IMG/VR virus record: IMGVR_UViG_3300033148_001674
Coordinates: 1 to 39,087 of that record
DNA length: 39,087 bases
Direction: 5' to 3' (one strand)
Source: a virus
Below the pieces are notes generated by a model. The model saw only the letters and a program-made list of their open reading frames with translations, was not told where the DNA came from and ran no database searches. A program made the position numbers and the translations under genes. This document shows positions 1-39,087 of the stretch, one piece after another. The first letter of the stretch is position 1; every line of letters begins with the position of its first letter.

Positions 1-114
1 GAGCGTGAGCGTGAGCGTGAGCGTGAGCGTGAGCGTGAGCGTGAGCGCGAGCGCGAGCTTTTTTTTCGTGCCGCTTGCGTACGCAGCACTTGACAAGAGC
101 GCTGCGCCGTGTTA
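1..114. repeat. Direct terminal repeat, left copy
   Basis: Positions 1-114 are identical to 38974-39087. The repeat holds seven GAGCGT hexamers, two GAGCGC units, an eight-T run, and the -35 box plus the first bases of the -10 box of the first early promoter. It could be a true short terminal redundancy, as in T7-type phages, or the overlap left when a circular assembly was linearised. The hexamer array continues to the left of 38974, so the left boundary lies inside simple sequence and cannot be placed biologically. Confidence 0.85.
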
Positions 115-118
115 CAAT
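90..118 (+). promoter_or_regulatory. Sigma-70 promoter P1
   Basis: TTGACA at 90-95 and TACAAT at 113-118 with a 17-bp spacer and a TG extended -10 dinucleotide. It drives the first early gene at 179. The right end of the window cuts through its second copy. Confidence 0.85.
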
Positions 119-126
119 GAAGATCA

Positions 127-150
127 GCTCGGGGCAACATCGCCCCGAGC
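127..150 (+). promoter_or_regulatory. 5' leader hairpin of first early gene
   Basis: A perfect 9-bp stem (GCTCGGGGC with GCCCCGAGC) and a six-base loop, starting only a few bases after the predicted transcription start of P1 and ending 28 bases before the ATG at 179. There is no T run and it precedes a gene, so it is not a terminator. It probably protects the 5' end of the message, as 5' hairpins do in other phage mRNAs. Confidence 0.6.
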
Positions 151-178
151 ACAACGCCGACAGGCACAGGAGCACGAC

Positions 179-667
179 ATGAACAACGAGACGAGCAAGC
201 TGACAAGCGACGAGCAACAGGCGCTTCGCCTTTGGTTTGACGATGCGATCGCCGCATCACAAAGCGGATGCCCTTTCGTGGCAGCAGAGCGAGCACAGGA
301 GAGAGCAGACGAAACGCTCGACTGGCCGAGTGACGAAGCCGAATGGGAAGCAAAGGAAGACGCGGTGGTGGCGTTCCTTGATGCACTGGCTAGCCTTGAT
401 GCACTGGCCGACCGAGAGACGACCAAGCAAATCTGGACGGTCGTTTACATCAGCGACGCCAAGCAGCACAGCGAGCTAAACACGGCGTGTTGGATAGGAA
501 CGCACAGCAGCGAGCAATCAGCCAAGGACGCGGTGGTTGATTTCGTCGACAGCTGGAGCGAAGATGCGGTCATCTGGAACCGCCACATAGAGCACGACAA
601 CGGAGGCGGCATGACAACAGGAGCGGTGAGCAACGGCGACGTCGTTTACCTGACACGGCACATCTAG
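179..667 (+). CDS. Early acidic protein, unknown function
   Basis: A 162-residue acidic protein that I do not recognise. The ATG at 179 is chosen because AGGAG lies seven bases upstream and promoter P1 lies at 90-118. The open frame extends back to position 5, but that part only translates the hexamer array and the promoter. The N-terminal half is helical and rich in Asp, Glu and Ala, including a short duplication (LDALASLDALAD). The C-terminal half contains IWTVVYISD and ends GDVVYLTRHI. It is the first gene transcribed from the left end, the usual place for host-takeover proteins in podoviruses, but no function can be assigned. Confidence 0.7.
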   Translation: MNNETSKLTSDEQQALRLWFDDAIAASQSGCPFVAAERAQERADETLDWPSDEAEWEAKEDAVVAFLDALASLDALADRETTKQIWTVVYISDAKQHSELNTACWIGTHSSEQSAKDAVVDFVDSWSEDAVIWNRHIEHDNGGGMTTGAVSNGDVVYLTRHI

Positions 668-674
668 GCAGCAC

Positions 675-703
675 TTGACACGGCAATGTCGCCGTGTTAC
701 AAT
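675..703 (+). promoter_or_regulatory. Sigma-70 promoter P2
   Basis: TTGACA at 675-680 and TACAAT at 698-703, spacer 17 bp, TG extended -10. It starts eight bases after the first early gene and reads into the ATA-start reading frame at 756. The leader contains an imperfect hairpin around 715-740 built from CAGCA and TTGCTG segments. Confidence 0.85.
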
Positions 704-755
704 TTGGTTATCGGTCAGCAGCAATGTCGTTGCTGGCCACTACAGGAGAGACAAC

Positions 756-1049
756 ATAAACAAGCAACAACTCAGATGGGCAGCACAACACGACTGGTAC
801 GTGACAAGCCGCCATGGCGTGGCTGTGGTACGAGACGACATGAGCCATGGCACACTGCGATTTAGCGACTATCGTGAGCTGCGAGAATGGGGTCAGAATT
901 GCCTCTCGGGATATGGCACACCGAGAGGCTCGTGTCAACCCTCGATTGATCGGGTCGAGGGGTCTAAACCAGAGGGGTCAGACCTGAGCGGGCACGTCAG
1001 GTATCGCTCGACCGAGTCTCCCGAATTCGCTATAGAAAAAAATAGGTAG
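756..1049 (+). CDS. Early small protein with apparent ATA start codon
   Basis: An open frame of about 97 residues whose natural start position holds ATA instead of ATG. The Shine-Dalgarno AGGAGAG at 743-749 and the following codons (Asn-Lys-Gln-Gln) match the leader and N-terminus of the gene at 1365, which starts MNKQQ. No in-frame ATG lies nearby; a GTG at 801 lacks a ribosome site. The first 50 residues, including HDWYVTSRHGVAVVRDDM and FSDYRELREW, read like a real small phage protein. The rest runs through a hairpin cluster and may not be protein-like. The gene may use a rare AUA start, may be silenced by a G-to-A change, or may reflect a sequence error. Confidence 0.45.
   Translation: MNKQQLRWAAQHDWYVTSRHGVAVVRDDMSHGTLRFSDYRELREWGQNCLSGYGTPRGSCQPSIDRVEGSKPEGSDLSGHVRYRSTESPEFAIEKNR
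901..929 (+). promoter_or_regulatory. Strong hairpin (9-bp stem)
   Basis: GCCTCTCGG at 901-909 pairs perfectly with CCGAGAGGC at 921-929 across an 11-base loop. A second hairpin follows at 939-961 (CCCTCGA with TCGAGGG). Together they make a structured block at the 3' part of the ATA-start frame. No T run follows, so it may be a factor-dependent terminator, an RNA-stability element or part of a replication region. Confidence 0.5.
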
Positions 1050-1296
1050 AATCTATTTGAGAGAACCAAGGATTTTAAAAAAATAAGGACAGGAGGGACA
1101 TGGGATACCCATCCGCGTCCCGTTGGTTCTCGTCGCACGCTAAGCAGGGAGGGTCTGGTATCGCCACGAGAGATACCGCTCAGAGTCAGACCACTGTACG
1201 CCCATACATCGATGTACGCCCATCCAGTGATGTACGCCCATACAGTGCTGACTCTGCGGACGAGCGGACGAATGTGATCAATCAACGAGCACAGAC
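1050..1296. other. Structured noncoding region with iterons
   Basis: No convincing gene lies between the ATA-start frame and promoter P3. The stretch contains an A-rich segment near 1077-1090, a short palindrome at 1099-1111 (ATGGGATACCCAT), a GGTATC/GATACC inverted repeat at 1157-1177, and the iteron array described separately. A 66-codon frame from ATG 1100 has a good ribosome site but translates the repeats and is doubtful. This is one candidate for a replication origin or regulatory region. Confidence 0.5.
1196..1249. repeat. Three 18-bp iteron-like repeats
   Basis: GTACGCCCAT recurs at 1196, 1214 and 1232, each followed by eight less conserved bases, giving an exact 18-bp period. The array is flanked by a perfect 9-bp inverted repeat: CAGAGTCAG at 1181-1189 and CTGACTCTG at 1248-1256. 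The layout resembles a protein-binding iteron array, either an origin or an operator upstream of P3. The binding protein is unknown. Confidence 0.75.
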
Positions 1297-1325
1297 TTGA
1301 CAAGAGCGCAGGGCTGTGCTATAAT
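1297..1325 (+). promoter_or_regulatory. Sigma-70 promoter P3
   Basis: TTGACA at 1297-1302 and TATAAT at 1320-1325 with a 17-bp spacer and TGC extended -10. It is a full-consensus strong promoter for the genes at 1365 and 1916. A small AGCC/GGCT hairpin lies in the leader. Confidence 0.9.
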
Positions 1326-1364
1326 AAAAAGGTCGAGCCATTTTGGCTTCTATAGGAGAACAAC

Positions 1365-1919
1365 ATGAACAAGCAACAAGACGAGCAGGCAATTGAAGTA
1401 GGTGACATCGTTAACATCACAAGCGGTAAGTGGGATAACCACCAAGGCGACGTTGTTAGCATCAACAAGGGTTGGTATGAGGTAGCTATCCTCGGCTTTG
1501 ACCTCTCGGTTAAATGCCGACTCAAGCATTTGGTTTCGTTAGAATTACCGAAAGAAATCAAGCTAGAAGATGATGCCGAAGATGCCGAAGATGCCGAAGA
1601 TGAAGAGTCTGACCCTCGTGCAATGACGAATGTGCTAGGCAAGTACCGCGACGCATATGTTGATTCAATGTCCATTAGCGGTAACAAGACCAAGCACAAC
1701 GGCGATGTGCTAGCTATGGCTCTGGAGGGTCTAACACCAAAAGAAGTCCTATGTATGGCAGAGACTCTTTTGGATTTCAACCAAGGTGAGCTGGTGGAGC
1801 GGTACGCACATTTAAACAAAGGGCAGCAACGAATGAATGGCGGCAATCGTCTCAGGGCGGCACTCAAGCGCGGTGACTTGACTGCAGAACAAATCAACGA
1901 CTACAAGGAACGCAAGTGA
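1365..1919 (+). CDS. KOW-like early protein, paralogue of the 4325 gene
   Basis: A 184-residue protein with ATG preceded by AGGAG. Residues about 10-60 (VGDIVNITSGKWDNHQGDVV) look like a KOW or SH3-like beta-barrel, a fold used in nucleic-acid and RNA polymerase binding proteins. A short acidic linker (DAEDAEDAED) follows. The C-terminal half carries the pattern NGDVLAMALEG...YAHLNKGQQRM..GNRLRAAL, which recurs in the protein at 4325. The two are therefore paralogous in their C-terminal domain, while the KOW part is present only here. The function is unknown; a role in transcription or replication is inference from the KOW similarity. Confidence 0.75.
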   Translation: MNKQQDEQAIEVGDIVNITSGKWDNHQGDVVSINKGWYEVAILGFDLSVKCRLKHLVSLELPKEIKLEDDAEDAEDAEDEESDPRAMTNVLGKYRDAYVDSMSISGNKTKHNGDVLAMALEGLTPKEVLCMAETLLDFNQGELVERYAHLNKGQQRMNGGNRLRAALKRGDLTAEQINDYKERK

Positions 1920-2047
1920 GATTTTTGGTATTGATGGTGGTGGTCGGGTTCCTTACCGCCACCCTTATTGGAGGGGCGGTGCAATCGATCGCTCCCGCTT
2001 TGGTTTCGCACGCAGTGATGCAAACGTACTTGACAGAGGCGAAGTAG
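1916..2047 (+). CDS. Small membrane protein (43 residues)
   Basis: A GTG start at 1916 overlaps the stop of the preceding gene (GTGA), with AAGGA six bases upstream, so it is translationally coupled. The 43-residue product begins MRFLVLMVVVGFLTATLIGG, one strongly hydrophobic segment typical of a single-pass membrane protein or signal peptide, followed by a polar tail. The -35 box of promoter P4 lies inside its last codons and its stop codon lies in that promoter's spacer. The function is unknown. Small membrane proteins at this place in phages are often early host-modifying factors. Confidence 0.6.
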   Translation: MRFLVLMVVVGFLTATLIGGAVQSIAPALVSHAVMQTYLTEAK

Positions 2048-2058
2048 TGTGCTATAAT
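2030..2058 (+). promoter_or_regulatory. Sigma-70 promoter P4
   Basis: TTGACA at 2030-2035 and TATAAT at 2053-2058, spacer 17 bp, TGC extended -10. The promoter overlaps the end of the small membrane protein gene. The leader contains two tandem GGTCGGCATTC units (2064-2085) and a GTCAC/GTGAC hairpin (2087-2101) just before the ribosome site. Confidence 0.9.
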
Positions 2059-2115
2059 TTAAGGGTCGGCATTCGGTCGGCATTCGGTCACATAGGGTGA
2101 CTACAGGAGAACGAA

Positions 2116-2415
2116 ATGAACATTAAATTAAGATTGTCAGTGAACGTGCTTGATGTGGCTGACACGGAGACAGCAATCTCACGCGTTGATGCGGCACTAG
2201 AACAAGCCAATGTATTGGTTTTGACGCCACCAACAGAGCAATTTTGGATTCGATTATCGCCAAGTCAAGCTGAATCTTTAGAGATGAATTTAGCAAATGC
2301 AATATACCTGCTAAATGAAGTCTCAGCTGGTGAGGTTTTTGCGGACGACACTCTCAACCACGAACAAGTAAAGAGAGACCATATTGAAATACTTAGAAAG
2401 TTGAAGCAGTCATGA
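2116..2415 (+). CDS. Early protein of unknown function (99 aa)
   Basis: An ATG start with AGGAG eight bases upstream, first gene of the P4 unit. The 99-residue product has a mixed beta/alpha pattern starting MNIKLRLSVNVLDVADTETA and ends in a charged helix (KRDHIEILRKLKQS). No known motif, signal peptide or membrane segment is visible. Its stop overlaps the start of the next gene by four bases, indicating coupled translation. Confidence 0.75.
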   Translation: MNIKLRLSVNVLDVADTETAISRVDAALEQANVLVLTPPTEQFWIRLSPSQAESLEMNLANAIYLLNEVSAGEVFADDTLNHEQVKRDHIEILRKLKQS

Positions 2416-2624
2416 TAGACATTAAAGCAATAAGCATCCCGCAAATCGTAGCATCAGCGTCGGTCAGTGACATTACATTAGCTGAGGCCAAAAAAGAAGC
2501 ATCTCGCCGCCGTCACATGTTGGATAAAGACTACGACAACGCAAGCACCGCTAAGGCGATGGATGCAATCAGCAACAACTACACCCATTTGGATTGGTTA
2601 GATCATCAACTAGGAGAAATATAA
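2412..2624 (+). CDS. Early protein of unknown function (70 aa)
   Basis: The ATG at 2412 overlaps the preceding stop (ATGA). The 70-residue, mostly helical product contains a basic stretch (EAKKEASRRRHMLDKDYDNA) and no recognisable catalytic motif. Its TAA stop shares its last base with the next gene's ATG. It is part of the P4 operon of three small coupled genes. Confidence 0.7.
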   Translation: MIDIKAISIPQIVASASVSDITLAEAKKEASRRRHMLDKDYDNASTAKAMDAISNNYTHLDWLDHQLGEI

Positions 2625-2863
2625 TGAACATACTAGTTGATAATGTAGAATTTTTAGGTGGTTATGTCTCCATGGAAGTCGGCTACAACCAAATCGATGA
2701 AAATACGGTTGAGGCCATTTCCATCCGCGTCGTAGGCAAGGAGCATATCAATTTGGATTCGTTCCTTGGTAATATCGACATACGCCGCGAAATGTCTCGG
2801 CACGTAGAAACTGCTCTCGCCGACGGCGAGCCATATGACCACGACGGTCTCCAGCCCGCATGA
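2624..2863 (+). CDS. Early protein of unknown function (79 aa)
   Basis: The start at 2624 is chosen because AGGAGA lies just upstream and the ATG overlaps the previous stop (TAATG); the frame opens earlier, at 2594, without a ribosome site. The 79-residue product begins MNILVDNVEFLGGYVSMEVG, suggesting beta strands, and ends in an acidic tail. It is the last gene of the P4 operon, followed by the inverted-repeat block and a hairpin at 2941-2967. The family was not recognised. Confidence 0.7.
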   Translation: MNILVDNVEFLGGYVSMEVGYNQIDENTVEAISIRVVGKEHINLDSFLGNIDIRREMSRHVETALADGEPYDHDGLQPA

Positions 2864-2872
2864 TATCGTCGG

Positions 2873-2933
2873 CGCATCGGTCGGTATCTCTCTCGGCATC
2901 GAGACCCAGACCCGATACACATGCCCCGATTCG
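2873..2933 (+). repeat. 61-bp diverged inverted repeat, left copy
   Basis: This noncoding block matches the reverse complement of 38662-38722 at 52 of 61 positions without gaps. The first 16 bases (CGCATCGGTCGGTATC) and the run AGACCCAGACCCGA are identical. It lies between the last gene of the P4 operon and a hairpin. A weaker resemblance exists around 985-1030. The function is unknown; options are replication, packaging or recombination signals. Confidence 0.75.
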
Positions 2934-2940
2934 CTATCCG

Positions 2941-2967
2941 AGGCCACGGGTGAGGCTCCCGTGGCCT
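2941..2967 (+). terminator. Hairpin ending the P4 operon
   Basis: AGGCCACGGG at 2941-2950 pairs perfectly with CCCGTGGCCT at 2958-2967 over a seven-base loop, 12 bases before promoter P5. The position between two transcription units fits a terminator. No T run follows, so it may be factor-dependent or act as a 3' end stabiliser. Confidence 0.55.
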
Positions 2968-2979
2968 GACCAAACAGCC

Positions 2980-3008
2980 TTGACACAGAACAGCGAATAT
3001 GCTATAAT
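2980..3008 (+). promoter_or_regulatory. Sigma-70 promoter P5
   Basis: TTGACA at 2980-2985 and TATAAT at 3003-3008 with a 17-bp spacer and TGC extended -10. It drives the DUF3102-like gene and the two small genes behind it. Confidence 0.9.
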
Positions 3009-3034
3009 TTAGGTACACTAGACAGGAGAACGAA

Positions 3035-3841
3035 ATGAGTAAACAAGCAAGCACAGCCGACGCCGTAAAGGGCAAGAACTTAACCACAGGCGACGAAAGT
3101 TACCTGCAAACAGGATGGCAGAAGGGTTTGGATTCTGCCGACAATTTCACGCTAACTGAATTGGTGGCAATAGGAGGCGAAATCAACAGCGTCGTCGAAG
3201 CAGCCGCTAAAACTGTAGCACACGCTCAAATTAAGGTAGGGCAGTTACTGACAGAAGCACGTGAATTTTTCAAAGGTGATAACGAATTCGGCAAGTGGCG
3301 AGCCGAATGTACACATGTCGGCTCTAAACAACATGCCCACTCTTTAATGAAGTTAGCGCAAGCCGAGTCAGTAGGTAAATTCAGCGACCAGATGATTGAA
3401 AAATTGCCGCCCTCAACACTGATTGAAATGATACCAGCAAGCAAAGAACTCATGAAAGAGTTTGCCGAAAAGGTTGCTTCTGGTGAAAAGCCAACGGTGA
3501 AAGAAACCCGTGCCGCAGTGAAAGGAGAAAAACGACCGAATGTTTTGGATCCGAAAGAAGACAACCGTAAGCACGTTCAACATCTAAGCAAAAAGACTCA
3601 ATCACCCGAAGAGCGAGCAAATGAAATCCTATCGCTCCATTTAAGTGAACGGTTGGTTCGTCTGGATTTTGCTAACATCAACGATTGCTGGCTGGCATTC
3701 GGCATTCCGCCTTTTATGGACGGCACCCCTAGCAAGGAAGTGATAGTGACACTCCACAAGAGCTGGAAACAAGATTTGGGTCCAATACAAGCGGATCAAC
3801 TCACCGCCGCATACGAAAGTTTATTAAAAGAATTTTACTAA
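3035..3841 (+). CDS. DUF3102-like phage protein
   Basis: A 268-residue protein with ATG preceded by AGGAG. Residues about 65-110 (KVGQLLTEAREFFKGD..FGKWRAEC..) resemble the DUF3102 family, found in phage and plasmid proteins and thought to be DNA-associated because relatives sit with ParB-like proteins. The C-terminal region, from about residue 195 (RANEILSLHLSERLVRLDF), forms a separate domain I do not recognise. It is the lead gene of the P5 unit; the next ATG overlaps its TAA. A DNA-binding or regulatory role is plausible but unproven. Confidence 0.7.
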   Translation: MSKQASTADAVKGKNLTTGDESYLQTGWQKGLDSADNFTLTELVAIGGEINSVVEAAAKTVAHAQIKVGQLLTEAREFFKGDNEFGKWRAECTHVGSKQHAHSLMKLAQAESVGKFSDQMIEKLPPSTLIEMIPASKELMKEFAEKVASGEKPTVKETRAAVKGEKRPNVLDPKEDNRKHVQHLSKKTQSPEERANEILSLHLSERLVRLDFANINDCWLAFGIPPFMDGTPSKEVIVTLHKSWKQDLGPIQADQLTAAYESLLKEFY

Positions 3842-4065
3842 TGGACATTTTAGAAGCCAAAGTTAGAAATGAAGTTGCCGAGTTGATAAACAAAATCGAA
3901 TCGATAGATGCGGACGCTAATTTCCCGCTCCAAGGATGCCCGTTCAAGAAAGTAAAGTTCCTGCGCATGAAACACAACATGCTCGCGAAAAAGAAAGGAA
4001 GCCCATCGCACGTTTGGATGGGCTTATATACCAAAAAAGAACGTGCAATCATCAACAAAATTTAA
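3841..4065 (+). CDS. Small basic protein (74 aa)
   Basis: The start overlaps the preceding stop (TAATG). The 74-residue product has an amphipathic N-terminal helix (ILEAKVRNEVAELINKIESI) and a lysine-rich C-terminus (KHNMLAKKKG). There is one cysteine and no metal-binding pattern. The composition suggests nucleic-acid binding, but no family was recognised. Confidence 0.65.
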   Translation: MDILEAKVRNEVAELINKIESIDADANFPLQGCPFKKVKFLRMKHNMLAKKKGSPSHVWMGLYTKKERAIINKI

Positions 4066-4076
4066 TAGGAAATGAA

Positions 4077-4229
4077 ATGAAAACACCTGAATTAAAACGT
4101 CGCGGACGTAAGTCGCCTTGGTCCGCAGGACGTATGGATCGCCCTTCGAAGGCAATCCGATTGGATCGCGGACATGACGGACTGCAGAAATTTTATGCCC
4201 GCATTGGTCTATACCAGATAACTAGATAG
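4077..4229 (+). CDS. Very small basic protein (50 aa)
   Basis: The ATG at 4077 is preceded by AGGAA; the open frame extends back to 3936 inside the previous gene without support. The 50-residue product is strikingly basic (KRRGRKSPWSAGRMDRPSKA) and could bind nucleic acid. It ends just before promoter P6. The family was not recognised. Confidence 0.55.
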   Translation: MKTPELKRRGRKSPWSAGRMDRPSKAIRLDRGHDGLQKFYARIGLYQITR

Positions 4230-4240
4230 ATCAATCACCC

Positions 4241-4269
4241 TTGACGGCGCAGAGAGCATGTGCTATAAT
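4241..4269 (+). promoter_or_regulatory. Sigma-70 promoter P6
   Basis: TTGACG at 4241-4246 and TATAAT at 4264-4269, spacer 17 bp, TGC extended -10. The leader contains an imperfect hairpin (AGGGTCTGG with CCATACCCT) at about 4271-4296. It drives the gene at 4325 and probably the helicase behind it. Confidence 0.85.
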
Positions 4270-4324
4270 TAGGGTCTGGTCACGAGGCCATACCCTAACC
4301 CTTAATTAAATAGAGAGAATTGAA

Positions 4325-4909
4325 ATGACTGAATTAACCCAAGAAAAAGCGAAAATCACCGTTGATACTGCCAAGTACAATAAAGCAAAGTCAGCATCTG
4401 GCAAAGCATCCTTAAATAATGGCGATGTCGTTGCCGTTATTTTGTCTGGTATGACTCTTGATGAAGTTTACGAAGTTGCTTCTGGCATGTTAGAGATTCC
4501 AGTTGCTGATTTAACTGCTAAATATGAGCACTTAAATGTCGGTCAACAACGCATGACTCTTGGCAACCGCATCCGTGGCGCAGTGACCAAGCACGACAAG
4601 AATAATGCTAAAGAAATTTCTGACCTTGAAAAAGCTCATGACAAAGCAGTTGCTGTTTACGAAAAAGACGAAACTGAAGACAAAGGTGATGCTCCAGTAA
4701 TGGCTGAGTTACCTGAGCAATTTTCAGGTGATATTGTTCTTGCTGATGTTGCTCACGATTTTATTGTTGCTGTGTTGGCTCGTGCCGAAGAAGCCGAAGC
4801 TGCTGCCACTAAGAAAGCCGAAGCTGCTGCCACTAAGAAAGCAGAAAAAGCAGAAAAAGCAGAAAAAGCAGAAGACGACGAAGCAGAAAAAGCAGAAGAC
4901 GACTTGTAA
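4325..4909 (+). CDS. GQQRM-domain protein with Lys/Glu/Ala tail
   Basis: A 194-residue protein. Residues about 15-85 share the pattern NGDVVAVILSGMT..EVYEVAS..L..KYEHLNVGQQRMTLGNRIRGAV with the gene at 1365, so the two are paralogues. Here the N-terminal KOW domain is absent. The last 45 residues are low-complexity repeats of AEAAATKK and KAEKAED, encoded by near-perfect DNA repeats, and end in DDL. Such tails are often flexible interaction or stabilising segments. It follows promoter P6 and is separated from the helicase by a perfect hairpin, suggesting higher expression than the genes downstream. The function is unknown; its place in the replication block suggests a DNA-metabolism accessory role. 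Confidence 0.75.
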   Translation: MTELTQEKAKITVDTAKYNKAKSASGKASLNNGDVVAVILSGMTLDEVYEVASGMLEIPVADLTAKYEHLNVGQQRMTLGNRIRGAVTKHDKNNAKEISDLEKAHDKAVAVYEKDETEDKGDAPVMAELPEQFSGDIVLADVAHDFIVAVLARAEEAEAAATKKAEAAATKKAEKAEKAEKAEDDEAEKAEDDL

Positions 4910-4934
4910 AGTAACGCAATACCTGTAGATCCGC

Positions 4935-4958
4935 TCTAGTCCTGACATCAGGACTAGA
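4935..4958 (+). terminator. Perfect intercistronic hairpin
   Basis: TCTAGTCCTGA at 4935-4945 and TCAGGACTAGA at 4948-4958 form 11-base arms around a two-base CA centre. There is no T run afterwards and no promoter before the helicase gene, so it likely acts as a partial terminator, processing site or mRNA stabiliser. Its architecture (long arms, CA centre) matches the hairpin at 7959-7980. Confidence 0.6.
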
Positions 4959-4990
4959 TGCACTAAACACTAACGTGTACTAGGATTAAA

Positions 4991-6412
4991 ATGAAAAATT
5001 TCCCCTTTAAAATGCCTCCTATGGCGCATCAACTAGAAATGATGCGAAAAGCGTGGCCTATGCGAGAATTCGCATACTTTTGTGAAATGGGCACAGGCAA
5101 GACTTTTGCCGCTATCAATTTGGCTTCTGGTCGATTCATGAAAAAGCAAATCAACGCAGTTGTTGTAGTTTGTCCTACTCCAATAAAATCAGTATGGATG
5201 TGGGAAGCCGAAAAATTCAGCCCTGTTGGCACCGATATGCTAATAATCGAATCAGGCGTGCTTGCGAAGAAAGTACACAATTTCATTCGAACCAATAAAA
5301 AAGAATTAAAATATTTAATAGTCGGAGTTGAGGCTCTTAGTGCAGGCAAAGCATTCAACTACGTAAAAGAATTCGCTGAACATCATGATTGCATGTGTAT
5401 CGTAGATGAAAGCAGTAAAATCAAGAACGCCCAAGCAGCCAGAACCAAAAAAGTGATAGATATTGGTGCTATGTGCGATTTCCGCCTGATAATGACAGGA
5501 ACCCCTATAACGCAAGGCGTAGAAGATTTATTTGCTCAGTTCGCCTTCTTGAATAGAGGCATCATTGGATTAAAATCTTACTTCACCTTTAAGAACCGTT
5601 ATTGCATAATGGGCGGTTTCGAAGGCAAAAAAATTCTCGGATACCAACAAGTCCCAGATTTGATGGATAAGGTAGCGCCGTACATAATCCAAATAAAGAA
5701 GAAAGACGCTTTGGATTTACCGCCTAAAGTATATGAGCGAATGCTAGTAGAGCCAACGAAAGAGCAAAAGAACGCCATCAAAAATCTTAAAGACTTCTTT
5801 GAGCACCAGCAAGGCGATGATGAACTCACTGTCGCCACTGTTATGGAAAGAATGTTGCGATATCAGCAAATATGTGGCGGCAATTTTCCTTTTGATACTG
5901 ATAATGGCTACGATACTAAGCCAGTTGAGGGTAAAAACCCTAAGCTTGATGCTCTTATGGATCACTTAGATGCTGTCGCGAACGACACCAAAGTGATAAT
6001 ATGGGCGCGGTTCAGACCAGAATTAGATTTGATTGCTGAGTCCCTACGAAAGAAATATGGCAAATCCTCGGTAGTAGAATTCCATGGTGGAATCGACAAA
6101 AACATAAGAGCTAATAATGTTATTAAATTCCAAGAAGGTAGTCCTAGGTTCTTTTTATCAAACCAAGCCACAGGCGGAATGGGAATTACCCTTACAGCAG
6201 CCACGTTGGTTTATTATTTCTCCAATTCGTTTTCGTTTGAGGATAGGGTACAGTCTGAGGATAGATGCCATCGAAAAGGCCAAGAAAACAAAGTTACTTA
6301 TGTAGATATTGTAGTTAATGTGCCTGCTGATACTATGACCTTAAAGGCACTAAAAGCCAAACAAGACACCGCCACCTATGTGGACGAACAAATCGAAGCG
6401 AGGAACATGTAA
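4991..6412 (+). CDS. SNF2-family superfamily 2 helicase/ATPase
   Basis: A 473-residue DEAD/SNF2-type ATPase. The Walker A motif is GTGKT at residues 34-38. Motif II is VDESSK at about 137-142, motif III is MTGTPITQG near 166, and the second RecA lobe carries ATGGMGITLTAA and QSEDRCHRKGQ, the usual SNF2 motifs V and VI. The length is close to the minimal phage SNF2 helicases, with no extra DNA-binding domain. Such proteins translocate on double-stranded DNA and in phages are linked to replication or recombination. The start has AGGA seven bases upstream. It is probably transcribed from P6 through the hairpin at 4935. The family is certain; the exact role is not. Confidence 0.92.
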   Translation: MKNFPFKMPPMAHQLEMMRKAWPMREFAYFCEMGTGKTFAAINLASGRFMKKQINAVVVVCPTPIKSVWMWEAEKFSPVGTDMLIIESGVLAKKVHNFIRTNKKELKYLIVGVEALSAGKAFNYVKEFAEHHDCMCIVDESSKIKNAQAARTKKVIDIGAMCDFRLIMTGTPITQGVEDLFAQFAFLNRGIIGLKSYFTFKNRYCIMGGFEGKKILGYQQVPDLMDKVAPYIIQIKKKDALDLPPKVYERMLVEPTKEQKNAIKNLKDFFEHQQGDDELTVATVMERMLRYQQICGGNFPFDTDNGYDTKPVEGKNPKLDALMDHLDAVANDTKVIIWARFRPELDLIAESLRKKYGKSSVVEFHGGIDKNIRANNVIKFQEGSPRFFLSNQATGGMGITLTAATLVYYFSNSFSFEDRVQSEDRCHRKGQENKVTYVDIVVNVPADTMTLKALKAKQDTATYVDEQIEARNM

Positions 6413-6595
6413 TGGGTAGCGTACCAGCGATTGACCATCCGATGCGGACTTACAGAACCCACGAAGCTAAAGCAGAAGAAACTTTTTCAACTAAAGTTAC
6501 TCACAAACAAACAAGCCAAACAAAGAGATATGCGACGCAAAATTGAAGATAAATTAGAGCAAAGAACATTTAATGAACTATGGGATAAATTGTGA
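6412..6595 (+). other. Short overlapping reading frames, possible frameshifted gene
   Basis: An ATG at 6412 overlaps the helicase stop and opens a 44-codon frame ending at 6546. The +1 frame, open from 6413 to the TGA at 6593-6595, reads more like real protein: a lysine-rich helix (LTEPTKLKQKKLFQLKLLTN) ending NELWDKL. It has only a TTG at 6431 or an internal ATG at 6530. Removing one G from the GGG at 6414-6416 would join ATG 6412 to that frame and give a protein of about 60 residues. The region may thus hold one small basic gene broken by an indel, or two tiny genes. The family was not recognised. Confidence 0.4.
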
Positions 6596-6610
6596 TACGT
6601 GCAACATAGG

Positions 6611-6639
6611 TTGACACGAAGACCGCCACATGTTATAAT
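6611..6639 (+). promoter_or_regulatory. Sigma-70 promoter P7
   Basis: TTGACA at 6611-6616 and TATAAT at 6634-6639, spacer 17 bp, TGT extended -10. It appears to be the main promoter of the replication block. A TGTCA/TGACA inverted repeat surrounds the ribosome site of the first gene. Confidence 0.88.
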
Positions 6640-6666
6640 AATTATGTCACTACGGGAGAACATGAC

Positions 6667-7098
6667 ATGAAATTACAAAATTACAAAATTGAAGCCGAGT
6701 CTATGACCTTAGCAGGGTTAGCTCGCGAAATGAAAAGCCAAAAAGAACGAGTTGACACAGCCAAAAAAGCCGAGCAACTTGAAAGAGCCAAACTAGAAGT
6801 CCTGACCCTTCAAGTAGTTCCAGATAAAATGGAAAGTGAAGAAATTTCCTCACTCAAAATCAACGGGGTTGGCCGTCTTGGGTTAACTCTCGATGCCCAT
6901 GTTGGAATCAGAGTCGAGCACCGTCCTGCGTTCTACGCTTGGTTAGAGCAAAACGGCCATAGCGACATCATTAAGCCATATGCTCAGCCAGGTACTATCA
7001 AAGCCCTTATCAAAGATTTAGTGAAACAAGGTGAAGTCTTGCCTGACGACATTATTTCATTCCAGCCGTTTTATAGAGCTTCCGTAACGAAGACCTAA
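6667..7098 (+). CDS. Conserved phage protein of the replication block
   Basis: A 143-residue protein with GGGAGA upstream of the ATG. The N-terminal 50 residues form a charged coiled helix (REMKSQKERVDTAKKAEQLE). The rest follows the pattern DKME...SLKINGVGRL...FYAWLEQNGHSDIIKPY..PGTIKALIKDLVKQGE.LPDDI..F.PFYRASVTK. I recognise this as a protein type common beside single-strand-binding and recombination genes in phages, but its biochemical function is unknown. It is first in the P7 unit, directly before the putative SSB gene. Confidence 0.7.
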   Translation: MKLQNYKIEAESMTLAGLAREMKSQKERVDTAKKAEQLERAKLEVLTLQVVPDKMESEEISSLKINGVGRLGLTLDAHVGIRVEHRPAFYAWLEQNGHSDIIKPYAQPGTIKALIKDLVKQGEVLPDDIISFQPFYRASVTKT

Positions 7099-7105
7099 AG
7101 GCTCC

Positions 7106-7143
7106 TGTAGAAGGTGATTGGTCTCTACACCTCAATTGAGACC
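7106..7143 (+). promoter_or_regulatory. Alternative hairpins before the SSB-like gene
   Basis: GGTCTC at 7120-7125 can pair with GAGACC at 7138-7143, or TGTAGA at 7106-7111 can pair with TCTACA at 7124-7129. The two overlap, so they are mutually exclusive. The element lies between two genes of one operon and could modulate expression of the downstream gene. The stems are only six base pairs. Confidence 0.3.
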
Positions 7144-7175
7144 GAACCTAAAATCAAACTAAAGTGAGAAATATC

Positions 7176-7949
7176 ATGACTAAGAAAACGACCGAAATCG
7201 CGAAAACCAATTCTTTTTTGGCGACCAGTGAAGACAAACCAGAATGGATGAAGGATGATGCACGTGGTTCTGAGGGAGTCGAGGTTGAAGACCTCCAGAT
7301 TCCGCGACTTGAAATGATCCAATCATTAAGCCCTCAGCGCAAAAAGAACGACCCTGCTTACATTCAGGGCGCAGAAGAAGGCATGCTGTTCAACACTGTC
7401 AGCAACGAGCTTTATGAAGGCTCGGTTTTCGTAGTGCCAGTATTCTTCCGCAAGGAGTTCAATATCTGGACTAAAGAACAAACATCAGCTAATGGCTTCC
7501 GTGGCTCTTTCCACAGCATGGACGCAGCAATTGCTGAACTTGAACAGCTAGAAACTCCCAACCTCTACGAAGTTGTGGATACTGGCGTTCATTTCTGTTT
7601 GTTAGTAGACAAAGAAACCAATGCAACACAAGAAGTTGTTATTTCGATGTCTAAATCCAAAATGAAAATCTCTCGCCAGTTGAACACCATGGTTCGCATG
7701 GCAGGCGGCGACCGATTCAGTCGAGTTTATGATTTCAGTGCTGTTGGGGTTAGCGGAGATAAAGGCGATTACTACAACTGGAAAATCAAGCAGTTAGGTT
7801 TCGCACCTAAGCCTGTTTACTTACAAGCCGAATCGCTCTACGAAGCAGTTAAGAGCGGCGTTAAAGATGTCAATCGCAACGAAAACGAAGAAGGCGCAAA
7901 AGCCGAAAAAACAGTGAATGAAGAGCCTGATTTCGCCGACGAAATGTAA
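7176..7949 (+). CDS. Putative single-stranded DNA-binding protein
   Basis: A 257-residue protein from ATG 7176; a GTG at 7164 in frame is an alternative start. The core contains LQIPRLEMIQSLSPQRKK, EGMLFNTVSNELYEGSVFVVP and a C-terminal beta-rich part with YYNWKIKQLGF, a pattern I associate with phage SSB-like replication proteins. The C-terminus is acidic (NEEPDFADEM), as in SSBs that recruit partners through a tail, although a final aromatic is lacking. It is followed by a perfect palindromic hairpin, consistent with a highly expressed product. The neighbours are a protein with an SSB-like tail and the DNA polymerase. SSB is the best guess, but the family assignment is from memory of similar proteins. 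Confidence 0.55.
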   Translation: MTKKTTEIAKTNSFLATSEDKPEWMKDDARGSEGVEVEDLQIPRLEMIQSLSPQRKKNDPAYIQGAEEGMLFNTVSNELYEGSVFVVPVFFRKEFNIWTKEQTSANGFRGSFHSMDAAIAELEQLETPNLYEVVDTGVHFCLLVDKETNATQEVVISMSKSKMKISRQLNTMVRMAGGDRFSRVYDFSAVGVSGDKGDYYNWKIKQLGFAPKPVYLQAESLYEAVKSGVKDVNRNENEEGAKAEKTVNEEPDFADEM

Positions 7950-7958
7950 TACCACTCT

Positions 7959-7980
7959 AGGGTCTCGACATCGAGACCCT
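7959..7980 (+). terminator. Perfect hairpin sharing sequence with 32573-32596
   Basis: AGGGTCTCGA at 7959-7968 and TCGAGACCCT at 7971-7980 form a ten-base-pair stem with a CA centre. The inner 18 bases match the hairpin behind the capsid gene except for one central base. It sits between the putative SSB gene and the next gene, with only a short weak T stretch (ATTT) after it. It is probably a partial terminator or 3' end stabiliser that sets the SSB message level. Confidence 0.65.
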
Positions 7981-8000
7981 ATTTCCCGCAGGAGACAGAA

Positions 8001-8245
8001 ATGGCTTACGACAATACAAATTCGGGCGCTTTGTTTAAAAACGACAAACGCACTAATGAAAGACAGCCTCAATACACAGGTTCTATAGACGCAGACGGCA
8101 AAGAATATTGGATGTCGGCTTGGGTAAAAGAGAGTCGCGACGGAAAGAAATTTTTCTCTATGCTTTGACAGCAAAAGACGACCCTAGTAATAAAAAATCT
8201 ATAACTACTCCAGTAACGGATTTCGACGACGATATACCTTTCTAG
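8001..8245 (+). pseudogene. Small SSB-tail protein, interrupted by a frameshift
   Basis: The ATG at 8001 (AGGAGA upstream) opens MAYDNTNSGALFKNDKRTNE..., followed by EYWMSAWVKES and KKFFSM, then hits TGA at 8166-8168. The next frame continues exactly where expected, LTAKDDPSNKKS..., and ends DFDDDIPF at 8245. This N-terminus with an acidic tail is a common small phage protein. Related sequences keep one frame, with an additional residue after FFSM, so one missing G after the ATG at 8158-8160 would explain the break. It may be a real mutation, a sequence error or, less likely, programmed frameshifting. The tail closely matches the partner-recruiting end of E. coli SSB. Confidence 0.7.
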
Positions 8246-8254
8246 GAGATAAGT

Positions 8255-10111
8255 ATGTACCCAAGTTTAAAAAATCTAACTCACATTGGGTTGGATACAG
8301 AAACAACAGGGTTGAGATACCCCAGAGACAAAGCTTTTTGCGTGTCATTATGCACACCTGACCGAAGCACGTTTTACATAGACTTTCGTTACGACCAAAA
8401 TGCAGTAAAATGGCTAGAGCGTGAATTAAAAGATTACAAAGGAACCATAATTTGCCATAATGCCAGCTTCGATTTCCGTATGTTGGCTTCGGCGGGTTGT
8501 TCACTTCCAATCCAACAAATGGACGATACTTGCATAAGGGCTTGTTTACTTAATGAACATGAATCAACGATATTTCCATGGACTAAGAGGCCTGGCAATT
8601 TTTCACTCGATTACTTATCGGCGAAATATCTTGGCGAGAAGAAGCGAGACGAAATCTACGAAGAACTCGCGGCCATTTTTGGCGGGCGAGCCACCCGAAA
8701 CGTGCAAATGCCAAATATCAGCAAAGCTCCGCCAGAAATCGTTGCGCCATATGCGGAATATGATGCTTTATTGGCACTTGAGCTGTGGGAATATCAAAAT
8801 GAGCAAATTCACGAGCAAGGCATAGAACAAATAACAGAATTCGAACGCAAATTGATGCCTACTCTAATTAGAGCTGAAATGCGCGGCATTCGAGTTGATT
8901 TGGATTACGCACATCAAGCAAAGGATAAAATGGATGTTGTCGTTAAACAAGCCCAGAAAACGCTTAATATTGATGCAGGATGGGACGTTAATACGAATTC
9001 GCCGAAACAAATTAGAGAATTATTCCGACCGAAGAAGACCGAAAGTGGAGTTTGGTTCGCTGAGGATGGTACTGTTCTTGAGTCTACTGGCACAGGGAAT
9101 CCTAGTTTCGGCGGTAATACTCTTCGCGAAATGAAAGACCCGCGAGCCGCTAAGATTGTGGAATTGCGTTCGCTAATCAAGACACGCGACACTTTCTTAG
9201 GTAAGCATGTAATAGAGCATTCAATAAACGGGCGAGTCTATCCCAACATAAACCAAACAAAAGGCGAAGATGGCGGAACAGGCACGGGGCGGCTATCTTA
9301 TACTGAGCCTGCTATGCAACAAATTCCGTCGCGCAATAAGAAAATTGCCAAAATCGTAAAACCTGCATTCCTACCAGAAGAAGGCCAAATTTGGGTTTCC
9401 TCAGATTTAAGTTCATTTGAAGTAAGAGTATTCGCCCATTTAGTGGCGGCATATAACAACACTATTACCGAAGTATATAAGAAAAACCCAAACACAGACT
9501 TTCATCAGTACGTAGCTGATTTGATGGGAGTGCCGCGCAATGCAACTTATTCTGGCCAAGCCAACGGCAAACAACTTAATTTGTCGATGATTTTCAATTC
9601 TGGCAATGGAGCTATTGCAGATGGCGTAGGCATGCCATGGGAATGGGCTGAATTCAAAGACAAGAAAGGGAAAATCATCCGCTACAAGAAAGCAGGCAAG
9701 GAAGCGATGGATATGATAGCTAAATATCACGCGCATGTTCCTGGAGTGAAAAAGTTAGCAACAAGAGCCAAAGAAATAGCGGAATCGCGCGGTTGGATTA
9801 AGACAATGTTTGGTCGTAGATTACGATTCCCTAAAGGCTACAAATCATACAAATCATCGGGCTTGCTGATCCAAGCGACCTCGGCAGATATCAACAAAGA
9901 AAATTGGATGATTATCGAAGAAGCGTTAGGCGATGATGGTCATATGATTCTAAACACCCATGACAGTTACCCTATGTCAATAGACGAAAATTGGGAGCCA
10001 GTATGGGAAAGAGTAAAAAATGCAGTCCAAAGGGACGTACTAAGGGTTCCGCTTTTAATTGACTTTGAAGGAGTCGGTAAAAATTGGGCTGATTCATTAT
10101 ACGGGAGTTAA
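8255..10111 (+). CDS. dpoZ: Family A DNA polymerase (DpoZ-type)
   Basis: A 618-residue polymerase with an N-terminal 3'-5' exonuclease domain (DTETTG at residues 14-19, NASFDF near 71, DALLALELW near 180) and a C-terminal polymerase domain. Motif A is SSDLSSFEVRVFAHL with Asp384, where most family members have DYSQIELR. Motif B has Lys near 439 followed by FNSGNG instead of the usual NFGxxYG. Motif C is THDSY with Asp570. There is no 5'-3' exonuclease domain, as in T7 polymerase. Its place directly before PrimPol-helicase, purZ, mazZ and datZ fits DpoZ, the polymerase of phiVC8-type Z phages. The preference for dZTP is inferred from context. Confidence 0.9.
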   Translation: MYPSLKNLTHIGLDTETTGLRYPRDKAFCVSLCTPDRSTFYIDFRYDQNAVKWLERELKDYKGTIICHNASFDFRMLASAGCSLPIQQMDDTCIRACLLNEHESTIFPWTKRPGNFSLDYLSAKYLGEKKRDEIYEELAAIFGGRATRNVQMPNISKAPPEIVAPYAEYDALLALELWEYQNEQIHEQGIEQITEFERKLMPTLIRAEMRGIRVDLDYAHQAKDKMDVVVKQAQKTLNIDAGWDVNTNSPKQIRELFRPKKTESGVWFAEDGTVLESTGTGNPSFGGNTLREMKDPRAAKIVELRSLIKTRDTFLGKHVIEHSINGRVYPNINQTKGEDGGTGTGRLSYTEPAMQQIPSRNKKIAKIVKPAFLPEEGQIWVSSDLSSFEVRVFAHLVAAYNNTITEVYKKNPNTDFHQYVADLMGVPRNATYSGQANGKQLNLSMIFNSGNGAIADGVGMPWEWAEFKDKKGKIIRYKKAGKEAMDMIAKYHAHVPGVKKLATRAKEIAESRGWIKTMFGRRLRFPKGYKSYKSSGLLIQATSADINKENWMIIEEALGDDGHMILNTHDSYPMSIDENWEPVWERVKNAVQRDVLRVPLLIDFEGVGKNWADSLYGS

Positions 10112-10112
10112 G

Positions 10113-12416
10113 ATGTACATCAGCAAAGAGAAAATTGACGAGATTGATGCTATAGTCAATAAATCCGACAGGATATTAGCAGCAGCATTGCACTATGCGG
10201 ACGTAGGGATTTATGTGGTTCCTCTGATGCCGAATGCAAAAGCGTTACCTTACCCTAAACATAAGTATAGCATCAATTACGGCAGTGCCAGTAAAAAGAG
10301 AGAAACTCTATTTAAATGGTTTGGTCCGAACGGCAAATTTCGGGGTTGGAATATTGGAATAGCATGCGGCAAGGAGGGTGGAGTATTCGCCCTCGATATT
10401 GACATCAAAGGGAAGATTAACGGATTCGATGCGCTTGAAGGGTTCGAGGCTGAACACGGTAGCATCATTGCGCCTTCACAGACCACACCTAGCGGAGGCC
10501 GCCATTTTCTCTTCAAATGGGCTGATGATGGGGTTTGCAGCAGTAACAAAATCGCAAAAGGAATTGACACGCGAGGCGGCAATGCTGCCTCTTGCCAAGG
10601 GCACATTGTCGCATGGCCATCCGAAGTTGATGGAGGGTACTACAATTGGGATAAAGAAGGCGCCGTACCGTCTATCCCAAGTTGGGTACTTGATGAAATG
10701 GGGCAAAGCTGGAAAAATAAAGCAGTTAGCTCCAAAGGACGGGGCAATGAAAATGTTGACAAAGACGACCTCGAAATGCGGTATACTATCCAGCAAATCC
10801 GAGAGATTCTTGAGCACATAGACGCCACGGAATGTGATTATTCCGAATGGCTCCACGTCGGGCAAGCTATTGGAACTCAGCATCCCGACGCGGACGGCCT
10901 GCAACTCTGGGATGATTGGAGCCAGTCTGACTCTACGAGATATAACGTAGGAGGACCAAGCTCATGCCGCAGCAAGTGGCCTAGCTTTTCTGCGGATGGT
11001 CCAATAAGAATCGGGACTCTTATTCATTATGCGCAGAAGGGAGGATACGATCCAAGAAGAACAACTCTCGTTTCAATGCCTGAAATGGGAGACACTACTG
11101 AGGTCGACGGAGTTGTCGCCACTCTCAACAAAAAATACGCCGTAGTGGCGATAGGTGGAACCGTTAAAATCATAATGGAAACGCCGAACGACGACCCGTT
11201 CATTGAAAATTTTAAAATTCTAGGTGAACAAGGCTTTAAACTGTTAATGGCTAATGATCTGATAATAATGCCAGACCCAAACGGCAATCTCAAGAAAATC
11301 AGTAAAGCTATGGTTTGGCTGGGCAGCGAGGAACGCAGGACATATGAAAACGGAATTACGTTCATGCCAAATAAACCGAAAAAGCATAATGATTGCTTCA
11401 ACACATGGCAAGGATGGGCTAAAGAAGCAATCGAGGGCGATTGGTCATTCTTTAAATCGCACTTACTGGAAGTAATATGCAACAAAGATAAAAATCATTA
11501 TGATTGGATTATGGATTGGATGGCCGACGCCATCCAAGAACCGATGAATCCGAAAGGCTGCGCTATAGTAATGAAGGGCGAAGAAGGCTGCGGTAAAGGT
11601 ACTCTTGCTAACATGTTTGGGGAATTATTCGGCAATCACTATAGACACGTAACCCATGAAGACCACTTGACAGGTAAATTCAATAGCCACTTAGCAGAAG
11701 CACAGTTAATTTTTGCCGATGAAGTCACTTACGGCGGAACCAAAAAAGTAGCTGGTGTTTTAAAATCGCTAGTAACAGAAAGGTCGCTAATGGTTGAGCG
11801 CAAAGGCATTGACCCGACTGCGTACAGAAACGTATCACGGCTATTAATAGCATCCAATGAAGCGTGGTTCATTCCAGCTGGGCCACAATCGCGCCGTTGG
11901 TTTGTGCTAGACGTTCCGAACACGAGAGTTGGCGATACGCGATATTTCGGAGAGATAAAAACTCAAATGGAAAATGGTGGATATGAAGCAATGTACCATG
12001 AATTGGCCGAAAGAAAAATAGAAAATGACTTGCGTCAAGCTCCTGTAACTGAGTTATTGATGGATCAGCGAGCACGAAGCTCGGTGTCGAATTCAGTGGT
12101 TGAGTGGTGGACAAACCAAATAGAATTAGGAAGCATTGATGTTCCTCAAGACGCTGAATTCGGCGAGGAGGAAGATTGGCCAGAGGTGTTAGATAGAATC
12201 GCAGTCTACACAGCATATGAGAGTTGGTGCAATGGAACCAGCCTAGGCAAGCTAATATCGAAAGTAGTGTTCTATCGACAAGTAGAAAAAGATTTCGGTT
12301 TAACTATAACCAGACCCAAATCTAATTCGGGGAAAAGAAGAAAGATGTATAAAATTCCTTCTCACGACAAAGCAGCAAAACTATTAACCAAAGCAACAGG
12401 AATAAACATAATATGA
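10113..12416 (+). CDS. PrimPol-helicase fusion replication protein
   Basis: A 767-residue multidomain protein. Residues about 25-210 are an AEP-type primase-polymerase with the catalytic DIDIK (Asp95, Asp97) and GIDTRGG further on. Residues about 235-315 resemble PriCT-2 (EWLHVGQAIG, RSKWPSF). From about 450 to 650 lies an SF3/D5-like helicase with Walker A GEEGCGKGT (about 489-497), LIFADEV as Walker B, and IASNEAWFIPAGPQSRRWFV. It should unwind and prime the genome for the DNA polymerase. The start at 10113 follows GGGAG one base after the polymerase stop; the longer frame from 10059 would overlap the polymerase. Its stop overlaps the purZ start. Confidence 0.9.
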   Translation: MYISKEKIDEIDAIVNKSDRILAAALHYADVGIYVVPLMPNAKALPYPKHKYSINYGSASKKRETLFKWFGPNGKFRGWNIGIACGKEGGVFALDIDIKGKINGFDALEGFEAEHGSIIAPSQTTPSGGRHFLFKWADDGVCSSNKIAKGIDTRGGNAASCQGHIVAWPSEVDGGYYNWDKEGAVPSIPSWVLDEMGQSWKNKAVSSKGRGNENVDKDDLEMRYTIQQIREILEHIDATECDYSEWLHVGQAIGTQHPDADGLQLWDDWSQSDSTRYNVGGPSSCRSKWPSFSADGPIRIGTLIHYAQKGGYDPRRTTLVSMPEMGDTTEVDGVVATLNKKYAVVAIGGTVKIIMETPNDDPFIENFKILGEQGFKLLMANDLIIMPDPNGNLKKISKAMVWLGSEERRTYENGITFMPNKPKKHNDCFNTWQGWAKEAIEGDWSFFKSHLLEVICNKDKNHYDWIMDWMADAIQEPMNPKGCAIVMKGEEGCGKGTLANMFGELFGNHYRHVTHEDHLTGKFNSHLAEAQLIFADEVTYGGTKKVAGVLKSLVTERSLMVERKGIDPTAYRNVSRLLIASNEAWFIPAGPQSRRWFVLDVPNTRVGDTRYFGEIKTQMENGGYEAMYHELAERKIENDLRQAPVTELLMDQRARSSVSNSVVEWWTNQIELGSIDVPQDAEFGEEEDWPEVLDRIAVYTAYESWCNGTSLGKLISKVVFYRQVEKDFGLTITRPKSNSGKRRKMYKIPSHDKAAKLLTKATGINII

Positions 12417-13480
12417 AAAAAGTAGATATGATCGTAGATTTACAATTCGGAAGCACTGGAAAGGGGTTGATCGCAGGATATTTAGCGGAAACGCGCGGAT
12501 ATGATGTAGTAATCAACGCCAACATGCCAAATGCTGGCCATACTTACATTAACGCCGAAGGGCGAAAGTGGATGCACAAAGTGTTGCCTAATGGCATTGT
12601 GTCGCCTAATCTGAAAAAAGTTATGATTGGGCCAGGCTCAATTTTCAGCATAGAACAATTAATCAGTGAGGTTATGGATTCTGATGATTTACTATCGAGC
12701 GTAGACATTGAAGTTCTGATTCACCCTAACGCCGTTGTGCTGAAAGAACACCACAAGAACGACGAGCAGGATTGTCCGGACAAAAAAGGTATTGGTTCTA
12801 CTCGCCAAGGAAGCGCCGAAGCCATGATACACAAAATTCACCGATCAGTAGATGAAGATGTGATTGCTCGCGACGATACTGTATTGCATAATGCGCTAAA
12901 CGCACTAACAAGAGAAACAGGCGTCGACATCAGGGTTTGTGCTCACCATGAATGGCGTTGGGTGCTACACACGGCTAAAAATATTTTAGCCGAAGCGGCA
13001 CAGGGTTATTCTCTTGGTTTGAATTCTCAATTCTATCCATATTGCACTAGCCGTGATTGCACTCCAGCACGATTCTTATCTGATATGGGAATCCCGCATA
13101 AATTCCTGCGTCATGTCGTCGGGACTATGCGAGTCCATCCGATTCGAGTGGCTGGTACTTCTGGTGGCTGCTACCCTGACCAACATGAAATTTCTTGGGA
13201 AGAGCTAGGCCAAATTCCAGAATTAACTACTGTAACTAAAAAAGTACGTCGGGTATTTACTTATTCTCAAGTACAAGTGCAAGACGCAATATTCGACTGT
13301 CAGCCTGATGAAGTCTTCGTTAACTTCTGTAATTACGACGAAACCAAAGGACAGCAATGCGTAGAACACGTAAACCGTATCGCAAATACGTTCGAAACCC
13401 CTTTATTTAAAATATACAAAGGACACGGACCAACATTCACTGACGTAGAGGAATACTTCAATGGGAATGTCTCAGCATAA
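12413..13480 (+). CDS. purZ: PurZ, 2-aminodeoxyadenylosuccinate synthetase
   Basis: A 355-residue member of the adenylosuccinate synthetase family. The P-loop reads QFGSTGKG (residues 11-18) where PurA has QWGDEGKG, so the catalytic Asp is replaced by Ser14; this change marks PurZ proteins. NAGHT with His43 is kept, as are GIGSTRQG and the C-terminal RVHPIRVAGTSGG region. It is shorter than PurA (about 430). PurZ condenses dGMP with aspartate, using a nucleoside triphosphate, to 2-aminodeoxyadenylosuccinate, which host PurB turns into dZMP. It overlaps the PrimPol-helicase stop by four bases and mazZ by twenty, so the group is one translationally coupled operon. Confidence 0.93.
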   Translation: MKKVDMIVDLQFGSTGKGLIAGYLAETRGYDVVINANMPNAGHTYINAEGRKWMHKVLPNGIVSPNLKKVMIGPGSIFSIEQLISEVMDSDDLLSSVDIEVLIHPNAVVLKEHHKNDEQDCPDKKGIGSTRQGSAEAMIHKIHRSVDEDVIARDDTVLHNALNALTRETGVDIRVCAHHEWRWVLHTAKNILAEAAQGYSLGLNSQFYPYCTSRDCTPARFLSDMGIPHKFLRHVVGTMRVHPIRVAGTSGGCYPDQHEISWEELGQIPELTTVTKKVRRVFTYSQVQVQDAIFDCQPDEVFVNFCNYDETKGQQCVEHVNRIANTFETPLFKIYKGHGPTFTDVEEYFNGNVSA

Positions 13481-13754
13481 ATACGATGAAACTCTTGAGA
13501 TATTGACTAACATGGCTAAAGTAAAGTTAGCCATGAACAATCACAAGGGAAACATCGAAGATTTGCCCTACGCGGAACTGTCAAAGTGTTTGGAAGGTGA
13601 AGTTGCCGAATTGAATGAGGCCATGTTAGATAAGACATATATGGCAGTAATCGAAGAAGGCGCGGACGTTTTAAATTTTTTATTGGCAGCCGTACATAAA
13701 GCCACTATGGCATACAGAACAAGGAAAGATAAAATTGAATCTAACAATAAATGA
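13461..13754 (+). CDS. mazZ: MazZ, MazG-like (d)GTP pyrophosphohydrolase
   Basis: A 97-residue all-helical MazG-like protein. The metal-binding pattern is EVAE (Glu47, Glu50) in helix two and EGAD (Glu66, Asp69) in helix three, the usual ExxE...ExxD of the family. In Z phages MazZ converts dGTP or GTP to the monophosphate, supplying dGMP to PurZ. The start at 13461 has GAGG about eight bases upstream and lies inside purZ; a second ATG at 13467 is possible. The 20-base overlap with purZ and with datZ indicates coupled expression. MazG-fold proteins can act on other nucleotides, but its place between purZ and datZ makes MazZ by far the best call. Confidence 0.88.
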   Translation: MGMSQHKYDETLEILTNMAKVKLAMNNHKGNIEDLPYAELSKCLEGEVAELNEAMLDKTYMAVIEEGADVLNFLLAAVHKATMAYRTRKDKIESNNK

Positions 13755-14232
13755 TAAATTGCGAGCCGAAACAGTAGACAGATTTCAGTTGGTTCGCACT
13801 CACAGAAAGCAATCCATAGCGGAGCATATGTGGGCGGTAGCGACGTTGGCCAATGAAGTGTGCAATATTGCCTGCATGGACCCTCAGCCTCTGATAAAAG
13901 CGGCGATATTCCACGATATTGCTGAAGTTGTGACAGGCGATATTCCGACACCAACAAAAGAGATGGCGCGAAACGCAGGATTAGACCTGAATAGTCTAGT
14001 TGACTGTACTCCGATAGTTCTATTGACAGGCACGCAAAAGTTAATACTAAAGGCATGCGATTTGATAGACGCCATGAGATTTTTAGCAGTGGAAGGCTAC
14101 GGAGAACATGCGAAAGTAGTGCTATCAAGCATTCGCACCAAGGTATTCCGTCTTGTTGAATTTGAATGTGATGACGGGGACGTAAGAAAAGCATTAATGA
14201 ACGTAATAAACGCGATCCAGAAAGGAAATTAG
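13735..14232 (+). CDS. datZ: DatZ, HD-domain dATP triphosphohydrolase
   Basis: A 165-residue HD-domain hydrolase. The metal ligands are visible as His31 (IAEHMW), His60-Asp61 (FHDIAEVVTGD) and Asp109 (CDLID). The length matches compact DatZ proteins of Z phages. DatZ removes the phosphates from dATP, so adenine is kept out of the new genome. The start is TTG at 13735 with AAGGA about nine bases upstream, inside the end of mazZ. The only nearby ATG (13751) is out of frame, so a weak start is likely used, with coupling to mazZ. A general dNTPase of the YfbR type is the alternative; context favours DatZ. Confidence 0.88.
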   Translation: MNLTINDKLRAETVDRFQLVRTHRKQSIAEHMWAVATLANEVCNIACMDPQPLIKAAIFHDIAEVVTGDIPTPTKEMARNAGLDLNSLVDCTPIVLLTGTQKLILKACDLIDAMRFLAVEGYGEHAKVVLSSIRTKVFRLVEFECDDGDVRKALMNVINAIQKGN

Positions 14233-14234
14233 AC

Positions 14235-14651
14235 ATGAACCCAGAACGAGTTTTTTGGAATTACTTACGCCCAGAAATGAAAATTATGGGTCATATGGAG
14301 CGCATCGAATCCCACAGCACGGCGAACGGACAGCCTGATGTGAACTTCTGTATTGAAGGAACAGAAGGCAATATTGAACTTAAGTATTGCAACAGCAAAA
14401 AAGGGTTCGTACTCCGTAAAAGCCAATATCAATGGTTTAAGCGTAGAATAAAAGCAGGAGGTAATCCGTGGATACTAGCGAAATTAGAAGTAACAACAAC
14501 CCAGTGCCAATATATGTTAATTTCTGGCGAGCATGCGGCCGAGTTAATGAAAAATTCAAAGCCGCGTGCGTGGATGATACTATCTACGGTTGTGTGGCAA
14601 GACAAAGTAAACTTCACCGAATTGAAGAACCTACTAAAGGAAGGTTGGTAA
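14235..14651 (+). CDS. PD-(D/E)XK nuclease, VRR-NUC or resolvase-like
   Basis: A 138-residue protein with the pattern Glu22...GQPDVNF (Asp35)...IELKYC (Glu48, Lys50), a PD-(D/E)XK nuclease core. It is followed by LRKSQYQWFKRRIKAGGNPWILAK, as seen in VRR-NUC and phage resolvase-type nucleases. It starts two bases after datZ, with AAGGAAAT upstream, and its TAA overlaps the next ATG. It could be a Holliday-junction or branched-DNA endonuclease acting before packaging, the job of T7 endonuclease I, or a host-DNA degrading enzyme. The fold is well supported; the substrate is not known. Confidence 0.75.
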   Translation: MNPERVFWNYLRPEMKIMGHMERIESHSTANGQPDVNFCIEGTEGNIELKYCNSKKGFVLRKSQYQWFKRRIKAGGNPWILAKLEVTTTQCQYMLISGEHAAELMKNSKPRAWMILSTVVWQDKVNFTELKNLLKEGW

Positions 14652-14926
14652 TGGAAACAATAGAGAAAACACTGGAAGAAAGAGGTAACCGATATGGCAA
14701 TGCCGATCACCTAGGTTACCAGGAACAAAAAATCAAAGAAACTATGCGCAATTCTCCTAATTGGAAGAATGACCGCTTGAGCGATGCTCAGAAATATTGC
14801 CTTGATATGATCACAACTAAGATGGCTCGCATTCTTTGCGGTGATCCGAATTATGACGATAACTGGCATGACATTCAAGGTTACGCTAAATTGATCGAAG
14901 ATAAGATCAATAAGGAAATGAAATGA
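14651..14926 (+). CDS. Conserved phage protein (91 aa, DUF6378-like)
   Basis: The start at 14651 overlaps the nuclease stop (TAATG); an open frame reaches back to 14468 inside the nuclease gene without support. The 91-residue product has the pattern ERGNRYGNADHLG...LSDAQKYCLDMITTKMARILCGDPNYDDNWHDIQGYAKL. I recognise this as a widespread small phage protein (ERG.YG at the N-terminus and W.D..GY.. near the end), usually near replication genes. The function is unknown. Its stop overlaps the endolysin start by four bases. Confidence 0.75.
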   Translation: METIEKTLEERGNRYGNADHLGYQEQKIKETMRNSPNWKNDRLSDAQKYCLDMITTKMARILCGDPNYDDNWHDIQGYAKLIEDKINKEMK

Positions 14927-15270
14927 TTAAACATTACCATTTTTCACGTTCTGAATTCAGTTGCAAATGTGGATGCGGCTTTGCTGCCGTAGACGTGGAG
15001 CTGCTTGATGTTTTAGAACAAGTTCGCACCTATTTCACTTTTCCTGTTACTATTAACTCTGCTTGCCGATGTGAAAACCACAACAAAAGTGTCGGCGGGG
15101 CGGACGAAAGCCATCATAAAAGAGGCATGGCTGCTGATATTACAGTTCGAGGAGTGCCACCCCTCGAAGTTTATAGATACTTAGATAGTGTTTACTCGCG
15201 CGAGTTAGGCTTGGGTGAATACGACACATTCACCCACGTAGACGTAAGAAAGGAGAAAGCAAGATGGTAA
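14923..15270 (+). CDS. Endolysin, M15-family peptidase
   Basis: A 115-residue zinc peptidase of the M15/VanY-like fold (Peptidase_M15_3). The ligand pattern is His65-x-x-Gly-x-Ala-x-Asp72 in SHHKRGMAADI and His105 in FTHVDVR. The N-terminus HYHFSRSEFSCKCGCG is typical of phage M15 endolysins. It would cleave a peptide bond in the peptidoglycan stem at lysis. There is no signal peptide, so it needs a holin, which may be the next gene overlapping its end. The length is close to the usual size of minimal phage M15 endolysins. Confidence 0.88.
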   Translation: MIKHYHFSRSEFSCKCGCGFAAVDVELLDVLEQVRTYFTFPVTINSACRCENHNKSVGGADESHHKRGMAADITVRGVPPLEVYRYLDSVYSRELGLGEYDTFTHVDVRKEKARW

Positions 15271-15458
15271 GTGTACTACTAAAAGCATTGAGCGCGATCA
15301 TATTGAAGTTGTTCGCAGCAATGGCAACGGAAGTTTTGTTGGAATGGTTATTGTTCAAAGTGGCTAAGTTGATTGTTGATTCAACTGAAACCAAACACGA
15401 TAATGAATTCCTAATAAAACTGAAAGAAACATATGAAAAAGGGAAGGAAACCAAATAA
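15264..15458 (+). CDS. Small membrane protein, holin candidate
   Basis: A 64-residue protein starting inside the end of the endolysin gene, with AGGAG upstream of ATG 15264. Residues 1-38 are strongly hydrophobic (VSVLLKALSAIILKLFAAMA, then VLLEWLLFKVAKLIV) and amphipathic, and the C-terminus is charged (KLKETYEKGKETK). The size, hydrophobic start, charged tail and position beside the endolysin fit a holin or an accessory lysis protein. It is the last + strand gene and ends just before the convergent hairpin. The specific holin family was not recognised. Confidence 0.6.
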   Translation: MVSVLLKALSAIILKLFAAMATEVLLEWLLFKVAKLIVDSTETKHDNEFLIKLKETYEKGKETK

Positions 15459-15469
15459 CCTCCCCCGTC

Positions 15470-15498
15470 GGGCTTCACTTTTCAAAATAGTGAAGCCC
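15470..15498. terminator. Bidirectional hairpin at the convergence point
   Basis: GGGCTTCACT at 15470-15479 pairs with AGTGAAGCCC at 15489-15498 across a nine-base loop. It lies between the convergent arms and includes the last codons and stop of the - strand gene. No long T run follows on either side, but the position fits a shared terminator for early and late transcripts. Confidence 0.65.
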
Positions 15499-15798
15499 CC
15501 ACTCTATTGCTTTCGTTACAGCTAACCCAAGAACTCCTAACTTAATCAGCCAAGAAAATAGTGCTTGAACGCTTTTGCCTATGCTTGCTGCTCCTTGTAT
15601 ATCGCGACTGAATCGCCGCGACATTTTAGTTTCATTGACCAGCATAGTAATTGATTCAGTGTTATTGTGAATCGCTTCTATCATCTCACTAAATTTCTTA
15701 GCTTCTCCTTGCTCATGTAGGAAAAACTGGTCTTTTAAATCAGCTAAATCCTTGTGCATCGCATGAAGCTCTACATCACTAAACCGTTTACCATTCAT
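15475..15798 (-). CDS. Membrane protein with coiled coil, possible holin or spanin-like
   Basis: A 107-residue protein. Residues 1-60 are charged and helical (HAMHKDLADLKDQFFLHEQG..., IEAIHNNTESITML), and residues about 75-97 form one hydrophobic segment (ALFSWLIKLGVLGLAVTKAI). A tail-anchored coiled-coil protein at the distal end of the late operon, opposite the endolysin, resembles type II holins with one transmembrane segment and other tail-anchored lysis proteins. The start has AAAGG upstream. No specific family was recognised. Confidence 0.6.
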   Translation of the reverse strand: MNGKRFSDVELHAMHKDLADLKDQFFLHEQGEAKKFSEMIEAIHNNTESITMLVNETKMSRRFSRDIQGAASIGKSVQALFSWLIKLGVLGLAVTKAIEWGLHYFEK

Positions 15799-15816
15799 AG
15801 TTAAACCTTTTGCTAT

Positions 15817-17136
15817 TTAATTTCTAACTCGCTGAAACATCAATTTACTGAACGCTGTAATTGTTCCACTGCTTGGTGTTTTAAACGAAAACTGTAATTC
15901 ATCACCAGCAGATAACTGCCCAGAAAATAACACTGCTGAAATAGTGGATTCACCGCTTGGCTGGTGAATCTCTCTTTCAGACTCGACGTCGATAGTTCCG
16001 TTGACTCTAGTAGCGACATCAACATCACCAAACAAACCAATTTGAATCGCTCCCGTGTAATACCCGTCCACCACCGCAATAAATTTAGAACTGTCTGTAT
16101 CGTCATGGCGCAGGACGTTTACATCGGTTTCTTTGTCGGTTCTATCAAACGGCAGCTCAGTATAAGAACCGACATTCACATTCCAATTTGTTGTTCTAGT
16201 TGCAGTTAAAAACTCAACAGGCACGGGAACAGGTATGCCAACTCTATTGCAACTCACCGAATAACCGCGCCAAGTATTGCTTGCGGTTTTGATGAATTTG
16301 ACCCAACCGAATAACTGAATCTCCAGATTCTCGTGGGTAATATTTACTAAGTCAGTGCCAACGGCAACCAGCACTTCTGGACCTGAACTGTTATCGTTTA
16401 CAAAACATTTAATTCCTTCTGGCCCCTGTCCTATATTAGCAACCATTACTTCGTCGCCAACTTCACCAATAGTTGAATCGAGCGTGTAAATGTCATTGCT
16501 ACCCATGAGCACGAGGGAGCCAATATCATCTGCTGTCATTGCTCTACTAGCTAGATAGGTTTTCACTGATTGGCTTGCTGGTAAATCCTCAAACCTACTA
16601 TCTCCATTTGCATTCCAAACCTGCACTTGATTGTCAGTGGCAGGTGGGTCTACAGCGTATACAATGCCGTTGATTGTGAATTTATCTACTTGTACGGCTA
16701 AATGACTACCACCTTCCACTACGCCTGTAGTGAAGTTTCGTTGCATCGTGCGTTGCTCAATGATTAAATTTCTAAATCCGTTTAGGCCATTGCGGTCTGG
16801 TATGTGGCTATTCGGGTTTGATGGTGTTCTTGTACCCTCTGTAGCATAATAATACTCGATAAAATCAAGCATTGAGTATTGAAGTGGCATAGGTCTTTGA
16901 GTCTCGGTAGACTCAAAGACAATACCACGCTGTTTAACACTCGAATTAACACCCAGTAATGGTACGTTTACAGCCTCAAAATTCACATTAGACACAACCT
17001 GAAACTGGGTAGACATATCTTGAAAAACAGAGAATGAGTTCAGACTCAAATCCCCACCAAGCTCAGGCGTTTCATCCTCCACCACATTCTCTAAACCGCC
17101 ACCAACTTGTTTCCAATTACCGTTAAAATCACCCAT
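15817..17136 (-). CDS. Tail appendage or fibre protein
   Basis: A 439-residue protein. The start at 17136 is preceded by GGAGGTGG; a longer frame from 17181 overlaps the preceding gene without a better site. The N-terminus MGDFNGNWKQVGGGLENVVEDETPELGGDLSLN is typical of phage fibre or adhesin proteins. The C-terminal part, from about residue 290, is beta-rich (TELPFDRTDKETDVNV, GTIDVESE, SGTITAFSKLMFQRV), like a jelly-roll trimer tip. It is the third candidate receptor-binding gene in the cluster. It may bind the host surface or decorate the fibre. Confidence 0.65.
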   Translation of the reverse strand: MGDFNGNWKQVGGGLENVVEDETPELGGDLSLNSFSVFQDMSTQFQVVSNVNFEAVNVPLLGVNSSVKQRGIVFESTETQRPMPLQYSMLDFIEYYYATEGTRTPSNPNSHIPDRNGLNGFRNLIIEQRTMQRNFTTGVVEGGSHLAVQVDKFTINGIVYAVDPPATDNQVQVWNANGDSRFEDLPASQSVKTYLASRAMTADDIGSLVLMGSNDIYTLDSTIGEVGDEVMVANIGQGPEGIKCFVNDNSSGPEVLVAVGTDLVNITHENLEIQLFGWVKFIKTASNTWRGYSVSCNRVGIPVPVPVEFLTATRTTNWNVNVGSYTELPFDRTDKETDVNVLRHDDTDSSKFIAVVDGYYTGAIQIGLFGDVDVATRVNGTIDVESEREIHQPSGESTISAVLFSGQLSAGDELQFSFKTPSSGTITAFSKLMFQRVRN

Positions 17137-17359
17137 TATCCACCTCCAAATTAGCTGCAATACGCTGCGTAGTTTCTTCATCTGTTAGATTCACCATGTC
17201 AGTATTGCCGAACCAAACACCCCCATCAAATTTACCTGAGTTGTGTTTGACTAATACTTGAGCCTCTACCATCGTTGCTTTCTCAGCCAAGACTGTATCC
17301 CATTGGCCTACATTACCGTTTTCTTCAATTGTGTTTGCTACCACTTTAAATAATTTCAT
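17129..17359 (-). CDS. Small protein between adhesin genes (76 aa)
   Basis: A 76-residue protein with AAGGAAA upstream of the ATG. The sequence MKLFKVVANTIEENGNVGQWDTVLAEKATMVEAQVLVKHN suggests a small alpha/beta fold. Its end overlaps the next gene by eight bases. It could be a fibre assembly factor or chaperone, given its place between two adhesin genes, but this is inferred from position only. Confidence 0.65.
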   Translation of the reverse strand: MKLFKVVANTIEENGNVGQWDTVLAEKATMVEAQVLVKHNSGKFDGGVWFGNTDMVNLTDEETTQRIAANLEVDNG

Positions 17360-17371
17360 GCTTATTTTCCT

Positions 17372-18478
17372 TTATGCTAATGGTGGTGAGATTGATACGT
17401 AGCCACTACTTGCAACAGCTATCCATATACCTGAGCCGTCTGTGGATATGGAAGTGAAATCTGCGTACACATCCCCACTATTTAACCCTTGCGGTAAAGC
17501 ACTCCAGTTTAACCCGTTATCTGTTGAGATCGAAGTGATGCCACTACGCGCAACAGCTATCCATATACCTGAGCCATCTGTAGATATTGAATAGAAATCT
17601 GCAATCGTATACCCACCGTTCAATCCTTGAGGTAAGGCACTCCAGTTTAACCCATTATCTGTCGATATCGAGGCATGGCCGTAGAGTGCAACAGCTATCC
17701 ACGTGCCTGAGCCATCTGTAGATATTGACATGAAATTCGCACCCACCTCTCCACTATTCAATCCTTTAGGTAAAGCACTCCAATTTAACCCATTGTCTGT
17801 CGAGATTGCTGCGTAGCCCCCGTGTGCAACAGCCATCCAAGTGCCTGAGCCGTCTGTAGATATTGACGTGAAGTACACATCCACCGCTCCACTATTTAAC
17901 CCTTGCGGTAAAGCACTCCAGTTTAACCCGTTATCTGTTGAGATTGATGCGTAGCCACTATATGTAACAGCTATCCATATACCTGAGCCATCTGTAGATA
18001 CTGACTGGAAGCTTGCGCCTGTACTTCCACTGTTCAATCCTCTAGGTAAAGCACTCCAGTTTAACCCATTATCTGTCGAGATTACTGCCCTGCCACTAGA
18101 TCCAACAGCTATCCATATGCCCGAGGCGTCTGTGGATATTGAGTTGAAGCTTGCATCTGGGTCTCCACTGTCCAATCCCTTAGGTAAAGCACTCCAGTTT
18201 AACCCGTTATTTGTTGAGATTGCTGCGTAGCCATCGCGGGCAACAGCTATCCAAGTGCCTGAGCCATCCGTGTATACTGAGTTGAAGTTTGCGCCTACGT
18301 CTCCACTATTCAGCCCCCTCTCAAGCGCCCCCCAAACCAACGGCGGCTCAGGTGCAGGGTCAATCGCATATCGCCACAAATCCCCGTTCTTATCAGCAGC
18401 CAATAGGGTCAAATTATCATCCAATAATCCCGCTAGTTTTACCGCTACGCTTATGCTTGTTGGCTTTATTTCTGCCAT
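17372..18478 (-). CDS. Seven-repeat beta-propeller-like adhesin
   Basis: A 368-residue protein. After an N-terminal 50-residue segment (DLWRYAIDPAPEPPLVWGAL) come seven tandem repeats of 46 residues. The consensus is GLNSG....FxSISTDGSGxWIAVA..GYASISTDNGLNWSALP, and the last repeat is cut short at SISPPLA. Each repeat holds an Asp-box-like STDNGLNW. The N-terminal WGALER can complete the last repeat, as in a propeller closed by its termini. Variation concentrates at repeat residues 6-11 and 27-31, probably exposed loops. It sits after the tail fibre and shares its bracketing segments with it. It is likely a receptor-binding or carbohydrate-binding protein. Confidence 0.8.
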   Translation of the reverse strand: MAEIKPTSISVAVKLAGLLDDNLTLLAADKNGDLWRYAIDPAPEPPLVWGALERGLNSGDVGANFNSVYTDGSGTWIAVARDGYAAISTNNGLNWSALPKGLDSGDPDASFNSISTDASGIWIAVGSSGRAVISTDNGLNWSALPRGLNSGSTGASFQSVSTDGSGIWIAVTYSGYASISTDNGLNWSALPQGLNSGAVDVYFTSISTDGSGTWMAVAHGGYAAISTDNGLNWSALPKGLNSGEVGANFMSISTDGSGTWIAVALYGHASISTDNGLNWSALPQGLNGGYTIADFYSISTDGSGIWIAVARSGITSISTDNGLNWSALPQGLNSGDVYADFTSISTDGSGIWIAVASSGYVSISPPLA

Positions 18479-18491
18479 TGTTTATTTCTCC

Positions 18492-21400
18492 TTATGCTAA
18501 TGGGGGTGAGATTGAGGCGTAGCCAGAGGTATCAACATTGGCAAAATCTACCCCGTTTGTAGCCAGTGACCCTATCCCGTTCGGGTTTCCTGAATTTAAG
18601 TTGTCAGGTAATTGTTCAAGAGTCGCGCCATCAAACGTGTATGCGTCACCGCTCGAATTCCCTATCACAGCGTGTAGCCCAGAGCTAATGGCTATAGTAG
18701 GGTCGGTGATTCCATGCGGCATTACCGTAACGAAAGACGCTTCACCTGCGCCTAGCTTTAGTATGCTAGAGTTATCAATCGCGTAGACTTCACCTGCGAT
18801 CGTAAATAGTGCAATTGCGTTAGTGGTAAACAATCTTGTTATGTTGCTATCACTTATGTCACCGTTCCTGAAATCTACTAACGATAATTTTGTCATATAC
18901 TCCGTAGAATTATACTCTAGCAGGGTGTATATATCGTAATCTGTAGACGTAACGAAGTGGGTAGAGATGCTAGCAGTCACAATACTATATTCAGTCAATG
19001 TGCCATTGACATAATCTAGTGCTGCATTAAACCCATACATGTTCGCGCTTGTGTCAAGCATTAGGAACTCGCCAGTATTAGTAGAGTATCCTGCAAACAT
19101 CGGGGTTGGAGGGACTATCTGCTCTACTAGGACGGTGGTAAACCCATCATCGGTGACTGCTAGAGTGTAATTCCACCCACCTGAGTATTCTCGCAAATTA
19201 ACCATAATTCTATTTGTGTTAGAACCTACACAATTCACCGCCCGTTTATTGCTAATTAACGCGGGTTTTGTAAAGCTAACACCTCGGTCAAAGCTGACAG
19301 TTGACGCGCCTGTCAGATTAAGCCCGAAAAGCATAAAACCGTTACTCATGGCGATAGTAGCACCAATAAAAGAGGTCTCTCCTGTACCCACGTAGCGCTC
19401 TAACGCCCCCCAAATCAAAGGCGGCTCAGGTGCTGCACTTAAAGCATATCGCCACAAATCACCAGCACTATCCATTGCAATAACTACTGCATTCTCATCA
19501 TTAACGCCTGTTATTTTTAAAGCGACACTGACACCAGCAGGCAAAATGGCAGCATCTCCGCTAAAATTTGAAACGTCTACCCAAGCCCCGTGCGGAACCA
19601 GTTTAAGTTCACCATCATTGGCAACCCCTAAACCCGTATTACCTAAGCCATATTCATTAGCCAAAAACTCTTGGTTGATTGCCTTGGTATCAACAGCGAC
19701 CGCAGGTGTAGCTACATCAAAGCTTTGTGCTGCATCCCCTGCAAGCTCAGCCTTACCAGCATCTAACGCATTAAAAGCATCCGTCGATGTTGCGCCAGCG
19801 ACATTTGATTTATTAATTACACCGTCAGTATTAACCGAAACAGGGCTATCTACATATGTATTAGCGTCATAGCCCGCATACATTGTTATATTAGCATTGC
19901 CCCCATTGTGCTTGACGGCTCTAGTGTGCATCCGTACGCGAATACCTGCTGGGTAATTTACAGATTCAAGAATTACGCCAGAAATTCCCACGCTGCTTAA
20001 ATCATTTGCACCTAGCTCAATAATTCCAGTGTTCAGAACTGATACTGGTTTAACGCCTAGGTCACCTATTGGTTGTCCAGTAATACCAGAGTCAATTACA
20101 ACCCCTTGAGCGTCACATAAATATACTTCAGTTTCTATGCTGAATTGAGCCTGCCCAGAACTTGATTCAATAGTTATATTGCCACTGTAGTTGCCCGCAG
20201 GAAGTATCCCAGCATCGTCTATACTATCTCTAACAAAATCACTGGCAAAATAAGCAGTATCACCATTCCCAGATAAACTGACCACTTGGTTAACTAAATC
20301 AACAGTACCTTTATTGGTTTTCATTAAACCAAATGTACCTTCGGTCAATGTAACTGTTTCACCAGTACCATAATTTCGATTTATCAAACCTGCTGTTGTT
20401 TGTGGTGCAGAAGATACAATAGGGTTTTGTGGGTCTGCGTTGTTAACTGCAATACCTGTACCAGCAACAATAGTTTCTACACCTCCTGAAACAGTGGATG
20501 AGATAATAGGGTTTGCAGGGTCTGTGTTATCCACCCCTATTCCAGTACCAGCAACAACGGAACCAACGCCTGATAAGTTACGCCATACAGTCCAACTCCC
20601 ACTGGCTCTAGTACGTGTCCAGATACTATTTGAGTTATCCTCGTATGGATACCAAAATTGAGTAGCTTCGGTCAGAGGAGTGGCTACCCATTCTGTATGT
20701 AGCAACGTACCTGATTGTTCTTCTGGAGTACCTGTAAAGCCTACGTAAGATTGGTATATGCCTGATGTAGTCAACGCATCTAAATCACTATCTGAGATGA
20801 CTACAGCGTCTAGGGAGCTTCCACCTAAACTGTTCTCTAGCATAGCAACCCAAGTGGTAGCATTCTTACGGATAAATAACCACTTTTCGCTTATTCCAAA
20901 TGTAAGGTGTGAACCAACATCCATGATGGGTTCCCCTGCCTGAATCTTCAAGCAACTAGCACCTACAAACGAAATCGTACTAGTAAGCCCAATATATTCA
21001 TCATCATTACGTATAACCCTAAACATGGCTCCATCAGTCAGGGTGCCTGCATTAACAGTCATGTATGCACGATAAGTTAATTCAAAGGTAGTATTTGCAT
21101 CTTCATCAGTAAGTGTATAGTGCGTAGAGGGTACGTAAACATACTTATCCTCATTGCCGCCATCAGTGCTGGAAGCAACGGCAGGATTTCCATCAGCATC
21201 CCAGAAAAAATATTTGTTCTTGCGATCATCGATAGTTGGAACCGTATTATCAAGAGGATTTAATTCAGGGAAAATTAATGCTCTTTCCCATAAACTACTT
21301 AATGAACGCCAAATTTCTTGGATTATCATTGTTAATTTATCTAATGCACGTTCATGCGATGAAGCTGGGAATCGCGCATAGTCAGGATATGCAGTTTCTT

Positions 21401-21647
21401 GCGTTACGTCAGTGCTGCGCCATATTCTGACCACTGAGCCACTAATAGGAGCAACATCGAATTCCACATCGCCACCAGGATTTGAATCTTGGTCAGGGTT
21501 CATTGTAACAGTGAAAGGGTGACTATCAACATCATCAACAGACGCGAAAATAAAATCCGCTTCATCTGACTCGAAAGCGAAATCAAATTGAGTGACTCCG
21601 CCAGTACCTGTGTATATAATCTCAGGATCTAAATCTTGTACTGTCAT
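18492..21647 (-). CDS. Tail fibre with T7 gp17-like N-terminus
   Basis: A 1051-residue fibre. Residues about 1-120 (TVQDLDPEIIYTGTGGVTQFDFAFE, RIWRSTDVTQETAYPDYARF, ERALDKLTMIIQEIWRSL) match the T7-type virion-attachment domain. The middle, to about residue 690, is a repetitive shaft with duplicated segments such as VVAGTGIGVDNTDPANPI and IVAGTGIAVNNADPQNPI. From about residue 700 the C-terminus carries DLWRYALSAAPEPPLIWGALER and ends GYASISPPLA, sequences shared with the next gene. The part between is a different receptor-facing domain, possibly also propeller-like. The start has AAGGAAG upstream. Confidence 0.88.
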   Translation of the reverse strand: MTVQDLDPEIIYTGTGGVTQFDFAFESDEADFIFASVDDVDSHPFTVTMNPDQDSNPGGDVEFDVAPISGSVVRIWRSTDVTQETAYPDYARFPASSHERALDKLTMIIQEIWRSLSSLWERALIFPELNPLDNTVPTIDDRKNKYFFWDADGNPAVASSTDGGNEDKYVYVPSTHYTLTDEDANTTFELTYRAYMTVNAGTLTDGAMFRVIRNDDEYIGLTSTISFVGASCLKIQAGEPIMDVGSHLTFGISEKWLFIRKNATTWVAMLENSLGGSSLDAVVISDSDLDALTTSGIYQSYVGFTGTPEEQSGTLLHTEWVATPLTEATQFWYPYEDNSNSIWTRTRASGSWTVWRNLSGVGSVVAGTGIGVDNTDPANPIISSTVSGGVETIVAGTGIAVNNADPQNPIVSSAPQTTAGLINRNYGTGETVTLTEGTFGLMKTNKGTVDLVNQVVSLSGNGDTAYFASDFVRDSIDDAGILPAGNYSGNITIESSSGQAQFSIETEVYLCDAQGVVIDSGITGQPIGDLGVKPVSVLNTGIIELGANDLSSVGISGVILESVNYPAGIRVRMHTRAVKHNGGNANITMYAGYDANTYVDSPVSVNTDGVINKSNVAGATSTDAFNALDAGKAELAGDAAQSFDVATPAVAVDTKAINQEFLANEYGLGNTGLGVANDGELKLVPHGAWVDVSNFSGDAAILPAGVSVALKITGVNDENAVVIAMDSAGDLWRYALSAAPEPPLIWGALERYVGTGETSFIGATIAMSNGFMLFGLNLTGASTVSFDRGVSFTKPALISNKRAVNCVGSNTNRIMVNLREYSGGWNYTLAVTDDGFTTVLVEQIVPPTPMFAGYSTNTGEFLMLDTSANMYGFNAALDYVNGTLTEYSIVTASISTHFVTSTDYDIYTLLEYNSTEYMTKLSLVDFRNGDISDSNITRLFTTNAIALFTIAGEVYAIDNSSILKLGAGEASFVTVMPHGITDPTIAISSGLHAVIGNSSGDAYTFDGATLEQLPDNLNSGNPNGIGSLATNGVDFANVDTSGYASISPPLA

Positions 21648-21656
21648 AATACTTCC

Positions 21657-23993
21657 TTATTGAGGTTTGAACCAATATTTTTGGCCTGTTTCTTTTCTCA
21701 TTTTTCTCATTCGCTTGCGCATTTCCCTGTCATATTTAGGGTTCGATGCTCTTTTCAAATGGTCAGTAAGCCCGCGCTCAATTGCGAGCCTAGCATACCA
21801 AATATTAGCACCTGGAAAGTTATTAATAACAAAATCAACTGCATTTTTACTGAATCCGCTATAGTCGCCCTCGCTTAGCTTTTCGAAATTAGCAAATGCC
21901 ATAACTTCGTAAATGTCTTGGACTGAACCGCCGAATGTTGGTCCAGCTATTTGCTGAGCGACGGATGCCACATGACCAGTAGCGCCATTATTAGTAATGA
22001 AATCTCCAAAAATACCTAGACCGCCGCCCTGCCTGAAAGCACTAACCCACAAATGAGGGTCGTTCCAATCCATGAGAGTCTTGCCTTTGGCTAATTCTTT
22101 GGCTTGAACGATAACTGAACCTATCGCAGTAGTCATCGCTATCATACTGCCTATGTATGATGCTTTGCCGAGCATGGAAGATTGAGCCATTCCTCGGCCT
22201 AAGTGAGTCATCATCATAGTTAACGGAAATGCTTTAAACTGCATCGCTGTCCTAACTAACTCGCCGCTATTGGTTCCTGATTTGGAACCAAAAGACGTAA
22301 ATGATCTTACTCTTGCGTCCGGAGTAGGAACAGCAAATGAAGTCTCAGTATCTATCATACCTACGAATTTGGCTTGCGTCTTGATGTCCATACTCAACGG
22401 ATCGAGAAACTCTTCGCCATTTCGTTTTATTTTTTGGCTTGAACGTATACTATTCCATTCTTTGGAATCGATGCCGTAGCGTTTCATGGCTTTTTGCATC
22501 TTGCTGCCTAAGCCGCTAAAATCTTTACTAGATAATCTAGTTAATTCTGATACGAATTCAATGCCGAAAGACGCTCTGGATAATTGAGTATGTGAGGCGA
22601 GACCAGAAACTTTCATTACTGTCTCTGCTAAATTGCGAGACCATTGAGACCCCGCGTTTTTGCTGTAATCATGAGCAGCCAATCCTCTGTCGACAGCATA
22701 TTCAGCAGAGATAGCCAGCCTAGATGCGAATTTATTCATTTCATCTACGTCCATTTTGGCTATAGCAGATAAATAACGTTTCATAGGCGCTAGAGCTTTT
22801 AGTCCGTTATATCGAGCTGTCTGAGCCATAAAACCGCTATCAGTAGCTGCGCTGAGTAACGCTCCACCTAATTTAGTGGCGACGTTAATGTTGCGAAACG
22901 ACGACAGCCATTGGGCGAATTTTCCGCCTTCACCGTTGGCTTTACCGCGCAGAATATCAAAAGTTTGTTGCGCTCTCCATCCTGCGTTGTTTCTGTCGGC
23001 CAAATTTTTAGCTTGTTTTTTGGCTGCTGTTCTCATGTAATCCATTGTCATAGCAGGATTAGGACCCATAATCTCAGCTAGTGCGATATTTTTAGCCATG
23101 GTGTCTATGTAATCAGTCATGGTGCGATATAGATTTTGGCTTCCGAATCTTTCTTGATAATCCAGCCAAGCATCCGCATTTTTGAATTCCATGAAGCGTT
23201 CTTGATTGTGGCGATTGACGATTTTCTCGCCTAGATTTTTAGGAAGACCGCGCCCTTGCAGCCTGCTGCCGCCATCAGTGCTGAAATTATCATATAACTC
23301 AGATAGTAATAAATCAACATCTTGATCGTCCATTCTGGATAAGCCCATAGAATCCAAATCTATTCTTTCCTTAGTGAAGGAAATCCAGTCATCGCGGCTT
23401 GCTTGCCCGATAAGAGTAGAGTCATGGGTCTGGGGCATCACCCATCCTTTTTTCTCGGCAATGTCTCCGCCTGCTTTGTTCATGCGCGTTCTTAGCATGT
23501 CTGCAGTTTTTTTCCAAACTGCAGCAAACGAGGATGCATCTCCGTCATTCGACGCTTCGCCCATCAATTCTTTGACAGTGTTCCGCATTAAGGTCACTTG
23601 ACCTTCTGTGCGAGTGCTGCCGCCTGCTATGCCAGCAACTTGACGGTGCACTTTAGGGCGTAAAGCGGCCATCATTTCATTGAGTTCACCATGAGCTATG
23701 TTGCGAATCACGGCTTGGTGATTCTCGACACTGACACGCCCTGATAGTTCAAATCTATCTTTGGTCAGAACCGCTTCAATGCCCGCTACCAATCCTTCTG
23801 GGTGAGCATTTATCGCATTAATATTGGCCATAATGGCAATAGCTTGTTTTTTGGCTTGGTATTTCTTTAACTCCTGTTTTTTGGCAGCGCCTTTTAATGT
23901 GTCAATATCGACACGCTCTGCGTCGGAAGTGTTGAACGCATCTTCCATTTCTTTTCTGCTAAATCCTGCGCCTACTATACATTTGCTGCTCAT
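21657..23993 (-). CDS. Internal virion (ejection) protein, 778 aa
   Basis: The start at 23993 follows GGAGGT six bases upstream and overlaps the previous gene's stop; the frame extends slightly further, to 24011. The protein is largely helical. An N-terminal charged region (AAKKQELKKYQAKKQAIAIM) and a hydrophobic stretch near the C-terminus (YIGSMIAMTTAIGSVIVQAK) resemble large internal core proteins of podoviruses that leave the capsid with the DNA. It lies between other ejection candidates and the tail fibre, the place of T7 gp16. No enzyme motif was recognised. The role is assigned by position, size and composition. Confidence 0.7.
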   Translation of the reverse strand: MSSKCIVGAGFSRKEMEDAFNTSDAERVDIDTLKGAAKKQELKKYQAKKQAIAIMANINAINAHPEGLVAGIEAVLTKDRFELSGRVSVENHQAVIRNIAHGELNEMMAALRPKVHRQVAGIAGGSTRTEGQVTLMRNTVKELMGEASNDGDASSFAAVWKKTADMLRTRMNKAGGDIAEKKGWVMPQTHDSTLIGQASRDDWISFTKERIDLDSMGLSRMDDQDVDLLLSELYDNFSTDGGSRLQGRGLPKNLGEKIVNRHNQERFMEFKNADAWLDYQERFGSQNLYRTMTDYIDTMAKNIALAEIMGPNPAMTMDYMRTAAKKQAKNLADRNNAGWRAQQTFDILRGKANGEGGKFAQWLSSFRNINVATKLGGALLSAATDSGFMAQTARYNGLKALAPMKRYLSAIAKMDVDEMNKFASRLAISAEYAVDRGLAAHDYSKNAGSQWSRNLAETVMKVSGLASHTQLSRASFGIEFVSELTRLSSKDFSGLGSKMQKAMKRYGIDSKEWNSIRSSQKIKRNGEEFLDPLSMDIKTQAKFVGMIDTETSFAVPTPDARVRSFTSFGSKSGTNSGELVRTAMQFKAFPLTMMMTHLGRGMAQSSMLGKASYIGSMIAMTTAIGSVIVQAKELAKGKTLMDWNDPHLWVSAFRQGGGLGIFGDFITNNGATGHVASVAQQIAGPTFGGSVQDIYEVMAFANFEKLSEGDYSGFSKNAVDFVINNFPGANIWYARLAIERGLTDHLKRASNPKYDREMRKRMRKMRKETGQKYWFKPQ

Positions 23994-25498
23994 ATCGTAC
24001 CTCCCATGCATTTTATCGCGTTATCTAACTTAGCGTCGAATTCAGCATACTCGTCTAATATGCTCTTTAAGCTAACGGCGTTACCGTCATTGTCTAGTGC
24101 GCCAACCAACATCGAATCATCGAAATCTAATAATGCGTCGTCCATCTCCGAGTTCCACAAAGTCAAATCATCTATTTCGCCTTTTCTGGCTGCAATGTCC
24201 AATTCCGTAGGCTTTTCAATAACGTCTCGCAATTCTTGCTTTTGGATTCTATCAGACGCTTCATCCACTTTACGGATTACGTCTTCTACAGTAGGTTCTT
24301 TGCGGGCTGCGTGATTATAAACTTCATTTAGCGCATTTTTGGCTTCTTTATATGAACTATAATAATCGTGCAACTCGTCGTTCAATCTTACTTCCCACTC
24401 TCCTAAACCCTCGTCCTTTAGAATAGTCCAATTATCATCGTTCACATCAAGAGTATAGTAACCTTTATCGACTCTCGTTGGTTTGATATCGACATGTTCC
24501 ATAGGAATATCAACGGCATTAGTATCCGTCTTAATATCTTCGGCTACGGGAGCCAATGTGTCTTTAGTAGGCGCAAACTCCAATTCTTTTTGTAGTTGTT
24601 CTATGGGTTCTATTGCAGCTTCTATTGCCTCAATTTCGTCTTTAACGACTGGCGATATTTCTGGTTCGTCTTTAACGACTGGCGATATTTCTGGTTCGTC
24701 TTTAACGACTGGTGACGGCTCAGAACTAAAATCTTCCACGTGTTCGTCTTTGGTGACGACAGGCAGTTTTTTGGTTTTGGCTTTGTTGACCATCGATTTT
24801 AATCCGGCCACGCCAGCAGGGATAGAACCGCCTAACAGCCCAGCAAAAGCCATGTTGGTCATAGCATCACCGAATGTGTACTCAATGCCAACTTTGTTTT
24901 TCCATTGCATCACTTTAGGCTGAATTATCATTTCAGCCGCCATAGACGCTACCGCGCCGCTCGCTATTTTTTGAAGTAGCGTAGCACCAGCACCAACTCC
25001 TGGAATTGCCATAGACGCCACGTTGACAGGATCCAGAGCGCCAGCATGGAAAGCGCCGACAAAATTTCCGACACTGCCCATCGCAGTGGCTCTGCTGTTT
25101 ACGTCCGTTGACATGTCGTGAACTAACTTAACGTCAGCTTTTATCTCTTCATCTAATTCTTTTGTGGTCTTGACGCCGAGACCATATTTTTTGTTGGCTA
25201 TTTCAGCTAGAGTATCGTAATCCCAAACATGGCTTTCTTCTAGCCTAGGATTGCGCACTGAAACTGACTCAGCATCGGAATTAGATATCGTGCCGTCAGC
25301 AATCCAATCGCGTAACTTGCTGTTTCGGTCTCTTATAGGCGATTCCATGATATATTGGGATATAAACAAATCTTCGTTTATTGTTCTAGATAAAGTAGCT
25401 TCCCAATTATCTACATATCCTGTCTCAGATAGATTGTCCGATTGAGATAAATTATCGTTTGCTCTTTCTGTGAACATTTGTTTATCGGAGCCAGCCAT
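23990..25498 (-). CDS. Internal virion protein with hydrophobic core and acidic repeats
   Basis: A 502-residue protein. Residues about 135-240 contain hydrophobic glycine/alanine-rich stretches (VASMAIPGVGAGATLLQKIA, NMAFAGLLGGSIPAGVAGL), as in ejection proteins that insert into the host envelope. An acidic linker follows, with nearly three exact copies of a ten-residue unit (SPVVKDEPEI), encoded by a 30-bp DNA repeat at about 24637-24713. The C-terminus is charged. The ATG has GGAGG upstream. It is probably part of the internal core with the flanking two proteins. Confidence 0.7.
   Translation of the reverse strand: MAGSDKQMFTERANDNLSQSDNLSETGYVDNWEATLSRTINEDLFISQYIMESPIRDRNSKLRDWIADGTISNSDAESVSVRNPRLEESHVWDYDTLAEIANKKYGLGVKTTKELDEEIKADVKLVHDMSTDVNSRATAMGSVGNFVGAFHAGALDPVNVASMAIPGVGAGATLLQKIASGAVASMAAEMIIQPKVMQWKNKVGIEYTFGDAMTNMAFAGLLGGSIPAGVAGLKSMVNKAKTKKLPVVTKDEHVEDFSSEPSPVVKDEPEISPVVKDEPEISPVVKDEIEAIEAAIEPIEQLQKELEFAPTKDTLAPVAEDIKTDTNAVDIPMEHVDIKPTRVDKGYYTLDVNDDNWTILKDEGLGEWEVRLNDELHDYYSSYKEAKNALNEVYNHAARKEPTVEDVIRKVDEASDRIQKQELRDVIEKPTELDIAARKGEIDDLTLWNSEMDDALLDFDDSMLVGALDNDGNAVSLKSILDEYAEFDAKLDNAIKCMGGTI
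24637..24713 (-). repeat. 30-bp coding tandem repeat
   Basis: Two full and one partial copy of a 30-bp unit at 24637-24666, 24667-24696 and 24697-24713, identical over most of their length, encoding the SPVVKDEPEI repeat of the internal virion protein. Copy number could vary by slippage without breaking the frame. Confidence 0.8.
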
Positions 25499-28230
25499 TA
25501 TTGATTGCCTCCTCTAGTGATTAGGCCTAATTTATTCAAGAGAGTAGATGCTTTCATTTCTTCTCCGCTAAATTCCGTGCCTAAAGTTCTAGCATCAGAC
25601 CAATGGGCTTTAACTGTAGCATTCTTGTCATATTCGAACACAAAGTATGACGTAGGGTCGGCAGCGTTCGACAGAAATTCATTAGTGTCAGTGTTCAACA
25701 GTGCGTAATGGTTTTTGCCCGCTGATACCATTTGAATGTCGCCGTCTCGCATTCTGTCTTTTAGCTCGCCGTAGTTTCCTTTGAACTGTCTTATGCCGCC
25801 TTTGGCTTCAAACCACTCAGGAGTAATGTCTCTTATGTAAGTATCTAACGCTTCTTGCGTCATTCCTCTTGTAGGAGGCTCTATTCTAGGGGCATCAGTG
25901 AAAGTATATCCACCTACTTCAATCAAACCGCCAGTTACTTCATCTACAGATTCTTCTAATCTATCGGTGTTCATATCGCCTGAAATGTCTTGAGCCGCAG
26001 ATGATTTATCTGCATATACGTCCATTACTGCGTCGATAGTGGACGCCAACATTTTAGGCTGATTGGAATACGCACCTGATAAATGGCCTACTAATTCAGG
26101 GTAGAAATCAATCTGGTAGTTTTGAATTACACTAGGATTCTCTTTGCGGAAGGCTTTTCCCCTAATTATAGATTTCGCCGTTCTTTTGGCTCCCTCTGAA
26201 TATATTTGACCTGATAAAGCCAAAGAACCTGCTCCTTCTGCTTTTATTTGCTCCCAAAAATTGACTGCCTCAGAACCCATATTATTGTGAATCATTAACA
26301 TCATTGCTAATTTTTCGTCTGTGGAACCTTGGTCGAGCTTATCGGCAAAGTCCTCTACTTCTGGCAAAGTCAAGTATCCAGTGGATGATCCTTGCATGTT
26401 GATCGTTTTCTCATGGGCTATTTTTCTGGTCGCAAAGAATGCTTCGGTAGATTCAGGCGTAGAAAAATCCATAGGGACATTATCCACTAATTTGCTATCT
26501 ATCATGAAACTCATGCTATCGGTGTTTATTCTTTTGGTTACTCTTTCGTCTGCCTTTCTAAATGTTTCCAGTTTTCTGAACTGGGCAGGAGTAAGACCTT
26601 TTTTATTGGCTTCCGCCGAATCCAACAAATGCGCCCTTAATACTTGAGGCTGTTGGCTGAACTCGCTGATGTCAGCCATCATAGAAACGGCATCGTTGAG
26701 CTTAACGTTATGTATCTGCATTTTATTAGGGTGATTAGCTGCTGCTGCTGCTGCTTTTTTCTGTAGTAGTGCTACGCTACGAGGATTGAGTAATTCCCCG
26801 CCTTCTACTGCATCAATAGCGGAGTTTATATCTCTAATCAGTAAGTTCTGGCTTGCTATGTTAGTACCTGTCTTTTTAGCAGTCAATCGACTTATGCTAG
26901 TTTTTAGTGCATTCACATATGTGAGTCTTTCTTTTTGGTCCAAAGAACCTTTGTAGCCGTCTGCTGCTGGTTTTGTTTCTTCCGCTAAAGGGCTGCCTCC
27001 TGCAACATCGTCTCCATTTAATGCTACTGCTATCTCTTCTGCGCTCCAACCCATACCTCCATTTTCACGTAAAATCATAGCAGACAATAATGCTGCTCTA
27101 TCTATGCTACTAAGTTGGTCATTTTCGTTTACTCCTACTTTATCGGCTACGTCTGCTATGTAGTTAGCAGTGGAACCTGATACATTAGTAGGATCATCCA
27201 CAGGAGAATATCTGCCAATTACGTCGGCGATAGTATTCAAACCATACTTGTTCTTGTATGTGTCGAGCAGCGTGCTCATTGCTCGAATTCCGTCAGCAGG
27301 CGTTTTAAATTGGGCAAATCTTTCGTCCGTGCTGTCAGTCAGCTTCCCTCTCCACGCAATAGAATTTTGTTCGATATTGCCAGGATTGTTGTTCCGTATT
27401 CCTCGCGGCAATCTGCTGTTTACAGTTAATTGCCCCGCTACTGTGGCTAATTGCTTTTGTTGGAGATAAGCCAAAGAAGACTTCATTACTTTGATGTTGT
27501 CGCTGGACATAGAATCGTTATAAGTGTCTGTCTCTTGAGTTTTCTTAACTTTAAGAGCTAGGGCTTCTCTGGCGACATCTGAGACAGGAGAAGTGTTAGC
27601 TACTACCATGGCTTGTTTGTAGTTTCGAGCCAATAAAGCTTGACTGTACCTAGACGATGATTGAGCCTTTATTTGATTGTTTTGGTTCACCACAGCACCC
27701 ATTAGATGTTTCTGGTGCTGATTTTCAGCCATATAATCGAACTTCAAATTATTAGAACCCATACGATTTCCGTGGGCTTTTTTTAGTTGGGATGCTCTCA
27801 ACTCATACATCTGAGGCCAAACTTCATATGCAGGTATTCTTTGCCTAGGGCGGGATACTATATCACCATTGAATTCATTAACAGCGAATTCGTCTCTTAC
27901 TACTTTGATGCCTTCGGGAATTTCATCGACATCAAAAAATTCCTTTCCTTGATTATCGTTTTCATATTTTACTAATGCATTATCAGCATCGAACAAGGCA
28001 GCGTCTTGGCTCTCTTTTAATTTTTTGGCATTGAATTTGTTGGCTAGCTTGACGCCGATTTCATATTGCTTATCTTGTTCCGCTTTTTCTCTGGCTTGCG
28101 CAGAGAAAGCCATATCAGCGCCTTGCTCAGCTACGGCAGCTATAGCTCCTAGTTTAGTTTGTTCTGCTCTTGAGTCGATTCGGGGGGCTTGCGCCACTCC
28201 CTTTGTAGCTCCTGCTGCTCTTAATTTCAT
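25498..28230 (-). CDS. Internal virion protein with muramidase-like domain
   Basis: A 910-residue protein. The N-terminal 230 residues are helical and charged. Residues about 272-395 carry RGIRNNNPGNIE..W.G...D.RFAQFKTPADGIRAMSTLL and later ALLSAMILRENGG. This pattern is found in phage virion-associated lysins of the PRD1 P5 / structural lysozyme-like type. The domain would open peptidoglycan locally during DNA entry. The remainder is long and helical, as in T7 gp16 and gp15 core proteins. It is followed by the hydrophobic 502-residue protein, with overlapping stop and start, so the three large genes form an ejection module. Confidence 0.8.
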   Translation of the reverse strand: MKLRAAGATKGVAQAPRIDSRAEQTKLGAIAAVAEQGADMAFSAQAREKAEQDKQYEIGVKLANKFNAKKLKESQDAALFDADNALVKYENDNQGKEFFDVDEIPEGIKVVRDEFAVNEFNGDIVSRPRQRIPAYEVWPQMYELRASQLKKAHGNRMGSNNLKFDYMAENQHQKHLMGAVVNQNNQIKAQSSSRYSQALLARNYKQAMVVANTSPVSDVAREALALKVKKTQETDTYNDSMSSDNIKVMKSSLAYLQQKQLATVAGQLTVNSRLPRGIRNNNPGNIEQNSIAWRGKLTDSTDERFAQFKTPADGIRAMSTLLDTYKNKYGLNTIADVIGRYSPVDDPTNVSGSTANYIADVADKVGVNENDQLSSIDRAALLSAMILRENGGMGWSAEEIAVALNGDDVAGGSPLAEETKPAADGYKGSLDQKERLTYVNALKTSISRLTAKKTGTNIASQNLLIRDINSAIDAVEGGELLNPRSVALLQKKAAAAAANHPNKMQIHNVKLNDAVSMMADISEFSQQPQVLRAHLLDSAEANKKGLTPAQFRKLETFRKADERVTKRINTDSMSFMIDSKLVDNVPMDFSTPESTEAFFATRKIAHEKTINMQGSSTGYLTLPEVEDFADKLDQGSTDEKLAMMLMIHNNMGSEAVNFWEQIKAEGAGSLALSGQIYSEGAKRTAKSIIRGKAFRKENPSVIQNYQIDFYPELVGHLSGAYSNQPKMLASTIDAVMDVYADKSSAAQDISGDMNTDRLEESVDEVTGGLIEVGGYTFTDAPRIEPPTRGMTQEALDTYIRDITPEWFEAKGGIRQFKGNYGELKDRMRDGDIQMVSAGKNHYALLNTDTNEFLSNAADPTSYFVFEYDKNATVKAHWSDARTLGTEFSGEEMKASTLLNKLGLITRGGNQ

Positions 28231-28649
28231 TATTTAGCCCACCAACTTTGATCGCTGCCATTGGCAGTGGCATATTTGTCGTAGCCTCCCAAAGCACTTC
28301 CTGCAGCGCCGACCATGCCTGCGTACTTAGTATCTCTTCCTGCTTCGCGAGTAATGCTGGCTTTTTGAGCGCCCATATTGGCAGTGAATTCTCTTTCTCT
28401 TAGGAATTCTTCTTGCATTCCCTCAAGTTGCAATTTCAGTGAAGCGGAACCCATTTCTAAGCCCGAAGCGGCTATCTGAGCTTTGGAACTGCCCATTATT
28501 TGCTTCTGCTCTAAATCCATACGACGAAGTTCTTCTTGGGTTACTTCCCAATCCAAATCCGCTTGTCTGTTTGCGTCTTCTTCGGCCTTGTGCGCGGCGT
28601 AAAGTTTTGTTCCTACGCTAATGGCTGTTAAAGCTAGTCCAATGGCCAT
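28230..28649 (-). CDS. Internal virion protein, T7 gp14-like
   Basis: A 139-residue protein with a short hydrophobic N-terminus (IGLALTAISVGTKLYAAH), a long charged helix with Gln, Glu and Arg (DWEVTQEELRRMDLEQKQIM) and a glycine/alanine-rich C-terminus (GMVGAAGSALGGY). This is the pattern of T7 gp14-type internal virion proteins, which form a pore in the outer membrane. It lies directly after tail tubular protein B, as in T7-like phages. The assignment rests on pattern and synteny. Confidence 0.7.
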   Translation of the reverse strand: MAIGLALTAISVGTKLYAAHKAEEDANRQADLDWEVTQEELRRMDLEQKQIMGSSKAQIAASGLEMGSASLKLQLEGMQEEFLREREFTANMGAQKASITREAGRDTKYAGMVGAAGSALGGYDKYATANGSDQSWWAK

Positions 28650-28650
28650 G

Positions 28651-30987
28651 TTATACCCTATTTGTTTTAGTTTTGCCGAATACGGCTACGATTTCTGTTC
28701 TATAAGGCAAATCCTGCGTTATTTCAACAGAAGAACCTCGCCCCCATCCTAATACTGTATATTCAATATCATCAGTAAGGTTAGGTTCTTTGCTGTCCAT
28801 GATCGATGCTCCGCCCCTTACTGGGGGCAATATGTTGTTTATTCGAGGGATCGCCGAATCGACGATTCGCAATATCATCTTGGCTCGTCGCTGTTTAGCT
28901 GATTGGATTGAGTCTTTTGGGTCTCCAAGTTCAACTGGCAGTAATTTGGCTCTGGCTGTGAACTGTAGTCCAATGATAGCTTCTTTCACTAAATCACTTG
29001 AAACCCGTATCCTACCGTTTTCAACAGTGTGAATTCCTGCGCTGGCTCCGTCTTCCGACAAAAACACCTCTCTATCTTCAAGGTGTTCAAGACCAATAGC
29101 AAAATATTCGCCACTATCTTCAATAATGCCATTTGGATCATTGGCAATGCGAGATACCCACGAATCCATATTGACACGGTAAACATTTTGAGCTTCGATA
29201 TACTCAATATATATTTTTCCGTCACGCTTTATTGCGAGCCATAACGCAGAACCGTCATTAGTAGTGGTTGATGCCATTGATAAAACATCGCCATTAGTAG
29301 TGTGGCGATGCCACGATACTGTTTCTGTTCCTCTGCTATATGTGCATTGTATCCATGTTTTGTCTTCTAGCAACAGAGCCACTTGGTAGTTAGGATTTTT
29401 TAGACTTTCTATTCTTCTTACTTTTCCTAGTGTTATATGCTCAGATGGAAAAGTTAAATCGACAGAAGTCCAATTTTTGCGGGCGTCAGTGAAACTAATC
29501 GCTCGCAACTTACGTCTTTCATTAGAGATATATAAAACTTCATCCCCGACAGGTTCTGCTTGTAAAAATGCAGAACCATTATTGGAGGCAGGATTTACTT
29601 GAATGTCACTAGGGGTGAGCGCCCCTGTAGATGACGTGAATACGTGTTCCCCCTCGTCCGTACCTAGCAATAATGTGGACGCCATTCCTCTGAGCCAGTT
29701 AATGACTCCTCTCGTAGCTACTATTATATCAATAGGACTAGAGTCTACGATCGGATCAGGAACAGTAAAATCGTCGAATTTGCCTGCTTCCGATGCCCAA
29801 ACTCTAGATAGATCGTCAGATACTGACGCAAACCATAACCTTGATTGGAATATTTCTACTACTCTAGGGTAGTTGCCTACGACCCATTCAGGAGGAGGAT
29901 TAATGAATGTTATCTCTCCGAAAAACCATGCGCCTACATCGTTAAGTATCATTTCTTGGGGAGGTTGGCTACCAGAAGCGAATATCAATTTGCTGTTTGC
30001 TGTCTCCTCGGCGACTTGAATTCCTTGTAGGTCGCTGGCCGCCCAAGGGTGGTCGATTTCGTAGTCGCCTGAAATCGCATTAGGATCAGTTATCTCAACG
30101 CTGGATACTGAAATTCCTGAATATATAGGATTAGCCTGTGCGGCGTTCCCTGAATAGCCAGATTCTATCGTAAGCCAAACTTCTGTTATTCCAGTGGTGT
30201 CTATTGTGAATTCTCTATTCCCTAATCCGTCACCAGACGGAACATAGTCATCAGATGAACTGCCATTTCCGTCTTTAGTGATGTCAGATAGTAAATCGTT
30301 TAATCCTTCTGCAGTGCCTACTGACACTTCATAGTTCACAATGGTACGCCCGCCTCGGTCTTCTTCGTGTTCTTCTGAAACATTATCGGTTTTAACTAAT
30401 TGCTTAGCCAAGAAACTTAAAACTACTTCATCCACTCCCGCGGGAATAATAATAGATTGAGCTATTTTGGTTTTGCATTCGTATACTTTATTGCCTACTC
30501 TCAACGTAAGCAACTCACTCCAACCATTGAGTGCGTAGGGCAACAGATAGGAGCCTTTGGCATCCCAAAAAGAATCACTTTCGTGCGTGAATTCTCTTGA
30601 TATGTCCCAATAATCAAAACCGTCGAACCCTTTAGTGAACTTTCCGTTCGCCAAGAAACTATATTGTACTGCCCCCAGCGCAGTTTGTCTGTCACTCGCC
30701 CAAACCCTTATTTTGCCAGGGTCTGTTCCTACGGGGGCTGATATCTCCACTACGTAATCTTCTTCATTCGCACGAGGGAAGGCTACTAGGCGGACATCCT
30801 CACTGGACGATGCTTCGCCTATGTATTTGGTGCCGTCACGCATAAGCAGCGAGCCTTGAGGCGTGACTACGAAATTCTCACATGTCTCAAGGCCTTTTTG
30901 GTATCTTTCGGAATCAGCACGGCCAGATAAACGGGGCGATATTTCACCTCCAGAGAAATCAGTTTGTGACTTATAAACACTAGTCAT
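28651..30987 (-). CDS. Tail tubular protein B (T7 gp12-like nozzle)
   Basis: A 778-residue protein. The N-terminus (SQTDFSGGEISPRLSGRADSERYQKG, then ENFVVTPQGSLLMRDGT) is diagnostic of podovirus tail nozzle proteins of the T7 gp12 type. Inner segments such as YPRVVEIFQSRLWFASVSDD and WASEAGKFDDF match the usual platform repeats. It forms the hexameric lower tail through which DNA leaves. It overlaps tail tubular protein A by four bases and is followed by the gp14-like gene. Confidence 0.92.
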   Translation of the reverse strand: MTSVYKSQTDFSGGEISPRLSGRADSERYQKGLETCENFVVTPQGSLLMRDGTKYIGEASSSEDVRLVAFPRANEEDYVVEISAPVGTDPGKIRVWASDRQTALGAVQYSFLANGKFTKGFDGFDYWDISREFTHESDSFWDAKGSYLLPYALNGWSELLTLRVGNKVYECKTKIAQSIIIPAGVDEVVLSFLAKQLVKTDNVSEEHEEDRGGRTIVNYEVSVGTAEGLNDLLSDITKDGNGSSSDDYVPSGDGLGNREFTIDTTGITEVWLTIESGYSGNAAQANPIYSGISVSSVEITDPNAISGDYEIDHPWAASDLQGIQVAEETANSKLIFASGSQPPQEMILNDVGAWFFGEITFINPPPEWVVGNYPRVVEIFQSRLWFASVSDDLSRVWASEAGKFDDFTVPDPIVDSSPIDIIVATRGVINWLRGMASTLLLGTDEGEHVFTSSTGALTPSDIQVNPASNNGSAFLQAEPVGDEVLYISNERRKLRAISFTDARKNWTSVDLTFPSEHITLGKVRRIESLKNPNYQVALLLEDKTWIQCTYSRGTETVSWHRHTTNGDVLSMASTTTNDGSALWLAIKRDGKIYIEYIEAQNVYRVNMDSWVSRIANDPNGIIEDSGEYFAIGLEHLEDREVFLSEDGASAGIHTVENGRIRVSSDLVKEAIIGLQFTARAKLLPVELGDPKDSIQSAKQRRAKMILRIVDSAIPRINNILPPVRGGASIMDSKEPNLTDDIEYTVLGWGRGSSVEITQDLPYRTEIVAVFGKTKTNRV

Positions 30988-31571
30988 ATTGAATGGCTCC
31001 TGCCGCTTCTAGCTACTACCATAGAATCGGCGCGAATTTTCTCTTGGCGACCTTGGCCACCATCGGTAGCCGCCGCTTCGGCTATCTTGCGGAAATAATC
31101 CTGCTCGTACGTATTTCTCAAAGTAGCATTTTCTGTGATCGGTATGGCCATATCAGAGGCTAGCTTGAACGTTAATGCTTCAATGAATCCATTAGTCCAT
31201 AAGTCAGGATTGAGAACGGTAACTGAATATATTACATGAATTTCAGATGCGTCAGTGAGAATCTTGTCTCCCTCTCTGGTCCAATCCAAGCGGCCGCTTC
31301 CACTAGAATCATCTACTGAACGTAATAGAAAACAATCTGATGGTATTTGAAATTGATTAGCATAACCGAACGCAGGAAGAATAAGCAAAGGAGCTAATTT
31401 GACGCGAGTCAAACAGAATGACCATTTGCGGTCTTCAAAACATTTATCTCGCGCCAGTGGAAATAAAGTATCGCAAATTTCCGCATTAGTGTTAGGGTCA
31501 TTGAGATTGACTATTTTAGCCTCTCCTAATAAACCTAAAGCCCTGTTGCATATCTCGGTTACACTGGCCAT
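30984..31571 (-). CDS. Tail tubular protein A (T7 gp11-like adaptor)
   Basis: A 195-residue protein starting MASVTEICNRALGLLGEAKI and continuing CDTLFPLARDKCFEDRKWSF, the typical signature of gp11-type adaptor proteins. It would form a ring under the portal that connects it to the nozzle. The length matches the family. An AAGG ribosome site lies upstream. Confidence 0.9.
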   Translation of the reverse strand: MASVTEICNRALGLLGEAKIVNLNDPNTNAEICDTLFPLARDKCFEDRKWSFCLTRVKLAPLLILPAFGYANQFQIPSDCFLLRSVDDSSGSGRLDWTREGDKILTDASEIHVIYSVTVLNPDLWTNGFIEALTFKLASDMAIPITENATLRNTYEQDYFRKIAEAAATDGGQGRQEKIRADSMVVARSGRSHSI

Positions 31572-31588
31572 TAGCTTGCCTTAATTAT

Positions 31589-31861
31589 TTACAGTATGAT
31601 TCCGCCGTCGCACCAGAATTCTTTTTCGCGGTCATTGATTTGACCTTCATATCCGAGCGAGCCAAGGAATTCAAACCAAGCATCGTTATATTGCCCAGTG
31701 AATCCTTTTGATGCTAGCATTGACTGCCATAAATCATTAATATGGCCAATAGCAGGATCTGCGCCCTCGGCTACGAGCCAAACGCGCAACATGTCGGTAG
31801 TTGAACCAACATAGCCTTTGGCTCTTAATACTTCAAAACGGCAATCAATTAAGCTAGTCAT
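31589..31861 (-). CDS. Small virion-operon protein (90 aa)
   Basis: A 90-residue protein with three internal similar segments: LRAKGYVGSTTDMLRVWL, LASKGFTGQYNDAWFEFL and LGSLGYEGQINDREKEFW, spaced about 25 residues apart. This looks like a threefold repeat with a G-x-x-G-x-x-N/T-D core. Such proteins appear next to tail adaptor genes in podoviruses, but the function is unknown. The ribosome site is weak, so translation may be coupled to the gene before it. Confidence 0.65.
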   Translation of the reverse strand: MTSLIDCRFEVLRAKGYVGSTTDMLRVWLVAEGADPAIGHINDLWQSMLASKGFTGQYNDAWFEFLGSLGYEGQINDREKEFWCDGGIIL

Positions 31862-31863
31862 AA

Positions 31864-32148
31864 TTATTTCTTAGTCTTGTTTGCCATGTTTGCCATGTCG
31901 GCAGCAACTTCTGCTTTAAGTTCAGCGCGTAACTCTGCCTCAGCGCGTAACTCTGCCTTTAGCTCGTCGCGCTTTGCTTTAGCGGAGCCTTCGAGACTTT
32001 CTTTGTGCTTTAATTTGAAAGTCTTTACATAGCTTTTAACGCATGGTGTCGCGATGTCAAGAGCAGAAGAAATCTGCTCGGCTTCTTGGCCTGCGAGAAC
32101 TCGTTTTTCGATTTTCGCAATATCTGTAACATTAGCGCCTTGCTTCAT
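31864..32148 (-). CDS. Small helical protein (94 aa)
   Basis: A 94-residue protein. The first half (IEKRVLAGQEAEQISSALDIATPCVKSYVKTF) resembles a helix-turn-helix of the homeodomain-like type. The second half is a repetitive charged helix (KRDELKAELRAEAELRAELK) encoded by short DNA repeats. An AAAGGAAA site lies upstream. It lies between the capsid and tail adaptor genes and could be a head-completion or regulatory protein. No family is certain. Confidence 0.65.
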   Translation of the reverse strand: MKQGANVTDIAKIEKRVLAGQEAEQISSALDIATPCVKSYVKTFKLKHKESLEGSAKAKRDELKAELRAEAELRAELKAEVAADMANMANKTKK

Positions 32149-32149
32149 T

Positions 32150-32557
32150 TTAATTTCCTTTAGTTTTTTCTAGTAAAACATTGATTAATTGTTTGAACGT
32201 TTCGTCCGACAACCCTGAACGATGAAATTGAAAGCTACCGGAGACGATAATTGCTACGTCATCGGCAGTAACGCTTCCGATATCTGCTTCAATGAGGAAG
32301 TTGCCGTTTGAGCCAGCTTGCCAATCGCCGTAGATGACTTTTGCACTTGCGTTAGTATTTCCGCCTTGTTCAGTTAACAGTTTAGCGAATGCGGCTTTTA
32401 ACGTTCCTATGTAAGCTTGGCGACGGTGGGGTAAAACATTGGCGCCAATGAAAATTTTCATTTTCTGGGCGACGACACTTGCCGTAGTACTCGCAATCGC
32501 ATCTTTGGCGTCTTGATCTTGACTTAATTCAAGTGAATATGGTGTAGTAATAGCCAT
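32150..32557 (-). CDS. Putative head protein downstream of capsid (135 aa)
   Basis: A 135-residue protein with GGAGA upstream of ATG 32557. A helical N-terminal half (KDAIASTTASVVAQKMKIFI) is followed by a beta-rich part (AKVIYGDWQAGSNGNFLIEADIGSV...AIIVSGSF). It is the first gene after the major capsid protein and its hairpin, a usual place for head decoration or completion proteins. No family was recognised. Confidence 0.65.
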   Translation of the reverse strand: MAITTPYSLELSQDQDAKDAIASTTASVVAQKMKIFIGANVLPHRRQAYIGTLKAAFAKLLTEQGGNTNASAKVIYGDWQAGSNGNFLIEADIGSVTADDVAIIVSGSFQFHRSGLSDETFKQLINVLLEKTKGN

Positions 32558-32572
32558 GATTGTCTCCGAAGG

Positions 32573-32596
32573 GGAGGTCTCGACGTCGAGACCTCC
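32573..32596 (-). terminator. 24-bp perfect palindrome behind the capsid gene
   Basis: Perfect palindrome with 12-base arms, centre GACGTC, between the capsid stop at 32603 and the next gene's start at 32557. The inner 18 bases are the same as the hairpin behind the putative SSB gene, apart from one central base. With no promoter following, it probably reduces read-through or stabilises the capsid message, giving more capsid than downstream protein. Confidence 0.7.
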
Positions 32597-32602
32597 TTTA
32601 AC

Positions 32603-33478
32603 TTAGATAGTATCCGCTAAGTGAGCACGGACAATATGCTTATCTTCTACGCGAACACAATCCAAACTCATATGAGAATAGATGCGCCATGCAAAGTTCT
32701 TGCTAGGGTCTCGTGCGACCTTAGTGCTCACATCTTGTGCCATATGTAAACCAAGCGCACGATTAGTCATGATTAAGTTGTCAATTTCGCCTGCTGCAGG
32801 AGATTGTAGGCGAGTTGAGCAAATCCACGTGTAGCCCATCCAACTTTCGACGTAGCCTTTGTCTTGCAAAGGACGAAGAGCATTGTAGTCTGCGCTTGTG
32901 GCTTCGGTCAACTGTAATAGCTTGCGAACCTGCTTTGGTCCAATATACCAAACTTTGCGCTCGTCAGGGTCAATATCGTTTTCTAGGAACTTTTCAGTCA
33001 CTGAGGTCACGAAATCGAAAGTCAATGGGCTAGTGCCATCACCTAAAACTTGGGAAGCAGGAAACGCTACTGGGGTGCCAGAACCTTTAACCGAAGCAGG
33101 CTTAGTAGCAGCTTCGATAATAACATCGTCAATAGCACGTGCGAACAATTTGGCTTGAGCCATAACAATGTTGCTGTTAGGATCAATCAGCATTTGAACT
33201 GGATCTTCCAACTGAGTGCTGTTGGCGTAATGCTTAGTGATGATGTTAGTACGGCGCTTTGCCCATACTTCATCGAAGTCAGGAGTATCCGAAAGGCCAG
33301 CACTTTTGGTTGCTACGTCTGAATCAAGAAGAGCTTCCATGGTTTCCCAGTTATGGGCTTCCGATTGCTCGCTTACTTCTTGCAAGTGAGGGCGGAACTT
33401 GGAGACACCTTGCTGAGCAAGATGGCGGAGATTGGTTTCGTACGTATTGATATACGCTTGATCGATTGACTTGGCCAC
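32603..33478 (-). CDS. Major capsid protein
   Basis: A 291-residue protein starting with GTG at 33478, preceded by AGGAGG. Its place directly after the scaffold gene, a dedicated promoter and long structured leader, and a strong hairpin at its end fit the major capsid protein. The sequence has HK97-fold-like features: an N-terminal helix, an acidic stretch (FRPHLQEVSEQSEAHNWETM), FARAIDDVIIEAATK, and WYIGPKQVRKLLQL in the P-domain style. The length is somewhat shorter than T7 gp10. No sequence motif proves the fold; the call rests on synteny and expression signals. Confidence 0.8.
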   Translation of the reverse strand: MAKSIDQAYINTYETNLRHLAQQGVSKFRPHLQEVSEQSEAHNWETMEALLDSDVATKSAGLSDTPDFDEVWAKRRTNIITKHYANSTQLEDPVQMLIDPNSNIVMAQAKLFARAIDDVIIEAATKPASVKGSGTPVAFPASQVLGDGTSPLTFDFVTSVTEKFLENDIDPDERKVWYIGPKQVRKLLQLTEATSADYNALRPLQDKGYVESWMGYTWICSTRLQSPAAGEIDNLIMTNRALGLHMAQDVSTKVARDPSKNFAWRIYSHMSLDCVRVEDKHIVRAHLADTI

Positions 33479-33606
33479 GGTGGCCTCCTATTAATTAAAT
33501 TAAGCTATTTTAATCACCTAGAAAGCTACCCGTTTAAGCGGACTCTTGCGGTCGATTGTTCATTTTCGCGAGGAGCTACCCGCATCGGACTCCTCACCTA
33601 CTTTTT
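33479..33606 (-). promoter_or_regulatory. Structured 5' leader of the capsid gene
   Basis: About 128 bases between the capsid promoter and the GTG start. Two copies of a module lie at 33524-33545 and 33574-33592, each with AGCTACCCG and GGACTC in the + strand reading, 50 bp apart. A GAGGAG/CTCCTC inverted repeat surrounds the second. The repetition suggests a conserved RNA structure or a binding site controlling capsid translation. Confidence 0.45.
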
Positions 33607-33635
33607 ATTATAACACATTCGAGTTTCCTTGTCAA
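33607..33635 (-). promoter_or_regulatory. Sigma-70 promoter for the capsid operon
   Basis: On the - strand, TTGACA (33630-33635) and TATAAT (33607-33612) with a 17-bp spacer and TGT extended -10, matching the early promoters. It lies between the scaffold stop at 33651 and the capsid gene and gives the capsid and tail genes their own strong transcript. Confidence 0.88.
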
Positions 33636-33650
33636 CTCGAATACGAGCAA

Positions 33651-34547
33651 TCAACCATGCTTCATTCGATGCAATTCTACCATCTTATCCTTCGCGGTCT
33701 TGTGTGACGGGTCTCGCGGATTCCAATATGCGTGCTCTCGATTGTTGAGAACCTCCGTTATCTGGGATTGGGCTTCGTCGGGAGTCATTTTGTGAGTACC
33801 GCCGTCTTGGATTCCTATCTCTAGGCCTTCGCGTCCGATGGTAGTGACCAACCCATATGCCCACTTGAGAGTATCAGCGCCGAGTTGGCTTGTTTCAGCT
33901 TGTTGAATGAGTGAACTCGGAGCGCCAGTCTTCTTGAGCGCAGCAATTGCTTCCTTTTCTCTGCCATCGAACGCAAGTCCCCATTCAGCCATTAAAGCAG
34001 TTCGGGACTCGTTCAGCTCATTGGCGTTGCTAGCTGCTGCTTCTCGCTGTCCTTGTAGCATGTTGCCAACAAAAGAATCAAACTGGTTTTTAGTTAGGCC
34101 AGAATCCAAAGCGGCTACGCGTAATGCAGCCATACGCTCGTCGGAAACTTTATATTCACCTAAATCTTTAGTGACTTCGTAGCTAGATGCTTCTTCTGGC
34201 TTGCCTAGGATTTTCAAAATTCGGTCGAATTCTTCGGGCTTTTCGGTATTCGGCTTCATCATTAAATTCGGAGCTTTGACCATCAATGAATCATAGAATT
34301 TATTTAAGTCTTCCTCGCCTGCCTCAGCACTAGGAACACGGATTGAACTACCTACCATTTTCTGGGCTTCGATGTGGCTTTTGGCCATGGCTGCTACGTC
34401 TTTATAGTCAGCTAGAGCAGCATTGCCTTTAATGTCATCAGGTAGTGTATCACGCCAATTAGACTGCGATTCCTCGCTGCCGCCACTGCCTTCGCCGCCT
34501 TCGCCCTTGTTCTCTTCCATTCGAGTGTGCTTTAAAAATGTTTTCAT
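33651..34547 (-). CDS. Capsid scaffolding protein
   Basis: A 298-residue acidic, helical protein. The N-terminal linker is rich in Glu, Gly and Ser (ENKGEGGEGSGGSEESQ), followed by LPDDIKGNAALADYKDVAAMAKSHIEAQKM, typical of podovirus capsid assembly proteins. Long amphipathic helices follow, and the C-terminus has HAYWNPRDPSHKTAKDKMVE, a basic end that may contact the capsid protein. It lies between the portal/Bbp19-like genes and the capsid gene, the T7 gp9 position. The ATG overlaps the previous stop, with GGAGAG upstream. Confidence 0.85.
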   Translation of the reverse strand: MKTFLKHTRMEENKGEGGEGSGGSEESQSNWRDTLPDDIKGNAALADYKDVAAMAKSHIEAQKMVGSSIRVPSAEAGEEDLNKFYDSLMVKAPNLMMKPNTEKPEEFDRILKILGKPEEASSYEVTKDLGEYKVSDERMAALRVAALDSGLTKNQFDSFVGNMLQGQREAAASNANELNESRTALMAEWGLAFDGREKEAIAALKKTGAPSSLIQQAETSQLGADTLKWAYGLVTTIGREGLEIGIQDGGTHKMTPDEAQSQITEVLNNREHAYWNPRDPSHKTAKDKMVELHRMKHG

Positions 34548-34849
34548 TTATTCTCTCCGTGGGTTTTAGCAAATCGCAATATTTGTTCAATGTAAACAAA
34601 TGCGTCACGTTTACCTAGATTGTAATTAGTTTTATTGTTGTTACTGCCATCGAATATTGAGGCGGGGTTGAATTCTTCGCTTAAATGCTTTAAAACCTCT
34701 TGGCCGTCCGCAGTGTTGAACACTCTAGCGAACAAATAGGCCTTATCCAGAGTCTGCCTCACTACTTCACGTACTTCGGTTTTTGGCTCATGGAATTTCT
34801 TCGGTGAAATTCCACTAGTATCTGCCATTTCATTATTGCGAACTTCCAT
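34544..34849 (-). CDS. Bbp19-like small phage protein
   Basis: A 101-residue protein. The middle and C-terminus (FARVFNTADGQEVLKHLSEE, then GKRDAFVYIEQILRFA) match the Bbp19 family first seen in Bordetella phage BPP-1: a short helical protein between portal and scaffold genes. The function is not established; association with the head is likely from gene order. Its start overlaps the portal stop (TAATG). Confidence 0.7.
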   Translation of the reverse strand: MEVRNNEMADTSGISPKKFHEPKTEVREVVRQTLDKAYLFARVFNTADGQEVLKHLSEEFNPASIFDGSNNNKTNYNLGKRDAFVYIEQILRFAKTHGENK

Positions 34850-36483
34850 TATTGCTGCTCCAATGCTTGTTGACCTTCGCCTTGTGATTTCATTGCGTCG
34901 CCTTGGGCTTGTGCCATAGCTACTTTTCTTTCTTCGGCTTGTTTCTTGCTGCGCTCTTCGCGAATAGTTTTCACTTCGGCATCGCCGTTGCGCAGACTAG
35001 CGGGAACATTTAAGATATCTGCCAATGCGATAGTCATTTCATCCCAATTAGGTATGTCTAATATTTCAGGCTTGACTTCTGCTAACTGGGCAATATTGCC
35101 TACCCAACGCTCGATAGACATGGCAGTGTCAGTCTTCTGTGCTCTACTTAGCGGTCCGACGTAATCCACGTCCATAGTAGCGTCAGCATTGGCCACTGAC
35201 TCAGGCGGAGGCGGTATTACTCCTTCGCGCAATAGAATATGGAAAGTGCGGTCAACCGTTGGGTCGAGTAAATCAGTACGTAATCGACCCAACGTTGGTC
35301 CGAGAATTCGTTGCATTAACTCGTAGCGAACTTGAACTTCGGTAGCGGTCATAGCAGGGGAATTTTTCAGTTCCAACTGATCTACGTGAAATATCGAACG
35401 GATCGATTGCTGTAACGCATCACGTTGTAGTTCACTGACATCGAAACGCGCACGTGACTCAAACGGCTTCATGTCATCAATGTTGCGCAGCACAGTCAAC
35501 CCGCCTGCCCCTAAGTCAACATCGCTTATTAGTCCGCGCTCAGTAGTGATTATCGCTGGGTCAACTACTTTTTCAGTAGAAATCAATATGAGTTCTACTA
35601 GTCGGTTCAGAGTCAGTACATCGGGCAATGCAATCATTGCTGGACTGTGCCCCCACATGCTGCCTGCTGTTTTGCGCCATCGAGGAACGAATGCTGGCAT
35701 CTCGTAATAGCCGCCTTCATCACCGATTTGCTCGCCACTAGCGTGGATTACATATTTATAGCCGATTGGCCGTTCAGACGCAGCCAGCACAGTTTCTTTT
35801 GCGTTGTCTTGTTTATTCTTTCGCGGGAAAATGCAAAAAATGATATCATGACGACGGTCGATGCTCGAAGTGCTTTCAGCTTCCTTGATGAATCTTTCGG
35901 GAGTCTTATCTCCGAACTTCGATATGATTTGCGTTGCCGTCCAACGATAACGACGATATAACGTATTGACCTGGCCTTTGTGGTCTTGCTCAAAATAACA
36001 TTGCTCAATTGGGACTGCCTGAAAAGCTAAATCAACTGCGCCGTCTTTGGTTTCATATTCCTCTACGATCACCGACGTTCCGAAGCCCACGAGGTCAATA
36101 TATGCTTCATTGATTTCAATATTGAAATTGCTGTCTTGTAAGGCGTCATATACTGATTTACTAGCCGCTTCTAGCCATTCTTTAGCTTCTTGGTCTCTGT
36201 TCAATTCGGGGTCACGGAATTTAAAATCGAACCACTTGATCGCAGGTGACGTGAGGGAACCATGAAGCGACGAAGCCAATGTGGTGATGCCCATTACTGC
36301 AGTCGAATCAAACACGTTTCGATTCTTGCGCCACTCAACTTCATGTTCTGAATTTGACGTAGTGAAAAACCGTGAACGAAATGGCATCATCAAATCTTTG
36401 ATAATTTCCCATGTCTGGTCTACTGTATAGCGTTGGGATGCACAAGCATCAAAACGCGCTCTTATTTTCTTCGCTTCCATCAT
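34849..36483 (-). CDS. Portal (head-tail connector) protein
   Basis: A 544-residue portal. The N-terminal region (WRKNRNVFDSTAVMGITTLASSLHGSLTSPAIKWF, then DLVGFGTSVIVEEYE) and YKYVIHASGEQIG...MPAFVPRWRKTAGSMWGHSPA are typical of T7 gp8-type connector proteins. The C-terminus is a charged helix rich in Gln and Ala (AEERKVAMAQAQGDAMKSQG). Twelve copies would form the DNA channel at the packaging vertex. The start overlaps the terminase stop (ATGA). The length matches the family. Confidence 0.93.
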   Translation of the reverse strand: MMEAKKIRARFDACASQRYTVDQTWEIIKDLMMPFRSRFFTTSNSEHEVEWRKNRNVFDSTAVMGITTLASSLHGSLTSPAIKWFDFKFRDPELNRDQEAKEWLEAASKSVYDALQDSNFNIEINEAYIDLVGFGTSVIVEEYETKDGAVDLAFQAVPIEQCYFEQDHKGQVNTLYRRYRWTATQIISKFGDKTPERFIKEAESTSSIDRRHDIIFCIFPRKNKQDNAKETVLAASERPIGYKYVIHASGEQIGDEGGYYEMPAFVPRWRKTAGSMWGHSPAMIALPDVLTLNRLVELILISTEKVVDPAIITTERGLISDVDLGAGGLTVLRNIDDMKPFESRARFDVSELQRDALQQSIRSIFHVDQLELKNSPAMTATEVQVRYELMQRILGPTLGRLRTDLLDPTVDRTFHILLREGVIPPPPESVANADATMDVDYVGPLSRAQKTDTAMSIERWVGNIAQLAEVKPEILDIPNWDEMTIALADILNVPASLRNGDAEVKTIREERSKKQAEERKVAMAQAQGDAMKSQGEGQQALEQQ

Positions 36484-37832
36484 GTAGCCCTTTTAACTTT
36501 GTGGTGTTTTCTGTATTGGTCTGATTTTTCTTTGCCCCACCCTACTACGGGGGCGTCGCTCCAACCTACGGCACAATATCTCGCAGAATCCGCGCCGTGA
36601 CAAGCCCAGTCGTGCTTTGGTTTGTCTCTAAATAATTTTGCTCTTTCGTCATACTCTCTTCGGTAGGAATATAGCGAATCTAAAAGGCCTTGTGTTTTGT
36701 CTTTGTTGAATTTCGCTACCAATATCATGGCGCGAGTAGCGTCAATGCCATCTGCTACTGGAATGTTTTCTACTACATTGAACTTGAAATTTAACGCGTA
36801 GGCGAATTCAATACGTGTTTTGCCTGTCGTGAATTCATGGTGCTCCATGTCATGCGGACCCCAATGCTCGTCATATGAATATGGCAATGAGCGTACGTCA
36901 CGAATCCATTCCTCTAGCGATTTATTCCTGTCCGAAAGATAATCAATAATGATTGGCTTGCCGTCCGCCCCTCGTTGAGTAAATATTATCGCCGTGTGGT
37001 CTCGAAACCCGATATCCCACCAGGTTTGTACTGTCTTACTAGGGTCATGTGGATAATTGCCTATTCGCCCTTCTTTGTCAGCCTTGTTGAGTTCTTTCGT
37101 GTAAAACGCGCCTTCCATTCCTGAGTCAAATGAGCAATAGAACTCTTGCTGAATTTTCTCTTCGGACATACCAGAATCGCGCTCTTCCTTTACCGCGTCG
37201 TATGATATTATTGGCGTTTCCATGTCTGCTTCGAACGTATTATCTACCGTAAGGAGGGTTGAATACCACTTCGGGTTGGTCTGTGACATCTTAAACAAGT
37301 CATGGCCATGATTTTTCCCTCGCGGAGTGTAGATGAACAGTGCCCATCCGCCGTTTTCCGCTAAAATTGGTCGTATGTAATCCCATGCAGATGGGTCGGC
37401 GATTGAATACTCGGAGAAAATGACGCCTACTGGGTTAGTACCAACAAGCGAGTCATAGTTATCCGATCCTACTACTTGCCATATTGACCCGTTCTTGAGG
37501 CGGATTTGCATATCTGAGTTGTTTGTTGATTCCCTCATTTCTTTCGGAAATGCTTGGTCTATCATGCGGCGACCGAATTTATCGATACCATCCCAAATAA
37601 CTCGTCTGCCTTGCTTTAGGGTTGGCAACATGTGCCATATTGTTCCTACTCGCATTTGGCTCAGAACAGCGCCCATATTTAGGCAACTGGAGTCCTTACC
37701 TGCTCGGCGATGCCAAATACACACAGCTCGTTTGCGCTCAGTTCCGCCTTGGAGCATATACTGGAACAATGAGGACTGATAATGTCTCGCTGCCCAGTTA
37801 TTTGGCAGCGATATTTGGTTATCTTTGGCCAT
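36480..37832 (-). CDS. terL: Terminase large subunit
   Basis: A 450-residue packaging ATPase/nuclease. Walker A is WHRRAGKDSS, Walker B is GVIFSEYS, and the nuclease part holds WWDIGFRDHTAI with downstream acidic residues (DYLSDRNKS, GADSARY). The start is uncertain. ATG 37832 (MAKDNQISLPNNW) has no good ribosome site but overlaps the end of a 28-codon mini-frame (37819-37905) that begins within the terS stop, suggesting coupled translation. An alternative ATG at 37871 adds 13 residues. It works with the small subunit to package DNA into the prohead through the portal. Confidence 0.9.
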   Translation of the reverse strand: MAKDNQISLPNNWAARHYQSSLFQYMLQGGTERKRAVCIWHRRAGKDSSCLNMGAVLSQMRVGTIWHMLPTLKQGRRVIWDGIDKFGRRMIDQAFPKEMRESTNNSDMQIRLKNGSIWQVVGSDNYDSLVGTNPVGVIFSEYSIADPSAWDYIRPILAENGGWALFIYTPRGKNHGHDLFKMSQTNPKWYSTLLTVDNTFEADMETPIISYDAVKEERDSGMSEEKIQQEFYCSFDSGMEGAFYTKELNKADKEGRIGNYPHDPSKTVQTWWDIGFRDHTAIIFTQRGADGKPIIIDYLSDRNKSLEEWIRDVRSLPYSYDEHWGPHDMEHHEFTTGKTRIEFAYALNFKFNVVENIPVADGIDATRAMILVAKFNKDKTQGLLDSLYSYRREYDERAKLFRDKPKHDWACHGADSARYCAVGWSDAPVVGWGKEKSDQYRKHHKVKRAT

Positions 37833-37901
37833 TTTTGTTGTAGAATCCGCCAAAGTTATGATACAGAGCATCGCTGATGCATCGCGTTAATTTACTTAAT
37901 T

Positions 37902-38450
37902 TCATTTTCCTACTTCCCCCTCAATCGTAATGCCTACGTTATTGTTGTTTTCATCTATACCAAGGGCGGCGAGATTAATGGCTATGGATACATTGCCGCT
38001 TCCGCCACTGCCTTCTTCGTAGAATTTCGTTGATTTGCCTAATTCTCTTAGTGCTGATACCATTTCTGAACCATGAAATTTTCTTGCCATGATTTCTTCG
38101 CCGCTAGAAGTAATTAAAGGAATATCTTCTTCGCCATTCAGCTTCGGTAATAATTCTAGCCACTGGGACTGAACAAATTCAGCGTCGATTAATGTCCGTT
38201 CTTGTAGCTCGTCTTTGAGAAATCCAATAAAAGCAGAAACCAAAGGATCTCTGAGTAGTTTTAATCCATAGCCAGCTGATTTCCAGCCAGCATCCCTAGC
38301 AGCTCTGTTGTGGTTAAAATGCTGCATATAATTAAACGCAAACGTTTTTTCGTTCGGTTTAAGATCAGGCCATCCGTTTTTTCGGTTCGAGTCTATATAA
38401 TTCGATAGCTCGTCTTTGCCTTTCAGTAGCAATTCTCTTCTTTCGTTCAC
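37902..38450 (-). CDS. terS: Terminase small subunit
   Basis: A 182-residue protein with GTG start at 38450 preceded by AGGAGAT. The N-terminal part KPNEKTFAFNYMQHFNHNRAARDAGWKSA is the helix-turn-helix DNA-binding segment typical of phage small terminases (terminase_2-like). A central helical part for oligomerisation and a flexible glycine/serine segment follow. It recognises the packaging site and loads the large subunit. It is the first large gene of the right-to-left late operon. Confidence 0.85.
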   Translation of the reverse strand: MNERRELLLKGKDELSNYIDSNRKNGWPDLKPNEKTFAFNYMQHFNHNRAARDAGWKSAGYGLKLLRDPLVSAFIGFLKDELQERTLIDAEFVQSQWLELLPKLNGEEDIPLITSSGEEIMARKFHGSEMVSALRELGKSTKFYEEGSGGSGNVSIAINLAALGIDENNNNVGITIEGEVGK

Positions 38451-38565
38451 TGCATCTCCTAAGAAGCCGTTGGTTTAAAACCAAAAAACGCTCTTCTAGT
38501 ATAGATTCGTCGCTAACTGTTGCATCAGTCAGAATAGGCAAAGGTCTGTCGATATAATCAAACAT
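38365..38565 (-). CDS. Small protein overlapping terS (66 aa)
   Basis: ATG 38565 follows a perfect AGGAGGTGATT ribosome site about 20 bases downstream of the - strand promoter, so this is the first translated frame of the late operon. The 66-residue product has an acidic first half (LTDATVSDESILEERFLVL) and a very basic second half (RRCSERKKRIATERQRRAIE). It overlaps terS by 86 bases in another frame. The strong site supports a real gene; no family was recognised. Confidence 0.6.
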   Translation of the reverse strand: MFDYIDRPLPILTDATVSDESILEERFLVLNQRLLRRCSERKKRIATERQRRAIELYRLEPKKRMA

Positions 38566-38585
38566 AATCACCTCCTATTTTCTAA

Positions 38586-38614
38586 ATTATAGCACATTCT
38601 GGCCTCCCTGTCAA
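38586..38614 (-). promoter_or_regulatory. Sigma-70 promoter for the packaging operon
   Basis: On the - strand, TTGACA (38609-38614) and TATAAT (38586-38591), spacer 17 bp, TGC extended -10. It drives the small leader gene, terminase, portal and scaffold. It uses the same architecture as the early promoters, so early/late timing is not set by promoter class. Confidence 0.88.
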
Positions 38615-38661
38615 GTCGCATTTATCGCATTCACGGGGAACCTCTCGTCGGCCTCCCGCCT

Positions 38662-38722
38662 CGAATCGGGGCGTGTGTGTCGGGTCTGGGTCTTGACGCC
38701 ACGGACGATACCGACCGATGCG
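38662..38722 (-). repeat. 61-bp diverged inverted repeat, right copy
   Basis: The reverse complement matches 2873-2933 at 52 of 61 positions without gaps. The copies face each other across about 35.7 kb of the window, or about 3.2 kb across the genome ends. The extended flanks also share GATATCGTCGG. Confidence 0.75.
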
Positions 38723-38791
38723 CGGGAGAGATATCCGAGAGAGGCCGACGATATCGAGCGCGGCATCAAGAGAACCAAAAACATTTCAGCG

Positions 38792-38859
38792 CTTAGCAAT
38801 ATACACATGCCGACACTTAGCAATATACACATATGCCGACACTTAGCAATATGCGCCCA
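38792..38859. repeat. Three 24-26 bp direct repeats
   Basis: CTTAGCAATATACACAT and variants start at 38792, 38816 and 38842, with GCCGACA between copies. The third copy diverges after CTTAGCAATAT. The array is noncoding, about 70 bases before the hexamer array, and could be a protein-binding site for replication or terminase. Confidence 0.75.
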
Positions 38860-38929
38860 CATCGTCGGAAAAACCGTGTAAACGGAGTGGGATAGGGATA
38901 ACCGCGCGCTTTCGCGGGTGTACGTATAT

Positions 38930-39031
38930 GCGAGCGTGAGCGCGAGCGTGAGCGTGAGCGTGAGCGTGAGCGCGAGCGTGAGCGTGAGCGTGAGCGTGAG
39001 CGTGAGCGTGAGCGTGAGCGCGAGCGCGAGC
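38930..39031. repeat. GAGCGT/GAGCGC hexamer tandem array
   Basis: About 17 consecutive six-base units, mostly GAGCGT with scattered GAGCGC, followed by an eight-T run. The last ten or so units are the same sequence as positions 1-58. Open frames through it encode only dipeptide repeats such as Ser-Val or Thr-Leu and are not genes. Its place at the genome end suggests a role in packaging or end processing; this is inference. Confidence 0.85.
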
Positions 39032-39087
39032 TTTTTTTTCGTGCCGCTTGCGTACGCAGCACTTGACAAGAGCGCTGCGCCGTGTTA
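38974..39087. repeat. Direct terminal repeat, right copy
   Basis: Exact copy of positions 1-114, ending within the -10 box of the first early promoter. It shows that the genome is terminally redundant or was assembled as a circle. Joined through this repeat, the right-end noncoding block and the first early gene are contiguous. Confidence 0.85.

Follow-up and report, generated by a model that had tools for sequence, protein, structure and literature searches.

The window we analysed, the whole of virus record IMGVR_UViG_3300033148_001674 (39,087 bases), carries its structural genes (terminase, portal, head and tail) on the minus strand of one half and its early genes on the plus strand of the other. 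A first-pass annotation had placed a five-gene set that included PurZ, MazZ and DatZ at 8255-14232, and we found all five genes there on the plus strand, every frame intact. In the feature list below, which also takes in the two genes that follow datZ, Z stands for 2-aminoadenine.

8255..10111, plus strand: DpoZ-type polA, a 618-aa family A DNA polymerase that includes a 3'-5' exonuclease; dZTP is predicted to be favoured over dATP
10113..12416, plus strand: PrimPol primase-helicase; the frame is open from TTG 10059, ATG 10113 being the likelier start
12413..13480, plus strand: purZ, 355 aa; predicted to convert dGMP, Asp and (d)ATP to dSMP (succino-amino-deoxyadenylate), the committed step to dZTP
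13461..13754, plus strand: mazZ (MazZ-2), 97 aa, phiVC8-type MazG-like NTP pyrophosphohydrolase; predicted to convert dGTP to dGMP, feeding PurZ
13735..14232, plus strand: datZ, 165 aa, TTG start; HD-domain dATP triphosphohydrolase, predicted to remove dATP
14235..14651, plus strand: nuclease-like protein, putatively accessory; phrog_2165, E-value 8e-24 (PHROG label: DNA helicase), syntenic with the ZP6 'nuclease' gp20
14651..14926, plus strand: DUF6378 protein, frame open from GTG 14468; Pfam DUF6378 score below the cut-off

Gene layout and genomic setting

The cluster had been described as an overlapping operon, which holds for three of its junctions (primase-purZ, 4 bases; purZ-mazZ, 20; mazZ-datZ, 20); the polymerase and primase genes overlap only if the latter starts at TTG 10059, as the polymerase frame ends at 10111, just before ATG 10113. 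Downstream of datZ, the nuclease-like protein is 33-36% identical to homologues at the same position in phages ZP6 and K300, and homologues of the DUF6378 protein are found in phiVC8, K300, ZP6, Bm1, BUCT555 and many PurZ contigs. In this region different PurZ phages have either a DUF6378 or a DUF5664-like protein, and both recur. The DUF6378 protein of the window might be a further nucleotide-pool enzyme; as to a possible likeness to DUF5664, which would make it a second dNTP hydrolase (PMC12884076), a model containing DUF5664 did not match it.

An exact direct repeat of 114 bases lies at the two ends of the window (1-114 and 38974-39087), which suggests that the genome is terminally redundant or was assembled circularly. 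In the best explanation, the window is a podovirus-like phage genome of the phiVC8/ZP6 kind, complete or nearly so. The repeat holds an array of the hexamer GAGCGT that reaches further at the right end. We also noted a tail-region protein (17372-18478) with about seven near-identical repeats of a motif like 'SISTDGSGIWIAVA...NGLNWSALP.GLNSG', the C-terminus of which (SGY.SISPPLA) resembles the end of the neighbouring protein at 18492-21647.

The proteins of the cluster

The polymerase scored 875 bits against the NCBIfam model phage_DpoZ_1 (cut-off 500), was 65% identical to Vibrio phage DpoZ, and in a PDB sequence search matched the phiVC8 DpoZ structure 7pbk with an E-value of 2.3e-274. DpoZ of the phiVC8 kind is marked by three insertions and by the atypical residues L455, F459, G548 and S583 in phiVC8 numbering (PMC8599892). 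By alignment, the window polymerase has all three insertions together with the corresponding L443, F447, G536 and S571, and its exonuclease residues D14, E16 and D73 are present. DpoZ-like polymerases are also known from phages without Z genes, e.g., phiJL001 (PMC8599892), which counts against reading the cluster as a Z system. The adjacent primase-helicase has Prim-Pol, PriCT_2 and DUF5906 domains (Pfam), and is 50% and 43% identical to the primases of K300 and ZP6, respectively.

PurZ, which was assigned to phrog_1211, scored 378.3 bits against the NCBIfam model amino_Aden_PurZ (cut-off 300) and up to 125 bits against the PurA equivalog models, far under their cut-offs. Its PDB matches ran from the phiVC8 PurZ structure 6fm1 (E-value 1.6e-127) through S-2L PurZ (3e-64) and the PurA-like entry 7vf6 (7e-23) to ordinary PurA (2e-17 or weaker). 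Within the P-loop, DLQFGSTGKG, alignment placed Ser14 opposite the catalytic Asp of E. coli PurA, as the first-pass annotation had proposed. Of the residues that bind dGMP and ATP in the S-2L and phiVC8 enzymes according to PMC8342488, nearly all are kept by alignment (G13, S14, N40, A41, G42, H43, T44, G128, S129, T130, R144, Q197, Y210, C211, T212, R245, V246, T272, T275, R279, N304, F305 and N307); Thr stands in the column of S-2L R244, likewise in phiVC8, and K277 corresponds to phiVC8 K267. Branching within bacterial PurA had been named as a result that would speak against the proposal. In a maximum likelihood tree of 46 rows (IQ-TREE), in which the PurA rows were E. coli and two MAGs and archaeal PurA was left out, PurZ fell within the phage PurZ clade, split from PurA with support of 100/100 and from PurZ0 with 99/97.

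Apart from the phage sequences, we came upon a PurZ-type gene in two MAG chromosomes of alphaproteobacterial type (L020:2968-4011, DJLZ01000001.1, UBA6503; and L019:2977-4014, JAJFIW010000018.1). The two proteins are 63% identical to each other, and both have GSTGKG, with Ser for Asp. Gene order around them is conserved (glpK-cmk-purZ-like-Ham1/rdgB-rpsA) and the context is not that of a phage. In each genome this gene was the sole PF00709 member found, a match to ADSL_C was found in neither of these possibly incomplete MAGs, and the sole Lyase_1 protein, in the one genome where it was inspected, resembles fumarase; thus a PurZ-type enzyme seems to exist there without PurA or PurB, in MAGs that may be incomplete.

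MazZ is the least certain and the weakest-supported of the Z genes, its assignment drawing on its motif, its synteny and a weak structural match. The protein is 54-57% identical to its counterparts in phiVC8, ZP6 and K300. The MazZ-2 type has been described from its position, flanked by purZ and datZ, and from four acidic residues that are conserved (PMC8342488), and the ExxE...ExxD pattern reported in the first pass was recovered by alignment as E47, E50, E66 and D69, which together with R86 are invariant across 11 MazZ-2 proteins. That these acidic residues are equivalent to E35, E38, E50 and E53 of S-2L, and the Arg to R83, is taken from PMC8342488. General MazG-type models, Pfam PRA-PH among them, gave sub-threshold scores, and a PDB sequence search gave no meaningful match. 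For comparison with the all-alpha MazG/HisE NTP-PPase fold, we had a confident AF2 model (pLDDT 90), which is a chain made up of three long helices. Its Foldseek matches took in structures of MazG and PRA-PH, all at E>0.7 and without significance, and the best PDB match (2p06) had a Z of 9.6, under the level set for caution with helical bundles. Our literature search found no assay of dGTP hydrolysis by a MazZ-2 protein, the activity being deduced in the papers that it yielded. During the comparison we saw that Vibrio phage K300 (OZ195699.1) has a MazZ-2 gene between purZ and datZ, at 21801-22049 on the minus strand, that is absent from the annotation of the record.

DatZ, at 26-37% identity to known DatZ proteins, is the most diverged product of the set. 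Its best structure match in a PDB sequence search was S-2L DatZ (6zpa, E-value 5.5e-15), and it scored 109 bits against phrog_7076 (dATP triphosphohydrolase). In the S-2L enzyme the metal ligands are H34, H66, D67 and D119, the phosphate contacts R19, K81 and K116, and the base pocket W20, I22 and P79 (PMC8065100). Alignment with it upheld the earlier assignment of His31, His60/Asp61 and Asp109 as the HD ligands and matched R16, K75 and K106 to the phosphate contacts; E64 and G68 are also kept, so that all catalytic and phosphate residues are present. In the base pocket, F17, L19 and P73 are conserved residues or conservative replacements. At the places of Trp20 and Ile22, Leu is found in phiVC8 and Tyr in BUCT555, the Leu at the Ile22 position being shared by phiVC8 and the window protein. 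We counted the low identity and the Phe17/Leu19 substitutions against the Z reading.

A predicted Z-genome and its alternatives

The gene set is real and, as such sets are known, complete; what the sequence shows directly is the genes, the families they belong to, their conserved active sites and their synteny. That these are Z-phage versions of the genes, as first proposed, agrees with both residues and family membership for PurZ, DatZ and the polymerase, and with residues and synteny for MazZ. On the strength of the NCBIfam cut-offs passed by PurZ and DpoZ, the active sites, the PurZ clade, the synteny with phiVC8 and ZP6 and the recurrence of the set in PurZ contigs, the best inference, and one we hold with high confidence, is that this phage has a Z-genome, with 2-aminoadenine for adenine throughout its DNA, although the letters of a sequence do not tell A from Z. 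The matches (E-values of 1.6e-127 for PurZ, 2e-274 for the polymerase and 5.5e-15 for DatZ) are far beyond chance. What the enzymes do, which steps the host supplies and what bases the virion DNA holds we infer from the studied homologues. MazZ-2 would hydrolyse dGTP to dGMP, from which PurZ, with aspartate, would form dSMP; the remaining steps to dZTP would fall to PurB and nucleotide kinases of the host, DatZ would destroy dATP, and DpoZ, preferring Z over A, would insert Z opposite T.

Some departure from this scheme is conceivable. It is improbable, in our estimate, that the phage represents a new Z-phage genus between Enhodamvirus and Mareflavirus whose DatZ, with its Phe/Leu pocket, and MazZ-2 have shifted in specificity, altering the balance between pool control and polymerase selection. 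We give still less weight to a partly working cluster, e.g., one with drifted MazZ-2 or DatZ specificity, that would leave a mixture of A and Z in the virion DNA. The divergence of DatZ, with Phe for Trp20 and Leu for Ile22, would fit such a mixture, as would the fact that we found no published assay of MazZ-2 substrate specificity; however, the catalytic residues of both proteins are all conserved, phiVC8, which is reported to be adenine-free, has Leu at the Ile22 position as well, and DpoZ adds a second layer of selection. It is very hard to credit that the set consists of ordinary purine salvage and replication genes of host origin (PurA, MazG, a YfbR-like nucleotidase and Pol I) that boost nucleotide supply for unmodified DNA. 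All four do belong, or likely belong, to superfamilies that include such genes (Pfam); against this, Ser replaces the catalytic Asp in PurZ, which groups with phage PurZ and not PurA and favours the PurZ model by 378 bits to at most 125 for PurA models left far under their cut-offs, the DpoZ-specific insertions are present, and the cluster is syntenic with Z-phages.

On the Z-genome reading, the phage is one more Z-phage lineage that by itself raises no new question on the Z system. The one real gap that it highlights is the predicted activity of MazZ-2, which is common to the whole phiVC8-type group. The diverged PurZ, DatZ, MazZ-2 and DpoZ of the phage could find use in the production of Z-DNA.

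Comparison with known Z-phages

Hundreds of phages are known to carry this well-studied system, of which the gene set here is a further example. PurZ relatives are encoded on 382 IMG/VR stretches, and most of the best 80 of these carry the whole Z gene set; the commonest combination among those 80 was DpoZ, PurZ, MazZ (of either type) and DatZ, in which the MazZ share is an upper estimate because some 'MazZ1' matches are DUF5664-type proteins. A 2026 survey found PurZ phages mostly with DatZ plus either MazZ-2 or DUF550 (PMC12884076).

Among phage records, the best matches for PurZ, MazZ-2, DatZ and DpoZ were in phiVC8-type Vibrio phages and ZP6. The usual genus level is about 70% nucleotide identity. 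A megablast search of window positions 1-24000 against 50,697 phage records gave no match, so that the phage is likely a new genus; the missing match speaks against membership of Enhodamvirus or Mareflavirus.

Vibrio phage phiVC8 (Enhodamvirus) has the same order of polA-primase-purZ-mazZ-datZ-nuclease, the DpoZ insertions and a MazZ of type 2, with PurZ at 58.6% and DpoZ at 65% identity, but its DatZ is just 35% identical and a further small gene separates its datZ from the nuclease gene. The DNA of phiVC8 and S-2L is reported to be free of adenine (PMC8599892). Vibrio phages of the K300 group match 27 of the 40 window ORFs tested (DpoZ 65%, PurZ 56-57% and portal 58% identity), with a TerL at just 34%. 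Alteromonas phage ZP6 (Mareflavirus), for which essentially the same gene reading of a diaminopurine system was published in 2021 (PMC8515928), shares the cluster and its synteny (TerL 64%, portal 48%, DpoZ 56%, MazZ 55%) and gave tblastn matches for 22 of 40 tested ORFs; it differs in a PurZ at 52-54%, a DatZ at 32%, a tail and lysis region that is largely unrelated, and the lack of a nucleotide-level match. Cyanophage S-2L shares the PurZ and DatZ active-site residues and the order purZ-mazZ-datZ, but has MazZ-1, a PurZ at 38-40% and a DatZ at 29% identity, and no DpoZ, its cluster having PrimPol only (PMC8065100).
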